NCBI GenBank assembly: GCA_903887775.1
Contig: CAISRB010000019.1
Span: 62,001-126,000 of the forward strand
Origin: an uncultured Bacteroidales bacterium
Lineage (GTDB): Bacteria; Bacteroidota; Bacteroidia; Bacteroidales; FEN-979
Direction: 5' to 3'
DNA: 64,000 nucleotides
The position numbers and the translations under genes were made by a program. How positions within the stretch are numbered: position 1 is the stretch's first letter; the number at the start of each line of letters is the position of its first letter. Of the stretch, positions 1-64,000 are shown piece after piece. The notes under the pieces are model-generated. The model searched no databases. It saw only the letters and a list, made by a program, of their open reading frames with translations, and was not told the origin of the DNA.

Positions 1-114
1 CGCTCCCATATTATTCGCAACTTTATCAAAAATATCCACAGTAATACGTTTTTAGTTAATGAAGCGTTATCTAATCTGAAGCTACAAAATTAGTATTATT
101 TCGCTAAAAAAACG
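1..114. other. Upstream intergenic sequence, cut by the window edge
   Basis: AT-rich sequence before bamD with no open frame that looks coding and no clear RNA structure. It may contain the tail of the leader or terminator of a gene lying outside the window. Confidence 0.4.
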
Positions 115-122
115 TACCTTTG
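115..122 (+). promoter_or_regulatory. Bacteroidota -7 promoter element before bamD
   Basis: TACCTTTG fits the Bacteroidota sigma-A -7 consensus TAnnTTTG. It ends only four bases before the bamD ATG, so transcription would start at or next to the start codon, giving a leaderless or nearly leaderless message. No convincing -33 TTTG is visible. Confidence 0.5.
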
Positions 123-126
123 CCGC

Positions 127-981
127 ATGAAATACCGGAGATTATTTCCGCTTTTGCTAATCTTTCTGTTCACCCTTGGTTCATGCAGCTTTCAGAAAAT
201 CCTGAAAAGCGGATCCACTGATGAAAAATATGATCAGGCCATAAAGCTTTATCATGAAAAAGATTATTCCCGCGCCCTTCAGCTTTTCGACCAGCTGATC
301 AATGTGGTAAGAGCGACAGACAAATCACAGCGCATTTATTACTATTATTCATATTGCTATTTTTACCAGAAGGACTATACTCTGGCAGCCTATTATTTTA
401 AACGGTATACCAACAACTTCCCAAACACCCCTGAGGCCGAGGAATGCTATTACATGAACGCCTATTGTTTGTACATGAACTCTCCCGTTTACACGCTTGA
501 TCAAACCAATACCTATGAAGCTTTAAAGGAACTCCAGCTTTTCACGAATACATACCCGGCCAGCAAAAGAGTGCCGGAATGCAATGAACTTATCGATAAA
601 CTGCGTGAAAAACTTGCTGCGAAGGATATGCGCATAGCCAGGTTATATTACAGGATGGAAGAATATGCTGCTGCAATCCAGTGTTTCAATAACATTCTTA
701 AGGAATTCCCTGAGTCAAAGGACAAGGAAGAAATTTTGTTCATGATCGTAAAATCTTATTACAAATATGCGAAGGAAAGCATAGAAGAAAAAAAGAAAGA
801 TCGTCATTCAAAAACAGTACAATCTTATAATGACTTTATTGCTCAATACCCCGAAAGTGAATTCCTGGATGAAGCTAAAGACCTTAAAGCAAGAAGTCAG
901 AAAGAGCTTGAAGCAATTTATGCCAGGGATCAGAAAAAAATAAATCAAATAAATCAGGAACCTAATAAAGCAACACATTAG
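127..981 (+). CDS. bamD: BamD, outer-membrane protein assembly lipoprotein
   Basis: Lipoprotein of 284 residues. The signal peptide ends in a lipobox with Cys20 (LGSC). The rest is a helical array of TPR-type repeats, with clear copies near residues 33-60, 70-100 and 172-205 (patterns such as DYTLAAYYFKRY and EEYAAAIQCFNNIL). BamD is the essential TPR lipoprotein of the BAM complex that inserts beta-barrel proteins on the periplasmic side of the outer membrane. The length fits the Bacteroidota family. It is followed one base later by rpoZ, the usual order in this phylum. A ComL or YbgF-type TPR lipoprotein is the main alternative, but context favours BamD. Confidence 0.93.
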   Translation: MKYRRLFPLLLIFLFTLGSCSFQKILKSGSTDEKYDQAIKLYHEKDYSRALQLFDQLINVVRATDKSQRIYYYYSYCYFYQKDYTLAAYYFKRYTNNFPNTPEAEECYYMNAYCLYMNSPVYTLDQTNTYEALKELQLFTNTYPASKRVPECNELIDKLREKLAAKDMRIARLYYRMEEYAAAIQCFNNILKEFPESKDKEEILFMIVKSYYKYAKESIEEKKKDRHSKTVQSYNDFIAQYPESEFLDEAKDLKARSQKELEAIYARDQKKINQINQEPNKATH

Positions 982-982
982 A

Positions 983-1318
983 ATGGATTATAAAAAGATC
1001 AAGACAGATGTTAACGCTGTAACGCGTAATATTGAGGATTTTACAAATGGCACGGCAAATGTTTATGAAACCGTCTCTATTCTTTCAAAACGTGCTAATC
1101 AGATAGGGCTTGAGATGAAAGAGGAATTAAATCAGAAAATTTCCGAATTTGCAAGCACAACCGACAACCTTGAAGAGGTATTTGAGAACCGCGAGCAGAT
1201 CGAGATTGCAAAATATTACGAACATCTTTCGAAGCCCACGCTTATAGCTGTGTATGAGTACCTGAACGGTGAGATTTATTTCAGGAACCCCCACAAAGAA
1301 AGGCCTGATGAGTTCTAG
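983..1318 (+). CDS. rpoZ: RNA polymerase omega subunit (RpoZ/Rpb6 family)
   Basis: Protein of 111 residues of the Bacteroidota omega type. The Rpb6-like core VYETVSILSKRANQIG (about residues 27-42) is the segment that clamps the C-terminal tail of beta-prime and promotes core enzyme assembly. It starts one base after the bamD stop and is followed 17 bases later by coaBC, the neighbour of rpoZ in many phyla, which supports the call. The C-terminal extension to ENREQIEIAKYYE and IYFRNP is a feature of the phylum rather than of E. coli omega. Confidence 0.92.
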   Translation: MDYKKIKTDVNAVTRNIEDFTNGTANVYETVSILSKRANQIGLEMKEELNQKISEFASTTDNLEEVFENREQIEIAKYYEHLSKPTLIAVYEYLNGEIYFRNPHKERPDEF

Positions 1319-1335
1319 GTTTTAACTTTTGGAAT

Positions 1336-2529
1336 ATGCTCAAAGGTAAAAAGATCGTTGTCGGAGTTACAGGTAGTATCGCTGCATACAAAACTCCTTT
1401 GCTCGTAAGGCTGCTTGTGAAAGAGGGATGCGAAGTCAGGGTTATCATGACCCCCGTATCAAAAGATTTCGTGACCCCGCTTACACTGTCAACCCTTTCA
1501 CGAAATCGTGTAATTTCTGAACCTTTCCGGGCCACAAGCGGGGAGTGGAGCAATCATGTTGAACTGGGAATTTGGGCTGATGCTATGATCTTTGCCCCGG
1601 TAACTGCAAATACCCTTGGAAAAATGGTTAACGGGATTGCCGATAATTTTGTAATCACCGCATACCTTTCCGCAAAATGCCCGGTATTCATCGCTCCTGC
1701 GATGGACCTGGATATGTTTAACCATCCTTCGACGCGGAAGAACATCGATATCCTCAGATCATACGGTAATTTTATCATAGAACCCCAGATCGGGGAACTT
1801 GCAAGTGGCCTGTCAGGCCCGGGAAGGATGGAAGAACCGGAAAAGATCCTTTCCATTTTTAAAATCTTTTTTGCAAGACAGAACCAACTGCTGGGGAAGA
1901 AGGTCCTTATTACTGCCGGGCCAACAATAGAACGCATTGATCCTGTAAGATATATCAGCAACTTCTCCTCGGGCTTGATGGGTGTGACTCTGGCTAATGA
2001 AGCACAGTCAAGAGGAGCCGAGGTAACGCTGGTCACCGGCCCCAGCCACTCGCTTTCGGTTGCGGGAGGCATAAAAGAAATTAAAGTGCAGTCCGCCGAG
2101 GAAATGTATAAAGCCTGTATGAAATCTTTTCCTCAATATGAATATATCATCATGGCTGCTGCCGTTGCAGACTATACACCTGTAAAAACCGCTGAAAACA
2201 AGATAAAAAAGTCGGGGGACAATCTTTCTGTCGACTTTCATTCGACAGTAGATATACTTAAAACAATGGGCCAGTCGAAAAAACCGGGCCAGGTTCTTGT
2301 TGGTTTTGCCCTCGAAACAGAAAATGAAGTGGCCAGCGCAGAAAAAAAACTCAAAAGCAAGAATCTTGATTACATTGTCCTGAATTCTCTCAGGGAAAAA
2401 GGTGCCGGTTTTGGAACCCCTACCAATAAAATAAAAATTCTCAACCCCGAAGGGGTGATACATCGAGGAAATATTAAACCCAAGGAAGAAGTTGCAAAAG
2501 ATATCTGGGACATTATTTCCAAGAAATGA
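1336..2529 (+). CDS. coaBC: CoaBC, bifunctional phosphopantothenoylcysteine synthetase/decarboxylase
   Basis: Protein of 397 residues. Residues 1-180 form the FMN-dependent decarboxylase CoaC, with GVTGSIAAYK near the start, catalytic His74 in NHVELG and the substrate clamp PAMDLDM at 121-127. Residues from about 187 form the CTP-dependent synthetase CoaB, with ITAGPTIERIDPVR and AAAVADYTP. Together they make 4'-phosphopantetheine for coenzyme A. In the ASGLSGPGRM segment (about 156-165) Ser157 stands where E. coli Dfp has the redox cysteine of the ACG motif; I believe this is common in the phylum but cannot check. Its TGA overlaps the next ATG (ATGA). Confidence 0.95.
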   Translation: MLKGKKIVVGVTGSIAAYKTPLLVRLLVKEGCEVRVIMTPVSKDFVTPLTLSTLSRNRVISEPFRATSGEWSNHVELGIWADAMIFAPVTANTLGKMVNGIADNFVITAYLSAKCPVFIAPAMDLDMFNHPSTRKNIDILRSYGNFIIEPQIGELASGLSGPGRMEEPEKILSIFKIFFARQNQLLGKKVLITAGPTIERIDPVRYISNFSSGLMGVTLANEAQSRGAEVTLVTGPSHSLSVAGGIKEIKVQSAEEMYKACMKSFPQYEYIIMAAAVADYTPVKTAENKIKKSGDNLSVDFHSTVDILKTMGQSKKPGQVLVGFALETENEVASAEKKLKSKNLDYIVLNSLREKGAGFGTPTNKIKILNPEGVIHRGNIKPKEEVAKDIWDIISKK

Positions 2530-3434
2530 AGCGACTCCTGATCATATTATTTGTTTTCCTGTCAGGCGGAATGTCCTTATCAGCCCAGGAAATGAACTGC
2601 ATAGTCAACGTTTCTGCCCCCCAGATAGAAGGTACCGACAAACGTGTGTTTGAAACCCTTCAGAATGCCATTTTTGAGTTCGTCAATAACCGTAAATGGA
2701 GCAACTACAATTTCAGGATTGAAGAAAGAATAGAATGTACCATTCTTATCACAATTAATTCCCGTATCAGCTCGGATGAATTCAGCGGAACCATTAACCT
2801 CGTGCTTCGGCGCCCGGTGCTTAATTCAGCCTATAACTCGATATTGCTGAATTATATTGATAAAGGGTTCCAGTTCAGGTATACTGAATTCCAGCCCCTG
2901 GATTATTCCGACGGAACATTTTCATCAAACCTTACCTCAGTATTGGCTTTCTATACTTACATGTATCTCGGCTTATACTTTGATTCATTCTCACCGAGTG
3001 GCGGACAGGCTTTCCTCGTCAAAGCACAACAAATCGTTACTACAGCCCAGAATGTCAGTGAGCCAGGGTGGAAAGCATTTGACGGAACAAGGAACCGTTA
3101 CTGGATGGTCGAAAATTTTCTAAACCCGAGTAACTCGATACTCAGGGATTTTTATTATAAATATCACAGGTTAGGCCTTGACCAGATGTATGAAAAGACA
3201 GATGCGGGAAGGGAAAATTGTACCCAGAGCCTTGATATGATCAAGACATTATATAATATAAAGCCTGACCTGTTTGCGATTCAGCTGCTGACTGATGCCA
3301 AAAGCGATGAATTTGTGAACATTTATTCCGACCAAAGGGTTCCTCCGACCGAAAAAGCAACGGTAGTGAATATTTTTAAAGAGATTGATCCGGCAAACGG
3401 ATCAAAATATCAGGCAATTCTGGAAAATAAATGA
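2526..3434 (+). CDS. DUF4835 family exported protein
   Basis: Protein of 302 residues with a signal peptide (MKRLLIILFVFLSGGMSLSAQ) and a soluble body. It matches the DUF4835 family by its start (EMNCIVNVSAPQIEGTDKRVF) and by its constant place between coaBC and recN in Bacteroidota. The family is thought to be periplasmic or outer-membrane associated; its function is not known. It is translationally coupled to coaBC by an ATGA overlap. Nothing in the sequence suggests an enzyme active site. Confidence 0.88.
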   Translation: MKRLLIILFVFLSGGMSLSAQEMNCIVNVSAPQIEGTDKRVFETLQNAIFEFVNNRKWSNYNFRIEERIECTILITINSRISSDEFSGTINLVLRRPVLNSAYNSILLNYIDKGFQFRYTEFQPLDYSDGTFSSNLTSVLAFYTYMYLGLYFDSFSPSGGQAFLVKAQQIVTTAQNVSEPGWKAFDGTRNRYWMVENFLNPSNSILRDFYYKYHRLGLDQMYEKTDAGRENCTQSLDMIKTLYNIKPDLFAIQLLTDAKSDEFVNIYSDQRVPPTEKATVVNIFKEIDPANGSKYQAILENK

Positions 3435-3456
3435 ATTCAACTTCTTAATTGCGGCA

Positions 3457-5112
3457 ATGCTCAGGAAGCTGTCGATTAATAATTATATTCTTATTCATGA
3501 CCTGGAGATCGATTTTTTTCCCGGACTGTCTGTAATTACAGGTGAGACGGGATCGGGAAAATCGATATTGCTGGGAGCTTTGAACCTTATCCTTGGCCAG
3601 AGGGCCGATATATCTTCTCTGCTTGATAAAACCGGCAAATGCGTGGTAGAAGGCAGTTTCATGATAAAAGGATACGACCTTGAGCCTTTTTTTAATCTGC
3701 AGGACCTTGATTATGATGACACTGCCGTCCTTCGGAGAGAGATCAACCAGAATGGTAAATCCAGGGCGTTCATCAATGATACACCGGTTAATGTGACCCT
3801 TCTTAAAGAACTTGGCGACAAACTTGTGAATATCCATTCCCAGAACTCTGTTATTACCTTGATTGATAGTGATTTTCAGATGGCTATCCTTGACAGCTAT
3901 GCGGGGCAGACAGAGGCTGTCAAAATATTCCAGCAAGGCTTTAAGCATTACTCCCGGCTCACGAAAGAACTGGAAGAGTATAGAAGCCGGGAAGCAAAAT
4001 CAAAAGTTGAGCTTGACTATTATCGTTTTTTGCTGGATGAGCTCCTGAAGGCAGGCCTGAAGGCAGGAGAACAGGAGGAATCCGAACAACGACTTGATAT
4101 TCTTTCACATACAGAAGAAATTAAAAGCAGTCTTTTTCAGGCAGCAGAAAAAGCCGGCAGGGCTGAAATGAATATTCTTTCCCTGCTCAATGAAGTCATT
4201 AACGGGTTAGTCTCAGCGTCAAAGTTTCATCCGGCTATTGAAGATCTGGCTGGAAGGCTTAAAAACAACCAGATCGATATTAAAGATATCCTGAAAGAAA
4301 TTGAAAAGCTTGAAGAAGAAGTTCAGTACGACCCTGAAGAGTTACAGCGTCTGACCCAGCGGCTTGACCTTATCTACAGGCTGGAGAAGAAACACCAGGT
4401 GCAATCTTTGGAAAATCTTTTTACTGTTATCCGTAATATAGAGGTCAGGCTCAGTGAAGATCATAACCTGGAGTTGAAGATCAGGTCGATTGAAGAAGAA
4501 ACGATGCTGGTCCATAAGGGCCTTATGGAGGATGCAGCCTCGGTCTCAAAAGCCCGGAAAGGAATTAAGAAAAAGTTTGAAGAGGAGGTTGAAAGCAAAC
4601 TTGCCCAACTTGGTATGCCCGTAGCAAGGTTCATGGTGGATATCACTCACAACAAGGATATCTCAATAGGCGGACTGGATAGTGTGAAGTTTCTTTTCTC
4701 GGCCAACAAAGGAATACCTCTCAGTGAAGTTTCAAAAGTTGCTTCGGGAGGAGAATTGTCGCGTTTGATGCTGACGATCAAGTCGATGGTGAGTCGTAAG
4801 AACCTTTTACCCACCATCATCTTCGATGAGATTGACAGTGGGGTTTCAGGTGATATCGCAGGAAAGGTAGGAAGTATTCTTAAGACGATGTCGGCCGAAA
4901 TGCAGGTGATAGTCATAACCCATTTGCCACAGATCGCAGGTAAGGGCGAACATCATTATAATGTATACAAATCGGAAGGCAGGGACATCAGCATGACCCT
5001 CATAAAAAAGTTGAAAAGCAATGAAAGGGTTGAGGAGATAGCCAGGATGATGAGCAACGAAAATATTTCTGCTTCCGCGATGAAAACTGCAAGGGAATTA
5101 CTTGCAGGTTAA
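3457..5112 (+). CDS. recN: RecN, SMC-like DNA repair ATPase
   Basis: Protein of 551 residues from the ATG at 3457 (MLRKLSINNYILI). An earlier in-frame ATG at 3385 would overlap DUF4835 by 50 bases and add a non-conserved leader, so it was not used. Walker A is GETGSGKS (29-36), the ABC signature ASGGELSR (429-436) and Walker B TIIFDEID (453-460); a long coiled-coil region of about 150-390 lies between the two ATPase halves. RecN acts early in double-strand break repair, holding DNA ends or sister strands together. It lies 22 bases after DUF4835 and ends the operon. Confidence 0.95.
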   Translation: MLRKLSINNYILIHDLEIDFFPGLSVITGETGSGKSILLGALNLILGQRADISSLLDKTGKCVVEGSFMIKGYDLEPFFNLQDLDYDDTAVLRREINQNGKSRAFINDTPVNVTLLKELGDKLVNIHSQNSVITLIDSDFQMAILDSYAGQTEAVKIFQQGFKHYSRLTKELEEYRSREAKSKVELDYYRFLLDELLKAGLKAGEQEESEQRLDILSHTEEIKSSLFQAAEKAGRAEMNILSLLNEVINGLVSASKFHPAIEDLAGRLKNNQIDIKDILKEIEKLEEEVQYDPEELQRLTQRLDLIYRLEKKHQVQSLENLFTVIRNIEVRLSEDHNLELKIRSIEEETMLVHKGLMEDAASVSKARKGIKKKFEEEVESKLAQLGMPVARFMVDITHNKDISIGGLDSVKFLFSANKGIPLSEVSKVASGGELSRLMLTIKSMVSRKNLLPTIIFDEIDSGVSGDIAGKVGSILKTMSAEMQVIVITHLPQIAGKGEHHYNVYKSEGRDISMTLIKKLKSNERVEEIARMMSNENISASAMKTARELLAG

Positions 5113-5193
5113 GGGAAGACAGCCTGAGATCATGGATTAAACTAATAGTTTAAATAATCATATTAAATTATTATTAATTAGGATTATAACATT

Positions 5194-6021
5194 ATGTCAT
5201 ATAATTTATTAAAAGGGAAAAAAGGCATTATTTTCGGTGCTCTTGATGAAAAATCAATTGCCTGGAATATTGCTTTAAAGGCGTATGAGGAAGGTGCTGT
5301 TTTCACACTTTCAAACACGCCTCTTGCTCTCAGGTTTGGGACTGTTACCGAATTATCTGAGAAGTGCAGGGCTGAGATCATACCGGCTGATGCCACCAAT
5401 GTGAATGAGCTCGAAAATGTTTTCCTTCGTTCCATCGAAGTAATGGGGGGAAAGATAGATTTCCTTCTGCATTCCATTGGTATGTCGATGAATGTAAGAA
5501 AAAGCCGGGAATACGATGACCTGGATTATAATTTTTATAGTAAGACGATGGACATTTCAGCCATGTCGTTTCATAAAATGATACAGGTTGCGAAGAAACT
5601 GGATGCCATTAATGACTGGGGATCGATTGTTGCTCTTTCATATATTGCAGCTCAAAGGACCCTGTACAGGTATAACGACATGGCCGATGCAAAAGCCATG
5701 CTGGAGTCAATTGCAAGGAGTTTCGGCTACATATATGGCAGGGAAAAAAATGTGAGGATTAATACGATATCTCAGTCTCCCACCAGGACAACAGCGGGAA
5801 GCGGGGTGAAGGGGATTGATGCGCTGATTGATTTTACTGAAAGGATGTCGCCTTTAGGCAACGCAACGGCCCAGGAGTGTGCCGATTTTTGTATTGTTCT
5901 TTTTTCGGATCTTTCCAGGAAGATCACGATGCAGAACATTTTCCATGATGGGGGATTTTCGGGTATGGGGATGAGCCTCAAGGCCATGACACAGTATAAA
6001 AAGTCCCTCGAGGATGAGTAA
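5194..6021 (+). CDS. fabI: FabI, enoyl-[acyl-carrier-protein] reductase
   Basis: Protein of 275 residues of the short-chain dehydrogenase superfamily. FabI catalyses the last, NAD(P)H-dependent step of each fatty acid elongation cycle. The catalytic set aligns with E. coli FabI: Tyr150 in ALSYIAAQ, Tyr160 and Lys167 in YRYNDMADAK (Tyr-x6-Lys). The nucleotide fold begins GIIFGALDEKSIAW. It has its own AT-rich upstream region of 81 bases after recN and is separated from the ETF operon by a -7 element. It is the only fatty acid synthesis gene in the window. Confidence 0.94.
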   Translation: MSYNLLKGKKGIIFGALDEKSIAWNIALKAYEEGAVFTLSNTPLALRFGTVTELSEKCRAEIIPADATNVNELENVFLRSIEVMGGKIDFLLHSIGMSMNVRKSREYDDLDYNFYSKTMDISAMSFHKMIQVAKKLDAINDWGSIVALSYIAAQRTLYRYNDMADAKAMLESIARSFGYIYGREKNVRINTISQSPTRTTAGSGVKGIDALIDFTERMSPLGNATAQECADFCIVLFSDLSRKITMQNIFHDGGFSGMGMSLKAMTQYKKSLEDE

Positions 6022-6052
6022 AAGTTTCCGCGTTATGGTTATTTTTTTATTT

Positions 6053-6060
6053 TAAATTTG
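6053..6060 (+). promoter_or_regulatory. -7 promoter element of the etfBA operon
   Basis: TAAATTTG, followed by C, matches TAnnTTTG and lies 20 bases before the etfB ATG at 6081. It suggests that the four ETF/acyl-CoA dehydrogenase genes are transcribed separately from fabI. Confidence 0.5.
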
Positions 6061-6080
6061 CAACCGCAAAAAATCAAAGA

Positions 6081-6830
6081 ATGAATATACTTGTTTGCAT
6101 CAGCAATGTTCCTGACACGACCACGAAAGTGAAATTTATCGATGATTTTACAAAACTCGATACTACAGGAATTCAATGGGTTATTAATCCATGGGATGAA
6201 TTATCGCTTACCAGGGCTCTTGAACTGAAAGATGATCCGGCCAACGGCATTCAGAAGGTGACTGTGGCCCATGTAGGACTTGCAGGTTCCGAACCGACTA
6301 TCCGCAAGGCTTTGGCGATAGGGGCAGATGATGCAATCAGGGTCAATGCTGATCCTGCCGATGGAATGTTCGTCGCTGCGCAGCTTGCCGCAATCCTGCA
6401 AAAGGAAGCTTATGATATTATTTTTTGCGGCATTGAATCGAGTGACTTTAATGGTTCGATGGTAGGAGGGATGCTTGCCGAATTCCTGGATATCCCTTCT
6501 GTTTCTTCTGTTTCCGGTTTACGTATTGAAAACGGGCAGGTAGTGCTGACCCGGGAAATTGACGGGGGGAAAGAAACTGCAGGCGTGGCTGTTCCTCTTG
6601 TTGCCATTGTCCAGAAGGGTATTGCAAAGGAACCCAGGATTGCTGCAATGAGAGGGATCATGATGGCCAGGACGAAGCCCATTAAAGTGTTCGAACCATC
6701 GGAAAGCGGTCCGATGACAGTTCTTCTGAATTATGAGAAACCTAAGCCGCGCACGGCCTGCAAATATATTGATCCCGAAAACCCAAGGGAGCTTGTCGGG
6801 TTTCTTCAGAATGAGGCCAAGGTTATTTAA
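6081..6830 (+). CDS. etfB: Electron transfer flavoprotein subunit beta
   Basis: Protein of 249 residues. It starts MNILVCISNVPDTTTKVKF, the ETF beta N-terminus, contains the AMP-binding-type segment GIESSDFNGSMVGGMLAEFL (about 114-133) and has the ETF-beta signature region near VAIVQKGIAKEPRIAAMRGI (173-192). ETF beta and alpha form a heterodimer that accepts electrons from acyl-CoA dehydrogenase. It is followed by etfA after 32 bases and belongs to a four-gene operon ending at 11722. Confidence 0.95.
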   Translation: MNILVCISNVPDTTTKVKFIDDFTKLDTTGIQWVINPWDELSLTRALELKDDPANGIQKVTVAHVGLAGSEPTIRKALAIGADDAIRVNADPADGMFVAAQLAAILQKEAYDIIFCGIESSDFNGSMVGGMLAEFLDIPSVSSVSGLRIENGQVVLTREIDGGKETAGVAVPLVAIVQKGIAKEPRIAAMRGIMMARTKPIKVFEPSESGPMTVLLNYEKPKPRTACKYIDPENPRELVGFLQNEAKVI

Positions 6831-6862
6831 TTATTGTTAATCCATCTGCACAAGACAGTATC

Positions 6863-7828
6863 ATGAGTGTATTAGTATTTGTTGAAAATTGGGATGGAAA
6901 GTTCAAGAAACTTTCGTTCGAACTTGTTTCGTATGCAACAAAGGTTGCTGAAATGCTGGGCACCGGCGCAATTGCCGTTTCCATTGGAAAAGTTGAAGAC
7001 ACAGAGCTGGCTAAGCTTGCCGGTTATGGCGCCTCCAAGATCATCAGCCTGGAAGGGGATCAGTTTAATGTCCTTGACAATCAGAATTACAGTTCAGCAA
7101 TCGCAGTTGTGGCATTACAGCAGGAATCGAAGGTCGTGATCCTGTCGAACAACAATATGGGTAAGGCTATTGCCCCGAGGATAGCGGTAAAGCTGAAAGC
7201 CGGACTTGGGGCCGGTGTAAGCCGTCTTCCCGTCTCCGTTGACCCCTTCGTGATATATAAAAAAGTGTTTTCAGGAAATGCATTCGCAAACGTTACGATA
7301 AAATCTGAAATAAAGGTTTTAACCTTTGCCCAGAATTCCTTTGAACTTATCGGGAAACAGATGCCGGTAGCCATTGAAAAGACCACAGTCGAACCTGCAG
7401 TAAACAAAACCACTGTAACGGAGACCAGGAAACAAACCGGTAAGATCCTTCTTACAGATGCTGAGATCGTTGTTTCAGGAGGCCGGGGTATGAAGTCGCC
7501 CGACAACTGGGGGCCGCTCGTCGAGCTTGCTGAGGTTCTTGGCGCTGCAACAGCCTGTTCCCGGCCTGTGTCTGATGAAGGATGGAGGAGCCATGAAGAG
7601 CATACCGGCCAGACCGGGAAGATCATTGCCCCGAACCTGTATTTTGCCATCGGTATCTCAGGAGCTACGCAACACCTTGCCGGTGTGAGCGGTTCGAAGT
7701 ACATCGTTGCTATCAATACCGATAAGGATGCTCCTGTTTTTGAGGCTGCCCAATACGGTATCATTGGTGATGCTTTAAAGGTCTTGCCGAAACTTGTAGA
7801 AGCATTCAGAGAGGTCAAAGGGAAATAA
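6863..7828 (+). CDS. etfA: Electron transfer flavoprotein subunit alpha
   Basis: Protein of 321 residues. The N-terminal adenine-nucleotide-like domain (about 1-190) is followed by the FAD-binding domain with VSGGRGMKS, the conserved ATACSRPVSDEGW, GQTGKIIAPNLYFAIGISGA and the terminal FEAAQYGIIGDAL motifs. These define EtfA. It carries the FAD that cycles between the acyl-CoA dehydrogenase and the membrane oxidoreductase encoded seven bases downstream. Confidence 0.95.
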   Translation: MSVLVFVENWDGKFKKLSFELVSYATKVAEMLGTGAIAVSIGKVEDTELAKLAGYGASKIISLEGDQFNVLDNQNYSSAIAVVALQQESKVVILSNNNMGKAIAPRIAVKLKAGLGAGVSRLPVSVDPFVIYKKVFSGNAFANVTIKSEIKVLTFAQNSFELIGKQMPVAIEKTTVEPAVNKTTVTETRKQTGKILLTDAEIVVSGGRGMKSPDNWGPLVELAEVLGAATACSRPVSDEGWRSHEEHTGQTGKIIAPNLYFAIGISGATQHLAGVSGSKYIVAINTDKDAPVFEAAQYGIIGDALKVLPKLVEAFREVKGK

Positions 7829-7835
7829 TCCAATC

Positions 7836-9914
7836 ATGCCGAAACAGATCATTTTTTTTCTTGTCCTTCTGGCTACTCTTGGAATATTCACATATTCAGT
7901 ATATCGTTACATCAGGTTTTTCAGGCTTACGAAAGCCGGATTCCCTGTTAAGGGCTTCCTCAGGAGGACAGGGATCATGTTCAGGGTGGCTATCGGCCAG
8001 ACGAAGATCTTCAGATTCCCCTTTGTGGGATTTATGCACGCCATGGTATTCTGGGGCTTCTGCGTGATCCTTTTTGGCAGCATCGAAATGATTATAGATG
8101 GCCTTGGGGGCACTGAAAAAGCGTTGGGTTCCCTGGGTGTATTTTATAATATCATGATGGGCAGCGGGGATGTGTTTGCTCTGATCATCGCGATTTCAAT
8201 CCTGGGTTTTGTTGTCAGGAGGGTGTTTCTTCATATCAAACGTTTTGAAGGCATTGAAATGAAGCACATTTCTCATCTTGATGCCAATATCGCCCTTGGC
8301 CTTATTTTTTTTCTTATGATCTCCCTCCAGGGGATGAACATTGCTTATATACAGCAGCAGAACCTTGCCGGCAAGGCAGTACTGGGCTTTTATCCCCTGA
8401 GCGGGTTGTTCAGGGGAATCCTTGCAGGCTATAATATCCGGACTGTCGGAATTCTTTATGAAACCTGCTGGTGGTCTCATATTTTGGTGATCTTTATTTT
8501 CGCAAACTATCTGCCTTACTCGAAGCATTTTCATGTTTTTATGTCGGCCCCCAATGTCTTTCTCTCCAGGCTTGATCCTTTGGGTAAGCTGACCAATATG
8601 GAAGAGATCACACGCGAGGTGAAACTGATGCTTGATCCCGATGCTTTGGCTTCAGCACCTCCTGCAAATGCGAGTACAGAACGATTCGGTGTTAAGGATG
8701 TTGAAGACGTAAGCTGGAAAAATTATTTCGACTCTCTTGCCTGTACCGAATGCGGCCGCTGTACCTCGGTCTGCCCGGCCAATATAACAGGTAAAAAACT
8801 TTCACCCCGAAAGATCATGATGGACCTTCGTGCAAGGATGAAAGAAAAGGGCCCTCTGATGGTAAAACATGGCAGGGATTATTCGGATCACAGATCGCTT
8901 ATCAGGGAATATATTTCGGAAGAGGAACTCTGGGCTTGCACTACCTGTAATGCCTGTGCGGGGGAATGCCCGATCAATATAAACCAACCCACGCTCATCG
9001 TGGATATGCGCAGGTACCTGGTCATGGAAGAAGCATCTGCGCCTGGCCAGCTCAAGGCCATGTTCAGCTATATTGAGAACAACGGGGCTCCATGGCAGTT
9101 TTCACAGGGAGACCGTATGCAGTGGGCTAAAGACCTCGATCCCCCTGTGATGGCGAATCTTTTTGCCAGAGGAGAAAAGCCCGAATTTTTGTATTGGGTG
9201 GGATGCTCCGGTGCCTTTGACGACAGGTACCGCAAAGTCTCGAGGGCATTTACAAAAATACTCAGCTCCCTGGATGTGAGTTATGCGGTTCTCGGAACTG
9301 AAGAAACCTGTACGGGGGATCCTGCCAGGAGAGCAGGTAATGAGATGCTTTACCAGATACAGGCATTGCAGAATATTGCCTTATTCAAGTCATACGGTAT
9401 TAAAAAAATACTCACTACATGCCCGCATTGCTACAATATCTTCAAAAATGAATACCCTGACCTCGGAGGTCATTATGAAGTGATAAACTATTTACAGTTC
9501 CTGGATATGATGGTAAGCCGGGGAACACTGAAGCTTACTGACGAAGTCTTCGGCAATGACAATATCACCTATCATGATCCCTGTTATCTCGGACGGGCGA
9601 ATGAGATCTATGAGGAACCCAGGAAAATTCTGAAGCATCTGAGCTCCCGTTATACGGAAATGCGAAGGAACCACAGTTCTTCTCTTTGCTGCGGCGGAGG
9701 AGGCGGACAAATGTTCAAGGAAGCTGAGCCCGGTAACAAGGAAGTCTACACGGAACGTACCGAAGACGTGCTTCTTTCAGGTGCCGGGGTAGTTGCCACC
9801 GCCTGCCCTTTTTGCATGAATATGATCACAGATGGAATAAAATATAAAAACAGGGAAACCGATGTCAGAAATCTCGATATTGCAGAACTGATCGCAGTTT
9901 CATTAAACCTCTAA
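7836..9914 (+). CDS. Membrane Fe-S oxidoreductase, probable ETF:menaquinone oxidoreductase (EMO/DUF224 type)
   Basis: Protein of 692 residues in three parts. Residues 1-240 are a NarI-like membrane domain of about five to six helices with histidines that could bind heme b (His68, His148, His215). Residues 300-380 are a two-cluster ferredoxin domain: C303-C306-C309-C313 and C368-C371-C374-C378. Residues 450-690 hold two CCG (DUF224) cysteine-rich domains, with TCPHC and then ACPFC and the CCGGGGG motif. The same architecture occurs in the membrane oxidoreductase that passes electrons from ETF to menaquinone in fatty-acid-oxidising anaerobes. Its place between etfA and an acyl-CoA dehydrogenase supports that role. 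A general heterodisulfide-reductase-like protein is the alternative. Confidence 0.85.
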   Translation: MPKQIIFFLVLLATLGIFTYSVYRYIRFFRLTKAGFPVKGFLRRTGIMFRVAIGQTKIFRFPFVGFMHAMVFWGFCVILFGSIEMIIDGLGGTEKALGSLGVFYNIMMGSGDVFALIIAISILGFVVRRVFLHIKRFEGIEMKHISHLDANIALGLIFFLMISLQGMNIAYIQQQNLAGKAVLGFYPLSGLFRGILAGYNIRTVGILYETCWWSHILVIFIFANYLPYSKHFHVFMSAPNVFLSRLDPLGKLTNMEEITREVKLMLDPDALASAPPANASTERFGVKDVEDVSWKNYFDSLACTECGRCTSVCPANITGKKLSPRKIMMDLRARMKEKGPLMVKHGRDYSDHRSLIREYISEEELWACTTCNACAGECPININQPTLIVDMRRYLVMEEASAPGQLKAMFSYIENNGAPWQFSQGDRMQWAKDLDPPVMANLFARGEKPEFLYWVGCSGAFDDRYRKVSRAFTKILSSLDVSYAVLGTEETCTGDPARRAGNEMLYQIQALQNIALFKSYGIKKILTTCPHCYNIFKNEYPDLGGHYEVINYLQFLDMMVSRGTLKLTDEVFGNDNITYHDPCYLGRANEIYEEPRKILKHLSSRYTEMRRNHSSSLCCGGGGGQMFKEAEPGNKEVYTERTEDVLLSGAGVVATACPFCMNMITDGIKYKNRETDVRNLDIAELIAVSLNL

Positions 9915-9937
9915 GAATAATAACCAAACCCAGCCAA

Positions 9938-11722
9938 ATGGAAAGCCAGCAAGTATTGAAAAGCGGTGAATTTCTCGTTCGCCAGATCACTCCAGCCGAC
10001 ATCTTTATCCCTGAGGAATTTAATGAGGAACAGTTAATGATCGCTCAGACCTGCCGCGATTTTTTACAGTCAGAGGTTTACCCGGTAATAGAAAAAATTG
10101 ATGCTCCTGATACGGCATTGATGAAAACCATCCTTAAGAAAGCAGGCGAACTGGGTCTGATGGGTATCGCTATCCCCGAGGAGTATGGCGGGTTCGGCCA
10201 GTCTTTTGTTACGCAGATGCTTGCGGCGGAAACCATTGGCGCAGGATATTCATTTTCCGTCGCATTTATGGCCCATACGGGGATAGGTACATTGCCGATC
10301 ATGTATTATGGCAATGAAGACCAGCGCCAGCGCTATGTCACCCGGCTGGCTTCAGGCGAATTGATAGGCGCTTACTGCCTTACCGAACCCGGAGCAGGCA
10401 GCGATGCCAATTCAGGAAAGTCGCAGGCTGTACTTTCCCAGGATGGAAAACATTATATCCTGAACGGGCAGAAAATGTGGATCACCAATGCCGGATTTGC
10501 CGATACCCAGGTGGTATTTGCCAAAATAGACAGGGACAGGGTATTGTCGGCATTTATTGTTGAACGTACATTCCCGGGAGTCTCGGTAAATCCTGATGAA
10601 CATAAGATGGGGATCAAAGGATCATCCACCGCACAGATCTTTTATAATGATGTTAAGGTTCCTGTAGAAAATCTTATCGGAGCCAGGGGGGAAGGATTCC
10701 GTATTGCACTCAGCATCCTTCATATGGGCCGGATAAAGCTGGGCGCCAACGTCCTCGGGGCTGCCAAAAAATCCATTAACGATTCAGTGAAATATGCAAA
10801 TGAGCGTAAACAGTTCGGAGTGCTTATCTCCACTTTCGGGGCTATTAAATATAAGCTTGCCGAGCAGGTTATCCGTACGTTTGCCCTTGAATCAGCTATT
10901 TACAGAGTTAGCAGGGATGTCGATATCCAGATAGAGAAAAATAAAGCTGAAGGAATGGATAAGGGTCGTGCCAGTATTGAAGGTATCAGCCATTATGCTG
11001 TTGAAGCTGCTATTCTGAAGGTTTATGGCTCTGAAGCTCTCGATTATGTAATTGACGAGGCTGTCCAGATCCATGGAGGAATGGGTTATTCCGCTGAAAT
11101 GGCTGTTGAAAGGGGATACCGTGATTCGAGGATTAACAGGATATTTGAAGGGACCAATGAGATAAACCGGCTGCTGGTCGTTGATACGGCGATGAAGCGT
11201 GCGATGAAGGGCGACTTCGACCTGATGGGCGTTGCCGAAAAACTGATGGCAGACCCTGGACATGTTGCCGAGACGAAACCATCATCCGAAGGATATTATG
11301 AAGAGAAGATGCGTTACACCCGTAACTTTAAAAAGGCCATTTTGCTGGTGATCCATGGAGCATCAAAAACTTTCGAAAAGCAACTGGGACAGGAACAGGA
11401 AATACTTAATAATATTTCCGACATGATCATGGAGCTTTACATGGCCGAAACGACTGCTCTCAGGGTGAACAAGCTTGAAGGGATAAAAGGAAATGATGCT
11501 GTAGCTTTATATAAGGACATCCTTGATGTTCTGGTATATGATGTGGCCGAAAGGATCCGCAAAGAAGGATGTAACGCTGTCAACAGCTTTGCTTCCGGAG
11601 AACAGGCCGGCATTTTGGTTAAAGCTGTGAATTCCCTCTGTCTTGTCGAAGGCTGTAATACTAAAGAAGCCCGCAGGAGGATCGCCGCAAAACTGATTGG
11701 GGATAACAAGTATACATTTTAA
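9938..11722 (+). CDS. Acyl-CoA dehydrogenase, long form with C-terminal extension
   Basis: Protein of 594 residues. The FAD-dependent dehydrogenase core covers about 30-410, with CLTEPGAGSDA and MWITNAGFAD in the flavin/substrate regions, and RIFEGTNEINRLL, whose glutamate is in the usual position of the catalytic base. A further 180 residues resemble the extra domain of VLCAD/ACAD9-type enzymes. It oxidises acyl-CoA to enoyl-CoA and hands electrons to ETF. It is the last gene of the operon, 23 bases after the membrane oxidoreductase. Chain-length preference cannot be read from the sequence. Confidence 0.92.
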   Translation: MESQQVLKSGEFLVRQITPADIFIPEEFNEEQLMIAQTCRDFLQSEVYPVIEKIDAPDTALMKTILKKAGELGLMGIAIPEEYGGFGQSFVTQMLAAETIGAGYSFSVAFMAHTGIGTLPIMYYGNEDQRQRYVTRLASGELIGAYCLTEPGAGSDANSGKSQAVLSQDGKHYILNGQKMWITNAGFADTQVVFAKIDRDRVLSAFIVERTFPGVSVNPDEHKMGIKGSSTAQIFYNDVKVPVENLIGARGEGFRIALSILHMGRIKLGANVLGAAKKSINDSVKYANERKQFGVLISTFGAIKYKLAEQVIRTFALESAIYRVSRDVDIQIEKNKAEGMDKGRASIEGISHYAVEAAILKVYGSEALDYVIDEAVQIHGGMGYSAEMAVERGYRDSRINRIFEGTNEINRLLVVDTAMKRAMKGDFDLMGVAEKLMADPGHVAETKPSSEGYYEEKMRYTRNFKKAILLVIHGASKTFEKQLGQEQEILNNISDMIMELYMAETTALRVNKLEGIKGNDAVALYKDILDVLVYDVAERIRKEGCNAVNSFASGEQAGILVKAVNSLCLVEGCNTKEARRRIAAKLIGDNKYTF

Positions 11723-11724
11723 GG

Positions 11725-11756
11725 CCGGAAAAGCAGCAAAGTTTGCTTATCCGCTT
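11725..11756. terminator. Possible weak bidirectional terminator
   Basis: The short gap between the convergent acyl-CoA dehydrogenase and clpC genes can fold as CGGA...AGCAAA / TTTGCT...TCCG with an internal bulge, followed by a short T run. This is the only candidate stop signal between the two genes. The evidence is weak. Confidence 0.3.
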
Positions 11757-14315
11757 TTAGTTTTCACCCTTCTTTGACGGAATAACGGCTTCAGCCTTTG
11801 TCACTGTTACTAAAACGTCAGTCTTTTCCTGGTTGATTTCAAGGGTAAGGATATCATTGACCGTCAGCTTTGACTTTATAACCTCTTCGGCAAGGACGTC
11901 TTCAATGTATTTCTGAATCGCGCGTTTTAAAGGCCTGGCCCCGAACTGTACATCCCAGCCTTTCTCAGCTATAAAGTCTTTAGCCTCCGTACTGATCACG
12001 ACCTGGTAGCCTATATTCTTTATACGTTTAAAGAGGAGAGCCAGTTCAATATCGATAATTTTATGAATATCATCCCGTTCGAGCGAATTGAAGATGATGA
12101 CATCGTCGATACGGTTCAGAAATTCAGGAGCAAAAGTCTTTTTCAGTGCATTCTCAATAACTCCCCTCGCGTGGTCGGCTCCGGATTCCATCTTGGCTTT
12201 CGTCATGAAACCAACCCCCTGGCCGAAATCTTTGAGCTGGCGGGAGCCTATATTCGAAGTCATGATCACAATGGAATTTTTAAAATCGACTCTGCGGCCA
12301 AAGCTGTCAGTCAGCTGTCCATCGTCAAGGACCTGCAATAACAGGTGGAAGACATCGGGATGAGCTTTTTCGATTTCATCCAGCAGAATAATAGAGTAGG
12401 GGCGGCGGCGGATTTTTTCGGTCAGCTGTCCTCCTTCTTCATAACCCACGTATCCCGGGGGGGCGCCTATAAGCCTTGACACAGCAAATTTTTCCATGTA
12501 TTCGCTCATGTCGATGCGGACAAGAGCATCTTCGGTATCAAAGAGGTACCTGGCAAGTATCTTCGCAAGGTGGGTTTTCCCCACACCTGTGGGACCCAGG
12601 AAAATAAATGTGCCGATCGGCTTATTGGGGTCTTTCAGTCCAGCACGGTTGCGCCGGATCGCTTTAACAACTTTCTTAATTGCTTCATTCTGGCCGATTA
12701 CCGAATTGCCAAGCTCGTCCTCCATATTGATAAGCTTTTCGCTTTCATTTTTGGCGATACGCTGCACGGGAATTCCGGTCATCATTGCCACTACTTCTGC
12801 AACGTTCTCTTCACTGACTGTCTCGCGGTTGATCCGGGATTGTTCTTCCCATTTTTTCTTCTCCTTCTCGAGGTTGTCCTGGAGCTTCCTTTCAGTGTCC
12901 CTGAGGTCGGCGGCCTCTTCAAATTTCTGGCTGTTGATTGCCTGCATCTTCTTTTTCCTGGCCTCTTCGATCTGGCTTTCAATATTGATGATCTCCTGGG
13001 GCACGTTGATATGCGTGATATGCACCCTTGCGCCAGCCTCATCCAGCGCATCAATAGCCTTATCGGGCAGGTAGCGGTCGCTCAGGTAGCGGGTGGTAAG
13101 GGAAACACATGCCCTGATCGCCTCATCCGTGTATTTGACCAGATGATGATCTTCATATTTCTCTTTTATATTCTGAAGGATCTCGATTGTTTCATCCGGG
13201 TCGGTAGGGTCGACCAGCACTTTTTCGAAACGCCTTTCAAGAGCACCGTCTTTTTCAATATATTGCCTGTATTCATCGAGGGTTGTGGCGCCAATACATT
13301 GTAATTCGCCCCTGGCAAGAGCCGGCTTGAACATGTTCGATGCGTCGAGCGAACCTGATGCATTACCTGCTCCGACTATCGTATGTATTTCGTCAATAAA
13401 AAGAATAATGTTGGGATTTTTTTCCAGCTCATTGAGGACGGCTTTCATCCTTTCCTCGAACTGACCACGGTATTTTGTGCCTGCAACCAGGGATGCCAGG
13501 TCAAGGGAAACTAAACGCTTATTGAACAAAGCCCTCGAAACTTTTCTCTGGACTATCCTGAGCGCCAAGCCTTCAGCGATAGCTGACTTGCCAACGCCGG
13601 GTTCTCCGATAAGAATAGGGTTGTTCTTCTTGCGCCGGCTGAGGATCTGCGCAATACGCTGAAGTTCTTTCTCTCTTCCGACAATAGGGTCAAGGCGGCC
13701 TTCCTCCGCAGCCCTTGTGATGTCCCTGCCAAAATTATCAAGAACCGGAGTTTTCGATTTCGTTTCGCCCGATCGTTTCGGGGTTGACATGAATGATTTT
13801 CCTCCTTCTTCCTGCTCTTCATCTTCCTCGTCCTTCGGCAGGATGTCCTGAACAGGCATCGGCTTATCCTCCCTTCCTGAACTCATCGTAGCCCTGAGCT
13901 CTTCCCTGAAACTGTCATAAGTTATGCCAAAATTACCGAATGTTTTTGTTACAAGGTTGTTCTCATCCTTTAAGATTGCAAGCAGAAGATGCTCTGTGCC
14001 AATAAGTTCACTGTTAAACACCTTGGCTTCAAGATATGTAATCTTAAGCGCTCGTTCGGCCTGTTTGATCAGCGGAATATTTTCGGCGCCTGCCGGGCGT
14101 TCTTTGTGGCTGGCAACAGCCATCTCAATCTTGTTCCTGATCTCTTTCAGATCAGCTCCAAGGTTCCTTAATATCTTGATAGCAAGTCCTTCACCTTCCC
14201 TGATAATTCCCAGGGAAAGGTGTTCAAGGCCTATATAATCATTACCCAGGCGCTGGGCCTCTTCCCTGCTATATATAAGAACGTCTTTTACTCGTTGCGA
14301 AAACTTTGCTTCCAT
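11757..14315 (-). CDS. clpC: ClpC, AAA+ unfoldase of the Clp protease
   Basis: Protein of 852 residues. Two Clp_N repeats (about 1-145) are followed by an acidic linker (160-171), the first AAA+ module with Walker A GEPGVGKS (237-244) and Walker B LFIDEI, a UVR-type middle segment (about 446-480), and the second AAA+ module with Walker A GPTGVGKT (574-581). The VGF motif at 701-703 is the loop that docks on ClpP. ClpC unfolds proteins and feeds them to ClpP. clpS and aat elsewhere in the window could supply N-degron substrates. It stands alone on the minus strand, divergent from gyrA. Confidence 0.95.
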
Positions 14316-14623
14316 TCAATCATTCCTTTCTCATTAATTATTCTTCAGGCTGCAAACATCTTGTAAGAATACGAATTTATTTGTAACCGCATATGATGGT
14401 TTACAATAATCAAGCCAGATTTTTTATCTGTAAAAATGGCAACGGCCCAAAAATACGATCGATATTGTCAACATCATAACGAAAGACCTTTAATTATTAA
14501 CATTTCCGTGTTCATAAGAGCTTAAAATAATACTCTGTTTTCCCATGGTAATCTGATGGATTTTTGTTACCTTCGTACACAAGAGTAAAAATAATTATAT
14601 TACTGAAAATCAATTGAATAAAA
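14316..14623. promoter_or_regulatory. Divergent intergenic region between clpC and gyrA
   Basis: 308 bases without a gene. On the minus strand TAAATTCG (14372-14379) may be the clpC -7 element, a variant of TAnnTTTG. On the plus strand the gyrA element is at 14568-14575. I see no heat-shock operator of the CIRCE type and no other conserved structure. Confidence 0.4.
14568..14575 (+). promoter_or_regulatory. Probable -7 element of gyrA
   Basis: TACCTTCG is a one-base variant of TAnnTTTG, 48 bases before the gyrA ATG. A T-rich TTTTTG lies immediately before it, but too close to be the -33 element. Confidence 0.4.
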
Positions 14624-17218
14624 ATGGATAAACTAGAATCCGGAGAGAAGATCATCCAGGTAAACATTGAGAACCAGATGAAGACGGCATATATCGACTA
14701 TTCTATGTCGGTAATTGTTGCAAGAGCTTTACCTGATGTTAGGGACGGACTGAAGCCTGTTCACCGCAGGGTACTGTTTGGAATGTATGAACTTGGAGTG
14801 CTTTCAAACCGTTCATATAAGAAATCGGCACGTATAGTAGGAGAGGTGCTGGGCAAGTACCATCCTCACGGAGATACATCGGTTTATGATGCCATGGTAC
14901 GTATGGCCCAGGAATGGAGCCTGAGGTATCCCCTGGTTGACGGTCAGGGTAATTTCGGGTCAATGGACGGTGATAATCCGGCCGCTATGAGGTATACCGA
15001 AGCCAGGATGCGTAAAATTGCTGAAGAAGTTGTAGCTGATATTGAAAAAGACACTGTCGATTTTAAACTTAATTTCGATGACTCCCTGAAGGAACCTACC
15101 GTGATGCCATGCAGGATCCCAAACCTGCTTATCAACGGCGCTTCCGGCATTGCAGTGGGAATGGCAACGAATATGGCTCCCCATAATTTAAGTGAAGTAG
15201 TGGATGGCATCATCGCGTATATTGATAACAGGGACATTACCATTGATGAACTGATGAAGTTCATCAAGGCCCCTGACTTTCCGACAGGCGGGGTGATCTA
15301 TGGCTATGAAGGGGTAAAGGAAGCCTACCACACAGGCAGGGGAAGAGTCATGATGCGCGGTGAAATTAAGATAGAACAGGACAATAACGGAAGGGAAAAG
15401 ATTATCGTAACCTCGGTTCCATACCAGGTGAACAAGGCGGAGATGATCAAAAAGACAGCTGAACTTGTCAATGATAAGAAAATTGAAGGGATCACCGATA
15501 TACGCGACGAATCCGATCGCAGTGGGGTGCGCATAGTGTATGAACTCAAGAAGGAGGCCATCACGAATGTTGTCCTCAATAAATTATACCAAATGACTCC
15601 CTTGCAGACGTCATTCAATATCAACAATATAGCCCTCGTCAAGGGGAGGCCTATGATGCTGAACCTGAAGGACCTCATCGTGCATTATGTAGAACACCGG
15701 CATGAGGTTATCACAAGGAGGACAAAGTTTGAACTTGCTGAAGCGGAAAAACGTGCTCACATTCTTATTGGTTTGCTGATTGCACTGGACAATCTTGACG
15801 CAGTGATCAAGCTGATCCGAGAGTCAAGGACTCCTGATGACGCACGTACGGGCCTGATGGAAAAATTCAGTCTCAGTGAAATCCAGGCGAGGGCAATTCT
15901 CGACATGAGGCTGCAACGGCTTACAGGCCTGGAACGGGACAAGATCAAAGACGAATACGAGGAACTTCTTAAACTTATTGAGAACCTCAAGAATATTCTC
16001 GCGAATGAGAACCTGAGAATGGATATCATTAAGGATGAGATGAGGGAGATCAAGGAAAAATATGGTGATGAATCCCGCACCCAGATCGTTTATGCCGCAA
16101 ACGACTTCAGGATGGAAGATGTGATTGCGGATGAAAACGTTGTGATCACGATCTCTCATATGGGATATATCAAACGGACTCCCCTATCAGAGTATCGCAG
16201 GCAGAATAGGGGAGGGAAAGGATTCAGGGGATCCGACATACGGGATGAAGATTTTCTTGAACACCTTTTTGTAGCCACGAATCATAACTACCTGCTTTTC
16301 TTTACTGAAAAAGGTAAATGCTTCTGGCTTAGGGTATTTGAGATACCTGAAGGAACTAAGGTTTCGAAGGGCCGTGCTATTCAGAACCTGATCAATATTG
16401 AACCTGACGATAAAGTCAGGGCTTTTATCAATGTGAAGGATTTAAAGGATGAAGAATACTGTGCCTCAAATTACATTATCCTGTGTACTAAAAAGGGAAC
16501 TATTAAAAAGACTTCATTGGAGGCATATTCCAGGCCCAGGCAGAACGGGATCATTGCCATCAATATTAATGAAGGTGACCGCTTGCTTGAAGCCAAACTG
16601 ACCCATGGCGAGGATGAAGTGCTTATGGCCCTGCGTTCAGGAAGAGCGATCCGTTTCAATGAAAGCAAGGTAAGGCCTATGGGGCGCAATGCATCGGGTG
16701 TTCGTGGTATAACACTCCGTAACAGTGAAGATGAAGTGGTGGGGATGGTCTGCCTGCCGAAAGACCAGAAGAGAGAGGTTCTGGTTGTATCTGAAAATGG
16801 TTATGGCAAGAGATCCGATATTGAGGATTACCGGGTAACAAACCGGGGAGGGAAAGGTGTAAAAACTATCAATATAACCGAAAAAACAGGTCCTTTGATC
16901 GCTGTTCGTGACGTCACCGACAGTGATGACCTGATGATCATTAACAAATCGGGGATAATTATACGCATGGCTATTGCTGACCTGAGGATTGTCGGACGTG
17001 CAACCCAGGGAGTCAGACTGATCAAGATCAATGAAGGAGATGCCATTGCTGCCGTTGCAAAGGTTGAGGTTGAAGAGGGTGCTGAAGATGATGAAACTGC
17101 TTTGGCTGAAGGTGATCAGGCGATGGATGGGGAGCCGGATTCTCCTGATGATTCAGGTTCAGGCAGTGAATCAGGTTCCCGGGAAACTGAACATCCGGCC
17201 GAAAATGAAGAAAATTAA
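14624..17218 (+). CDS. gyrA: DNA gyrase subunit A
   Basis: Protein of 864 residues. The breakage-reunion domain has the catalytic Tyr124 in [10 protein letters not shown] and a quinolone-region sequence [12 protein letters not shown], with Thr85 and Asp89 at the positions of E. coli Ser83 and Asp87. The C-terminal beta-pinwheel contains the GyrA box QNRGGKG, which marks gyrase rather than topoisomerase IV. The last 45 residues are an acidic, Ser/Glu-rich tail. With GyrB it introduces negative supercoils. Its last 45 residues overlap an out-of-frame upstream extension of the next gene, which was not used. Confidence 0.95.
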
Positions 17219-17254
17219 TTTGCTGAGTATCTTTATTAATCAGGGGGCTTTTTA

Positions 17255-17262
17255 TAAATTTG
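17255..17262 (+). promoter_or_regulatory. -7 element before the TPR protein gene
   Basis: TAAATTTG followed by CC matches TAnnTTTG and lies 32 bases before the ATG at 17295. Its position also argues against the longer start at 17031. Confidence 0.45.
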
Positions 17263-17294
17263 CCGCTTCTAAAACGAAAATTAATTCTCCACAC

Positions 17295-18482
17295 ATGAAA
17301 AGGATAGTATTATTGGTGTTAATGGGTATCTCCATTTCACTCGCGTTTGGTCAAAAAGCTGTCCGCCAGACAGCATCTAACTACCTGAAAGAGGGAAAGT
17401 TAGATAAAGCACTCGAAGCCATCAACCAATGTATCCAGGATCCGAGCACCGCACAGGACCCCAAAGCATGGTTTATCCGCGGCAACATTTATTCTGAAAT
17501 TGGAGTAACAAAGGATGAAAAGTATAAAGCTCTTGATCCTGATCCCCTTGGGAAAGCACTGGAATCATATCAGAAAGCAACTCAGTATGATGAGAAGAAG
17601 GAATATGCAGAAGATATTTTCCAGAAAGTTAACTGGCAGAGGAATAAATATTTCAACGAAGCAGTTGAATATTATGGGAAGAAGGATTTTAAGGATGCTA
17701 TGCTGTCATTTGATCATAGCTTCTCGGCCCTGGCAGCTATAAATATTCACGATACTTTATCATTGTTCTATGCTGCCACTTGTGCATCCCTCGCAAATGA
17801 ACGGAGCCAGGCGAAAAAATATCTCATAGACCTATTAAAGTATAAGGCGAAGTCAGTTGCTATATATTCTTCTTTATCAGAATTATATCGTATTGATAAA
17901 GATTCAGGTGCAGCTCTTGCTGTGATCCGCGAAGGGCAGAAGATATACCCTGGTAATATGCCGTTATTCCTTGCCGAGACCAATATCTACCTGACCTTTG
18001 GCAACACAGATAAAGCGCTGAGTAACCTGAAATTGGCAGCTGTGAAAGACAGCGTTAACCCAAGTATTTACTATGCTTTGGGGACCATATACAATAAACT
18101 TGTTGATGATACGACAAAGAAAGCAGATTTCAGGGAGAAGATGTTTACGTCAGCGGAGGAAGCCTATAAAAAGTCGATACAGCTGAAACCTGACTATTTT
18201 GATCCTATTTTTAACCTTGGAGCTTTGTATGTTAACAAAGCCGTTGTTTATGATGACAAGGCAAAGAACCTGCCTTTGGATGCAGATGCTGAGTTTAAAA
18301 CACTTAAGGCTCAAGCTGATAAATACCTGGAATTAGCAATACCATACCTTGAGAAAGCAGCTGAATTACAACCAACCGATCTTTCAACGATGAGTTCACT
18401 GAAGCAAATATATATCAGGCAGCAGAAGACTGAGAAATTAAAAGCAATTAATGAAAAGATCAATGCTACACAGAAAAAGTAG
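17295..18482 (+). CDS. Exported tetratricopeptide-repeat protein
   Basis: Protein of 395 residues. The start at 17295 gives a clean signal peptide (MKRIVLLVLMGISISLAFG); an upstream in-frame start at 17031 would lie inside gyrA. TPR repeats fill the body, for example EGKLDKALEAINQCI (about 30-44), FGNTDKALSNLKLAA and AEEAYKKSIQLKPDYF. Such periplasmic TPR proteins usually act as binding scaffolds. No partner can be named. A strong terminator follows. Confidence 0.8.
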   Translation: MKRIVLLVLMGISISLAFGQKAVRQTASNYLKEGKLDKALEAINQCIQDPSTAQDPKAWFIRGNIYSEIGVTKDEKYKALDPDPLGKALESYQKATQYDEKKEYAEDIFQKVNWQRNKYFNEAVEYYGKKDFKDAMLSFDHSFSALAAINIHDTLSLFYAATCASLANERSQAKKYLIDLLKYKAKSVAIYSSLSELYRIDKDSGAALAVIREGQKIYPGNMPLFLAETNIYLTFGNTDKALSNLKLAAVKDSVNPSIYYALGTIYNKLVDDTTKKADFREKMFTSAEEAYKKSIQLKPDYFDPIFNLGALYVNKAVVYDDKAKNLPLDADAEFKTLKAQADKYLELAIPYLEKAAELQPTDLSTMSSLKQIYIRQQKTEKLKAINEKINATQKK

Positions 18483-18508
18483 GGAACTTCAGAATCTTAT
18501 TATAAAAC

Positions 18509-18546
18509 AAAGAAGCCGCGAATTTGCCGCGGCTTCTTTGTTTTTA
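18509..18546 (+). terminator. Rho-independent terminator after the TPR gene
   Basis: A perfect 12-bp stem (AAAGAAGCCGCG, 18509-18520, with its complement at 18528-18539) encloses a 7-base loop and is followed by GTTTTTA. This is the strongest intrinsic terminator in the window. Its A-rich 5' side means it could also act for the opposite strand. Confidence 0.85.
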
Positions 18547-18645
18547 TGGCAGACAGGAAGGGGTATCTGTTTATCAATATTTCTACTTAACATAATATTA
18601 ATTATAAGACTGAACCAATATATATAAGGATAGAAATATTAAGGG

Positions 18646-19479
18646 TTAAAATGCGTCAAAATCAATAAGTTCAAAAAATAAATTGTCCTTTAGAAACGGA
18701 GGAATATCACCTGATAAATCTTTAAAAAGTAAATTGAGCGGGGATGGTTTTAATTTTTCCGGCATTGCTACAAACAGGCCATTAATTTGTTTTGTATTCA
18801 CCAACCCTATCCATAGTTTAAACGGTGATTTTTTCGAAGTTAAACCTGTTTTATACAGCAATGTTTCTTGACAATTTTGCATTTGCGCAAAAATTCCCGG
18901 TATGTCAGTTTTAGCTAAGATTGTCAGCTTGTCACGATAGTATTTTGCCTCAGGATTCCGAAGTCGCCACGACAAAGATTCATCATCCCATTTAGAATAA
19001 ACCTGGTGATTCGAAGAAATCCCGGGTATTATTGTCCCGATTCCAAGTTTTACTTCAAGCTGGGATATTTGGTTAAAACCGAATTTATTCAAATATCCCT
19101 TAGTACTATTCTGATTAGTAACTGTGATCACAAACTGATATTTTAAGCGCCTGGCCTCTTCGAAGGTTGCTTTTCCCAACTCTGTAAATAACCCTTTTCC
19201 CTGATGATCGGGATGAGTTACATTATTGAGAGCCAGTACCCCTTTTAAGACTTCCCCAAAAACGTTATAAACTACAGGTATTGTAGCGTGATGTGCAATC
19301 AATTCTCCGTCAAGGAACGCATCAGTCCCAACAATTGTGCCCACTGGGTTTTGTGCATACTGCCAATGTAAAAATTCCGGTGTGAATTTGGTTGTTTTTA
19401 CAAAAACCTTAGATAAAAGCCGGGAATAGGCATTAATGTTTTCACTTGAGACGACCGATTTGGCTATTTCATATCCCAT
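18646..19479 (-). CDS. GNAT-family N-acetyltransferase
   Basis: Protein of 277 residues. The acetyl-CoA binding motif A is visible as THPDHQGKGLFTELG (about 88-102, the Q-x-x-G-x-G/A pattern), followed by a QNSTKGYLNKFGF segment typical of GNAT motif B. The C-terminal 110 residues are not recognised. It lies seven bases after the polysaccharide deacetylase on the same strand, so the two are probably co-transcribed and may modify a surface glycan. The local DNA is richer in A+T than the flanks. Confidence 0.75.
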   Translation of the reverse strand: MGYEIAKSVVSSENINAYSRLLSKVFVKTTKFTPEFLHWQYAQNPVGTIVGTDAFLDGELIAHHATIPVVYNVFGEVLKGVLALNNVTHPDHQGKGLFTELGKATFEEARRLKYQFVITVTNQNSTKGYLNKFGFNQISQLEVKLGIGTIIPGISSNHQVYSKWDDESLSWRLRNPEAKYYRDKLTILAKTDIPGIFAQMQNCQETLLYKTGLTSKKSPFKLWIGLVNTKQINGLFVAMPEKLKPSPLNLLFKDLSGDIPPFLKDNLFFELIDFDAF

Positions 19480-19486
19480 ATCGGAT

Positions 19487-20323
19487 TTATTTAAGATTAT
19501 TTTGAATATAATTGTAATAAGTACAAATGCTAAATCCTTGATTCATAATGTAGTCAAGTCGGCTAAATACATTCTTTCTGTTGTAATACATAAGAAAGTT
19601 GTACAAATAATTATCATTAATTCCAGGATTCATATATCGTTCCTGGGTTGAGTCAATATCATAGGGATGAAAATATCCAACTGCAGGGATTGTTTTTGCA
19701 ATACAATTTTTTATGCCGCCTTTAATAAAAAATTTCGGTAAAACCCGAAAATATACTCCTCCGAATACTGGTACAGTCATATGGAAAAACCTCCCCATTG
19801 TCAATGGTATTTCGACAATTTTATCGTTCACTTTCCGTGGAGTAAATCCAAATGTTTCCCAGCCGTAGAATGGATTTTTTGCAGGTAAAACAGAGCTTGA
19901 GTAAGAAAATGTCAATTCTGATAGTACCTTATAGGCCCACTCGGTTTTTTGAGTCAGTGAAAACACAGGAGCCCGAAATCCGGTAATCTGGCCAGCTCCG
20001 GCTTTCATTAAGACTGAAACATTTTCCTCCAGGTCTTTTCTGAATTCAGTTGGCGTTTGTTTATCAAGTGGGATATGATTATTGGTATGACAGGCTATTT
20101 CATGCCCTTCGCTCACAATTTCATTGATGAGCGAAGGGTATAAAACAGCTATATCCCCTGTTACAAAAAAAGTACATTTCGAATTATACTTTCTGAGCCA
20201 GTTAAGATAGATATGAGTGTTTACCGGCACTCTTTCCTCATAATTTTCCGGATTTTTCAGCCTTAGTCTGATGTCCTCTAAATCAATGCTGAATAAAAAA
20301 ATGTTTTGATTACTATTTGCCAT
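19487..20323 (-). CDS. Polysaccharide deacetylase (NodB domain)
   Basis: Protein of 278 residues. NodB-type motifs are present: Asp14/Asp17 in FSIDLEDIR, the metal-binding His79 and His83 in CHTNNH, and GFRAPVF (Arg117, Pro119). This family removes N-acetyl groups from polysaccharides. The C-terminal half (HPYDIDS, RLDYIMNQGF) resembles the deacetylases of exopolysaccharide loci. There is no signal peptide, so the substrate is probably a cytoplasmic lipid-linked or oligosaccharide intermediate. It is paired with the GNAT gene downstream. Confidence 0.82.
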   Translation of the reverse strand: MANSNQNIFLFSIDLEDIRLRLKNPENYEERVPVNTHIYLNWLRKYNSKCTFFVTGDIAVLYPSLINEIVSEGHEIACHTNNHIPLDKQTPTEFRKDLEENVSVLMKAGAGQITGFRAPVFSLTQKTEWAYKVLSELTFSYSSSVLPAKNPFYGWETFGFTPRKVNDKIVEIPLTMGRFFHMTVPVFGGVYFRVLPKFFIKGGIKNCIAKTIPAVGYFHPYDIDSTQERYMNPGINDNYLYNFLMYYNRKNVFSRLDYIMNQGFSICTYYNYIQNNLK

Positions 20324-20381
20324 CAGGACTTTCTTTCTTTTCGTAAATTAATTAGGCAGAAGCTTGTCATGTAACATGTTT

Positions 20382-21383
20382 TTACTTTACAGGGAACAGA
20401 ATATCGGTTTCAAGCTTTGCAGGATCCTTTTCGCTCATCGGGTCGGTAACATATATTTCAGTTGGCCCTCCGGCCTGCTGAAGCCCGGCTTCTTTAATGT
20501 ATTGGTCCAGGATATGGTATGTAACCGCAGTCTTGTCATATGCTCCGAAATAATAGGCCATGACGACATTCTGTGCAGGTATTTTTTCAACCCTCACCCT
20601 GCCTTTGCCCTTATCTGCTTTTTCGACGACAATCCCTAAATCAATAACCCCGCTCATTGTAACCGTATCATATTTCAGATATACAGCAAACGGATGCCCG
20701 GTACATTTGAGTTTGTTGGTTTTCACAAAGGCCATCAGTTCACCAAATCCCCTGCCTATGACTTTTTCATATGTCTTCGGCCCGGCCGAATCCCTTATAA
20801 GTATTGCAATCTGTTCAGGCATGGCTTTTTCTTCAATCCTTGGCCATGAAGCCCTGGATTCGCAGACATTTTTCAATTTTGTAAGCCCTTTGATGAAATC
20901 CGGGCCCAGCATTTTGTCCATCATCAGTCCGAAATACCTGTTTATCGGGTTATACCCCAGGTCTCCCTCATCAATCCATGAAACTTTGCTCGAATCACCG
21001 GCCTGCTCAATGATAATTTTCCCTTTTGACTGGTATTTTCCTTTGTTGAATGCGAGATCATATGAGAACTGTTGTTTGGGAATATAGCCCGTGGCAGTCA
21101 TCTGCCCGTTACCAAGAATTTTACCATCCCATTTCCAGATTGCTCCCACCTGTCCTTCCTTTCCGATAAGTTCAAAAACAGCTGTTGAATCGACAGCCTT
21201 AGTCCAGGGTTCCCACAATTTCCATTTCCTGAAATTACTCGTAAGGTCGTAAATTAATTCAGGTTTGGCTTTGATATAAACCGAATGCTCAACTTTATAT
21301 GTTTTGGGCAATGCATAGGCTACCAGGATCAAAACCAGGATGATCGCCAGTATCCAGATCACTATTTTTTTAAATGTTTTCAT
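20382..21383 (-). CDS. SRPBCC domain protein with C-terminal GyrI-like domain
   Basis: Protein of 333 residues. A membrane anchor (about 7-27) is followed by a START/SRPBCC lipid- or ligand-binding domain (about 33-165, starting VYIKAKPELIYDLTSNFRKW) and a GyrI-like/AraC effector-binding domain (about 180-333, with FAVYLKYD and KIPAQNVVMAYYFGAYD). Both halves are ligand-binding folds, so this may be a membrane-tethered sensor or carrier. No DNA-binding domain is present. It stands alone and diverges from the SDR gene at 21495. Confidence 0.8.
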   Translation of the reverse strand: MKTFKKIVIWILAIILVLILVAYALPKTYKVEHSVYIKAKPELIYDLTSNFRKWKLWEPWTKAVDSTAVFELIGKEGQVGAIWKWDGKILGNGQMTATGYIPKQQFSYDLAFNKGKYQSKGKIIIEQAGDSSKVSWIDEGDLGYNPINRYFGLMMDKMLGPDFIKGLTKLKNVCESRASWPRIEEKAMPEQIAILIRDSAGPKTYEKVIGRGFGELMAFVKTNKLKCTGHPFAVYLKYDTVTMSGVIDLGIVVEKADKGKGRVRVEKIPAQNVVMAYYFGAYDKTAVTYHILDQYIKEAGLQQAGGPTEIYVTDPMSEKDPAKLETDILFPVK

Positions 21384-21464
21384 AGGCTTGTGGTTTTAAG
21401 TTTGATTACTAATGTAAAATTAATCTAAAAACTGCCAAAACGGATCAATACAGCTTTAAATTAC

Positions 21465-21472
21465 TATTTTTG
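21465..21472 (+). promoter_or_regulatory. -7 element of the SDR/5-alpha-reductase pair
   Basis: TATTTTTG followed by C matches TAnnTTTG, 22 bases before the ATG at 21495. Confidence 0.5.
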
Positions 21473-21494
21473 CACGCAAACTTAAACCATACTG

Positions 21495-22478
21495 ATGAAA
21501 ATTGCTGTTACCGGCGCTAACGGGCATGTCGGATATAATCTCTGTAAGTCCTTGCTGGATAAAGGATTCCAGGTCAAGGCCCTGACCCATCAACATACCG
21601 ATTCGATCAGTAAACTTAACCTGACGCTTGTAAAGGGCGACGTGCTGGATAAAACTTCATTGCTTGATCTGATGGATGGCGCTGAGGTTGTTTTCCACCT
21701 TGCCGCCCAGATCTCCATTACGGGTGATCCCTCGGGTTCAGTCTACAGGAACAATGCCGATGGAACAAAAAACATGCTGTCAGCAGCCAAAGAACGTAAT
21801 ATCAAACGTTTTATTCATTTCAGTTCGATCCATGCCTTCAGCCAGGATCCTCAGGAGAAGGCCCTCGATGAGATGCGTCCCCTTGTAGGATCAGAAGCTT
21901 TTGCCTATGACCGCAGCAAGGCTGAAGGGGAAAAAGCCGTGATGGAAGCTGCAAGGAACGGAATGGATGCAATTGTTCTGAGCCCTACCGCAATTATCGG
22001 TCCTGCCGACCCTGAGCCGGGGCTTACGGGGAAAGCGGTACTTCAGCTGCTTCATCATAAAATCCCGGCACTGGTCCCGGGCGGTTACAACTGGATCGAT
22101 GTGAGGGATGTCGTCAGTACCGCTATTGCAGCCATTGAAAAAGCAAGGGCCGGCCAGAAATACCTTGTGGCCGGTAAATGGCATAGTTTAAAGGAGCTTT
22201 CGGCCTGTGTTGAAAAACATTCGGGCGTTAAGACTGTCCACACGGTGCTCCCGTTCTGGTCGGCCAGGATTGGCCTTCCTTTTATCACGATGTACAGCAA
22301 ACTGACCGGTAATGAGCCGTTATATACAAGCGAATCCCTCGAAATAGTGGCCAAAGGAAGCAGGCTTATCGACAATTCCAAATCAAGAAAGGAACTCGGC
22401 CTTGAACCCCGCCCGCTTGATGAAACTATTCATGATCTCATTGAATGGTTTAAAACCAATAATTATTTAAATAAATAA
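21495..22478 (+). CDS. Extended short-chain dehydrogenase/epimerase
   Basis: Protein of 327 residues. The Rossmann motif is TGANGHVGYNL (6-16), and the catalytic pair is Tyr138 and Lys142 in FAYDRSK with the upstream serine in HFSSIH. The overall form is that of dihydroflavonol-reductase/3-beta-hydroxysteroid-dehydrogenase-like extended SDRs, an NAD(P)-dependent group acting on sugars, flavonols or 3-hydroxysteroids. It ends four bases before a steroid 5-alpha-reductase homologue, so a 3-keto/3-hydroxy lipid substrate is attractive. That is inference; a sugar epimerase is possible. Confidence 0.82.
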   Translation: MKIAVTGANGHVGYNLCKSLLDKGFQVKALTHQHTDSISKLNLTLVKGDVLDKTSLLDLMDGAEVVFHLAAQISITGDPSGSVYRNNADGTKNMLSAAKERNIKRFIHFSSIHAFSQDPQEKALDEMRPLVGSEAFAYDRSKAEGEKAVMEAARNGMDAIVLSPTAIIGPADPEPGLTGKAVLQLLHHKIPALVPGGYNWIDVRDVVSTAIAAIEKARAGQKYLVAGKWHSLKELSACVEKHSGVKTVHTVLPFWSARIGLPFITMYSKLTGNEPLYTSESLEIVAKGSRLIDNSKSRKELGLEPRPLDETIHDLIEWFKTNNYLNK

Positions 22479-22482
22479 ACTC

Positions 22483-23244
22483 ATGATATCTTCCTCCACA
22501 TTTTATTTCATTGTCTATATCTGGATAGCCATTGGCCTGGTGAGTTTTCCTTTCATTATTAAGACGGTTGCGCCTTATGGTCGCCATACCAGTTCAAAAT
22601 GGGGTGCCATGATCAGCAACCGCTGGGGATGGATCATTATGGAAGCCCCTGCACTTCTTGTATTCCTTGGTTTTTTCTTTTTAAGCTCCCCCAGGCACAA
22701 TGCTCCAACCTGGATATTCTTTGGTTTGTATTCAATTCATTATATCAACCGTGACATTATTTTCCCGTTCAGGCTGAGGACTAAAGGGAAGAAAATGCCT
22801 CTGGCGATCATGTTCATGGCCATTTTCTTTAACCTCGTAAATGGTTTTATCAATGGATATTATCTCGGCAATTTTGCCGACGAGCATACGGTTGAATGGT
22901 TGCAGGATCCAAGGTTTATTGGCGGAATTATCGTGTTCTTTACCGGTATGTTTATCAATATGTATTCCGATAACATCCTGATCCACCTGAGGAAGCCGGG
23001 TGAAACCGGTTATGTGATCCCCAGAGCAGGTTTATTCAGGTTTATTTCCTGTCCGAATCATTTTGGGGAAATTATCGAATGGTTCGGATATGCTTTAATG
23101 ACATGGAGCTCACCGGGACTTGCATTTGCCGTATGGACCCTGGTCAATCTCCTGCCCCGGGCTTTGCACCATCATCGATGGTACCAGTCGACTTTTCCTG
23201 ACTACCCTTCTGAAAGGAAAGCGGTCCTCCCCTATCTTCTTTAG
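22483..23244 (+). CDS. Steroid 5-alpha-reductase (SRD5A1/2-like) membrane enzyme
   Basis: Protein of 253 residues, the same length as animal SRD5A1/2 and similar over its whole length. Shared landmarks are YGRH (32-35), Glu54 in IMEAPAL (position of SRD5A2 Glu57), Tyr87 in HYINRDIIFPF (position of Tyr91), DPRFIGG (142-148), SDNILIHLRKPGETGY (162-177), GEIIEWFGYAL and the terminal HHHRWY...FPDYP. About six or seven membrane helices are visible. The family reduces the delta-4 double bond of 3-oxo steroids with NADPH; related prokaryotic enzymes act on steroids and other polyprenoid or enone lipids. It is cotranscribed with an SDR. Confidence 0.87.
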   Translation: MISSSTFYFIVYIWIAIGLVSFPFIIKTVAPYGRHTSSKWGAMISNRWGWIIMEAPALLVFLGFFFLSSPRHNAPTWIFFGLYSIHYINRDIIFPFRLRTKGKKMPLAIMFMAIFFNLVNGFINGYYLGNFADEHTVEWLQDPRFIGGIIVFFTGMFINMYSDNILIHLRKPGETGYVIPRAGLFRFISCPNHFGEIIEWFGYALMTWSSPGLAFAVWTLVNLLPRALHHHRWYQSTFPDYPSERKAVLPYLL

Positions 23245-23597
23245 AAAATTACAACCATGTTTTGCAGGATTTTTCCGGAAGAAATCATATAAAACCGAAG
23301 CGGAACCCGTCTGGCCGATGGATTCCGCTTCACTCTTTCAGGAAGCCGTAGCTTCCCGGAATGTCAGGTCCCGGTTAAAATGAATGACGTGCGGCCATTC
23401 TTTTTCCCCATGCCTGTTTTACAAATATAAAATCAGTAGATGGCCGATATCAATTTTTCAGGCAGATATATATTAACACAAAATAAACAGGATCTATTAA
23501 CATTTTGTTAATAAAAAACAAAAAATAAGATATTGAAAATAAGCTATTTGTAAAAAAATGAAAAAGATGCTGTTAATAAACTGTTGATAAGCCGGTT
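23245..23597. other. Intergenic region with hairpins and an AT-rich tract
   Basis: 353 bases between convergent genes. Two hairpins follow the reductase gene: GAAGCGGAA / TTCCGCTTC (23297-23305 with 23323-23331) and GGAAGC-CGTA-GCTTCC (23341-23356). Neither is followed by a T run. From about 23400 the sequence is very A+T rich and contains the palindrome TTAACA-TTT-TGTTAA (23497-23511). I see no convincing gene. Confidence 0.5.
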
Positions 23598-23870
23598 TTA
23601 TTCGATGGTAACAATCAGACCCCTGGTGGTCATTTCCGATTTCATGGGGATAAGAATATCGGCAACCCCGTTTTTAACGGGGCAACGCCCTTTCATATGT
23701 GCGATCATTGCACATTGTTCTGCCTGTTCTGAATTATGTTTGCAGACTTCAATAAGGGTTTTAATGACGAATTCAAAGGTATTCACATCGTCATTATATA
23801 ATATCAGATCCAGGATGTTTTCCTGCTGACTATCGAGATTATTTACCGGATCTGTTTGTTCTTTTGTCAT
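23598..23870 (-). CDS. clpS: ClpS, Clp protease N-degron adaptor
   Basis: Protein of 90 residues. The ClpS core begins LILYNDDVNTFEFVIKTL (about 28-45), which holds the conserved N-D-D pair that binds the free amino terminus of the substrate, and continues with CKHNSEQAEQCAMIAHMKGRC (48-68), where AHMKGRC matches the A-H-x-x-G motif of the family. ClpS delivers proteins with destabilising N-terminal residues to a Clp ATPase, here probably the ClpC encoded 10 kb away. It is transcribed alone and diverges from the Nudix gene. Confidence 0.92.
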   Translation of the reverse strand: MTKEQTDPVNNLDSQQENILDLILYNDDVNTFEFVIKTLIEVCKHNSEQAEQCAMIAHMKGRCPVKNGVADILIPMKSEMTTRGLIVTIE

Positions 23871-23907
23871 CTCAATGTATTCTGCTACAATATTACTAAT
23901 AATAAAT

Positions 23908-23915
23908 CAAACGTA
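23908..23915 (-). promoter_or_regulatory. -7 element of clpS
   Basis: On the minus strand the sequence reads TACGTTTG, an exact TAnnTTTG, 37 bases before the clpS start. It is back to back with the Nudix promoter element at 23929-23936. Confidence 0.5.
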
Positions 23916-23928
23916 AGAGCACATCAGC

Positions 23929-23936
23929 TATTTTTG
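23929..23936 (+). promoter_or_regulatory. -7 element of the Nudix gene
   Basis: TATTTTTG followed by C matches TAnnTTTG and ends eight bases before the ATG at 23945, so the leader would be only a few bases long. Confidence 0.5.
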
Positions 23937-23944
23937 CAGACAGT

Positions 23945-24583
23945 ATGAAGGATCTGAAGATACTTGCCGGAAAACTTCAAGAACGCCTTGAAAAGCCTCT
24001 GCCCGGACTCGAAGCCCAGCTTTTAATGGCTACAAAAAAGCGCTTGAAGTTTCCTTTCATGACAGCTGTTCCGTCGAGAGCAAAACCCAGCGGTGTTTTA
24101 ATTCTGCTGTATCCTTTTAAAGAAGATATATTCTTTATTTTAATGCGGAGGCCTGATTACACGGGGGTTCATTCAGGTCAGATCAGCCTTCCCGGCGGGA
24201 AAGCCGAAAAGAATGACAGGGATATCATTGAGACTGCATTGCGCGAAGCACATGAGGAGGTCGGGATATTGCCATCCGAAGTCAGCATCATTGGCCTTCT
24301 GACCCCTTTATATATCCCTCCAAGTAACTATATCGTGACCCCGGTTGTTGCCTGGGCTGACCACCGGCCTGAATTTTCAGGAGACCCGAGGGAAGTTGAT
24401 GAGATCCTGGAAATCAGTTTCACTGATTTTGTTGACGATCGGAATGTTCTGAAGAAACGGATCAAACTGTTCATGGGAATTTCAGCCAATTTCCCCTGCT
24501 TTTTTATTGGCGGTAATATTATATGGGGAGCTACTGCTATGATGCTCAGCGAGTTTCGTGTAATTTTAAAAGAGGTTATCTGA
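23945..24583 (+). CDS. Nudix hydrolase, CoA pyrophosphatase type
   Basis: Protein of 212 residues. The Nudix box is at about 85-108 (GKAEKNDRDIIETAL then REAHEEVGI). Just before it lies LMRRPDYTGVHSGQISLPGG, the UPF0035-type motif that marks coenzyme A pyrophosphatases (NudL/Nudt7 group). Such enzymes cleave CoA or acyl-CoA to 4'-phosphopantetheine and adenosine 3',5'-bisphosphate. Its TGA is one base from the stop codon of the convergent lipoprotein gene. Confidence 0.85.
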   Translation: MKDLKILAGKLQERLEKPLPGLEAQLLMATKKRLKFPFMTAVPSRAKPSGVLILLYPFKEDIFFILMRRPDYTGVHSGQISLPGGKAEKNDRDIIETALREAHEEVGILPSEVSIIGLLTPLYIPPSNYIVTPVVAWADHRPEFSGDPREVDEILEISFTDFVDDRNVLKKRIKLFMGISANFPCFFIGGNIIWGATAMMLSEFRVILKEVI

Positions 24584-24584
24584 T

Positions 24585-25742
24585 TTATTTTTGGGAAGAA
24601 GGTGTAAAGCAGAATGAACCTGGAATACGTCCTGCCTTATAAGTGTGCAGGACTTGTCCGTTTGCCTGGCTGCATTTGAAAATATACCCGCTTTGAACGT
24701 AATTCACTGCATCGCTCACATAAACCTGGCCGGTTTCCGGATGAATTGCCAGACCGTAAAACAGATGTCCGTTCGCCGGGATCAAAGGCTCGGCCGGAAG
24801 TTCGCCTGCGCTGACAGGCATTTGGAAAACGCCGCCATAGATATAATAAAGAGTATCAGCCGTGGGGTTAATGCAAAGACGGCTGGGAACGCCTTGCTGA
24901 ACAGAAAAAGTAAATGACTTATCTACGATCATCAGGACAGGATCAATCCGTTTCAGTGTAGGCGCTTCGTAATTATTATACCCTCCCGTACAGATTACCC
25001 ATATTTTATTTTTACGGTCAACCGTGATGCTGACAGGCTCTTTACCCATTAGAATACTGTCAATGATCATGTCGGATTGAGTGTCGATGACATATACCTG
25101 GGCTTTCCGGTTGGCGCTGGATTCATTGAAACTGCCGATACAGGTAACAAACATGTACTGCCCGTAATGAAGCAAATTCTCCGTCCAGTATGGTGTCGCA
25201 ATATTCTTCACAATGGTCATGCTCTTCAGGTCAACAACCGAAATGTTCTTTTTCATGTTGGTGACATAAGCCTTTGTAGAATCAATGAATTCAAGATATC
25301 TTGGAGAATTGAACCCGGTTATCGATGCGAGGGTTTTAAAATCTTTAAGGGAAACTACTTCAACACGGTTTGAATTGTTGACGATGATATATCCTTTATT
25401 GCCCAGGACTTTCATCGACTGTGCCACATCGCCAAGGTCGCGGCTGTTTGCCGATTCAAAAATATCCTGGTAAACTGAATCGGTTTTATTATCGATATAG
25501 GTAATGGATGCATTGGCCCAGGAAAGATTTCCTTCATTGATAACGAAAATCCCGTTTTTATAACTGAGTTTTGCAGTATCACCCGGAGGTGGTGACACAG
25601 GGTCAACTGTTTTTTCACGAATAGGGTCCTTCGAACAACCCGATATCAGTAAAAAAATAAAACAAACAAACAAAAACAGCCTGCTGTTTGATATGATGGT
25701 ATGTGAAATATTCGTTCTTATGACCTTATTTATTAAATTCAA
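24585..25742 (-). CDS. Surface beta-propeller lipoprotein (YncE/BtuG-like)
   Basis: Protein of 385 residues. The signal peptide ends in LLISGC, giving a lipidated Cys36; the residues that follow (SKDPIREK) contain charged side chains as in surface-exported lipoproteins. The body is a beta-propeller with repeats such as GNKGYIIVNNSNRVEVVSL, STKAYVTNMKKNISVVDL and GQVYVSDAVNYVQSG. In Bacteroides, BtuG is a propeller lipoprotein of this kind that caps the BtuB transporter and binds vitamin B12. Its gene overlaps the end of the TonB receptor gene by 17 bases. The ligand assignment is inferred from context. Confidence 0.78.
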   Translation of the reverse strand: MNLINKVIRTNISHTIISNSRLFLFVCFIFLLISGCSKDPIREKTVDPVSPPPGDTAKLSYKNGIFVINEGNLSWANASITYIDNKTDSVYQDIFESANSRDLGDVAQSMKVLGNKGYIIVNNSNRVEVVSLKDFKTLASITGFNSPRYLEFIDSTKAYVTNMKKNISVVDLKSMTIVKNIATPYWTENLLHYGQYMFVTCIGSFNESSANRKAQVYVIDTQSDMIIDSILMGKEPVSITVDRKNKIWVICTGGYNNYEAPTLKRIDPVLMIVDKSFTFSVQQGVPSRLCINPTADTLYYIYGGVFQMPVSAGELPAEPLIPANGHLFYGLAIHPETGQVYVSDAVNYVQSGYIFKCSQANGQVLHTYKAGRIPGSFCFTPSSQK

Positions 25743-27663
25743 ATCTCACGGTTAGTGCATAATTCCTGCCAGGCATCGGCCAGTTTTTCACAGACTGGTA
25801 GTCGACGTTTGAAAGGTTATTGACTTTGAATTGTAAAGATAGTACAAATTTATGCAAAATAAATTCTTTACCAAAGATAATATTCAACAATGGATACCCT
25901 GGCATATATGACTGATTATCTGAGCTTGTATATCTTTTATCAACAAATGTAAAGTTTGATCCCAGAAGGAAATTCCAGCAATTGAGGTTGAGTGTGCCAT
26001 TATATGTGTTTTCAGGTATATAAATAAGCTGTTTCCCTAAGGACTGATCCTCCGCGGAGGTGGTTTCCTGGTATGTCGATCTGCAAAACGTATAGTTATT
26101 GGAAAAGGTAATATGCAGTTTACTGATCTTCCATTTCAGGTTCAGGCTGACTTCCACTCCCCTTGCATTCACTTCGCTGATATTTTGTGGTTTCCAGATC
26201 GAGGGATTATCGGGCACAGGGCTCCAGATGATCATATCGCGCATCCAGGAATAATAGCCTGAAACAGCAGTTTCTACAAAGAAACTACCATTCTCCGAAG
26301 GATAATTATAGGTAAGTCCTCCTTCGAGCCCGTTATCATATTCAGGTCTCAGATCAGGATTCCCCCACACGCTCCAATACAGGTCATTCAGAGAAGGATA
26401 CCTGTAGTTCCGGAAGGCATTTGCATTAATGTAAAGGTTGATTTTATTGAATGGTTTATATTCAACACCGAGAGAAGGTATAAATGGCATGAATTGCCCG
26501 TCAATGTTGTCCTCTCTCAGTATCATCTGAGATTTTATATGGTCGTTGAACTTATAACCGACTTCAAAATACAACCCCAGTGTGTTCCTTGTTTTTATAC
26601 CATCATAGGCATCTGATTTTACATAATCATAGGTATAGTCCACACCCGGTTTGATCGTGAGATTCTTTATCCTGGAATAGGTGAACCTTGCAGTATTGAA
26701 CCAGGAATAGTAAGTATGATCGTTGTTGATGAACATACTGTCGTTCCTGTAGTTCATGAATTGGTTGACAACTGCTGTTTTAAATGAGAAATTCCAGGTT
26801 TTCATAACCAGCTTATACTCCAAAATGGACCTCAGGGTTTTATTCAGCATCTTTTGGGGATAATAAGTAGAACTCCCTGCAACTACGGGAGGAATATCCC
26901 GGTCATCGTAACTGTACCAGACTCTGGCTGTGAAAAGATGCTTATCCTTTATTTTCCAGAATGCTTCTTCAGTTATACCATACTGGAGCACAGAAGCATC
27001 GTGTTGCGTAACAGTTTCCCGCGTAAAATCATCATAATAGGGAAACGTGTTCCTGGCCGAAGAAAAGTTCAACCTGGTATTTGACTGAAACGACGAACTG
27101 CCTGCTATAAAACCCGCCTCTGTTGAATAATTATCGAAGCTTGCAAGAGTCTGGGCAATTGACGCATGGATCCTGTTGTTCCAGTTGGGGTTTGTAACGA
27201 GATTGACCACTCCGCCAAAAGCTCCGCTGGTCTTCGTTAATCCGGAAGCGCCATAGAGCACCTCAATCTCGTTAAAGGCTGAGACGGGGATCTGTGAAAG
27301 GTCGGACTGACCCAGCATGGGATTACTTAAGCTTATACCATTCCATTCAACCTGGGTATGGTTTGCCGGGGTCCCCCGAAACGACGTAGTGGCAAGGCTT
27401 CCGGGGCTGTATGATTTAATGAATATGGTGGATATCTGCGACAGGACGGTCGAAAGGTCCGCATCGCGGTATGGAAGCAGGATCAATGAGTCAAACTTAA
27501 CCTTCTTGTATCCGCTGTTGTCGGGAACAAGATTGGCCCTGACCTCGGTCTCCTTCAGATGAAGGGTGTCTTTGAAAGCCTGTGCATAAAGCCTGCACGG
27601 ATCCTGAAGAAGAAAGAAGAATGGAATCCCACCGGCAAGAATGTATTTAATGAAGGTATTAAT
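25726..27663 (-). CDS. TonB-dependent outer-membrane receptor, BtuB-like, with ATT start
   Basis: Protein of 645 residues if it starts at the ATT at 27663-27661. No ATG, GTG or TTG lies between the upstream in-frame stop (27669-27667) and the TTG at 27486, which is already inside the plug. From the ATT the frame reads as a clean signal peptide (xNTFIKYILAGGIPFFFLL...YAQA) followed by a TonB-box-like TEVRA. The plug domain (SLATTSFRGTPANHTQVEW, then VLYGASGLTKTSGAFGGVVNL) and beta-strands to the terminal YALTVRFEF follow. There is no SusC-type N-terminal domain. Length, plug and the propeller lipoprotein next to it suggest corrinoid uptake. Confidence 0.82.
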   Translation of the reverse strand: MNTFIKYILAGGIPFFFLLQDPCRLYAQAFKDTLHLKETEVRANLVPDNSGYKKVKFDSLILLPYRDADLSTVLSQISTIFIKSYSPGSLATTSFRGTPANHTQVEWNGISLSNPMLGQSDLSQIPVSAFNEIEVLYGASGLTKTSGAFGGVVNLVTNPNWNNRIHASIAQTLASFDNYSTEAGFIAGSSSFQSNTRLNFSSARNTFPYYDDFTRETVTQHDASVLQYGITEEAFWKIKDKHLFTARVWYSYDDRDIPPVVAGSSTYYPQKMLNKTLRSILEYKLVMKTWNFSFKTAVVNQFMNYRNDSMFINNDHTYYSWFNTARFTYSRIKNLTIKPGVDYTYDYVKSDAYDGIKTRNTLGLYFEVGYKFNDHIKSQMILREDNIDGQFMPFIPSLGVEYKPFNKINLYINANAFRNYRYPSLNDLYWSVWGNPDLRPEYDNGLEGGLTYNYPSENGSFFVETAVSGYYSWMRDMIIWSPVPDNPSIWKPQNISEVNARGVEVSLNLKWKISKLHITFSNNYTFCRSTYQETTSAEDQSLGKQLIYIPENTYNGTLNLNCWNFLLGSNFTFVDKRYTSSDNQSYMPGYPLLNIIFGKEFILHKFVLSLQFKVNNLSNVDYQSVKNWPMPGRNYALTVRFEFNK

Positions 27664-28663
27664 ACTTCAGCAGCTTTTTTGTTAATGGATATGATGATCC
27701 GGGGCTTGTAAACGTTACAAAGTATATTCCTGCAGGGAGGCTTGAGATATCGACAGATGTACTTACCGTGAATGCTGACTGTAATAACAATGTTCCCGTC
27801 TGGCTGGTGATCCTATAATGAACGGGAGTTGAACTCCCTGCAAAAAATCCGGCCTTTGCCGTGCAGGGATTTGGAATAATGTATACTTCCGGCCTATGCA
27901 GGTTATCATCAACGGCTGAAGGGGCATTATGAACAAGCCCGATTCCGTCAAGGTCAAATCCCCCGGTATCAAAAGGGGTTGGCCATGGATCATTTATTTT
28001 ATGGTTCTGTGAATCGAACCGGGCATATTCGTTTTGAATACAACCAACCACATCGATTATCCTGATATGAGTGACATGGTGAATGTTCACGCGAAGGCTG
28101 TCTTTAAGCTCAGCCAGGTCAAACGGCGTTCCAAAATACAATCTGAATTTTCCTGCCAGGTTATTGATCGAACTGGTGTCAATGGTGTCAAAGGTTCCGA
28201 CCTGTTGTTGAGCCTGTGTGAGTGAAACCGATGGAAACCGCACGAAATTCAGCCCGTCGGAGCTCACCTCGACATAAGCCAGCTCCAGGAAGCCGTCACT
28301 AAAGGAGTTTTCAAAAACTGCAAAGTCCCAGCCCTGATGATCAGAAATCACAGTGTCGAATGTCAGTGTTGCAATACCTCCATCGCCCAGGCTCAGGACA
28401 AGGCCGTCGGGTAAACCTGTGGCCATATATACATTCCCGTATGATGTCCTGTTAGAGTTATTATAAACAAAATTGGTATCGGCGATATTCACAAACCCTC
28501 TTGTTACAGTACATCCTGTTGCCCATCCGTAAAAAACAGAACTGTCTTTGCTGATGGCCGTCGTCCCCGGAAAGCCGGGAGGAGAAGCGTACTGGCCAAA
28601 TGAAAATTCAGAAACCAGGATAACGAAGATGATTAAGTGAAGTAGATTCAGTTTGTAATTCAT
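27659..28663 (-). CDS. T9SS-sorted surface protein of the receptor operon
   Basis: Protein of 334 residues from the ATG at 28663; an earlier ATG would add an unlikely leader before the signal peptide (MNYKLNLLHLIIFVILVSEFSFG). The middle carries GLPDGLVLSLGDGGIATLTFD and GWDFAVFENSF, the hallmark of a family of Bacteroidota cell-surface proteins often found beside BtuB-like receptors. The last 75 residues (VYIIPNPCTAK to LTKKLLKY) are a type A sorting domain that directs export by the type IX system. It is first in an operon with the receptor; its stop overlaps the receptor ATT start. Confidence 0.8.
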   Translation of the reverse strand: MNYKLNLLHLIIFVILVSEFSFGQYASPPGFPGTTAISKDSSVFYGWATGCTVTRGFVNIADTNFVYNNSNRTSYGNVYMATGLPDGLVLSLGDGGIATLTFDTVISDHQGWDFAVFENSFSDGFLELAYVEVSSDGLNFVRFPSVSLTQAQQQVGTFDTIDTSSINNLAGKFRLYFGTPFDLAELKDSLRVNIHHVTHIRIIDVVGCIQNEYARFDSQNHKINDPWPTPFDTGGFDLDGIGLVHNAPSAVDDNLHRPEVYIIPNPCTAKAGFFAGSSTPVHYRITSQTGTLLLQSAFTVSTSVDISSLPAGIYFVTFTSPGSSYPLTKKLLKY

Positions 28664-28668
28664 ACCTG

Positions 28669-28676
28669 CGAAGATA
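28669..28676 (-). promoter_or_regulatory. Probable -7 element of the receptor operon
   Basis: On the minus strand the sequence reads TATCTTCG, a one-base variant of TAnnTTTG, ending five bases before the ATG. The space up to the divergent gene at 28752 is too short for a cobalamin riboswitch, and none is seen. Confidence 0.35.
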
Positions 28677-28725
28677 CAAATTCCTGTTATCAGAGTGTAA
28701 CAACAGGTCGAATCCAAATAATTCT

Positions 28726-28733
28726 TACCTTTA
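28726..28733 (+). promoter_or_regulatory. Possible -7 element of the small lipoprotein gene
   Basis: TACCTTTA differs from TAnnTTTG in the last base and lies 18 bases before the ATG at 28752. Confidence 0.3.
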
Positions 28734-28751
28734 CGACACCAATTAAAAAAT

Positions 28752-28979
28752 ATGCGTTTAATTCCATCCCTGATGTTGCGGTTGCCCGTTCAGGTTATAT
28801 TCATAGAATTATCCCTGATGTTTTTACTTGCCGCCTGTTCAGGCAATAAATATGCCTGCGACGCCAACCGTACAAGAAGTTTTCACAAAATTGGCAGGAA
28901 TAAGAGCAATTACGGCGCCTTATACAGCCCAAAGACAAAACCCGTTCCGAAAAATTATCTGATTAATAACGGAAGATAG
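28752..28979 (+). CDS. Small lipoprotein
   Basis: Protein of 75 residues. A hydrophobic segment ends in LLAAC, giving a lipidated Cys29, and the mature part is a short basic peptide (about 46 residues) with NYGALYSPK and PVPKNYLINN. Short basic lipoproteins of this general look are frequent in Bacteroidota, but no function is known to me. The gene has a candidate promoter of its own and ends 12 bases before the convergent thioesterase gene. Confidence 0.6.
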   Translation: MRLIPSLMLRLPVQVIFIELSLMFLLAACSGNKYACDANRTRSFHKIGRNKSNYGALYSPKTKPVPKNYLINNGR

Positions 28980-28991
28980 CCCGGGTGTGAT

Positions 28992-29480
28992 TCATACACT
29001 TTCCTGAGGATCAAAAAAGCTCTCAGACCCGGGATAATATAAGTTTCCCTTAGCTTTATCCGGTGATACGGTGAAGAATACCATCAGGGATTCGGCACAC
29101 AGCACATTATCCTGGTCATATATCCTGACCAGGATGTCGGCAAGATTCCTTCTCATCTGTTTAAGGGAGGCCCGAATCGTCAACACGCCTCTGTCGACAT
29201 ACAGGGGTTTTATATATCTGATCTCTGCCTTTGAAGTCACACCGGCTGATTTTAATTTGACATAGACATACCAGCTTGCGATCTCATCCATCAAAGTGGC
29301 CTGTATGCCCCCGTGCAGGATGTTCTGATAGCCCTGGAAATGTTGTTTTGGTTCCCAGTATGAAATAATCTCCTCCCCTTCTTCAACAAACTTCATCTGA
29401 AGTCCTGTTGTGTTATCAGGGGAACAGCCAAAACATTTGTACCCGTCGAGTGAAACAAAAGGATTCAGGACTGCCCGCAT
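28992..29480 (-). CDS. PaaI/YdiI-type hotdog thioesterase
   Basis: Protein of 162 residues. The hotdog signature HGGIQATLMDEIASWY (about 57-72) contains the HGG turn and the acidic residue that act in PaaI-type acyl-CoA thioesterases. The N-terminal CFGCSPDNTTGLQMKF is typical of the same group. The likely reaction is hydrolysis of acyl-CoA or aryl-CoA; the substrate cannot be told. It follows the MORN-like gene by six bases on the same strand. Confidence 0.83.
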   Translation of the reverse strand: MRAVLNPFVSLDGYKCFGCSPDNTTGLQMKFVEEGEEIISYWEPKQHFQGYQNILHGGIQATLMDEIASWYVYVKLKSAGVTSKAEIRYIKPLYVDRGVLTIRASLKQMRRNLADILVRIYDQDNVLCAESLMVFFTVSPDKAKGNLYYPGSESFFDPQESV

Positions 29481-29486
29481 ACGGAT

Positions 29487-30266
29487 TTATTTTGGAGCGT
29501 TCCCGGCTTTGTACTTCGTAACTTTTACAGCTTTTCCGGTCTCATCATATTCAGTCCAGGGGCCGTCTTTCAGACCATTTACATATTTACCTGTGACTTT
29601 GGGTTTACCGTTCCTGTAAAATTCCTTGTACTGACCTGCAAGCTCGTTCTTTGTATAATTCGATAATATCTGGATGGTGTCATTATCGTAAAATGTCTTC
29701 TGAGGACCCTCGAAACTTCCGCTTTTATAATTATATTCAACCATGGTTTTGCCGGTTTTACTGAACCATCGTGAAACGCCTTCCTTCTCGTTATTCAGAT
29801 AATTGGATTCCTCCTGTGGCTTACCGTTATCGTAATACTGGCGGCAGACTCCGTTTTTCGCCCCGTTTAAATAATTTGTCTCTGAGATTGGGAAATCGCC
29901 CGTCGCTGCATAAACAAGTTGTTGACCGTTCAGCAAGCCGTTCCGGTAACTTTCGAATGAAGTGATTTTACCTCTGCGGTCGAGCTGTATACAAGGACCA
30001 TCTTTCTTACCGGTTTTAAAGAACTCAACTCTGGCAACGATATTATTAGGGTAAAAGCCTACCCATGAACCTTCTTTTTTATTCTGAATGTAAAATCCCT
30101 TGTTCATGACCTCTAAGGTTTTCTCTTCCCAGTAACCTGTCTTTACACCTGAGGCATCAGTAAAGTTAATAGTATCCGATGGTTTAACTCCCTTGTTTAC
30201 CTGTGATTTTACCGGGGGCGATATCAGGAAAAGGAGAATAAATGTGAAATAAAAATACTTTTTCAT
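29487..30266 (-). CDS. Exported MORN_2-repeat protein (YwqK-like)
   Basis: Protein of 259 residues with a signal peptide (MKKYFYFTFILLFLISPPVKS) and about eight MORN_2 repeats of the form YxxGxxxGxxxxYxxxG, for example YLNGAKNGVCRQYYDNGKP and YVNGLKDGPWTEYDETGK. It belongs to the group often labelled YwqK-type antitoxin, but there is no toxin gene beside it and the signal peptide argues for an envelope role. The function is unknown. Confidence 0.72.
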   Translation of the reverse strand: MKKYFYFTFILLFLISPPVKSQVNKGVKPSDTINFTDASGVKTGYWEEKTLEVMNKGFYIQNKKEGSWVGFYPNNIVARVEFFKTGKKDGPCIQLDRRGKITSFESYRNGLLNGQQLVYAATGDFPISETNYLNGAKNGVCRQYYDNGKPQEESNYLNNEKEGVSRWFSKTGKTMVEYNYKSGSFEGPQKTFYDNDTIQILSNYTKNELAGQYKEFYRNGKPKVTGKYVNGLKDGPWTEYDETGKAVKVTKYKAGNAPK

Positions 30267-30313
30267 GTGTTAATAATTTGGTTGTTCTTCGGATGTCATT
30301 CTGGATATGACCA

Positions 30314-30321
30314 CAAAGTTA
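30314..30321 (-). promoter_or_regulatory. -7 element of the MORN-like/thioesterase pair
   Basis: On the minus strand the sequence reads TAACTTTG, an exact TAnnTTTG, 47 bases before the start at 30266. Confidence 0.45.
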
Positions 30322-30324
30322 ATT

Positions 30325-31659
30325 TTATTTTCGGCCATGATGATGTTTACCGGGCAGGTCCGCATAAAGATCAAAGCTTTCGGCTGATTTTATTACGACT
30401 TCTGAAAACGTTCCCAACCTCAATTTATTGCCGGATACCGGGATCAGGACCTCATTATCTATCTCAGGAGAATCTCCTTCGGAGCGTGCTGTATAATAAT
30501 CACCTTCTTTTCTGTCGATCAGTACTTTAAGCTTTTTACCAACGATGGCATTGTTCTTCTTAAGCGAAATAGCCTCCTGCAAAACCATAAGCTCATCTGC
30601 CCTTTCCTGTTTGATTTTCCGGCTGATGGCATCGCCCAGCTTAAAAGCAGTAGTGTCTTCTTCCTGAGAATAGGTAAACACGCCTAAACGGTCGAACTCA
30701 GCTTCGTTGACAAAATCAAGCAGCTCATTGAATTCTTTGTCCGTTTCCCCCGGATATCCCACGATGAAGCTGCTCCTCAGAGTGATCCCCGGAATCTCTT
30801 TTCGGATGGATTCTATCAGTTTCATCGTTTTTGCTGATGATAATCCCCTCTTCATCGACTTCAGAATGCGATCATTAATATGTTGCAGCGGCATGTCCAG
30901 GTATTTGCAGATGTTGTTATGATCTCTCATCACCGGAAGGATATCGGTGGGAAAACCGTGAGGATATGCATAATGAAGACGAATCCACCCGTTCTGATTA
31001 ATTTCAGAAAGCTGGTTGAGAAGACTTGCAATTCTTCTCCTTCCATACAGGTCAAGCCCGTAATATGTGGTATCCTGGGAAATGACGATGATCTCTTTCA
31101 CCCCATTGTTTACAAGGGATTCTGCTTCTTTAACAATGTCTGCGGATGGCCTTGACACATGCCCCCCGCGTATTCCCGGGATGGCGCAGAACGAACATTT
31201 CCGGTCACATCCTTCAGCGATTTTCAGATAAGCATAATGAGAGGGTGTGGATATCATTCTTTCACCCAGAAGATGGCTGTTATAATGGCCCCCCAGGTCT
31301 TTTACGATCTTCCTGAGTTCGTTAACCCCATAAAAAGCGTCAACTTCAGGAATATCTTTTTTTAATTGCTCTCTGTAACGTTCAGAAAGACAACCCATTA
31401 CAAAAACATGTCTGAGCTTGCCTTCAGCCTTGGCCTGTGCATACTGAAGTATGGTGTCAATAGATTCCTGTTTGGCATCCCTGATAAAACCGCAGGTGTT
31501 GATGACTACGGTATCCAGACCTTTTACAGTAGCCGGGTCAAAGGCGATTCTGAGTTTGCTTTCATCGAGTTGTTTAAGCAGAAGCTCAGAATCGATAAGG
31601 TTCTTGGCGCAGCCAAGCGATACGATACCTATATTATTCGGCCGGGTTTTGGTTTTCAA
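30325..31659 (-). CDS. rimO: RimO, ribosomal protein S12 methylthiotransferase
   Basis: Protein of 444 residues. The N-terminal UPF0004 domain has the cluster cysteines Cys17, Cys56 and Cys90. The radical SAM triad is Cys151, Cys155 and Cys158 in EGCDRKCSFCAIP. A TRAM domain occupies about the last 65 residues. RimO adds a methylthio group to Asp88 (E. coli numbering) of ribosomal protein S12. Sequence MPLQHINDRILKSMKRG is characteristic of RimO rather than MiaB, and the linkage to ftsY and ribosomal protein genes agrees. Confidence 0.95.
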   Translation of the reverse strand: MKTKTRPNNIGIVSLGCAKNLIDSELLLKQLDESKLRIAFDPATVKGLDTVVINTCGFIRDAKQESIDTILQYAQAKAEGKLRHVFVMGCLSERYREQLKKDIPEVDAFYGVNELRKIVKDLGGHYNSHLLGERMISTPSHYAYLKIAEGCDRKCSFCAIPGIRGGHVSRPSADIVKEAESLVNNGVKEIIVISQDTTYYGLDLYGRRRIASLLNQLSEINQNGWIRLHYAYPHGFPTDILPVMRDHNNICKYLDMPLQHINDRILKSMKRGLSSAKTMKLIESIRKEIPGITLRSSFIVGYPGETDKEFNELLDFVNEAEFDRLGVFTYSQEEDTTAFKLGDAISRKIKQERADELMVLQEAISLKKNNAIVGKKLKVLIDRKEGDYYTARSEGDSPEIDNEVLIPVSGNKLRLGTFSEVVIKSAESFDLYADLPGKHHHGRK

Positions 31660-31667
31660 CCGGGGGT

Positions 31668-32618
31668 TTATTTAAATAGACTGTCGACGAATTCGGTCCT
31701 GTTGAAGATCTGGAGATGTTCCAGTTTTTCTCCAATGCCTATATATTTTACAGGGATTTTGAACTGGTCTGAAATGCCGATGGCGACACCGCCTTTTGCA
31801 GTTCCATCGAGTTTGGTAAGGCAGAGGGCGTTAACTTCCGTTGCAGCGGTAAATTGTTTTGCCTGTTCAAAAGCATTCTGACCGGTGGATGCGTCAAGTA
31901 TGAGAAGCACTTCATGGGGAGCTTCGGGAATCAGTTTCTGCATGACCTTCCTGATCTTCGTCAGCTCATTCATCAGGTTGACCTTATTATGCAAGCGGCC
32001 TGCAGTATCTATGATCACTACATCGGAATTCCTTGCGATCCCTGATTTTAAGGTGTCAAAGGCCACGGAGGCAGGATCGGCGCCCATACCCTGGGTAACG
32101 ATTGGAACATCAACCCTTTCGGCCCAGATCGTCAGCTGGTCAACAGCTGCCGCCCTGAAGGTATCAGCTGCACCCAGTAGTACCGATTTACCGGCTTTCT
32201 TGAAGTGGTATGCCAGTTTGCCTATCGTTGTTGTCTTACCTACACCATTCACCCCCACGACCATGATCACATATGGTTTCGCAGGAAGCTCAAAATCAAA
32301 ACCTTTCTGGTCTTCAATGGTATTTTCAAGAAGCAATCCTGCAATTTCTTCCTTTAGGATCGTGTTCAGTTCGGAAGTCCCCAGGTATTTATCCCTGGCT
32401 ACCCTCTTTTGTATCCGTTCAACTATCCTGACGGTGGTTTCAACACCCACGTCCGAGGTCACAAGGATTTCCTCAAGGTTATCCAGCACTTCATCGTCGA
32501 CCTTGGATTTGCCGACAACAGCTTTCGATATCCTTGAGAAGATGCTTTCTTTGGTTTTCTCAAGCCCCTTATCGAGGTCTTCTTTTTTTTCTTTACTCAG
32601 GAAACTAAACAATCCCAT
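31668..32618 (-). CDS. ftsY: FtsY, signal recognition particle receptor
   Basis: Protein of 316 residues from the ATG at 32618 (MGLFSFLSKEKKEDL); an upstream in-frame start would run into the preceding gene. The NG GTPase domain has GVNGVGKT (122-129), DTFRAAA, DTAGRLHNK and TKLDGTAKGG. The acidic A domain of E. coli FtsY is reduced to a short charged lead, as usual in this phylum. FtsY docks ribosome-SRP complexes at the inner membrane. It lies eight bases before rimO in the same operon. Confidence 0.95.
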   Translation of the reverse strand: MGLFSFLSKEKKEDLDKGLEKTKESIFSRISKAVVGKSKVDDEVLDNLEEILVTSDVGVETTVRIVERIQKRVARDKYLGTSELNTILKEEIAGLLLENTIEDQKGFDFELPAKPYVIMVVGVNGVGKTTTIGKLAYHFKKAGKSVLLGAADTFRAAAVDQLTIWAERVDVPIVTQGMGADPASVAFDTLKSGIARNSDVVIIDTAGRLHNKVNLMNELTKIRKVMQKLIPEAPHEVLLILDASTGQNAFEQAKQFTAATEVNALCLTKLDGTAKGGVAIGISDQFKIPVKYIGIGEKLEHLQIFNRTEFVDSLFK

Positions 32619-32685
32619 GGTCCGGTATATATAAAAAAAGCTTTTTTCTGATGAAAAAAGCTTTCCATAATTGAAATAAATTTGC

Positions 32686-32850
32686 TTAGTTCTCCTTACC
32701 GGCCAGGAAGTCCTTGACCTGATCGTTGGGCACCATAGCTTCCTTGAAAACATAAGCGCCGGTCTTCTTTGAACGAACCATGCGGATCACCTTCGTGTAA
32801 TCCTTACCACTGGTAGCACCTTTAAATGAAGCAACTACTTTCTTTGCCAT
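32686..32850 (-). CDS. DUF4295 family small basic protein
   Basis: Protein of 54 residues (MAKKVVASFKGATSGKDYTK to FLAGKEN), strongly basic and starting with the MAKK typical of ribosomal proteins. DUF4295 genes sit between rpmG and ftsY across Bacteroidota, so a ribosome-associated role is likely; it may be the phylum-specific large-subunit protein seen in Flavobacterium ribosomes, which I recall but cannot verify. It lies eight bases after rpmG and 67 bases before ftsY. Confidence 0.85.
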   Translation of the reverse strand: MAKKVVASFKGATSGKDYTKVIRMVRSKKTGAYVFKEAMVPNDQVKDFLAGKEN

Positions 32851-32858
32851 AACTCAAC

Positions 32859-33047
32859 TTATTTAATTTCCTTGTGAACAGTCATTTTCTTCAGATAAGA
32901 GTTGTACTTTTTCAACTCCAGTCTTTCAGGGGTATTCTTTTTGTTCTTCTTGGTGACGTATCGCGACATCCCGGGCACACCGCTGGTTTTCTGCTCAGTG
33001 CACTCCAGGATCACTTGAATTCGCTGGTCTTTGCTCTTCTTTGCCAT
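32859..33047 (-). CDS. rpmG: Ribosomal protein bL33
   Basis: Protein of 62 residues. The bL33 motifs are [38 protein letters not shown] and the terminal [13 protein letters not shown]. Only one cysteine is present, so this is a zinc-free C-minus form. In relatives rpmB (bL28) usually lies just upstream; here rpmG is first and has its own promoter, divergent from xerD. Confidence 0.95.
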
Positions 33048-33076
33048 GAAAAATATACTTAGAAATTTAGGGACTG

Positions 33077-33107
33077 CAAAAGTACAAACTTTCCCGGAAT
33101 AAACAAA
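33077..33107 (-). promoter_or_regulatory. Complete promoter of the rpmG-DUF4295-ftsY-rimO operon
   Basis: On the minus strand a -33 TTTG (33104-33107) and a -7 TACTTTTG (33077-33084) are separated by 19 bases, matching the Bacteroidota sigma-A consensus and spacing. It is the best-formed promoter in the window. The leader to rpmG is about 25 bases. Confidence 0.7.
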
Positions 33108-33117
33108 AATTATTTAA

Positions 33118-33125
33118 TACTTTTA
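33118..33125 (+). promoter_or_regulatory. Possible -7 element of xerD
   Basis: TACTTTTA is close to TAnnTTTG and lies 38 bases before the xerD ATG at 33164, back to back with the rpmG promoter. Confidence 0.35.
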
Positions 33126-33163
33126 GCATGGCATTTAATTGAAGCCTGTTTTAACCCTGCCTG

Positions 33164-34063
33164 ATGAGCTGGAAATCTTACATTCACGGATATCAGTCTT
33201 ACCTCAGGCTGGAAAAATCCTTATCCCCGAATTCAGTCGAAGCGTATGTTCATGATGTGCAAAAACTCACACAATATCTTGATCATACAGGCAACCTGGC
33301 CGGCCCTGCCCAGCTTGCATTGAAGGATATTCAGGGTTTTTTACGATGGATCAGCGAGCTGGGAATGACCGCCAGGTCCCAGGCAAGGATTGTTTCAGGA
33401 CTGAAAGGATTTTATAAATATCTGCTTCTTGAGAACATCATCCGGAAAGATCCTACAGAGTTGGTTGAATCACCGAAGACCGGGCGAAAACTGCCGGTCT
33501 TTCTCACAGTGACTGAGATCAATTCCCTGATTGAGGCCATCGACCTTAGCACTCCTGAAGGGAAACGTAACAAGGCTATACTTGAGACCATGTATAGTTG
33601 CGGGCTCCGGGTCACCGAACTGGTCAACCTGAAAATAACCAATTTGTATTTTAATGAAGGGTTTATCAAGGTTGTCGGCAAGGGAAACAAGGAAAGGCTG
33701 GTTCCTTTGAGTGCCATGGCTCAGAACGAGATCGTATATTATCTGAGGGAGATCAGAACGGGTATTCCTGTCCGCAGCGGTAGTGAAGATATAGTATTTC
33801 TCAGCCGGAGGGGATCAAAACTGAGCAGGGTAATGATATTTACAATTATAAAGGCGCTTGCAACTCAGGCCGGGATCAAAAAAAGTATAAGTCCGCATAC
33901 CTTCCGCCATTCTTTTGCAACTCACCTGGTTGAAGGGGGAGCCGACCTGAGGGCGGTGCAGGAAATGCTGGGACATGAATCCATCACCACTACAGAGATC
34001 TATACCCATCTCGACAGGGAATACCTGAGGAGCACGATAATTCAGTTTCATCCAAGAAGTTAG
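33164..34063 (+). CDS. xerD: Tyrosine recombinase XerD
   Basis: Protein of 299 residues. A SAM-like N-terminal core-binding domain (about 5-90) is followed by the catalytic domain with the full set Arg149, Lys173, His245, Arg248, His271 and the nucleophile Tyr280 (HTFRHSFATHL, LGHESITTTEIYTH). XerD with XerC resolves chromosome dimers at dif; no dif site is seen nearby. The length and lone position fit the housekeeping enzyme rather than a transposon integrase. The gene ends directly at a GCGAAAA heptamer array. Confidence 0.88.
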   Translation: MSWKSYIHGYQSYLRLEKSLSPNSVEAYVHDVQKLTQYLDHTGNLAGPAQLALKDIQGFLRWISELGMTARSQARIVSGLKGFYKYLLLENIIRKDPTELVESPKTGRKLPVFLTVTEINSLIEAIDLSTPEGKRNKAILETMYSCGLRVTELVNLKITNLYFNEGFIKVVGKGNKERLVPLSAMAQNEIVYYLREIRTGIPVRSGSEDIVFLSRRGSKLSRVMIFTIIKALATQAGIKKSISPHTFRHSFATHLVEGGADLRAVQEMLGHESITTTEIYTHLDREYLRSTIIQFHPRS

Positions 34064-34148
34064 AAGCGAAAAGTGAAAAGCGAAAAGCGAAAAGCGAAAG
34101 GCGAAAGGCGAAAAGTGAAAGGCGAAAGGCGAAAAGCGAGAAGCGAAA
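34064..34148 (+). repeat. GCGAAAA heptamer array, purine arm
   Basis: Twelve tandem imperfect heptamers of the form AAGCGAA / AGGCGAA / AAGTGAA begin immediately after the xerD stop. The complementary arm is at 34204-34241, so a long hairpin could form in RNA from either strand. The array may act as a bidirectional terminator between the convergent xerD and SDR genes. Confidence 0.8.
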
Positions 34149-34203
34149 TAATGAAAATTAAGCAGGTATTGAAGCACGACTGAATGTCAGCAAAATTCCG
34201 CCA

Positions 34204-34241
34204 TTTTTTTTTCGCTTTTCGCTTTTCGCCTTTCGCTTTTA
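34204..34241 (+). repeat. TTTTCGC heptamer array, pyrimidine arm
   Basis: About five copies of TTTTCGC / CTTTCGC, the inverted counterpart of the array at 34064-34148 with about 55 bases between. Its end contains the TAA of the SDR gene on the minus strand. Confidence 0.8.
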
Positions 34242-35039
34242 TTTAAAAGGAGAATCCGGCTCCTTTGCCATATGGTTATACACCATGCCATCCATGAACT
34301 TCGGGAAGAATTTGTTCAGCAGGACTGTTATTTTGCCCATCGTGGTGAGGACAAGGCTGTTCTTTCGTTTTTCAATGGCATTGCAGATATGCACTGCAAC
34401 GGTTTCGGCCGGCATGAGTTTGTTTTCGTCGAGAGGCGTTTCCCCCTGTGAAGAGCCGTCCTTTGAAAGGGCGACATTCCTGATATTGCTGCTGGTAAAG
34501 CCCGGGCAGGCAATCAGCACATGCAGACCTTTTTTCAGGTTTTCGATACGGACCACTTCCAGAAAACCCTGCATCGCGAATTTCGAAGCTGAATATCCTG
34601 TACGGCCCGGCAGGCCTTTGTATCCGGCTACAGAAGAAACGCCGACAAGGGAACCTTTTGTTTTCAGAAGATGAGGAAGTGCAAATTTCGAGCAATAGAC
34701 CGTTCCCCAGAAATTGGTATCCATCAGTTTCCTGATCACATCAATATCGACATCTTCAAACAGGGCCCTCATCGAGATACCGGCATTGTTGATGAGGATA
34801 TCGATACGGCCGAATTTTTCGACAGCAGCGCCGATCAGCAGGCGACATTCTTCTTCATGTGTAACGTCAGCCTGAACCACAATGAAATCCGCAGTATTCC
34901 ATGATGAAGTATATTCATCCAGCTTTTCCTTTCTGCGGGCCGAAAGAACGAGTTTCGCTCCCCGTTTATGTGCTTCGGCAGCCAGGGCTTTTCCTATGCC
35001 GGAAGAAGCCCCGGTAATGATGGTGACCTTGTTTTGCAT
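34239..35039 (-). CDS. Classical short-chain dehydrogenase/reductase
   Basis: Protein of 266 residues from the ATG at 35039 (MQNKVTIITGASSGIG). A longer in-frame start would lie in the upstream repeat. The nucleotide motif TGASSGIG and NNAG (LINNAGISM) are present, and the catalytic YSASK follows the serine in VGVSSVAGYKG. The C-terminal region is hydrophobic and basic (TMGKITVLLNKFFPKF), which suggests membrane contact, as in SDRs acting on lipids. The substrate is unknown. The flanks on both sides are repeats. Confidence 0.85.
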   Translation of the reverse strand: MQNKVTIITGASSGIGKALAAEAHKRGAKLVLSARRKEKLDEYTSSWNTADFIVVQADVTHEEECRLLIGAAVEKFGRIDILINNAGISMRALFEDVDIDVIRKLMDTNFWGTVYCSKFALPHLLKTKGSLVGVSSVAGYKGLPGRTGYSASKFAMQGFLEVVRIENLKKGLHVLIACPGFTSSNIRNVALSKDGSSQGETPLDENKLMPAETVAVHICNAIEKRKNSLVLTTMGKITVLLNKFFPKFMDGMVYNHMAKEPDSPFK

Positions 35040-35074
35040 GATGAAGGTTTTCGACAAATTTACATAAAACTGCG

Positions 35075-35143
35075 TTCGGCGAAGCCGAAATGAGCACGCA
35101 AATGAAATAAGCAATTGGTGCGAATAAATAGCGAAACAGAGAA
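35075..35143 (+). repeat. Dispersed repeat, copy A
   Basis: Starts with a hairpin TTCGGC-GAA-GCCGAA (35075-35089), followed by ATGAGCACGCAAATGAAATA and AGCAATTGGTGCGAATAAATAGCGAAA. It matches copy C at 54637-54701 (opposite orientation) with about six differences in 60 bases, 19.5 kb away. Confidence 0.85.
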
Positions 35144-35149
35144 ATTACG

Positions 35150-35164
35150 TCCGGCGAAGCCGGA
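35150..35164. repeat. Hairpin between repeat copies A and B
   Basis: TCCGGC-GAA-GCCGGA, the same stem as in copy A with a compensating T-A to C-G change. It is followed by a short run rich in the unit ACGAAT/TCGAAC up to about 35190. Confidence 0.7.
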
Positions 35165-35194
35165 TAATTAACGAATATCGAACAACGAATGTTG

Positions 35195-35245
35195 TTCGGC
35201 TCTGCCGAAATGAGCACACAAAGAATTGAACTACTGGTGCGAATA
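35195..35245 (+). repeat. Dispersed repeat, copy B (degenerate)
   Basis: Starts TTCGGC-TCT-GCCGAA (35195-35209), followed by ATGAGCACACAAA and TGGTGCGAATAA. It is in direct orientation to copy A, with the middle diverged. Confidence 0.7.
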
Positions 35246-35275
35246 ATTTTGAATGAGCAGATTTCAGGAAATCAT

Positions 35276-35283
35276 TATTTTCG
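35276..35283 (+). promoter_or_regulatory. Possible -7 element of the aminotransferase gene
   Basis: TATTTTCG is a one-base variant of TAnnTTTG, 13 bases before the TTG start at 35297, just after repeat copy B. Confidence 0.35.
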
Positions 35284-35296
35284 TAAAAAATAAACG

Positions 35297-36502
35297 TTGA
35301 CCGAGAGAGAACTGTTTTACCGCTACCTGGGGCTGCCTGCTTTTGGCCCGATGGCCCTCGATATTGTAAAGGCGGAAGGTGTGTATTTATATGACCGGAG
35401 CGGCAAAGATTATGTCGACATGGTATCAGGGATCTCTGTGAGCAATGTGGGGCATCGTCATCCGAAGGTACTGGAAGCTATTAAAAAACAGCTCGATGAT
35501 TATCTTTATGTGAATGTTTACGGGGAGTTCATCCATTCTCCCCAGGTTAAACTGGCTGAAAAACTGGTAAACCTCCTCCCCTCCTCCCTCGATTCAGTTT
35601 ATTTTGTGAATTCAGGGACTGAAGCGATAGAAGGTGCTTTGAAGCTGGCAAAACGGTTCACCGGCCGTTCGGGTATTACTGCTTTCATGAATGCCTACCA
35701 CGGCTCAACCCATGGTTCACTGAGCATTTTAGGAAATGAAAGGATGAAGCAGGCTTTCCGTCCTCTGTTACCGGATGTCAGTTTTCTGGAGTTCAACAAC
35801 TTCTCTGATCTTCAAAAAATAACTTCACAGACTGCCTGCGTCGTTGCCGAGACTACCCAGTCGGAAGCCGGTTTAATACCGTCAGCCGGGGGCTTTATGT
35901 TAAGCTTAAGGAAACGCTGCAGTGAAACAGGTGCCTTGCTTATCATTGATGATGTGCAGATGGGCTTTGGACGGACTGGCAGCTTTTTCAGTTTTGAACC
36001 TTACGGGATAATTCCTGATATTCTCGTATTGGCAAAGGCTCTTGGCGCAGGCATGCCCCTGGGAGCATTCATTGCCCCGAAAAAAATAATGGAAACCCTT
36101 GCTTTTAATCCTGAACTGGGACATATAACCACTTTCGGCGGACATCCTGTAAGCTGTGCAGCAGCTATAGCGGGGATAGACGTCCTTCTGGAAGGGCGAT
36201 ATCCGCAGACAGCAGAAAAAAAAGGGAAGTTAATTGAAGAGCTTTTACAGCCGCCTTTGAAAAAAGGCCTGATCTCAGGTATCAGGCGCAAGGGACTTGC
36301 CCTTGGCATTGATCTCGAAGATACCTCAAAACGCAAAGTTTTCCTCGATTCATGCCTTGAACAGAGAGTCTTTATCGATTACTATCTCTTTAAGCCCGCG
36401 ACATTCAGGATCGCCCCTCCTCTCGTCATCAGCGAAGATGAGATCAGGGAGGGGATGGGGAGGCTGCTGAGAGCAATGGCTTCAATTGATGATGCAGCTT
36501 AA
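35297..36502 (+). CDS. Class III aminotransferase
   Basis: Protein of 401 residues. The start is TTG; the codon two before it is an in-frame stop, so no earlier start is possible. PLP-site features are NSGTEAIEGALKLA (105-118), Asp218 in LIIDDVQMGFGRTG and the Schiff-base Lys247 in LVLAKALGAG. Relatives include acetylornithine, 4-aminobutyrate and beta-alanine aminotransferases; the substrate cannot be decided. The YLYDRSGKDYVDMVSGISVSNVGH lead is typical of the family. Its stop codon shares the palindrome TTAA with that of the convergent gene. Confidence 0.87.
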   Translation: MTERELFYRYLGLPAFGPMALDIVKAEGVYLYDRSGKDYVDMVSGISVSNVGHRHPKVLEAIKKQLDDYLYVNVYGEFIHSPQVKLAEKLVNLLPSSLDSVYFVNSGTEAIEGALKLAKRFTGRSGITAFMNAYHGSTHGSLSILGNERMKQAFRPLLPDVSFLEFNNFSDLQKITSQTACVVAETTQSEAGLIPSAGGFMLSLRKRCSETGALLIIDDVQMGFGRTGSFFSFEPYGIIPDILVLAKALGAGMPLGAFIAPKKIMETLAFNPELGHITTFGGHPVSCAAAIAGIDVLLEGRYPQTAEKKGKLIEELLQPPLKKGLISGIRRKGLALGIDLEDTSKRKVFLDSCLEQRVFIDYYLFKPATFRIAPPLVISEDEIREGMGRLLRAMASIDDAA

Positions 36503-38202
36503 TCGATCCTTGCAGTGCCAATGGTACTGCTGTTCATCCCTGACACGATTTTTATGAAGTAGTATCCCCTGGGGATACCAGAACCGGATAGATTTATCTG
36601 ATGGTTCCCCTTACACTGGTAACCGGATACGATGGATTTGATCTCTCTTCCGCAGATATCCATAAGCGATAAGCTTACAAAATTACCTTCGGGCAAATCA
36701 TAATTGATAGTCGTATGGTCATTGAAAGGGCATGGATAAGATGAGATATGTATCCCTGAATTTTCAGCTTGTTTGTCTGCAATGCCCGTGGCAAATGGCG
36801 TTATAGTGGTAAAGTAAACGTCCTCTTCATAGTTGAGAGTATTGGCCCAGGCAAGACAGGCCTTTTCATTGTCGGATATCATAGAAACATAATCGCCCAT
36901 TTTAGCCTGCTGAGGCCATCCGATCCTGGAATCGAACAGAACCGACAGTTTCTGGTTTGCCGACCAGCTTGTTCCCTGGTCAATTGAGTATGAATAATAA
37001 AGAGCTGAAAGCAGCGAACCCGGAGGGGAGTCACGTGTGTCAAGCCAGGTCGCGTCTATCCTTCCGTTTGGCGCAACCGACATGGTTCCGAACCAGTGGT
37101 AGCTTCCTGATCCCTGATCATCGTTTACTTTTACAGGAGGGTTCCAGGTCATGCCCCCGTCGGTACTGCGGGTGAACATCACGTCGGCTGAATCACTGTT
37201 CGAAAATCTCAAAACGGTTGAAAGGAGGTATACGTTGCCACGGGCAGAACCGCCTGAACGGTCAATTGAGATGTTGATCTGCCCTGCCAAACCCTGAGGA
37301 TTGACAAGTTCCCCGTAAGCCGGCTGACCGTCAAGGTCAGGTACTGATAAATTCCAATCGGGAATGGAATCGGCATGCTGGGCGCTGGTCGATTTTAAAA
37401 CTATTATCCCATATACGTCGCTCCAGCCGGTTATATACACCTCCCCATCGTTGCCAATCGCCATTGTGCCCCAGTAAGGGTTCCCGGGGAGTTCGGAACA
37501 ATCCCCGAAAGAAGCTCCGTCATCGGTTGAACGGATAAAGGCTCCGGGAGGACAGGAACTGAAATATTCATTCCAGTCAGAATATACATTGCCTGTCCCG
37601 GTTCCGCCGCTGCGGTCGATGATCATCCATTGCTTGTCGCCCCCATGTGCCTCAACACCTGCACTCCAGGCGGATCCTCCATTTTCACTTTTGAACACAT
37701 GGCAGAGGTACGATCCCCCGGCCACTGTAAGGCCGTTATAATAAAAATTTCCTGAAGTATCACAATCTAGCACAGGGTCGCTTCCGAAGACCCCCGGGTT
37801 GATGGATCCGGGGAAAGTCCAGGTTTGTCCTCCATCCGTTGAATAACCATACCCTGACTGCCTGAAATTGCTGTAGACATTATCGAACTGTCGCCAGCCG
37901 ATAACAATATGCCGGGGATCCTGGGGGTCGATCGTCATCGAAGGTTCATTGGCAGCATCTCCGGGTATATTCTGCCCGTATGCATCTACATTGACCTGAA
38001 CCATCGTAAATCCGGCGCTTTTGATGCGGAGGGAGTTGGTGTGCTGACCTGAAGCCGGGGCCATATAAGGCTGATCGATCACTTCGTGATGGAATTGTTT
38101 CCCTGGTTTCCTGGTCGTGGCCCCCTGCTGTGGAAAAGAATAAAAGGGCATCAGGAGTATCATTATCAACAATACTCTCCCAAGCTTAAATTTTAGTTTC
38201 AT
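36499..38202 (-). CDS. Secreted Asp-box (BNR/sialidase-fold) protein with T9SS sorting domain
   Basis: Protein of 567 residues from the ATG at 38202, which gives the signal peptide MKLKFKLGRVLLIMILLMPFYSFPQ. Asp boxes (SxDxGxxW) recur as STDGGQTW, SENGGSAW, STDDGASF, STDGGMTW and SIDQGTSW, marking a beta-propeller of the sialidase fold. The last 80 residues (ISSYPCPFNDHTTINYDLP to PRGYYFIKI) are a type IX sorting domain. No sialidase arginine triad was identified, so an enzymatic role is not claimed. It is probably displayed on, or released from, the cell surface. Confidence 0.82.
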   Translation of the reverse strand: MKLKFKLGRVLLIMILLMPFYSFPQQGATTRKPGKQFHHEVIDQPYMAPASGQHTNSLRIKSAGFTMVQVNVDAYGQNIPGDAANEPSMTIDPQDPRHIVIGWRQFDNVYSNFRQSGYGYSTDGGQTWTFPGSINPGVFGSDPVLDCDTSGNFYYNGLTVAGGSYLCHVFKSENGGSAWSAGVEAHGGDKQWMIIDRSGGTGTGNVYSDWNEYFSSCPPGAFIRSTDDGASFGDCSELPGNPYWGTMAIGNDGEVYITGWSDVYGIIVLKSTSAQHADSIPDWNLSVPDLDGQPAYGELVNPQGLAGQINISIDRSGGSARGNVYLLSTVLRFSNSDSADVMFTRSTDGGMTWNPPVKVNDDQGSGSYHWFGTMSVAPNGRIDATWLDTRDSPPGSLLSALYYSYSIDQGTSWSANQKLSVLFDSRIGWPQQAKMGDYVSMISDNEKACLAWANTLNYEEDVYFTTITPFATGIADKQAENSGIHISSYPCPFNDHTTINYDLPEGNFVSLSLMDICGREIKSIVSGYQCKGNHQINLSGSGIPRGYYFIKIVSGMNSSTIGTARID

Positions 38203-38206
38203 CTGA

Positions 38207-38214
38207 TAAAAGTA
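38207..38214 (-). promoter_or_regulatory. Possible -7 element of the Asp-box protein gene
   Basis: On the minus strand TACTTTTA, near the TAnnTTTG consensus, ends four bases before the start. It would give an almost leaderless message. Confidence 0.25.
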
Positions 38215-38300
38215 GTTAAAAATCCGACTGCTATGCCAGGTCCATATAAAGTAATTATCATGAAAATGGATCAAACCACTATTTTCACGACTTACTTCAT

Positions 38301-38308
38301 TACTTTTG
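38301..38308 (+). promoter_or_regulatory. -7 element of the YncE-like gene
   Basis: TACTTTTG is an exact TAnnTTTG, 62 bases before the ATG at 38371. It argues against the longer start at 38233, which lies before it. Confidence 0.45.
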
Positions 38309-38370
38309 TTAATTATCATTTCCCCAACTCACCAGATAAATTTATTATTAACCCAACAATACCAGGAATT

Positions 38371-39372
38371 ATGAAAACATTAAAATTTTTACTGATCATC
38401 ACTGCATTCTTTTCTTTACAGTTTGCACAGGCTCAGAAATCTGAGTATGTCGTATTAAAGAACATCCCCCTTGAAGGCGATATGGGTTGGGATTACCTGT
38501 TAGCGGATGATGCCACACAAAGACTTTATGTTTCACATGGCACGATGGTACAGGTGCTTGACCTGAAAACCGAAAAACTTGTCGGGACTATCCCCGGGAC
38601 CATTGGTGTGCACGGCATTGCAATAGCCAAAGAGTTCGGCAAAGGGTTTATAACGGCAGGCCGTCTCGATTCAGTTGTGGTGTTTGACCTGTTAACACTG
38701 CAGCCTACTGCAAAAATTAAAACTGACAAAAACCCTGATGCCATCTTGTATGATCCTTTCAGTAAAAGGATCTTTACCTTCAACGGAAGGGGCAGTTCGG
38801 TTACCGCAATTGATGCAAAAACAAACGAAGTTGTTGGCACACTCGCTGTTTCCGGTAAGCCGGAAGCTGCAGTTTCCGACGGGAAGGGCAAAATCTTCGT
38901 AAACATTGAAGACAAATCAACAATTACAAAATTTGACGCCAAGACCCTGAAAATTGAAGCCGAGTGGCCGCTGGATCCGGGAAAGGAGCCTTCAGGCCTT
39001 CAGATTGATCTGAAAACAAACAGATTGTTTTCGGCATGCGGAGAATCTAAAACTATTGTTGTCATGGATGCGGTAAACGGAAAGATCATTGCATCCCTGC
39101 CTATGGGTGATGGTTGCGATGGGCTTGTCTTCATTAAGGATGACCAGAATATCCTTGCTTCCTGCGGGGAAGGAGTTCTTACAGTGGTCCATCAGAAAAA
39201 CGCTAAAGAATACAGTGTTATTCAGACTTTGCCAACCCGCCGCAGTGCCAGGACCATTACATACAGTGAAGCAGAAAAGAAGGTCTATATGTCTTCAGCG
39301 GATGTGACTATGGAAAATAACCGCAGGAAAGTTGCACCGGGCAGCTTCCAGGTTGTGGTTGTTGGAAAGTAA
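38371..39372 (+). CDS. Periplasmic YncE-like beta-propeller protein
   Basis: Protein of 333 residues with a signal peptide (MKTLKFLLIITAFFSLQFAQAQ). Seven-bladed YVTN/YncE repeats are visible, for example ATQRLYVSHGTMVQVLDLKT, SKRIFTFNGRGSSVTAIDAKT and GKIFVNIEDKSTITKFDAKT. Such proteins are non-enzymatic binding propellers in the periplasm. No partner is evident; aat follows 11 bases later but is functionally unrelated. Confidence 0.8.
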   Translation: MKTLKFLLIITAFFSLQFAQAQKSEYVVLKNIPLEGDMGWDYLLADDATQRLYVSHGTMVQVLDLKTEKLVGTIPGTIGVHGIAIAKEFGKGFITAGRLDSVVVFDLLTLQPTAKIKTDKNPDAILYDPFSKRIFTFNGRGSSVTAIDAKTNEVVGTLAVSGKPEAAVSDGKGKIFVNIEDKSTITKFDAKTLKIEAEWPLDPGKEPSGLQIDLKTNRLFSACGESKTIVVMDAVNGKIIASLPMGDGCDGLVFIKDDQNILASCGEGVLTVVHQKNAKEYSVIQTLPTRRSARTITYSEAEKKVYMSSADVTMENNRRKVAPGSFQVVVVGK

Positions 39373-39383
39373 TTATACGTTTA

Positions 39384-40064
39384 ATGCCTGTTTATCTACT
39401 TCCGGAGGAGCCGGTTTTCCCTCCTCCTTCCGAAGCTGAACCGGATGGATTGTTAGCCATCGGGGGTGATCTTTCTCCTGAAAGGTTGCTTAAATCATAT
39501 ACAGAAGGTATTTTCCCATGGTTTCGGGATGAGGATGATTTGTTCTGGTTTTCACCCGACCCAAGGCTGGTGTTATATCCTGATGAAATAAAGATATCTT
39601 CTTCGCTTCATCGCCTGATCAAAGGCGGGAAATTTAAAGTTAGTACTGATACGGCCTTTGAACAGGTCATTCAGGCATGTGCCGATGCGCCGCGTAAAGG
39701 TCAGGACGGAAGCTGGATAGACCAGGATTTTATTAATGCCTATACCAGGCTTCACAGGCTTGGTTTTGCCCATTCGTTTGAGACATTTTATAATGACGAA
39801 CTCATAGGAGGTTTATATGGTGTTTCAATTGGGCGCGCATTTTTCGGTGAAAGCATGTTTCATAAAGTGAACAATGCGTCAAAAGTTGCATTTGTCTATC
39901 TGGTAATGAAAATAAAAACCTGGCAGTTTCATTTTATAGACTGCCAGGTTGAGACTGATTTGTTAACAGGGCTTGGAGCAAAGCCTGTTCCGAGAACGGA
40001 ATACCTTGAACGTCTTAAAACAGCCGTTGGCTTTCCTTCTCAGAAAGGAAAATGGACCTTATAA
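39384..40064 (+). CDS. aat: Aat, leucyl/phenylalanyl-tRNA--protein transferase
   Basis: Protein of 226 residues. Family motifs are GGDLSPERLLKSYTEGIFPW (27-46), WFSPDPRLVL, DGSWIDQDFINAY, GGLYGVSIGRAFFGESMF and HFIDCQVETDLL. Aat adds Leu or Phe to proteins with N-terminal Lys or Arg, creating a degradation signal read by ClpS, which is encoded at 23598-23870. Its stop abuts that of the convergent peptidase gene in the palindrome TTATAA. Confidence 0.94.
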   Translation: MPVYLLPEEPVFPPPSEAEPDGLLAIGGDLSPERLLKSYTEGIFPWFRDEDDLFWFSPDPRLVLYPDEIKISSSLHRLIKGGKFKVSTDTAFEQVIQACADAPRKGQDGSWIDQDFINAYTRLHRLGFAHSFETFYNDELIGGLYGVSIGRAFFGESMFHKVNNASKVAFVYLVMKIKTWQFHFIDCQVETDLLTGLGAKPVPRTEYLERLKTAVGFPSQKGKWTL

Positions 40065-41258
40065 ACCGAGTTTTTTCCGGATATCCTGGGGGATGGCATT
40101 TTTGTTTACCATAATATCCATAGTCTTCAGCATCATGTAAGGTTCAGATATATAAAAATACCCCTTGTATTTTTGATCCTCTGTACCCCAGGAATTCTTT
40201 ACAATATAAAATTTGTTCCCGTTCTGGTCTTTGGCAATACCTGTAATATGCAAGCCATGATCATCGGTTGTAAGATAATTGTCAAACTCCTGCTGACGCA
40301 TTTCCTGGGTGATCTTTTTCTCAGGAACAGGTTTGTCAAATTTATATAACAACTTGTCTTTTTCTGCGTCACTCATCTTTTCCCATTTTGCCTGTTCCAG
40401 GCCGGCGATCTCCGTTGCGGCTTTATCAGGCACAATAGCGATGCCGTTTTTTCTTGAAAATCCTTTTTCACTCACATCTGCGCCCCAGACCACAGTGTAG
40501 CCATTCTGAATCGAATTGTCTATGATGGCAATCAGATCGCTGATGGGCACATTATAATCAGATTCCATAAGCCAGTTGTCCTGCACTTCAAGAATGAATT
40601 TAGAATAAAATGGATGGTGTGTGTATGATGTAAGTTCAACATAATCATCAGCATTGAGACCCATCATACCGGCAAAAGTCACTGGTGTGTAACTCTTGCC
40701 TTTATAAGTGAAATTCAAAGGATCTTTTCCGAGATATGCATCCAGAATTCCATCAAAACCCTGGTGCCATACCGGTGTAAGTTTTTTATTCGGGTTCTTG
40801 ATTACTGCATCCACATATGCGGCAAGTACAGCGTCCATTTCCCCGTGAACAGGAAGCTTTTCTCCAATAGTCAGCCCTGTATAGGTCTCTTCAGGTACCA
40901 TACCATAATTTTTCAGCACATAGGTTACATCATGGGCAGCGCCCCCGCCACCGAAATTATGTTTTCCCTCGAAACGGACATAGATCTTCGCTTTGTCGGA
41001 ATAACATTTCCTCACGCAATACATCTCGGAAAGATCAAAGGTGTCTTTCCCGGTACGCAGCAACTCCGATTCCAGGAATGAAATGGCCGAATAACTCCAG
41101 CAGGTTCCAGATCGGTTCTGGTTTTTAATGCTTGTTGCCGGCAATTGTTTAACAACGGTGAACTGGTAAGAGGAATCTGATTTCTTCTCTTTTTCCTGCG
41201 CAAAACCGGTGTATGCGAGAAATATTGCTGATAAGATGATGAAGGTAATGTGTTTCAT
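40059..41258 (-). CDS. Exported C1 (papain-clan) peptidase, aminopeptidase C-like
   Basis: Protein of 399 residues with a signal peptide (MKHITFIILSAIFLAYTGFAQ). The papain-fold residues are Gln47 and Cys53 (QNRSGTCWSYSA), His337 in HGLHITGI and Asn355 in VKNSWG. Sequence relatives are the bleomycin-hydrolase/PepC group of aminopeptidases (C1B), which are cytoplasmic in Firmicutes; the signal peptide places this one in the periplasm, as in other Bacteroidota. It has its own promoter. Confidence 0.88.
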   Translation of the reverse strand: MKHITFIILSAIFLAYTGFAQEKEKKSDSSYQFTVVKQLPATSIKNQNRSGTCWSYSAISFLESELLRTGKDTFDLSEMYCVRKCYSDKAKIYVRFEGKHNFGGGGAAHDVTYVLKNYGMVPEETYTGLTIGEKLPVHGEMDAVLAAYVDAVIKNPNKKLTPVWHQGFDGILDAYLGKDPLNFTYKGKSYTPVTFAGMMGLNADDYVELTSYTHHPFYSKFILEVQDNWLMESDYNVPISDLIAIIDNSIQNGYTVVWGADVSEKGFSRKNGIAIVPDKAATEIAGLEQAKWEKMSDAEKDKLLYKFDKPVPEKKITQEMRQQEFDNYLTTDDHGLHITGIAKDQNGNKFYIVKNSWGTEDQKYKGYFYISEPYMMLKTMDIMVNKNAIPQDIRKKLGL

Positions 41259-41286
41259 GGGTTATGTTTGTTATGTTATCTATTGT

Positions 41287-41294
41287 CAAAATTA
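41287..41294 (-). promoter_or_regulatory. -7 element of the C1 peptidase gene
   Basis: On the minus strand the sequence reads TAATTTTG, an exact TAnnTTTG, 28 bases before the ATG at 41258. Confidence 0.5.
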
Positions 41295-41339
41295 GGGACA
41301 ATTAGTATACTTGCATAAGCTAATCGGTGAAAACGGCAA

Positions 41340-42302
41340 TTATGCCGATGAGTTGTCATTAAACTGATCAAAAGGGTGTTCCCTGTCGAAATCGGGCCGG
41401 TAATTAGCCGTGCTTTCAATACTTTGTACCCAACCGTATTCGAGCCCCAGTTTTTCCATTTCATCGAGGACTTTCTGGTATTCCTTTTTGTAAAGTTCCC
41501 TGTATAAGAAAGAATGGTCCATGACCTTTGCCGTGGGGTAATATTGGGACATCAGGGAAATATGTATTTTGGGAGAAATCTCTTCAGCAATATACCTGAG
41601 AACCCGGATGCTGTTCTGAACCTGTCCGGGGAGGACAAGATGCCTGATGATAATTCCGGATTCAGCCGTATTTCCGTCCGAAAGGTGAATGACAGGGCCT
41701 TTCTGCCTGTACATCTCCCTGATTGCAGCCGCCGCGACGTCAGGATAATCTCCTGCTTTCGAAAGCGAACGCGAAAGCAATGGGTCCATATACTTGAAAT
41801 CGGGCAGGTACACATCGATAGATCCTTCAAGGGATTTTAATGTTTCAACTTTGTCGTAGGAATTGGTATTGTAAACCCATATCGGGTTGTATCCCTTGTT
41901 CCTGATTGCTTGTATGATGATCTTCACCTGGGGGACAAAATGGGAAGGGGAAACGAATCCAACCATATTTATTCCCCTGTCGAGTATAGCAGTCACTTCA
42001 TCAACTATCTTATCCAGTTTGATGCTGAAAGAGGCTCTCGGTATTGCAACATCGCTTATCTGGTGGTTCTGGCAATAGATACACTGAAGGTTGCAATTGG
42101 TGAAAAAAATGTTGCATATGCCGAGAGGACCCGAAATTACAGGCTCCTCCCCTTTGTGAATGCAGATTGAGGCAATGTTGAAAGAGTTATCGCTCCTGCA
42201 TATGCCTTTTGTTGATTCCCAGCGGTTAACATGGCATTCCCTCGGGCAGATTGCACAATCTTTTAATTCTTCGAAGGGTTTCAGCAGTTCATCGGACAAC
42301 AT
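41340..42302 (-). CDS. Radical SAM protein, PFL-activating-enzyme-like
   Basis: Protein of 320 residues. The radical SAM cysteines are Cys70, Cys74 and Cys77 (TNCNLQCIYCQNHQIS). A second cysteine set near the N-terminus (Cys16, Cys19, Cys23, Cys35; CAICPRECHVNRW) is usual in the uncharacterised branch annotated as putative pyruvate formate-lyase activating enzyme. The nearby genes include no glycyl radical enzyme, so the substrate is unknown. It diverges from the HAD/glycosidase operon with 84 bases between. Confidence 0.82.
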   Translation of the reverse strand: MLSDELLKPFEELKDCAICPRECHVNRWESTKGICRSDNSFNIASICIHKGEEPVISGPLGICNIFFTNCNLQCIYCQNHQISDVAIPRASFSIKLDKIVDEVTAILDRGINMVGFVSPSHFVPQVKIIIQAIRNKGYNPIWVYNTNSYDKVETLKSLEGSIDVYLPDFKYMDPLLSRSLSKAGDYPDVAAAAIREMYRQKGPVIHLSDGNTAESGIIIRHLVLPGQVQNSIRVLRYIAEEISPKIHISLMSQYYPTAKVMDHSFLYRELYKKEYQKVLDEMEKLGLEYGWVQSIESTANYRPDFDREHPFDQFNDNSSA

Positions 42303-42322
42303 GGAATGGCTGTTCTTTTTTA

Positions 42323-42330
42323 TAACTTTG
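42323..42330 (+). promoter_or_regulatory. -7 element of the HAD/glycosidase operon
   Basis: TAACTTTG is an exact TAnnTTTG, 56 bases before the ATG at 42387. The four following genes are coupled by ATGA overlaps or near overlaps, so this may serve all of them. Confidence 0.5.
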
Positions 42331-42386
42331 ATTCCACAAATTTCGTCAATTAATTCAACACTGAGCCTGGGCAGGAACCTCAGGCA

Positions 42387-43052
42387 ATGTTAAAAGACTC
42401 TATGTTTCATAAATTAAACGATTATACGCATATTATCTGGGACTGGAACGGCACATTGCTCGACGACGCCTGGCTTTGCGTCGAAGTGATGAACGGGATG
42501 CTGGAAAAACGAGGACTTCCGAAGGTGAGTCTTGATTTTTACCGCTCTGTGTTCACTTTTCCGGTCAGGGATTATTACCGGGAACTCGGATACGATTTTT
42601 CAAAAGAACCATTTGAGGAAGTCGGTATGGAATTCATGGACAGCTATAACCGGCGGCAGAAGGAATGCAGGCTTCATCCGGAGGTTTTAACAGTGCTGGA
42701 AGCATTCAGACAACACGGCTACGGGCAATCCATACTTTCGGCCCGGGAACAAAAAGAATTGCAGGCTGAAACTATTGATCTGGGGGTTAAGCAGTATTTT
42801 GAAAAAATATACGGGCTTGATGACCATTATGCCCATGGTAAAACGGATGTTGGCATAAAGCTCATTAAAGATCTCGGTATCCCGGCCGCATCACTGTTGT
42901 TCATTGGTGATACCAGGCACGATGCCGAGGTTGCACTTGAGATCGGGATCGATTGTATACTTATTCCAAACGGACACCATACTGAAGAAAGATTGAAGTT
43001 ATGCAGCTTCCCTATAATAAAAAGCCTTAATGACCTAATAGCTGGCCTATGA
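42387..43052 (+). CDS. HAD-superfamily phosphatase, phosphoglycolate-phosphatase-like
   Basis: Protein of 221 residues; a second ATG at 42402 is possible. Motif I is DWNGTLLDD (about 20-28), with Asp20 as nucleophile but Asn where most HADs have the second Asp. Motif III includes HGKTDVGIKLI and motif IV LLFIGDTRHDAEVA. It is the first gene of a coupled operon with three glycosidases and overlaps the next gene (ATGA), which hints at a sugar-phosphate substrate. The Asp to Asn change may be usual in this subgroup. Confidence 0.82.
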   Translation: MLKDSMFHKLNDYTHIIWDWNGTLLDDAWLCVEVMNGMLEKRGLPKVSLDFYRSVFTFPVRDYYRELGYDFSKEPFEEVGMEFMDSYNRRQKECRLHPEVLTVLEAFRQHGYGQSILSAREQKELQAETIDLGVKQYFEKIYGLDDHYAHGKTDVGIKLIKDLGIPAASLLFIGDTRHDAEVALEIGIDCILIPNGHHTEERLKLCSFPIIKSLNDLIAGL

Positions 43053-46000
43053 TTAACAGGATAAGCATTTGTTTTTTCATATTCATCATCTTCCCATTCT
43101 CAACTGTGCCGGCTCAGGCAATCAAGGGGAAAAGTATTCAGAATCATTCCATTAAACTTAGCGGAAAAGATAAAAAAGGAGATCAGAATTCCGGTCCCAG
43201 GATTGCTTTTCTTTCAGATGTTCCATACGGATCAGCTGATACAGTGATCCGGTCCTGTTATTCTTTTCTGAAAAACCAGCCGAAGTCGGAATGTGATTTC
43301 ATTACTGCCATTGAACTGGCAAAACATCCATCCGCAGTAAAAAAATATACCATCCTGTTCTATCTGAAAAATGAACGCAATCCAATTCCTTCCGGGCTGA
43401 AAGACGAAAAAACCCTGGAGGCGGTCAATGAATACCTGATAAACGGGGGCAAACTTCTGCTTTCAGGTTTTGCGATGCATTACCTCGTCGATCTCGGGCT
43501 CGAAACTGTAGAAGCTTCAGACAGCATGAAGCCATGTAATGATGATGGTGTTGGAAGGAAACTCGGCTTTCATGCATTGACAGACCATCCTGTTTTCAGG
43601 GGAATGAACGGTGGTGCATACATTTTAAGGCCACTGAAGGACCAGGATGTCGGCGTTTGCGGGTATTTCGGTGATAAGCTTCCGGCCCGGGGCAAAGTCA
43701 TTGGAGTTGACTGGGATTATATTTTTCTGAGGGAGGAGTCGAAACTTCTTATTGAATATGATCCGGGCAAGGGGAAAGTCCTGGCCATAGGCGGGTATAT
43801 GGATTTTTCGCAGCCTAACCTCAACCGTCTGCATCTTGAGAAATTTACCCTGAACTGCCTCCGGTATCTTACAGATAGCTCGAAGGGAATAGCTGGACAC
43901 TATTGGGATTATTCCCCGAATACGGTTACGGCATGTGCTGAGGATTCAATCCCGGCCGTAAAAAAGTTACTGAAACCAGGCTTCTACTGGCAGGAGCCTG
44001 AAGATCAGCTTGCGATGGAACGAAGGCTCTCATCGAATGAATTCTGGGATGTGGCTGGTGAAAGGCTGCTGACGATGGGAACCGAAAACGGCGGCATTGA
44101 GGAGGTATGGAGCCACCCTTTCATGGCCTTCCGGGATTATGAGGTCGGGATCAAATTTGACTACAGGGATACCATTTACTGGCTGAACGACCAGCGCCCG
44201 GAAGTCACGGCCCATCCGGCTTATTTTTGCCGGCAGTACAAATTTCCCAGGGCTTTTTTAAAGGAGATCATCGTGAATGACCCGGTCGAACCAGCCGGGG
44301 CGTTGCATTATGAATACAAAGGAGTTTATGGTGCGGAACTGTTTATTCGTTTTACTTCCAATTTCAGGTGGATGTGGCCGTATTCAGAAAAAGTCACCGG
44401 TAGTATATGTTGCACCTGGCTTGACGATTTACAGGCCTTCAGAATTTCCGATAAATCAGGGATGCTGAACCTGTTCTTTGGGAGTAACAAACCAGCGATT
44501 CAGAAGATCATAGGGCAGTTTTCAGGCTTTACGATTGATAAAAATTATAAAGCCAGCGGTTTTTCAACAACCCGGTTTCAGGCTGCAGGATTTCTTCATT
44601 ACAGGCTTGAGATGAACGACGAACTGGATGTGATCTATGCTTCCGGGAATGAGGGAGGCCGGTCAGTGAGGGAATATTACGAGAAATATTCTGCAGCCCC
44701 GGACAAGCTGTTTCAGAACGCCATTGAGCATTCCGGCGAACTGCTTAAAAACAGGCTGATGATCACTTCACCTGACGCCAATTTCAACAGGGGTTACAGA
44801 TGGGCAGTGGTTTCGGCCGATAAATTCTTCGTAAACACTCCGGGGATAGGGAAATCGCTGGTTGCCGGATATGCAAGTACAAAACACGGATGGGACGGCG
44901 CCCAGAAAGTCAGCGGCAGACCTGGTTATGCATGGTATTTCGGAAGGGACGGCCAATGGAGCGGATTTGCCCTGCTCGGCGAAGGCGACTATGAAAAGGT
45001 GAGGTCCGAACTTGAATTTTATCAGAAATACCAGGACCTTAACGGGAAGATTCTTCACGAAGCAAGCACCTCAGGTGTTGTTCACTACGATGCTTCCGAT
45101 GCAACTCCCTTATACATCATACTGGCAGGGAGATATTTCAGGTACTCGAATGACACAGCCTTCTTGCGCCTGAGCTGGCCCTGCATCCATAAAGCAATAG
45201 ATTTTTGTTTTTCAACCGATACCGATAAGGATCACCTTATCGAAAACACCAACGTCGGCCATGGATGGGTCGAAGGCGGGGAATTATATGGATCACATGC
45301 CACCTTATATATGACCGGATGCTGGATTGAAGCATTGAAGGAAGCATCCAATATGGCCGCTTTCATGAAGGAACAGGATAAAGATAAATACAGGAATGAA
45401 GCGGGCCTGATCCAGCGGATCATCAATACGGATTTCTGGAATGCGAACACCTCCTTCTATAATTACGGAAAGAATATTGACGGCAGTTTCCGTTCTGAAC
45501 CAACCGTGCTGCCGGCAGTGCCTTTAAGTTTCGGGCTTGCCGACCGGGAGAAGGCAGGATTGGTGCTGAAACAACTTGGCTCTAACACGTTTACAACAAA
45601 CTGGGGAGTGAGAATTGTGAGCGACAACAGCAGGCTGTTCAAACCAACAGGTTATCACTATGGAAGCGTCTGGCCCCTGTTTACCGGGTGGACCTCGATG
45701 GCCGAATACAAGTATGGCAATTCGTTGCAGGGGTTCTCACATTTGATGAATAACCTTAATGTATATAAGACTTGGGCCATGGGGAACGTACAGGAGGTTC
45801 TGAACGGAGCCGTTTACCAGCCATCCGGAGTATGCGCTCACCAGTGCTGGTCGGAAACCATGGTCATACAACCTGCCCTGGAAGGGCTTCTGGGATTGAA
45901 TGTTGATGCCGGGAAACGACAGCTGAAACTGGCTCCTGCCCTGCCAGCCGACTGGGACTCTCTCGAAGTGAAAAATATCAGGATGGGGAACAAGACCATC

Positions 46001-46519
46001 AGCCTGCAGTTTAAACGGAGCGTTACAACCCTGTCGTATATGTTCAATTCTAAGTTTAATGACAGCACGGTAATTGAGTTTTCTCCCATGCTGCCGGCGG
46101 GAACCCGTATCCTGTCGTGTAAGCTGAATCAGAACGACGTTCCGTTTACAGAAGAAATCACCCCGGCCGGGACGGGAATAAAACTTGAACTTAAACCTGC
46201 CGGGAAAGACCTGCTTGAGTTTGAATTCAGGGATGGCATCAGCGTCCTGCCTGTGGTTGAAGACCCTAAAGCAGGCTATCCATCGGAGGGCCTGAGGATA
46301 CTTGATGCAGGTTTGAGAGGCAGGGTTTATTCGGTTTTAACCGAAAATAAAGCCGGAGGTTCAGGCGAGATCAGGGTATGGCTGAACGGTCTGAATATCG
46401 ATCATGTTGAGAATGGAACGATTCTCAGCATAGGTGGCAATATCTGCACTTTGCAGATCATGTATCCCGATTTGGGAAAGAAATATACCGAGGTTGCGGT
46501 TAATATCTGTCTGAAATGA
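43049..46519 (+). CDS. Large exported glycosidase-like protein with N-terminal GATase-like domain
   Basis: Protein of 1156 residues with a signal peptide (MINRISICFFIFIIFPFSTVPAQA). Residues of about 45-275 look like a class I amidotransferase-fold/ThuA-type domain (GPRIAFLSDVPYGS, YLINGGKLLLSGFAM, GKVLAIGGYMDFS). Residues of about 550-1000 form an (alpha/alpha)6 barrel similar to glycogen-debranching/amylo-alpha-1,6-glucosidase C-terminal domains (NVGHGWVEGGELYGSHATLY, GYHYGSVWPLFTGW, CAHQCWSETM). A C-terminal beta-sandwich follows. It probably cleaves a glucan or glycan outside the cytoplasm. Start and stop both overlap neighbours by ATGA. Confidence 0.78.
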   Translation: MINRISICFFIFIIFPFSTVPAQAIKGKSIQNHSIKLSGKDKKGDQNSGPRIAFLSDVPYGSADTVIRSCYSFLKNQPKSECDFITAIELAKHPSAVKKYTILFYLKNERNPIPSGLKDEKTLEAVNEYLINGGKLLLSGFAMHYLVDLGLETVEASDSMKPCNDDGVGRKLGFHALTDHPVFRGMNGGAYILRPLKDQDVGVCGYFGDKLPARGKVIGVDWDYIFLREESKLLIEYDPGKGKVLAIGGYMDFSQPNLNRLHLEKFTLNCLRYLTDSSKGIAGHYWDYSPNTVTACAEDSIPAVKKLLKPGFYWQEPEDQLAMERRLSSNEFWDVAGERLLTMGTENGGIEEVWSHPFMAFRDYEVGIKFDYRDTIYWLNDQRPEVTAHPAYFCRQYKFPRAFLKEIIVNDPVEPAGALHYEYKGVYGAELFIRFTSNFRWMWPYSEKVTGSICCTWLDDLQAFRISDKSGMLNLFFGSNKPAIQKIIGQFSGFTIDKNYKASGFSTTRFQAAGFLHYRLEMNDELDVIYASGNEGGRSVREYYEKYSAAPDKLFQNAIEHSGELLKNRLMITSPDANFNRGYRWAVVSADKFFVNTPGIGKSLVAGYASTKHGWDGAQKVSGRPGYAWYFGRDGQWSGFALLGEGDYEKVRSELEFYQKYQDLNGKILHEASTSGVVHYDASDATPLYIILAGRYFRYSNDTAFLRLSWPCIHKAIDFCFSTDTDKDHLIENTNVGHGWVEGGELYGSHATLYMTGCWIEALKEASNMAAFMKEQDKDKYRNEAGLIQRIINTDFWNANTSFYNYGKNIDGSFRSEPTVLPAVPLSFGLADREKAGLVLKQLGSNTFTTNWGVRIVSDNSRLFKPTGYHYGSVWPLFTGWTSMAEYKYGNSLQGFSHLMNNLNVYKTWAMGNVQEVLNGAVYQPSGVCAHQCWSETMVIQPALEGLLGLNVDAGKRQLKLAPALPADWDSLEVKNIRMGNKTISLQFKRSVTTLSYMFNSKFNDSTVIEFSPMLPAGTRILSCKLNQNDVPFTEEITPAGTGIKLELKPAGKDLLEFEFRDGISVLPVVEDPKAGYPSEGLRILDAGLRGRVYSVLTENKAGGSGEIRVWLNGLNIDHVENGTILSIGGNICTLQIMYPDLGKKYTEVAVNICLK

Positions 46520-48600
46520 GAAAAGTATTAATGTTATTACTGCTGACAGCATTTCTGCCGGGTTCAGGACAGTACCTGTCAAACCTTCAGGCCACCCGGA
46601 ATGATGCTTTGTTTACTACCTATGCGGCGCCAATTGCCCGCTCTTCATACAAACTGGACCAAGGGTACTCTTTGCAGTTCAATGACCCCGAAAGCGGGGT
46701 TGAATTGATTTCATCAGACGGGCCTAATTTCGGCCTTGCCTTAAGACTTGGGAATGAAACCAGGTTCAGATTAAAGGAATTGTTTAAAGAACCTGTTATA
46801 ACAACCTCATATAGTGATATATTAAAATATTTTTATTATCCTTTTGAAAACATTAAAGTTGAAGTTTGCTTTGATGTGTATTCTTCGGGTTCAGCTTTTA
46901 TGGATATTACTGTCTCAAACAACGGGAAGTTTGAAAACCAGATCACGCTTATCCCCTATCATTTTTACCCGTCCCCAGACAGCCTTGTCAGCCTGGAGCA
47001 CAGTAATTTATTTGACGGATATTTCTACCCTCTGGCTAAAAAACCTGACTCATGGATGAAGGAGCACCAGATCCCCATCAAAACTTCACTGAAGGCTTAT
47101 CTTTTATCAGATCTACCGTTTGATTCGGTTGTCGCAACCGGCTTTCGGAAGGGAGCAAAGACCCGGATGACGACAGGTCCCATCGATGACATCCGGCGGA
47201 GCCTGTTGATAAAGCAAATATCATCGGCAGAAACGGTTGCAATGTTTGGCATGAGGACTATCCGTCTTGAACCCGGAGAGTCGGCGAGGTTCCGGATCGT
47301 TCTGGGGCTGGAGGATGCCTCAGTAAGAAAGCAGGATGCTTTCAGAAAGCTGAAGCCCCTGTTTGATGTTGAGCCCGGAAAAATCATCAGTGAAGATGAA
47401 AAGATATATAGTAAAATTCCTCTGATCAGGTTGCCCGGGCGGGATGATGAAATGCTTTACTGGAGTTGTTTTTCACTGATGAGGCAATGTATGATGCAGG
47501 CGGAGGGTAAATGTGCGGACAATTACTATGTATTTTCAAGGGAACCCAAATGGGGATGGGGATACGGCGGGCAGGTATTCCATGAAAGCCTGTCGATGCT
47601 TGCCTATGTGTATATGGATCCTGTAAGTGCCATGAACTCCCAGAGGGTATTCATCGGGAGGCAGCAGCCCGACGGTTATATCAACTATCGCACGGGGCCC
47701 TACCTTGACGAAACCATACCTTATGCAAACCAGCTGACGACATCCGCCCCTTGGTTCAATTACATAAACCTTGAAGTCTATAAGATCAGCAAAGACACAA
47801 AATTTCTGAAGGAAGCCTATATTTCTGGTAAAAAATTCTATTTGTACTATGTGAAAAACCGTGATTCAAACAGGAACGGGCTCTGCGAATGGGGAGCTGA
47901 AGGAGAGCTGGAATCGGTGAGGGATGCGAGGGTTGCTGTTTGGGACCAGGTTGGCAGGCCAATGAATTTTGAAGGCCCGGATGTGAACTCCATGCTGGTT
48001 ATGGAAGCCAGGTCGCTGTCGGAAATGGCCAGGATCCTTCGGCTGGATGCAGATTCAAAACAATGGGAAGATCTCGCAAAACAGCGTTCGGCCCTCATTG
48101 AACAAACCATGTGGGATACAGTGACCGGTTTTTATTACAATATTTACAAGCTGAACCAGGGTTTTAATTTTCATAAAGCCAATGATCTGAAGATCAAAGA
48201 AATTATTGGCTTTCTGCCGCTGTGGGCGGGGGTCAGCAGTTCAGGCCATGCAGAGAAACTGTTGCAATCTCTCCGAGACCCGCTGGAGTTCAACAGACCC
48301 TATGGTATCCCCACCCTGACGGCAAAATCGGATTATTATAACCCGATAGGTTACTGGAATGGCCCGGTATGGGTTCAATGGGAATACCTGCTGTGTCGTG
48401 GTCTCAGGGATTACGGTTATAAAAGGGATGCGTCCGAAATTACCAGGCGGGTTTTGAACAACATGATCTGGCATTTAAAGCAGGATCATGTTTTCTGGGA
48501 ATTTTTCAGTCCCGATGAACACCAGGCCGGATGGAACAAAACGTATATATGGGCCGGTATAGCAGCAAGAATGTTAATTGACGAATATTTAGTGAAATGA
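46516..48600 (+). CDS. Exported (alpha/alpha)6 glycoside hydrolase, MGH1/GH63-like (paralogue 1)
   Basis: Protein of 694 residues with a signal peptide (MRKVLMLLLLTAFLPGSGQ). After a beta-rich N-terminal domain the catalytic (alpha/alpha)6 barrel begins near 305. FSREPKWGWGYGGQVFHESLSMLAYVY, the likely acid Asp386 in QQPDGYINY, GYWNGPVWVQWEYLL and the likely base Glu662 in FWEFFSPD fit the GH63/mannosylglycerate-hydrolase-like group. The substrate is not predictable. Its paralogue follows with an ATGA overlap. Confidence 0.78.
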   Translation: MRKVLMLLLLTAFLPGSGQYLSNLQATRNDALFTTYAAPIARSSYKLDQGYSLQFNDPESGVELISSDGPNFGLALRLGNETRFRLKELFKEPVITTSYSDILKYFYYPFENIKVEVCFDVYSSGSAFMDITVSNNGKFENQITLIPYHFYPSPDSLVSLEHSNLFDGYFYPLAKKPDSWMKEHQIPIKTSLKAYLLSDLPFDSVVATGFRKGAKTRMTTGPIDDIRRSLLIKQISSAETVAMFGMRTIRLEPGESARFRIVLGLEDASVRKQDAFRKLKPLFDVEPGKIISEDEKIYSKIPLIRLPGRDDEMLYWSCFSLMRQCMMQAEGKCADNYYVFSREPKWGWGYGGQVFHESLSMLAYVYMDPVSAMNSQRVFIGRQQPDGYINYRTGPYLDETIPYANQLTTSAPWFNYINLEVYKISKDTKFLKEAYISGKKFYLYYVKNRDSNRNGLCEWGAEGELESVRDARVAVWDQVGRPMNFEGPDVNSMLVMEARSLSEMARILRLDADSKQWEDLAKQRSALIEQTMWDTVTGFYYNIYKLNQGFNFHKANDLKIKEIIGFLPLWAGVSSSGHAEKLLQSLRDPLEFNRPYGIPTLTAKSDYYNPIGYWNGPVWVQWEYLLCRGLRDYGYKRDASEITRRVLNNMIWHLKQDHVFWEFFSPDEHQAGWNKTYIWAGIAARMLIDEYLVK

Positions 48601-50750
48601 AAAGAACGTATTACCTGATCCTGATCTGCCTGCTGAGTTTACAGGGTTTCGCCCAGCAGTTTAAAGCGGTCGAGGATTACATGCGCATCAATGCCGGTGG
48701 CGACGACCCGTTATACACGACCTATGCCGCAGCCATGGCCCGATCCCGCTTATATGGGGATAAGGCTTACAAAATGGATTATTCCTCATGCTGCATGCCT
48801 GTTAACTATGCCAGCGACCATGCCGGAAGGATGTATTGCCTGTGGAAAATCGACCAGGTGGTAGTGAACAAAATGTCGGAATACTTTAAAAAGCCCGTCG
48901 TCAGTTTCTCTTTCCCTGATATGGCTATCATCGAGTATGAACCTTTCAGGGGAATCCATGTAAAGGAAACATTCTTCGTATACAGTTCAACCCTGGCTAT
49001 TGCAGACGTCGAGGTACAAAATACCGATAAAATAAACCACGAGATCTCTGTTTATCCCATACTGGAATCTGAGAATGATTCTATGGAAGTGATGCGTTAT
49101 GATACGGTTCATAAGGCTTATATAACGCATCGCTATGAGAGCCCATACCGGCTCATCAGCAGTCTTAAAATGGAGTATGGTTATCCTGCCAGGGTTCGTG
49201 ACGTATTTGCGATGAATCCTTCTGCTTATACATACGGCGCTTATTTTGGTGATATTTCTGAATTCTATAATACCATCAAAACTGATTTTTATTCAGACAG
49301 GCGAAGTGATACCCTCAATCAGAAAAAACAGGGACTTTGCCATTTCCTGGTCCTGAATTACAAGAAAAGACTGGCACCTCAGCAAACAGCGTCATTCAGG
49401 GTTCTGAGGGGATTCCAGGGACAGAATGAAGACCAGCAAGCCCTGCTTAAGGATGTGGAAGCGATGAAAACGACATTGCTAAAGACCTTTTATGAGGATG
49501 ACCTTATTCTGTTCTCAAAAATCCCCAGGATAAGTTTTAAGACCAGGGATGAGAAAATTGCCTATTTGGGGGCATTCAACCTGGTAAGGGGCTGTATGTA
49601 TCCGCCTTCAGGAAAGACCAATTATAATTCCTATGCTTTTTCCCGTAATCCTTTATGGGGTTGGGGGCATGGCCACCAGGTACTGCATGAGTCGCTGAGC
49701 ATGCTGGCCTATGTATACATGGACCCCCAGTCGGCAGAGGGCTCACAAAGAGTTTACATGGAACAGCAGCGGGAGGATGGGTTTATCGCATACCGCCACG
49801 GGCCAAGGGGATTACAGGATTACCCGCATAAGAATATGCCCACCACTTCAGCGCCATTTTTTAACTGGATCAACTGGGAAGTTTACAAAGTGAGCAAGGA
49901 CAGGCGTTTTCTTGAAGATGCATATGTCTCAGGAAGCAAGTATCTTGACTGGCTGATTAAAAACCGCGACACTGATCATGACAGTACCTTTGAATGGGGT
50001 CCATATGGCATTATTGAAAATGTGAGGGACTGGTACAATGCAGTTTTCCAGGTTTCTGCCGAACGTTACCTGGATGTTGACAAGGAAGATATTTCCGATG
50101 AGCTGGAATGCCTCGACCTCACACTGATGGTGGTCAAGGAAGAAAAATCCCTCGCCCGGATAGCTGAAGCCCTCGGGAAGCAGGAGGAATCCCGCATGTG
50201 GAAAAAACGGGCTGATGAAGTGGTAAAACTTGTGAATAGAAGGATGTGGGACGACAGCACCGGCTTTTATTATTCAGTGAATAAAAAGGATCACGGCTGG
50301 TATTTTATGACCCGTGACCTTCGCCGCCAGGAAATTATTGCCTTTCTGGCATTATGGGCCGGCGCTGCACCCAGGGACAGGGCTGAAAAACTTGTTAAAA
50401 CCCTTACTGATACCACGAAATTCTGGAGAAGGTACGGTGTGCCGACCTTATCGGCCGGGGATCCATGGTTCAGTCCGTACGTTGATTATTGCTGTAAATG
50501 GAACGGACCTGTATGGATGCTATGGGATTATATGGTGTACGAAGGATTAAGGGATTATGGTTACACAGACCTGGCTCATCAGCTTGCAGCTAAAATGATG
50601 GATGCGGTGGTAGTCCAGCTCAAAAAGAACCATAATTATTGGGAATCGTTCAGCCCCGACAACGAAGTGCTCAATTCACCTCCCAATTATATATGGGATT
50701 CTATCATAGCCCGTTTGCTGATCGAAGAAAACCAGCCGAAGCAAAAGTAA
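48597..50750 (+). CDS. Exported (alpha/alpha)6 glycoside hydrolase, MGH1/GH63-like (paralogue 2)
   Basis: Protein of 717 residues with a signal peptide (MKRTYYLILICLLSLQGFAQ). It is a diverged tandem paralogue of the gene before it: LYTTYAAAMARS mirrors LFTTYAAPIARS, FSRNPLWGWGHGHQVLHESLSMLAYVY is shared, and the candidate acid and base are Asp394 (REDGFIAYR) and Glu683 (YWESFSPD). Both sets of candidate catalytic residues are kept, so the copies may split two steps or two substrates. It is the last of the four coupled genes; the CAP-SPOR gene starts 66 bases later. Confidence 0.78.
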   Translation: MKRTYYLILICLLSLQGFAQQFKAVEDYMRINAGGDDPLYTTYAAAMARSRLYGDKAYKMDYSSCCMPVNYASDHAGRMYCLWKIDQVVVNKMSEYFKKPVVSFSFPDMAIIEYEPFRGIHVKETFFVYSSTLAIADVEVQNTDKINHEISVYPILESENDSMEVMRYDTVHKAYITHRYESPYRLISSLKMEYGYPARVRDVFAMNPSAYTYGAYFGDISEFYNTIKTDFYSDRRSDTLNQKKQGLCHFLVLNYKKRLAPQQTASFRVLRGFQGQNEDQQALLKDVEAMKTTLLKTFYEDDLILFSKIPRISFKTRDEKIAYLGAFNLVRGCMYPPSGKTNYNSYAFSRNPLWGWGHGHQVLHESLSMLAYVYMDPQSAEGSQRVYMEQQREDGFIAYRHGPRGLQDYPHKNMPTTSAPFFNWINWEVYKVSKDRRFLEDAYVSGSKYLDWLIKNRDTDHDSTFEWGPYGIIENVRDWYNAVFQVSAERYLDVDKEDISDELECLDLTLMVVKEEKSLARIAEALGKQEESRMWKKRADEVVKLVNRRMWDDSTGFYYSVNKKDHGWYFMTRDLRRQEIIAFLALWAGAAPRDRAEKLVKTLTDTTKFWRRYGVPTLSAGDPWFSPYVDYCCKWNGPVWMLWDYMVYEGLRDYGYTDLAHQLAAKMMDAVVVQLKKNHNYWESFSPDNEVLNSPPNYIWDSIIARLLIEENQPKQK

Positions 50751-50816
50751 ATGACGGTGATATAATGCGGGGTAACCATTTTCATCAATTTCCGTATAAA
50801 TTGTTAATATACTAAC

Positions 50817-51755
50817 ATGGTGATCAGGAATACCTCAAAAATTCTGATGCTGATTTTTTTGTTGTTTGCACTGGCAGGGAACACCCAGCCAATGCAGAAA
50901 CAGGTGAGTAGTATTCCCGTTAATTTCAGGACCAGCCAGGATGAGATGCGGCTTTACAATATGATCAATGATTACCGCAAGAAATATGATCTCCCTCCTA
51001 TTCCGCTCTCAGCTTCATTATGTTACGTTGCTTCTGCCCATGTAAGGGATCTTTTCTTTCATCATCCTGACCAGGACCCTTGCAATTTTCATTCGTGGTC
51101 GGATAAAGGCCCATGGAAAGCATTTTGTTATCCCAGGGATGAGAACAAGAAAAATTCGGTATGGGATATACCGAAGGAGATCACTCCCTATAAGGGGAAA
51201 GGGTATGAAATTGTTTACTGGGAGAATAGCGAGGCGGATATTGACAGCGTTTTCAACTTCTGGAGATCAGTCGATTATTTCAACAGTTTCCTGATGAATA
51301 CAGGCAAGTGGCTGGGAAATAAATGGGAAGCTATCGGTATCGGGATCTATGAAAATTATGCCTGTGCCTGGTTTGGGCAGGTTCCCGACCAGCTCGGGCC
51401 CCCGCTTCTCGTTGGGGAAAATCCTCCTCCTGCTAAAACCGGTGTTGATTCTGGTCTCAAAACCGAGACCCTGAAACCTGCGCCTGCTGTTGTTTATCCT
51501 CCGATAACCTCCCCTGCCGATACATTGAAAAAGCAGTATAAATATTATATTATCATACGTTCAAACGTCCCTGTAGCAGATACAGCCAGATTAATGAAGT
51601 TATACAGGGACAAGGGATATAAATCCGTCAGGTTCTTCCCGGGCGAGGGAAAAGGCAGGATCTCCGTTTTTGAAACGGCCGACCGGGCAGAAGCCCAGGC
51701 CAGGCTCAAAGAGATCAAGATCCAGGCCAGGGATGCCTGGATGATGAAAAATTAA
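50817..51755 (+). CDS. CAP-domain protein with C-terminal SPOR domain
   Basis: Protein of 312 residues with a signal peptide (residues 1-24). Residues of about 38-200 are a CAP/SCP domain: LYNMINDYRKKYDLPPI, ASAHVRDLFF with the first conserved histidine, and YEIVYWENS with the acidic residue; the second CAP histidine is not evident in FWRSVDYFNSFLM. A proline-rich linker leads to about 70 residues that read as a SPOR domain (YKYYIIIRS, then GRISVFETADRAEAQARLKEI and a final DAWMMK). SPOR domains bind stem-peptide-free peptidoglycan, so this protein probably works in the periplasm near septal wall. Confidence 0.78.
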   Translation: MVIRNTSKILMLIFLLFALAGNTQPMQKQVSSIPVNFRTSQDEMRLYNMINDYRKKYDLPPIPLSASLCYVASAHVRDLFFHHPDQDPCNFHSWSDKGPWKAFCYPRDENKKNSVWDIPKEITPYKGKGYEIVYWENSEADIDSVFNFWRSVDYFNSFLMNTGKWLGNKWEAIGIGIYENYACAWFGQVPDQLGPPLLVGENPPPAKTGVDSGLKTETLKPAPAVVYPPITSPADTLKKQYKYYIIIRSNVPVADTARLMKLYRDKGYKSVRFFPGEGKGRISVFETADRAEAQARLKEIKIQARDAWMMKN

Positions 51756-54553
51756 TCCGCGTCTTTCACACAGCGAAATCCTATCGTTGCATTCCTGTCA
51801 AGCCCTGGTGATACCCTGAGCAGCATCTCGGGATGATCAGCGGGCATCGGACCTCCTGTAACATACCAGATGCTCTGTGTCGGATGGTAATAACTTCCCC
51901 CACGTATAATGTTATAATAGTAGGATCCGTCATAATACATGTCGTTCGTGATCTGCCATACATTTCCTGTCATGTCTTCGACCCCGAACGGGCTTGCGCC
52001 TCCAGGGAATGAATTAACCTCTGTTTCATGGTTCAGGTTGTAATTGCACAGGGTTGAATCGGATTTGCTTCCCCATGGATATTTTCGCATATCCGTCCCC
52101 TGAGCAGCATATTGCCATTCACGTTCGCCCGGCAACCTTTTCCCAAAGTGCGTGCAATAGGCAGAGGCATCTTCCGGGCTGACATAAACAACAGGTTTGT
52201 TCTCGTCGGCTTTTTCAGGTCTTTTCCTCTCTTTCCAGAACTTCAGGAATGCTGTTGTGTCAGTGGGGTGATAATGTGCTGCCGAGATATAATCATAAAA
52301 ATCCTTATTGGTTACAGGATATTTATCCATGTATAATTTCTTCATCCTGACCACTACTGTGTCGCTGTAATCTGGGAAGGCAATAAAGGCTTCTGCGGAA
52401 CGGGGATCCCTCATCGTATAAAACCGTAAGCTTCCTGCAGGGATACATACCATCCCGGCAGGGGCTGATCGGGAGGGCTTCGTTCGTTTTGTCACGGAAA
52501 CAAGCCTCGGAATATCAGGTTGAGGGATGATCACCGTTTCATCCATCAGCTCTTCCTTTTCAAAAAGCTGGATAACCAGCTTCGGGCAGGCTTCTCCGAA
52601 GAGTTCCCTGTATCGGATACTGCCTCCTTTTACAGTGTATTCATAAAATTTTGACTGGTAAGTGGGATCTTCACCGAAGATCCTTATCTTATCTCCTTCA
52701 GATGCACTGAATAAAAGGCTGTCGCCTGAATCTTTTGCTTTCAGCAAGCGGGGCAACAGTGCTATGCAACCCACATTTCCTTCCCTCCTGGTATTCAGGA
52801 AAGTCCTGTCAAAGGGCTCGACATCAGCACGGATTGAACAGTATCCGTTGACCCGGGATGTTTTTATCTCGAGGTTGTTCCAAAGATCGACATAATGAAA
52901 TCCGTTCGCGGCTTCAACTGCATTAAAAAGTGCTGCATGCCAGCCTTCCGGTTTCATGCTGTAAATAGTATAAAGCGTTTTCCCGCCTGACTGCCACCGG
53001 TTCACGTAGATTGAGTCGGCAAGCGCGGGGACCAGCGGAATCCATTGGTAATTATGGAATACAGAATTATTTTCACGTAAGATCCTCGTGGTCCTGCCCA
53101 TATAGGCGTATTCCTCTTTTATCCAGGCCGGCCTTCCCTGTCTTGCGGTATTGATCTCCACCCCGTAACCATTGAAGAAAGCACAGGCCAGCTCCCTGTG
53201 CAGGCGGTCATCGGCAAGCTGAAGGACCCTGAAGATTGCAAAATCAGGTTTGATGAATTTGTTGAGGTTGAGTGGTGGCGGCATAACGAGGGCGTCATGC
53301 ACCCTGCCTGAAACGATACCCGGCATGTCTTTTGGGATTGCCATGCCTTCACTGTACATAATGATGCCTGGTTTGACCTTATCGGCGGTGGCTTGCAGTT
53401 CAAAACTCGATGCCCCCCTCGTATCCAGTACCACTCCGTCAGCATCAGTGGCACGCAGCAGCACCTCCATCCCCTTCATCTGGTCTTCCTTCCTGGTCCC
53501 TTCGTCCCAGGGGTTATAGGATATGAAGTAGTGTTTGCCTTTGCTGTGCGCAAAAGCAGCCTGTTTATTCAGCTCTTTCAGCCCGCCGGCCAGGTCCCGG
53601 TACATATCCCATTGGTTTCTCTGGTCGAGCCCAAGTCGCGGCCATGTGGGCCATAAGGTGAAAATGTCGTAACCGCCGGTGAGCTTATCATATTCGGTCA
53701 ACGAGGAATAATAGGTGAACTTCTTTTCGCGGTGGTCATAGTATTTATCATCCCATGCAAACTGCAGTAGGATGATGTATTTATTTTTCATCCATTGCAA
53801 ATCCTTTCTCTCGAAAAGGCTGTTGTCAAAAGCAGGCAGGTCATAGAGAAAACGCTGCTGGAACATGAGCCTTAGACCCTCCTGCCATTCACCTTTATGG
53901 GTGTCGAAATAAAGGCTGTATTCCACCCATCCTGAAGGTTTTAACACCACAGCCCAGCGATCGGCAGTCGCTTTGTCCTTATCCCGGGAGGTCCTCCTGG
54001 CCATCGCTGTCACCGAGAGGCTGTCATTCAGCCTGAGATCTGAAAATCCCATATGCCATGCGTTATCGGGCAGGATCACACCCACAGGACCCAGGCCGGG
54101 GCGGAACAAGAGGGAACGGCAGAGGTAATGAGGCCATTCCTTCGTGCCGCCTGCAGTGATATATACTTTACCAGGCCCTTCGCCCAGGGGAACAAGGTTT
54201 TCCATTTTATGGTCGCCCCGGCCGTTATTGGTGAACCTCAGTAAATATTTCAGTCCCTGATTGCAGCTTTTGTCTGCTACCAGGCTGCCACCGATAGAAT
54301 CGGCCAGTACGAAAGTAATGGTATCGTGATTAGCGTTTGTTCTGACCGCAGTTGTACTGTAGAAACTGCTGTCGATCAGCACCGAAAAGAATGGAAGGCC
54401 ACTGAGTGTTCCTACTTCCCTGCCGTTCACCGTAAATCCCTTAACCGATAGTGAAGAAGGCCGGTCAAATACAACAGATGATATCTGGGCATCAAGACTG
54501 CCGGTAAGGCAGGATGCAATCCACAGACATAAAAAAAGAGTTATTTTTTTCAT
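51752..54553 (-). CDS. Exported TIM-barrel glycosidase-like protein fused to an FGE-like domain
   Basis: Protein of 933 residues from the ATG at 54553 (MKKITLFLCLWIASCLTGSL); the frame is open further upstream only because it runs through a heptamer repeat. A beta-sandwich (about 25-240) precedes a TIM-barrel-like region (about 240-510) with DIFTLWPTWP, DADGVVLDTRG and IIMYSEGMAI, resembling alpha-galactosidase-like or DUF6259 proteins. Residues of about 698-933 are an FGE/SUMF1-fold domain (FGKRLPGEREWQYAAQG, DMTGNVWQ, RGGSYYH, IGFRC). The cysteine pair needed to make formylglycine is missing, so this domain is probably structural or ligand-binding. Confidence 0.72.
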   Translation of the reverse strand: MKKITLFLCLWIASCLTGSLDAQISSVVFDRPSSLSVKGFTVNGREVGTLSGLPFFSVLIDSSFYSTTAVRTNANHDTITFVLADSIGGSLVADKSCNQGLKYLLRFTNNGRGDHKMENLVPLGEGPGKVYITAGGTKEWPHYLCRSLLFRPGLGPVGVILPDNAWHMGFSDLRLNDSLSVTAMARRTSRDKDKATADRWAVVLKPSGWVEYSLYFDTHKGEWQEGLRLMFQQRFLYDLPAFDNSLFERKDLQWMKNKYIILLQFAWDDKYYDHREKKFTYYSSLTEYDKLTGGYDIFTLWPTWPRLGLDQRNQWDMYRDLAGGLKELNKQAAFAHSKGKHYFISYNPWDEGTRKEDQMKGMEVLLRATDADGVVLDTRGASSFELQATADKVKPGIIMYSEGMAIPKDMPGIVSGRVHDALVMPPPLNLNKFIKPDFAIFRVLQLADDRLHRELACAFFNGYGVEINTARQGRPAWIKEEYAYMGRTTRILRENNSVFHNYQWIPLVPALADSIYVNRWQSGGKTLYTIYSMKPEGWHAALFNAVEAANGFHYVDLWNNLEIKTSRVNGYCSIRADVEPFDRTFLNTRREGNVGCIALLPRLLKAKDSGDSLLFSASEGDKIRIFGEDPTYQSKFYEYTVKGGSIRYRELFGEACPKLVIQLFEKEELMDETVIIPQPDIPRLVSVTKRTKPSRSAPAGMVCIPAGSLRFYTMRDPRSAEAFIAFPDYSDTVVVRMKKLYMDKYPVTNKDFYDYISAAHYHPTDTTAFLKFWKERKRPEKADENKPVVYVSPEDASAYCTHFGKRLPGEREWQYAAQGTDMRKYPWGSKSDSTLCNYNLNHETEVNSFPGGASPFGVEDMTGNVWQITNDMYYDGSYYYNIIRGGSYYHPTQSIWYVTGGPMPADHPEMLLRVSPGLDRNATIGFRCVKDAD

Positions 54554-54566
54554 GGCAATTGGTATT

Positions 54567-54598
54567 AAAAAGCGAAAAGCGAAAGGCGAGAAGCGAAA
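54567..54598 (+). repeat. GCGAAAA heptamer array, purine arm (second locus)
   Basis: AAAAGCGAAAAGCGAAAGGC followed by GAGAAGCGAAA, four to five units. It forms an inverted pair with 54705-54743 and flanks dispersed repeat copy C. Confidence 0.75.
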
Positions 54599-54636
54599 TT
54601 TAAAAGATTGCTCATAAAACATTTTCTTTTCCAGTT

Positions 54637-54701
54637 ATTTCGCTATTTATTCGCAACAATTGCTAATTTTATCTGCGTGCTCATTTTGGCTTCCCCGAAT
54701 T
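54637..54701 (-). repeat. Dispersed repeat, copy C
   Basis: Read on the minus strand it begins TTCGGGGAAGCCAAAATGAG and continues CACGCAGATAAAATTAGCAATTG, TTGCGAATAAATAGCG. It matches copy A at about 90 per cent. It supplies the last codons and stop of the lipoprotein gene at 54643-55578. Confidence 0.85.
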
Positions 54702-55578
54702 CTATTTCGTTTTTCGTTTTTCGCTTCTCGCTTCTCGCTTTTTCAATTACCCCCGTATCCCTTATCAGCACAGGAGGAACGACCAGGGGCGGATGCGCAT
54801 CTATGATCTTCTGCATGTCATGGCGCAGCTTCACATTTGTATTGATTGCTGAATCATAGGCCTGGCCGTATGAAATGCCTTGAGCCATAAGTTTCCTCTC
54901 AAGCAACTCGGTTTTAATTGAGAATTCAGTTTCCTCTGCTGAAATCTGCCCGTCAAGCCATATTTCTTTTCTCGGGATATAATGGTAAGCCATGTCATTT
55001 CCGCTCAGGCCAAAATCGGGGAAAATAGAAGCACGCACCTTATACCCGTCAACAACCCATATGCTGATCCCGTCCCTCACACCAAGGGGGACACGATAAA
55101 TCCCGCTTAATTTAATACTGTCGGGCAGGCCGGGTATTTCTTTTACTCCGGTGGCATCCTTCGGACTTAACTTCGGAAGAGATGCTTCATGCGCCCGGCT
55201 GAGAGAATCCCAGGACTTCCTCATCTTCAGCTCAATCCTTAGGGACGAATCATGAGCTTTTTCATAAGTCCAGCCGAATTTTGCCATCAGGGCGCGTTCA
55301 TTCAGCTCATGGGCCAGGGTAAGTTCGAATTCCTCGCATGAAACTGCATGGTCGATCCAGATCTCGCCTTTTGGGTTGAAAATATAACGCTGATCGTTAC
55401 CTCCATAGAGGAACTCCTTATAGATATCCTTACGGACTTTGTAACCATCTACAATCCAGACAGTAAAACCTTTTTTTTCTCCCCAGTAATAGCGGTAAAC
55501 CCCATCAACCTTGCTGTGGTTCCCGCAGGAGGACAATAGCATTATAAGTATGATAATCAATACATTATTTTTTTTCAT
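54643..55578 (-). CDS. Lipoprotein with two copies of a HELxER-type domain
   Basis: Protein of 311 residues from the ATG at 55578 (lipobox LLSSC, Cys18). Two homologous domains cover about 23-122 and 156-252: GVYRYYWGEKKGFTVWIVDGYKVR pairs with GIYRVPLGVRDGISIWVVDGYKVR, and GEIWIDHAVSCEEFELTLAHELNER pairs with KEIWLDGQISAEETEFSIKTELLER. The first copy has His90, Glu91, Glu94 and His109, a pattern that could bind metal; the second has Thr223 and Tyr241 in place of the histidines. The function is unknown. The last 30 residues are encoded by heptamer and dispersed repeats and are probably not part of the ancestral protein. Confidence 0.7.
   Translation of the reverse strand: MKKNNVLIIILIMLLSSCGNHSKVDGVYRYYWGEKKGFTVWIVDGYKVRKDIYKEFLYGGNDQRYIFNPKGEIWIDHAVSCEEFELTLAHELNERALMAKFGWTYEKAHDSSLRIELKMRKSWDSLSRAHEASLPKLSPKDATGVKEIPGLPDSIKLSGIYRVPLGVRDGISIWVVDGYKVRASIFPDFGLSGNDMAYHYIPRKEIWLDGQISAEETEFSIKTELLERKLMAQGISYGQAYDSAINTNVKLRHDMQKIIDAHPPLVVPPVLIRDTGVIEKARSEKRKTKNEIEFGEAKMSTQIKLAIVANK
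54705..54743 (+). repeat. TTTTCGC heptamer array, pyrimidine arm (second locus)
   Basis: TTTCGTTTTTCGTTTTTCGC followed by TTCTCGCTTCTCGCTTTTT, about five units, inverted relative to 54567-54598. On the minus strand it codes for EKARSEKRKTKN within the lipoprotein. Confidence 0.75.
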
Positions 55579-55632
55579 AGTTTCAAGCTTTATATGCTCA
55601 AAGTTAAACATTCTTCATGACCTGGATTTTAC

Positions 55633-55640
55633 TAAATTTG
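55633..55640 (+). promoter_or_regulatory. -7 element of the ABC membrane-domain gene
   Basis: TAAATTTG followed by C matches TAnnTTTG and lies 23 bases before the ATG at 55664. It favours that start over the longer frame from 55511, which would overlap the divergent lipoprotein gene. Confidence 0.5.
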
Positions 55641-55663
55641 CAGTTACTTCCAAAGCTACTCCG

Positions 55664-56530
55664 ATGACCATTAGCAAGATTGCTTACGCATATAAATACT
55701 CAATCGGACTTGTTCTTTCGTTTGTCCTCCTTGAAAATATCGCATACATCATTGAACCGGGCTTTTTTGGCAAATTGCTCGATGCCATGATCGATTATTT
55801 TTATGATCATGAAAAAGTCAATTACATTACTCCTTTATTGATCTGGGTCTTTATTTTTGTATTACATGTCCTGGGTGGTACGCTCAGCCGCTTTCTGGCC
55901 GGTAAAATTTACTCAAGGATGTTCGCTGAAGTGGCGGAACAGGTCATCGATTATTCACAGAAGAAAGGTGATCCCATTTCCAGGACATTGATCCGCACTG
56001 AGCTTGCAAAAGAGTTCATTGTTTTTTTCAGGGAAAGGCTGCCGGAGGTTTCATGGCAGGTCGTTGCAACTTTCGGTGCTATCATTGCAATGTTCTTTTA
56101 TGACTGGCGGATTGCTGCTGTATGTCTCGCAGTCATTGGACCTTTATGGATTTTCTCAAGGTTTTACCGTAAAAATGTTGTCGCTCTTCAAAGAAACATC
56201 AGGGATATCCAGGAAGACCTTTATAAAGTCGTTGAGCTTGGAGGTAAAACCCCCATCCACCAGTTCTATCGCGGCATGGTAAGGCCCCAGTTCCAGATTG
56301 CCCGCTGGAACTCATTCAATTATGGAGTAATGAAAATCTTCCTCCTGGGGATTTTTATCGTGGTGCTGTTTATCTGTGTTGACGTGGATAATTTCTCAAC
56401 CGGTAATATCTATTCTATCGTAGCTTACCTCTGGACCTTCATTTCATCGGCCGAATACCTGCCAGGCCTGATGGAAAGTTACTCTTCGGTCAAGGAATTA
56501 GGTCACCGCCTGAAAGAAGAAGAATTCTGA
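55664..56530 (+). CDS. ABC-type six-helix membrane domain protein without ATPase
   Basis: Protein of 288 residues. About five or six membrane helices and cytoplasmic loops match the ABC exporter membrane domain (TLSRFLAGKIYSRMFAEVAEQV, FFYDWRIAAVCLAVIGPLWIF, RNIRDIQEDLYKVVELG). No Walker A, signature or Walker B is present and no ATPase gene is adjacent. Its TGA abuts the stop of ogt in the palindrome TGATCA. It may belong to the stand-alone ABC_membrane_3 group; the role is unknown. Confidence 0.75.
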   Translation: MTISKIAYAYKYSIGLVLSFVLLENIAYIIEPGFFGKLLDAMIDYFYDHEKVNYITPLLIWVFIFVLHVLGGTLSRFLAGKIYSRMFAEVAEQVIDYSQKKGDPISRTLIRTELAKEFIVFFRERLPEVSWQVVATFGAIIAMFFYDWRIAAVCLAVIGPLWIFSRFYRKNVVALQRNIRDIQEDLYKVVELGGKTPIHQFYRGMVRPQFQIARWNSFNYGVMKIFLLGIFIVVLFICVDVDNFSTGNIYSIVAYLWTFISSAEYLPGLMESYSSVKELGHRLKEEEF

Positions 56531-57016
56531 TCAGCGGTAAAAAAGATCCCTTTGGGCGAATGCATGCTCATGTTCAAGAAGCCATTTTTTCCTTTTTAAG
56601 CCGCCTGCGTAACCTACAAGGCGGCCGTTGGTTCCAAGCACCCTGTGGCAGGGAATGATCACAGAGACTGGGTTCGTGGCATTTGCTCCTCCAACGGCCC
56701 TGAAAGCGCTTTCATTCCCTATCTTACGGGCCAGTTCGTGATAACTGATCGTTGTACCGTAAGGGATCTTTGTAAGTTCATTCCAGACCTGGAGTTGAAA
56801 AGCAGATCCTTCAAGGTCCAGGTCGATCGTAAACTCCTTCCTTTCGCCTATGAAATATTCATGCAGCTGGTCTACGGCCTCTTTCAGCTCATGGGGAACC
56901 CGGGGAACTCTCACTCTGAAATCAAGAAAATACAAGCTCCTGACACCTTTTTCAGAACCGGTGATTTCGATAAAACCGATAGGTGTTTTCAGAAAGGCAC
57001 GCGGAAAGGATTTCAT
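56531..57016 (-). CDS. ogt: Ogt, methylated-DNA--protein-cysteine methyltransferase
   Basis: Protein of 161 residues from the ATG at 57016. The acceptor Cys123 is in IIPCHRVLG, followed by GYAGGLKRKKWLLEHE; the DNA-binding segment with the arginine finger is SAFRAVGGANATNP (103-116). It directly removes alkyl groups from O6 of guanine and is inactivated in the process. The gene ends the symporter operon, four bases after a small membrane protein. No AlkA or Ada domain is attached. Confidence 0.93.
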   Translation of the reverse strand: MKSFPRAFLKTPIGFIEITGSEKGVRSLYFLDFRVRVPRVPHELKEAVDQLHEYFIGERKEFTIDLDLEGSAFQLQVWNELTKIPYGTTISYHELARKIGNESAFRAVGGANATNPVSVIIPCHRVLGTNGRLVGYAGGLKRKKWLLEHEHAFAQRDLFYR

Positions 57017-57020
57017 AGGA

Positions 57021-57230
57021 TTAAGTTTTTGACTTCCACGATACAAAGGCAAGAGCCAGCATTACAACACCAAAGATAAGCATCCCCAGCCCCGACCAGA
57101 GGTTTACATTGATCCCGAGGGATACGTTGTACAGGGAGGCATCAAGTCGTGTGATAAATCCGTATACCGTAATGAGCAATCCAAGGATTGTGAACATCAG
57201 CCCGATTGGAATTTTAATATCTATACCCAT
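57021..57230 (-). CDS. Small two-helix membrane protein
   Basis: Protein of 69 residues with two hydrophobic helices (about 8-26 and 43-64). It lies 13 bases after the sodium symporter gene and four bases before ogt on the same strand. The position and topology suggest a partner or regulator of the symporter, as for other small membrane proteins encoded next to SSS transporters. There is no recognised family. Confidence 0.65.
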   Translation of the reverse strand: MGIDIKIPIGLMFTILGLLITVYGFITRLDASLYNVSLGINVNLWSGLGMLIFGVVMLALAFVSWKSKT

Positions 57231-57243
57231 AAAATATTTGTTT

Positions 57244-58974
57244 TTACCAGAATAAAATTGTTAAAATAGTTACCAGTGTCAGCACTATAATTGCAAGTGT
57301 TGACGACCTTTTATACCATGGAACTGATTCTTCATTGAGTTTTGGGGTCAGAGAATACACCAGTCCTTTCAGCTCGGCATCTGATTTTTTCTGGGTGGTC
57401 AGCAGAGAAAGTACAACAGTGATCAGGGTGCTGGCAGAACAGGCAAAAATAGCAGTCCAGAAGTTCTGTGCCATTTCCACGGGATAGGCATGCAGGTGTG
57501 CGATCCACCCTCCTTTAACCAGTGTATTGGCTCCTTCAGGAAAGGTCAGCCCATGATGAAGCAGGGCTACGAAAAAGCCGGCAAGCAATCCAGTGAATGC
57601 CGCATGGCCCGTACCCCGTTTCCAGAACATACCGAGGAATATTACAGCGAATAAAGGCGCATTAACCATTGAAAATATGGTTTGCAGAAAATCCATTATG
57701 TTTCCGAACATGCTGGCAAGGTATGCTGCAGCGATGCTCACCAAAACTCCGAATATCGTAGCCATCCTTCCTACAAACAAATAGTGTTTATCGTCAATTG
57801 CCTTGTCTTTCGTGGTTGGCCGGATATAACTCTGGTAGATATCATAGGTCCACACCGTATTGAAAGCTGAAACATTCCCAGCCATTCCCGACATAAAAGA
57901 AGCTAGAAGGGCAGTAATGCCCAGGCCCAAAACCCCGGCAGGCAGATATTGTTTGAGGAGCATGATAATGGTATAGTCATAAATCGGCTGGCCTGCTTCA
58001 TTCAATGGAAGCGAGAAATGTTTTTCCGGGCTGTTCATCAGGACCAGTGCAACAATTCCCGGGACGATGATCAGGAAAGGGATGAACATTTTGGGGATGG
58101 CTCCGATAAGGGGAGTGTTGCGTGCGGCTGTTGTGGATTTTGCCGACATTGCCCTTTGAACAATAAGGAAGTTTGTACACCAGTATCCAAACGACAATAC
58201 GAAACCGAGGCCTGCAAAGATGCCGTACCATTCGACACCCAGCGGATTCGCCTTCGCCGACCCGGTGTACTTCCAGGTGGTAGTCCATGCGTCGGGTGCA
58301 AACCCTTTCGCACTTACAATGGGTGCAAGGCTTTGCTGCAATCCGTGCCATCCGCCCACATCCTTAAGACTGAGCAATACGATCGGTAAAAGCCCGACTA
58401 CTATGATAAAGAACTGAAGGACTTCATTGTAAATTGCAGATGAAAGACCACCAAGATAGGTATATACAAGGACTATTGCAGCTGAAAGAATGAGGCTGAG
58501 ATGGAAATTCCATCCAAGGACTTTTTCCATCAGGATAGCCAGGGCATACATCGAAATCCCGGAAGCCAGGATGGTCATTACTGCAAACAGTATTGCATTC
58601 AGCCCCCTTGTTTTTTCATCATAGCGCAGCTTCAGGTATTCCGGTACTGAACGGGCTTTTGAACCATAATAAAACGGCATCATGAACATGGCAAGGAACA
58701 CCATTGCAGGAATTGCCCCCACCCAGTAAAAATGGGTTGTAAGCATGCCGTACTTCAGGCCGGAACCGGTCATTCCCATGACTTCGAGGGCTCCGAGGTT
58801 GGTTGAGATGAAAGCCAGCCCTGCAACCCAGGCCGGCATTGAGCGCCCGGCTTCAAGGAACGCATTGGCATCTTTCATATAACGTTTGAGAGCCCATCCG
58901 ATCCCAAGGACAAAGGCAAAATAAATAATCATGACCGAGTAGTCGATCCATGAAAGTACAAATCCTGAATTCAT
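57244..58974 (-). CDS. Sodium:solute symporter (SSS family, SGLT-like)
   Basis: Protein of 576 residues with about 13-14 membrane helices. The start MNSGFVLSWIDYSVMIIYFAFVLGIGW, the N-terminal FISTNLGALEVMGMTGSGLKYG, and GALLASFMSGMAG-type LLASFMSGMAGNVSAFNTVW in helix 8 match the SGLT group. It imports a sugar or similar solute with Na+. The substrate cannot be told; glycosidases in the window make a sugar plausible. A possible -7 element TGAATTTG lies at 59009-59016 on the minus strand. Confidence 0.88.
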   Translation of the reverse strand: MNSGFVLSWIDYSVMIIYFAFVLGIGWALKRYMKDANAFLEAGRSMPAWVAGLAFISTNLGALEVMGMTGSGLKYGMLTTHFYWVGAIPAMVFLAMFMMPFYYGSKARSVPEYLKLRYDEKTRGLNAILFAVMTILASGISMYALAILMEKVLGWNFHLSLILSAAIVLVYTYLGGLSSAIYNEVLQFFIIVVGLLPIVLLSLKDVGGWHGLQQSLAPIVSAKGFAPDAWTTTWKYTGSAKANPLGVEWYGIFAGLGFVLSFGYWCTNFLIVQRAMSAKSTTAARNTPLIGAIPKMFIPFLIIVPGIVALVLMNSPEKHFSLPLNEAGQPIYDYTIIMLLKQYLPAGVLGLGITALLASFMSGMAGNVSAFNTVWTYDIYQSYIRPTTKDKAIDDKHYLFVGRMATIFGVLVSIAAAYLASMFGNIMDFLQTIFSMVNAPLFAVIFLGMFWKRGTGHAAFTGLLAGFFVALLHHGLTFPEGANTLVKGGWIAHLHAYPVEMAQNFWTAIFACSASTLITVVLSLLTTQKKSDAELKGLVYSLTPKLNEESVPWYKRSSTLAIIVLTLVTILTILFW

Positions 58975-59097
58975 CGTTTAGTGCTAAATTAATTAATACT
59001 AAGAACTGCAAATTCACCGTTTAGAATCTGCCGGCATCGTAAGGCGCAGAAAAAATGAATACATTTATGGCCAATATGCGATTTCAAAGTTAAAAAA

Positions 59098-60264
59098 TTG
59101 TTGAAAACAACTGCGATGATTTTTTTCGTGGCCATTGTGGTTACTATTTATACCCTGGTCAATTACATTATTTTTATCAGGGGGCTTCAGGCATTCCCTG
59201 CCGGGTCTCCGCTCAGGCCCTGGTTTATTGCAGGATTCTGGCTCATTGCTGCTGCATTTGTTGCAGCACGGATACTGGAAAGGAACTCTCCCGGACATCT
59301 TACCGAATGCCTGACCTGGATAGGCAGTTTCTGGCTGGCTTTTATGCTTTTCTTTACAATGATCGTCATATTGATTGATGTTGTAAGGCTTCTGAATTAT
59401 TTTTTGCATTTCCTGCCTGCTTTTTTGTACACGGATTATTTGAGGACCAAGCAGATACTTTTCATTGTATCAGTGGTTATTGCTGCTGTCATGGTCCTTG
59501 CAGGGTATATCAATGCAAGGAATCCAAGGGTGAAAGAGCTTTCACTGAAAATTGACAAACCGGGTCATGGCATGAAGGAACTCACAATTTCAATGGCTTC
59601 CGACATCCACCTGGGCACAATTATCCGCAAAGCAAAGGCAAAAGAACTGGTACGTTTACTGAATGCACCCCGGCCTGACCTGATCCTGCTGGCAGGAGAT
59701 GTGGTTGATGAAGATCTGGCTCCGGTTATCAAGGACAACATCGGTGAAGCATTATGCGAACTGAAAGCCAGGATCGGGGTTTATGCAATTACAGGTAATC
59801 ATGAATATATAGGCGGAGCGGGACCGGCTGTTGAATACCTTGAAAAACACTGCATCAGGATGCTCAGGGACACCGCTGTTCTTGTGAACGGGCAATTTTA
59901 TCTTGTTGGCAGGGATGACCGGGATAAACCCCGCTTTACAGGTAAACCCCGCAAAGAGCTTTCTGAGATCCTGAACAAGGCAGACCACGCCTATCCCATA
60001 ATCCTTATGGATCACCAACCCTTTAACCTCGAAAAGTCGGCCGATAATGGCGTCGACCTGCAGCTTTCGGGGCATACCCATAATGGACAGATCTGGCCGT
60101 TCAGCTATATCACGAGGGCTATTTATGAGCTCAGCTGGGGGTACAAAAAAATACGAAATACCCATGTTTATGTTTCCTGCGGGTTTGGGACCTGGGGACC
60201 TCCGGTCAGGCTTGGCAGCCGTCCTGAAGTACTGATCATTCACCTTACTTTTAACGATGAATAA
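59098..60264 (+). CDS. Membrane-anchored metallophosphoesterase
   Basis: Protein of 388 residues if translated from TTG at 59098; an ATG six codons later (59116) is an equally good start. Four membrane helices (about 7-27, 43-60, 75-98, 118-137) precede the phosphoesterase domain with DIHLG (Asp169, His171), GDVVDE (Asp201), GNHEY (Asn234, His235), the DHQPF histidine and GHTHNGQ near 328. The two-metal site is complete. Similar proteins act on lipid-linked or UDP-linked phosphates (YkuE/LpxH-like). It overlaps the M23 peptidase gene by eight bases. Confidence 0.87.
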   Translation: MLKTTAMIFFVAIVVTIYTLVNYIIFIRGLQAFPAGSPLRPWFIAGFWLIAAAFVAARILERNSPGHLTECLTWIGSFWLAFMLFFTMIVILIDVVRLLNYFLHFLPAFLYTDYLRTKQILFIVSVVIAAVMVLAGYINARNPRVKELSLKIDKPGHGMKELTISMASDIHLGTIIRKAKAKELVRLLNAPRPDLILLAGDVVDEDLAPVIKDNIGEALCELKARIGVYAITGNHEYIGGAGPAVEYLEKHCIRMLRDTAVLVNGQFYLVGRDDRDKPRFTGKPRKELSEILNKADHAYPIILMDHQPFNLEKSADNGVDLQLSGHTHNGQIWPFSYITRAIYELSWGYKKIRNTHVYVSCGFGTWGPPVRLGSRPEVLIIHLTFNDE

Positions 60265-61504
60265 GCTGCATCTGAAACCACGGCTGTGGATCATACTGCC
60301 GGCCCTGGCAGCTCTTTTTATCATTTTGATTGTCATCGGGGTATGGTTGTATAACCTGAGAATGACAGAGAAGCCGAAGACTGTGGCAAAGCCTCATCTA
60401 AACCAGGCATACAATATAAAGCTTGACAGCCTTGAGATCATCTGCAGTAAAGTCGGAAATAATCAGAGCCTGTCAGATATCCTTAAACCCTTCATTTCAG
60501 GAGGGATGATCGATAAGATTGCCAAAGGGACCAGTGATGTTTTTGATGTTAGGAAGATGCACTCGGGCAACATCTGTGCGAGGATTACAACTAAAGATTC
60601 AACCCGGCGCATGCTGTATTTTATTTATGAGATCAACAGCATTGAATTCGTGGTTTATGATTTCAGGGATTCATTAAGAGTTTACCGTGATAAAAAGAAA
60701 GTGAAGGTGGATGTTAAGACGGCTAGCGGCAGCATTTCCGGCTCACTGTGGAAAACCTTCGAAGACCTGGACCTTAATATAAACCTGGCTCTGGATCTTT
60801 CGGAGGTCTTTGCCTGGACTGTCGATTTTTATGGTTTGCAGAACGGCGATACTTTCAAGGTGATTTATGAGGAAATGTATGTGGATGGCAGGATGATTGG
60901 AATTGACAGGATACTTTCGGCTTACTTTCGTAACGGGGATAAGTCCTATTATGCCTTCCTGTGGGAAGATAAGGGAAAGAAAGCTTGGTTTGATGAGAAC
61001 GGGCAGAGCCTTCAGCGTTCATTTCTCAAAGCCCCCCTGAGGTTTTCCAGAATAAGTTCACGATTCTCCCGTTCAAGGATGCATCCTATATTAAAGATTG
61101 CAAGGCCTCACTGGGGTGTTGATTATGCAGCCCCACATGGGACTCCTGTCGAGGCTCTCGGAGAAGGAAAAGTGACGGAAGCCGGCTGGAAAGGAGGTTA
61201 TGGAAGGTTCATCTCAATCCGCCATAATTCAGTTTATGCTACTTCGTATGCCCATCTTTCAGGATATGCGAAAAATATCAGGCCCGGGGTTCATGTCAGC
61301 CAGGGCCAGGTGATCGGTTTTGTTGGCAGCAGCGGACTGGCAACCGGGCCGCATCTTGATTTCAGGGTATATAAAAACGGGTCGCCTGTTGATCCGCTTC
61401 GCATGGAATCGCCCCCTTCGGATCCGGTGCCTCCCATGTCGATGCAACAATACAATGCCATCGTAGCCCGGTGGAAACCTCAACTGGATAAAATAAAACT
61501 CTAG
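60257..61504 (+). CDS. M23 family metallopeptidase (peptidoglycan endopeptidase)
   Basis: Protein of 415 residues. A membrane anchor (about 9-33) is followed by an OapA/LysM-like or inhibitory domain (about 45-260) and the LytM/M23 domain. Zinc ligands are His285, Asp289 and His366 (HWGVDY, HLDF), with His333 in YAHLSG. It cuts peptide cross-bridges in the cell wall. It starts eight bases inside the phosphoesterase gene, and its stop overlaps that of the convergent OYE gene in the palindrome CTAG. Confidence 0.92.
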   Translation: MNKLHLKPRLWIILPALAALFIILIVIGVWLYNLRMTEKPKTVAKPHLNQAYNIKLDSLEIICSKVGNNQSLSDILKPFISGGMIDKIAKGTSDVFDVRKMHSGNICARITTKDSTRRMLYFIYEINSIEFVVYDFRDSLRVYRDKKKVKVDVKTASGSISGSLWKTFEDLDLNINLALDLSEVFAWTVDFYGLQNGDTFKVIYEEMYVDGRMIGIDRILSAYFRNGDKSYYAFLWEDKGKKAWFDENGQSLQRSFLKAPLRFSRISSRFSRSRMHPILKIARPHWGVDYAAPHGTPVEALGEGKVTEAGWKGGYGRFISIRHNSVYATSYAHLSGYAKNIRPGVHVSQGQVIGFVGSSGLATGPHLDFRVYKNGSPVDPLRMESPPSDPVPPMSMQQYNAIVARWKPQLDKIKL

Positions 61505-62586
61505 CCTGCTTTTTCCCTCAGCTTTTTTTGTGCGGGGCAGAGTTCACTGGTTTCAAACCACCTGCATTTTGGCTTGCATGAAAGGCAGGGATTGATCAGC
61601 TGATCATGTTGCACATGCTTTACCCAGAATGGATCGGCAAGCTGTGGCCGGCCGATAGCAACAAAATCAGCCCGGCCGCTTTCGACGAGGTGGTTTGCCC
61701 TTTCGGCCGTTTTAATTTCGTTTACAACAATTACCGGGATGCTTATGTTCTCTTTGACTTTTACCCCTGAATATACGATCCAGTTAAAATCAAACCCTTT
61801 CGGAGGCCTGGGGAGGTTCCGGAGGTTCCCCCCATGCGATACATGAATGTAGTCGGCACCATACGATTCAATGGCTTTTGCAATGCGGATGCCATCAGCA
61901 AGGGCGGGCGTATTCGCGCCTAATCTGTAACCCAGTATGAATTTGTTCCCGCATTGCTCTCTTATTCCATAAATGATTTCTCTGGCAAAGCGGATCCGGT
62001 TGTCCAAACTGCCGCCATATTCATCGGTCCTCCTGTTCCATAAGGTATTTGCAAACTGGTTTATCAGGTAGCCGTGTGCACCGTGAAGTTCCACTCCGTC
62101 AAATCCAGCCTCCCTTGCCCTTCTTGCGCCATGAATGAAAGCTGAAATGATCTCAGGGATCTCATCTGAAGTAAGTTCACGTGATTCCGGTTTATCTTTT
62201 TGTTCAGATGGCCCAAATGCGTATGGAGATACTGCAGCCGGGGTCACAAGACCTGCATGATGAAGCTGAAGAAGGGAAACTGCCCCATGCCCCCTTACAA
62301 TGGTAGTTATCTCACTCAGGCCGGCAATATGTTCATCGGACCACACGCCAAGCTGGGTATGAGTGGTCCTTCCGTCTTTTTTAACGGCAGTGGCCTCGGT
62401 TATAATGATCCCTGCCCCGCTTTCAGCTCTTAAACGGTAATGATCGAGGTTCTTTCGACTTACAGATCCGTTATCTCCCGCATATCCGAAACATACCATC
62501 GGAGGTAAAACAATTCTGTTCTTAACCCTGGATCCTTTAAGGTCAAATCCGGAAAACAGCGATGAAAACCTGGTTGGATGATTCAT
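61501..62586 (-). CDS. Old Yellow Enzyme-family NADH:flavin oxidoreductase with Fe-S cysteines
   Basis: Protein of 361 residues forming the FMN-binding TIM barrel (VLPPMVCFGYAGDNG, GFDGVELHGAHGYLINQFANTLWNRRTDEYGGS, ADFVAIGRPQLADP). The barrel end keeps four cysteines, Cys334, Cys337, Cys341 and Cys350 (CLSCKPKC then C), in the spacing of the 4Fe-4S site of 2,4-dienoyl-CoA reductase and BaiCD-like steroid or enoate reductases. The FAD/NAD(P)H domains of those roughly 650-residue enzymes are absent, so electrons must come from another protein. It is the third gene of an SDR-EXPERA-OYE operon. Confidence 0.86.
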   Translation of the reverse strand: MNHPTRFSSLFSGFDLKGSRVKNRIVLPPMVCFGYAGDNGSVSRKNLDHYRLRAESGAGIIITEATAVKKDGRTTHTQLGVWSDEHIAGLSEITTIVRGHGAVSLLQLHHAGLVTPAAVSPYAFGPSEQKDKPESRELTSDEIPEIISAFIHGARRAREAGFDGVELHGAHGYLINQFANTLWNRRTDEYGGSLDNRIRFAREIIYGIREQCGNKFILGYRLGANTPALADGIRIAKAIESYGADYIHVSHGGNLRNLPRPPKGFDFNWIVYSGVKVKENISIPVIVVNEIKTAERANHLVESGRADFVAIGRPQLADPFWVKHVQHDQLINPCLSCKPKCRWFETSELCPAQKKLREKAG

Positions 62587-62593
62587 AAAATAA

Positions 62594-63124
62594 TCATTTA
62601 TTCACTGATTCTTTCAAACACTCCTTCGTAAACGGATGTTCCTTTTTCCACATTTTCCAGATCAGAAAAACGGGAAACAGGAACCATGGTGCATTGGCAA
62701 ATAAGACCAGCGGAAGGTTCTTCGCAGGTGTGAGTCCGAAGATCTCCTCGCTGCAGATAATAAATACATTCGTAAATAAGATTGACATGATAATGATGGT
62801 TGGGATCCTTATCCATTCCTTCCCTTTTATGAATGCGTATATCGCGGTTGCATAATAGGGTCCGAAAAAAACGACATCCAGCCATATTGTAGCTTTCCAC
62901 CAGGTTGGCCTGAGCCATTGCAAAGGATCGAAATTAGCTCCCCACCAATGGGTCATATTGACTAAAAAAGGCAGAGGCCATACCGGATAATCGAAATTCG
63001 ACGGATCAGCAATGACCAGCTGTTCGAGGTCGACGATATAGGTTATAAACAGGATATTGATCACAAAAAAACCGATATAAATATAATCAGCAGGCCTCTC
63101 CTTTAAGGGAATAACATTTCGCAT
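62594..63124 (-). CDS. EXPERA-domain membrane protein (TMEM97/EBP-like)
   Basis: Protein of 176 residues with four membrane helices. The order ERPADYIYIGFFVINILFITYIVDLE, FDPLQWLRPTWWKATIWLDVVFFGPYY and ATAIYAFIKGKEWIRIPTIIIMS matches the EXPERA domain shared by TMEM97 and the emopamil-binding sterol isomerase. Acidic residues Asp/Glu in helices 1 and 2-3 are in the positions used by those proteins. It lies 11 bases after an SDR and seven before an OYE, so an isomerase or binding role for a sterol-like or terpenoid lipid is possible. Confidence 0.75.
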   Translation of the reverse strand: MRNVIPLKERPADYIYIGFFVINILFITYIVDLEQLVIADPSNFDYPVWPLPFLVNMTHWWGANFDPLQWLRPTWWKATIWLDVVFFGPYYATAIYAFIKGKEWIRIPTIIIMSILFTNVFIICSEEIFGLTPAKNLPLVLFANAPWFLFPVFLIWKMWKKEHPFTKECLKESVNK

Positions 63125-63135
63125 TGATCGTGGTT

Positions 63136-63972
63136 TTATAGGTTGAACATCTGAAGATTTTTCTTGTTTCTGGCAGTGCGGGCCATCTGTGCGGCAATCG
63201 AAAGCCTGAACGAACTGATATTGGAAATAAATGCACCTATCCTGGTTGATAAATCGGTGTAAACCAGTATTTTCGGGTTTATTGCAAGCTCTACCAGCTG
63301 TTTGGCAACATCATCGGGATTTTTGGGTTTGGCAAACATGCGGGTAATAAAATTCTGGTTATTGTTCATCAGGAAATCCTGTTCCACCTCTCCCAGCCTG
63401 GACTCGGGTTTTGAATCTGTTCTGATATACCCCGGGAAATACTCGCTAACCCTGATTTTGCTTCCCTTCCATTCTGATTGAATGGTCCTTGTCCAGGCTG
63501 AGAATGCGGCCTTCGAGCAAACATAGGGAGAGTAAAAAGGTATCCCCATCATAAAGCCGGGTGAACCTATATTGATGATGTGCCCTCCGCCCTGCCTGAG
63601 CATATGGGGAATCACTGCCTGGGTTGCAGTTACCGGCCCCAGGAGGTTTGTCCTGAATGCCCTGAGCAGATCTTCCCTGCTCACACTTTCTGAGGGTGAC
63701 ACAATAATGCTGGCAGCATTATTAATAAGAATATCGATCCTTTGAAAACGGGAAATCGTCTGCTCTATCATTCCCAGGCAGTCTTCTTCTTTTGAAAGAT
63801 CCGCAGTAATCACAAGGGTGTTATTCATTTTCGAGGCAATTTCCTGAAGTAGTTCTGAACGCCTTGCAACGAGTACGACCTTTGCGCCTGAATGGCCGAA
63901 AGCCAGCGCAGCAGCCTGCCCTATGCCACCTGAGGCACCTGTGATGATGACTACTTTATCCCTGATTTCCAT
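63136..63972 (-). CDS. Classical short-chain dehydrogenase/reductase
   Basis: Protein of 278 residues. The motifs are TGASGGIGQ, NNAA (LINNAASII) and YVCSK, with the active-site serine in NIGSPGF. The final 60 residues (MFAKPKNPDDVAKQL onward) resemble SDRs acting on long-chain or membrane-bound substrates. It is the first gene of the operon with the EXPERA and OYE genes. The start is close to the window edge and its promoter lies outside or in the last 28 bases. Confidence 0.85.
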   Translation of the reverse strand: MEIRDKVVIITGASGGIGQAAALAFGHSGAKVVLVARRSELLQEIASKMNNTLVITADLSKEEDCLGMIEQTISRFQRIDILINNAASIIVSPSESVSREDLLRAFRTNLLGPVTATQAVIPHMLRQGGGHIINIGSPGFMMGIPFYSPYVCSKAAFSAWTRTIQSEWKGSKIRVSEYFPGYIRTDSKPESRLGEVEQDFLMNNNQNFITRMFAKPKNPDDVAKQLVELAINPKILVYTDLSTRIGAFISNISSFRLSIAAQMARTARNKKNLQMFNL

Positions 63973-64000
63973 GTGCGGAATAGAAAATTTGAGTACGTTT
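63973..64000. other. End of window, upstream of the SDR operon
   Basis: 28 bases with no identifiable element. The operon promoter is probably beyond the window. Confidence 0.3.

Follow-up and report, generated by a model that had tools for sequence, protein, structure and literature searches.

Genes at the locus

The window (i.e., the whole 64,000-nucleotide stretch of DNA analyzed here, from an uncultured Bacteroidales bacterium) contains an SDR gene followed on the same strand by a gene for a steroid 5-alpha-reductase (5AR; Table 1). Both open reading frames and the short gap separating them lie where the sequence-only reading had placed them. A consensus scan of this gap revealed no plus-strand promoter-like site, which is weak evidence taken alone, and a gap of similar size occurs in most relatives. 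The spacing and the conservation of the pair suggest that the two genes are cotranscribed, as that reading had proposed.

TABLE 1 Features of the window discussed in the text
Feature	Coordinates	Strand	Description
GNAT acetyltransferase and polysaccharide deacetylase genes	18646-20323	-	Adjacent genes; deacetylase with DUF3473, resembling the XrtA-system type
SRPBCC/GyrI-like gene	20382-21383	-	Fusion of an SRPBCC domain (Polyketide_cyc2) with a GyrI-like ligand-binding domain; oriented divergently to the SDR gene
SDR gene	21495-22478	+	327 aa; extended SDR; proposed 3-hydroxy/3-keto oxidoreductase partner
Intergenic gap, SDR/5AR	22479-22482	+	4 bases (ACTC)
5AR gene	22483-23244	+	253 aa; SRD5A1/2-type steroid 5-alpha-reductase; 7-TM
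Flavin oxidoreductase (PF00724), EXPERA/EBP protein (176 aa), and classical SDR genes	61501-63972	-	Three-gene run

The SRPBCC/GyrI-like gene is found upstream of the SDR gene in many relatives within the family, and its product could be a binder of a hydrophobic ligand. The polysaccharide deacetylase scored 175 bits against TIGR03006, under the cut-off of 276.2, and with the neighboring acetyltransferase gene it is perhaps part of an exopolysaccharide locus.

Family, fold, and conserved residues of the reductase

The 5AR matches the full Pfam profile Steroid_dh (PF02544, positions 1-150; E value of 1.8e-55; 187.5 bits versus a cut-off of 22.6). Its best sequence match in the PDB is PbSRD5A (7c83; 1.3e-70, residues 12-252), and human SRD5A2 (7bw1) was matched at 1.7e-49 over residues 17-252. 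The earlier description of this protein as a full-length SRD5A1/2-type enzyme is thus borne out from end to end. An AlphaFold2 model (pLDDT of 91.9, pTM of 0.90) aligned to 7c83 with a TM score of 0.92 (Z of 32.8; 2.1 A over 251 residues) and to 7bw1 with a TM score of 0.86 (Z of 28.6 over 243 residues), and the next structural match, 4quv, reached a Z of only 12.8; the protein is predicted to adopt the seven-TM fold of the two reference structures. A TECR-like enoyl-CoA reductase identity was rejected: the sole TECR among the PDB hits was much weaker (8.4e-11), and TECR is the outgroup of the tree described below.

The residue numbers of the window 5AR coincide with those of PbSRD5A. All of the motifs and catalytic equivalents claimed in the sequence-only reading (i.e., YGRH, Glu54, Tyr87, SDNILxxLRKPGETGY, and HHxWY) were located, and E54 and Y87 are invariant across 40 relatives, as are N159, D163, R170, N192, E196, T219, N222, and R226. 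The conserved NADPH residues are Y32, R34, N159, D163, R170, Y177, N192, E196, T219, N222, R226, and H230; the hydrogen-bonding NADPH contacts listed for PbSRD5A are kept, save for Y193, which is H193 in the window 5AR. The residues invariant across the 40 relatives are ones shown to matter in PbSRD5A and human SRD5A2 (PMC7815742, PMC7591894). Homology shows that the window enzyme has the catalytic Glu and Tyr as well as a binding site for NADPH.

A Gln-Glu-Tyr triad was described by Han et al., and human SRD5A2 loses activity when Gln56 is mutated (PMC7815742). The third member of this triad (Gln53 of PbSRD5A) is Met53 in the window 5AR, a replacement that the sequence-only reading overlooked while assigning Glu54 and Tyr87 correctly. 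Met also occupies this position in the gut 5ARs and in almost all bacterial relatives; among the loci, only L048, L049, and L051 have Gln before the catalytic Glu, the residue that defines the QEY type. Given its Met53, we file the window 5AR in the Met-Glu-Tyr bacterial branch and not as QEY-type. That Gln56 is essential in human SRD5A2 counts against reading the window 5AR as a steroid reductase. Met is probably compatible with 5-alpha-reduction, since it is carried by the 5ARs of L092 and L093, two loci that we assign to the gut cluster from their gene content; their neighbors (a flavin oxidoreductase and two classical SDRs) match the described cluster. Plant DET2, a Met-Glu-Tyr enzyme whose substrate has a sterol side chain, may resemble the window 5AR.

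A conserved SDR partner

The SDR matches PF01370 (3.5e-33) and 3Beta_HSD (7.8e-25), with no predicted membrane part in these family matches, and it carries a Rossmann motif (TGANGHVG) together with S111 and Y138-x3-K142, the Ser-Tyr-Lys site of an extended SDR. The closest named models, HpnA (TIGR03466; 224.7 bits) and SdmB (NF052578; 189.6 bits), are matched end to end at scores under their curated cut-offs (367.65 and 600, respectively). These subthreshold matches, with HpnA labeled as a hopanoid-associated sugar epimerase, count against the reading we favor. They would suit an incidental pairing, in which the SDR has nothing to do with the 5AR and is an aldehyde reductase or a nucleotide-sugar epimerase, as would the existence of certain 5ARs that stand without any SDR.

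The distribution of the pair makes such a coincidence very improbable. The SDR adjoins the 5AR at 29 of the 30 loci of the window's family and, in the other families of the class, at 21 of the 28 best-scoring loci, where the two genes are mostly no more than 15 bases apart (of the seven class loci lacking an adjoining SDR, two are cut by contig ends). The partner SDRs (n = 36) form a single clade (SH-aLRT of 99), outside which fall the reference 3wj7 and five SDR paralogs encoded in the window genome. One SDR clade tracks the 5AR over many families at near-zero spacing. G7/G10/G13, S111, Y138, and K142 are kept in at least 95% of these 36 proteins, and H11 is also conserved. An incidental sugar epimerase is further disfavored by the lack of a detected hopanoid cyclase in the genome. 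Other SDR types adjoin the 5AR in the Crocinitomicaceae and other Flavobacteriales, at L048, L049, and L051, and in the gut cluster, which indicates that 5AR-SDR pairing has recurred in separate lineages. The extended SDR is, as judged from gene order and phylogeny, a true partner of the 5AR; the association noted in the sequence-only reading is conserved across the class.

Two of these loci have unusual arrangements. The sole locus of the family in which the partner SDR is replaced upstream, by a 546-aa open reading frame, belongs to genome G031 (L018/L041), and L049 has two SDRs in tandem; L048, L049, and L051 all have different SDR partners. The score gap between SdmB and HpnA was considered as a substrate hint and rejected as too weak: it was 35, 23, and 5 bits for three partner SDRs (L005, L045, and L055, respectively), and 43 and 48 bits for L049 and the paralog L103.

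Phylogeny and distribution of the reductase

In a quick tree without bootstrap, which had TECR as the outgroup and long branches for the human and TECR sequences, the environmental Bacteroidota 5ARs including that of the window formed their own clade (SH-aLRT of 99). The gut-type 5ARs formed a separate clade (SH-aLRT of 100) with the window 5AR outside it, and PbSRD5A and human SRD5A2 branched outside both. The SRD5A1/2-type affiliation proposed earlier stands, with the refinement that the window 5AR lies outside the clade of the characterised gut Bacteroidales enzymes. We came across no clade with a proven non-steroid function, so the sequence-only reading was not refuted on that count.

The 5AR gene is present in 35 of the 37 genomes of the window's family, the exceptions being G002 (a weak hit only) and G021, and is patchy in the class (53 of 395 sampled genomes). 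As judged from isolate names, its named close relatives come from metagenome bins of lakes (e.g., Lac Pavin), marine samples, and cold-seep-like sets rather than guts; several records titled AG-xxx look, by name, like marine single-cell genomes. One 5AR with 49% identity (L085) comes from a record titled Candidatus Heimdallarchaeota and reflects either transfer or a binning error. Beta-oxidation genes adjoin the 5AR in two families only (L142, L143, L144, and L145).

That nearly every genome of one family has the gene is also compatible with an endogenous role, in which both enzymes would act on one compound made by the cell (a membrane lipid, quinone, or pigment) and the 5AR would reduce its alpha,beta-unsaturated ketone. 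Strong conservation and presence in the AG-xxx records suit such a core function, and the genome offers no self-made steroid, as no squalene or oxidosqualene cyclase was matched. The patchiness of the 5AR gene in the class and its co-occurrence with a flavin oxidoreductase related to that of the gut cluster (see below) speak against this explanation, as does the fact that the SRD5A1/2-type relatives whose published functions we consulted act on steroids (PMC7815742, PMC10382948). We consider an endogenous non-steroid lipid enzyme unlikely.

Related functions elsewhere in the genome

The genome (a 98% complete draft assembly) gave no SQHop_cyclase_C match, and hence no candidate for a squalene-hopene or oxidosqualene cyclase; a steroid substrate would therefore be imported. 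A self-made sterol or hopanoid substrate was rejected on the same result.

The genome does encode a homologue (57 to 58% identity) of the flavin oxidoreductase of the gut cluster, located on another contig and unlinked to the pair. Homologues of this gut type occur in 25 of the 37 family genomes. At an E value of 1e-60 or better, the oxidoreductase was found in 11 genomes of the class sample, 10 of them with a 5AR (Fisher P = 8e-9), and at 50% identity or more, 9 of 10 genomes had a 5AR versus 53 of 395 overall (Fisher P = 7e-8), both tests ignoring shared ancestry. A classical SDR gene follows the oxidoreductase gene in three genomes (loci L162, L163, and L165) from f58, another family of the class. 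The presence of this relative in the same genome supports steroid chemistry, and its lack of linkage to the pair counts against our preferred reading. On these co-occurrence data, the oxidoreductase ties the window 5AR to the chemistry of the gut set, though the genes are dispersed in the genome.

Several of these features would be expected if the genome encoded gut-type modification of bile acids or hormones by A/B-ring allomerisation, as in Parabacteroides and Bacteroides: the oxidoreductase homologue, the gut-like gene order in f58, and the Met53, Glu54, and Tyr87 residues common to gut and window 5ARs. We judge this improbable, because the window 5AR falls outside the gut clade, its locus lacks a flavin oxidoreductase and carries another kind of SDR, and the named relatives come from lakes and seawater, where bile acids are presumably scarce.

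The window itself possibly holds a second sterol-related locus, at its far end (the three-gene run in Table 1). The EXPERA/EBP protein is similar to the sigma-2 receptor (PF05241, 3.7e-11; 7m93, 1.2e-8). EXPERA genes occur in most genomes of the family, nearly always adjoined by an SDR gene, and 9 of the 10 EXPERA genomes in the class have a 5AR, although these are concentrated in one family (f58). Outside the window's family, the EXPERA genes had no steroid-like neighbors, and we treat the co-occurrence with 5AR as a lead only.

Proposed function

We think it fairly probable that the 5AR is an NADPH-dependent 5-alpha-reductase of an imported 3-oxo-delta-4 steroid and that the SDR serves at C3; the identity of the substrate is one that we infer. 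The 5AR, as a seven-TM membrane reductase, would transfer the NADPH hydride to C5 on the alpha face, while Tyr87 and Glu54 would polarise the C3 carbonyl, as proposed from structures and mutants of PbSRD5A and human SRD5A2 and suggested here by residue and fold identity. The SDR, on the basis of the conserved pairing and its family, would interconvert 3-hydroxy and 3-keto forms, making the enone substrate in one direction and reducing the saturated 3-ketone in the other, so that a 5-alpha-saturated 3-hydroxysteroid would result overall. It may also isomerise delta-5 to delta-4, by analogy with other bacterial SDRs (PMC11722256, PMC13079761). In a lake lineage, the likeliest substrates would be sterols from algae or animals, or compounds derived from the breakdown of such sterols. 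The separate flavin oxidoreductase could act on the 5-beta side, where it would add or take away the delta-4 bond, in line with proposals for its gut relatives.

A more specific and tentative proposal, which we rate as unlikely, is that uncultured Bacteroidota in stratified lakes and the sea use the pair to convert environmental stenols to 5-alpha-stanols at oxic-anoxic boundaries. The SDR would oxidise a delta-5 sterol, with isomerisation, to the 4-en-3-one, the 5AR would reduce this to the 5-alpha-3-ketone, and the SDR would return the ketone to the 3-beta-alcohol. The proposal fits the habitats suggested by the isolate names and the stanol/stenol ratio, a marker of anaerobic microbial sterol transformation according to the passage of PMC7292411 that cites Wakeham 1989. 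In the literature searched, we found no environmental gene for 5-alpha-stanol formation, and a two-gene unit conserved in lake and marine Bacteroidota represents a concrete, expressible candidate.

The reductase family and its occurrence in Bacteroidota are already known, as is the fact that its gut members pair with dehydrogenases. What is new, on the phylogenetic and gene-order evidence, is a distinct and widely conserved extended-SDR/5AR pair in environmental Bacteroidota that stands apart from the gut set. The sequence-only interpretation is partly supported: it is retained for the full-length reductase and its conserved SDR partner and refined as to clade. The gut bile acid 5AR is a single branch within a broader Bacteroidota group of enzymes that have distinct dehydrogenases as partners.

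Comparison with known systems

The characterised bacterial enzyme PbSRD5A reduces progesterone (PMC7815742). It shares with the window 5AR the full-length fold, 44% identity over the structural alignment, and Glu54/Tyr87, and differs in having Gln53 where the window has Met and in lying outside the environmental Bacteroidota clade. Human SRD5A2 is 37 to 39% identical and shares the fold and the Glu57/Tyr91 equivalents, whereas its Gln56 is replaced by Met. As read by eye from the sequence alignment, the equivalent of its Phe118 is conserved and its Arg114 is Met in the window 5AR, as reported for SRD5A1.

The described gut Bacteroidota cluster comprises a 5AR, a flavin oxidoreductase, and a 3beta-HSDH acting on bile acids, and disruption of the 5AR gene in Parabacteroides merdae stops the formation of alloLCA derivatives (PMC10382948). 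Like the window system, it combines a Met-Glu-Tyr 5AR with one or more SDR partners and a flavin oxidoreductase, of which the window genome has a homologue. However, the gut 5ARs form a separate clade (36 to 41% identity to the window 5AR), the habitat differs, and the gut SDRs are classical whereas that of the window pair is extended; the window 5AR locus has neither a flavin oxidoreductase nor classical SDRs as gut-type neighbors.

Among SDRs, the sterol C-4 demethylase reductase SdmB, which works on C3/C4 of sterols (PMC10202945), and HpnA are the nearest named models, with cut-offs far above the scores of the window SDR; 3wj7 is the closest solved relative, and the partner SDRs form a clade apart from it. 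In gut Bacillota, SpiR and 3beta-HSDH/I convert 3-hydroxy to 3-keto steroids with isomerisation before ring-A reduction (PMC13079761, PMC11722256). These enzymes are adjacent or fused to their reductase, and the window SDR likewise adjoins the 5AR. Their partners, in contrast, are 5-beta-reductases of the old yellow enzyme type, and SpiR, at 520 residues and with a Cys4 domain at its C terminus, is unlike the window SDR.
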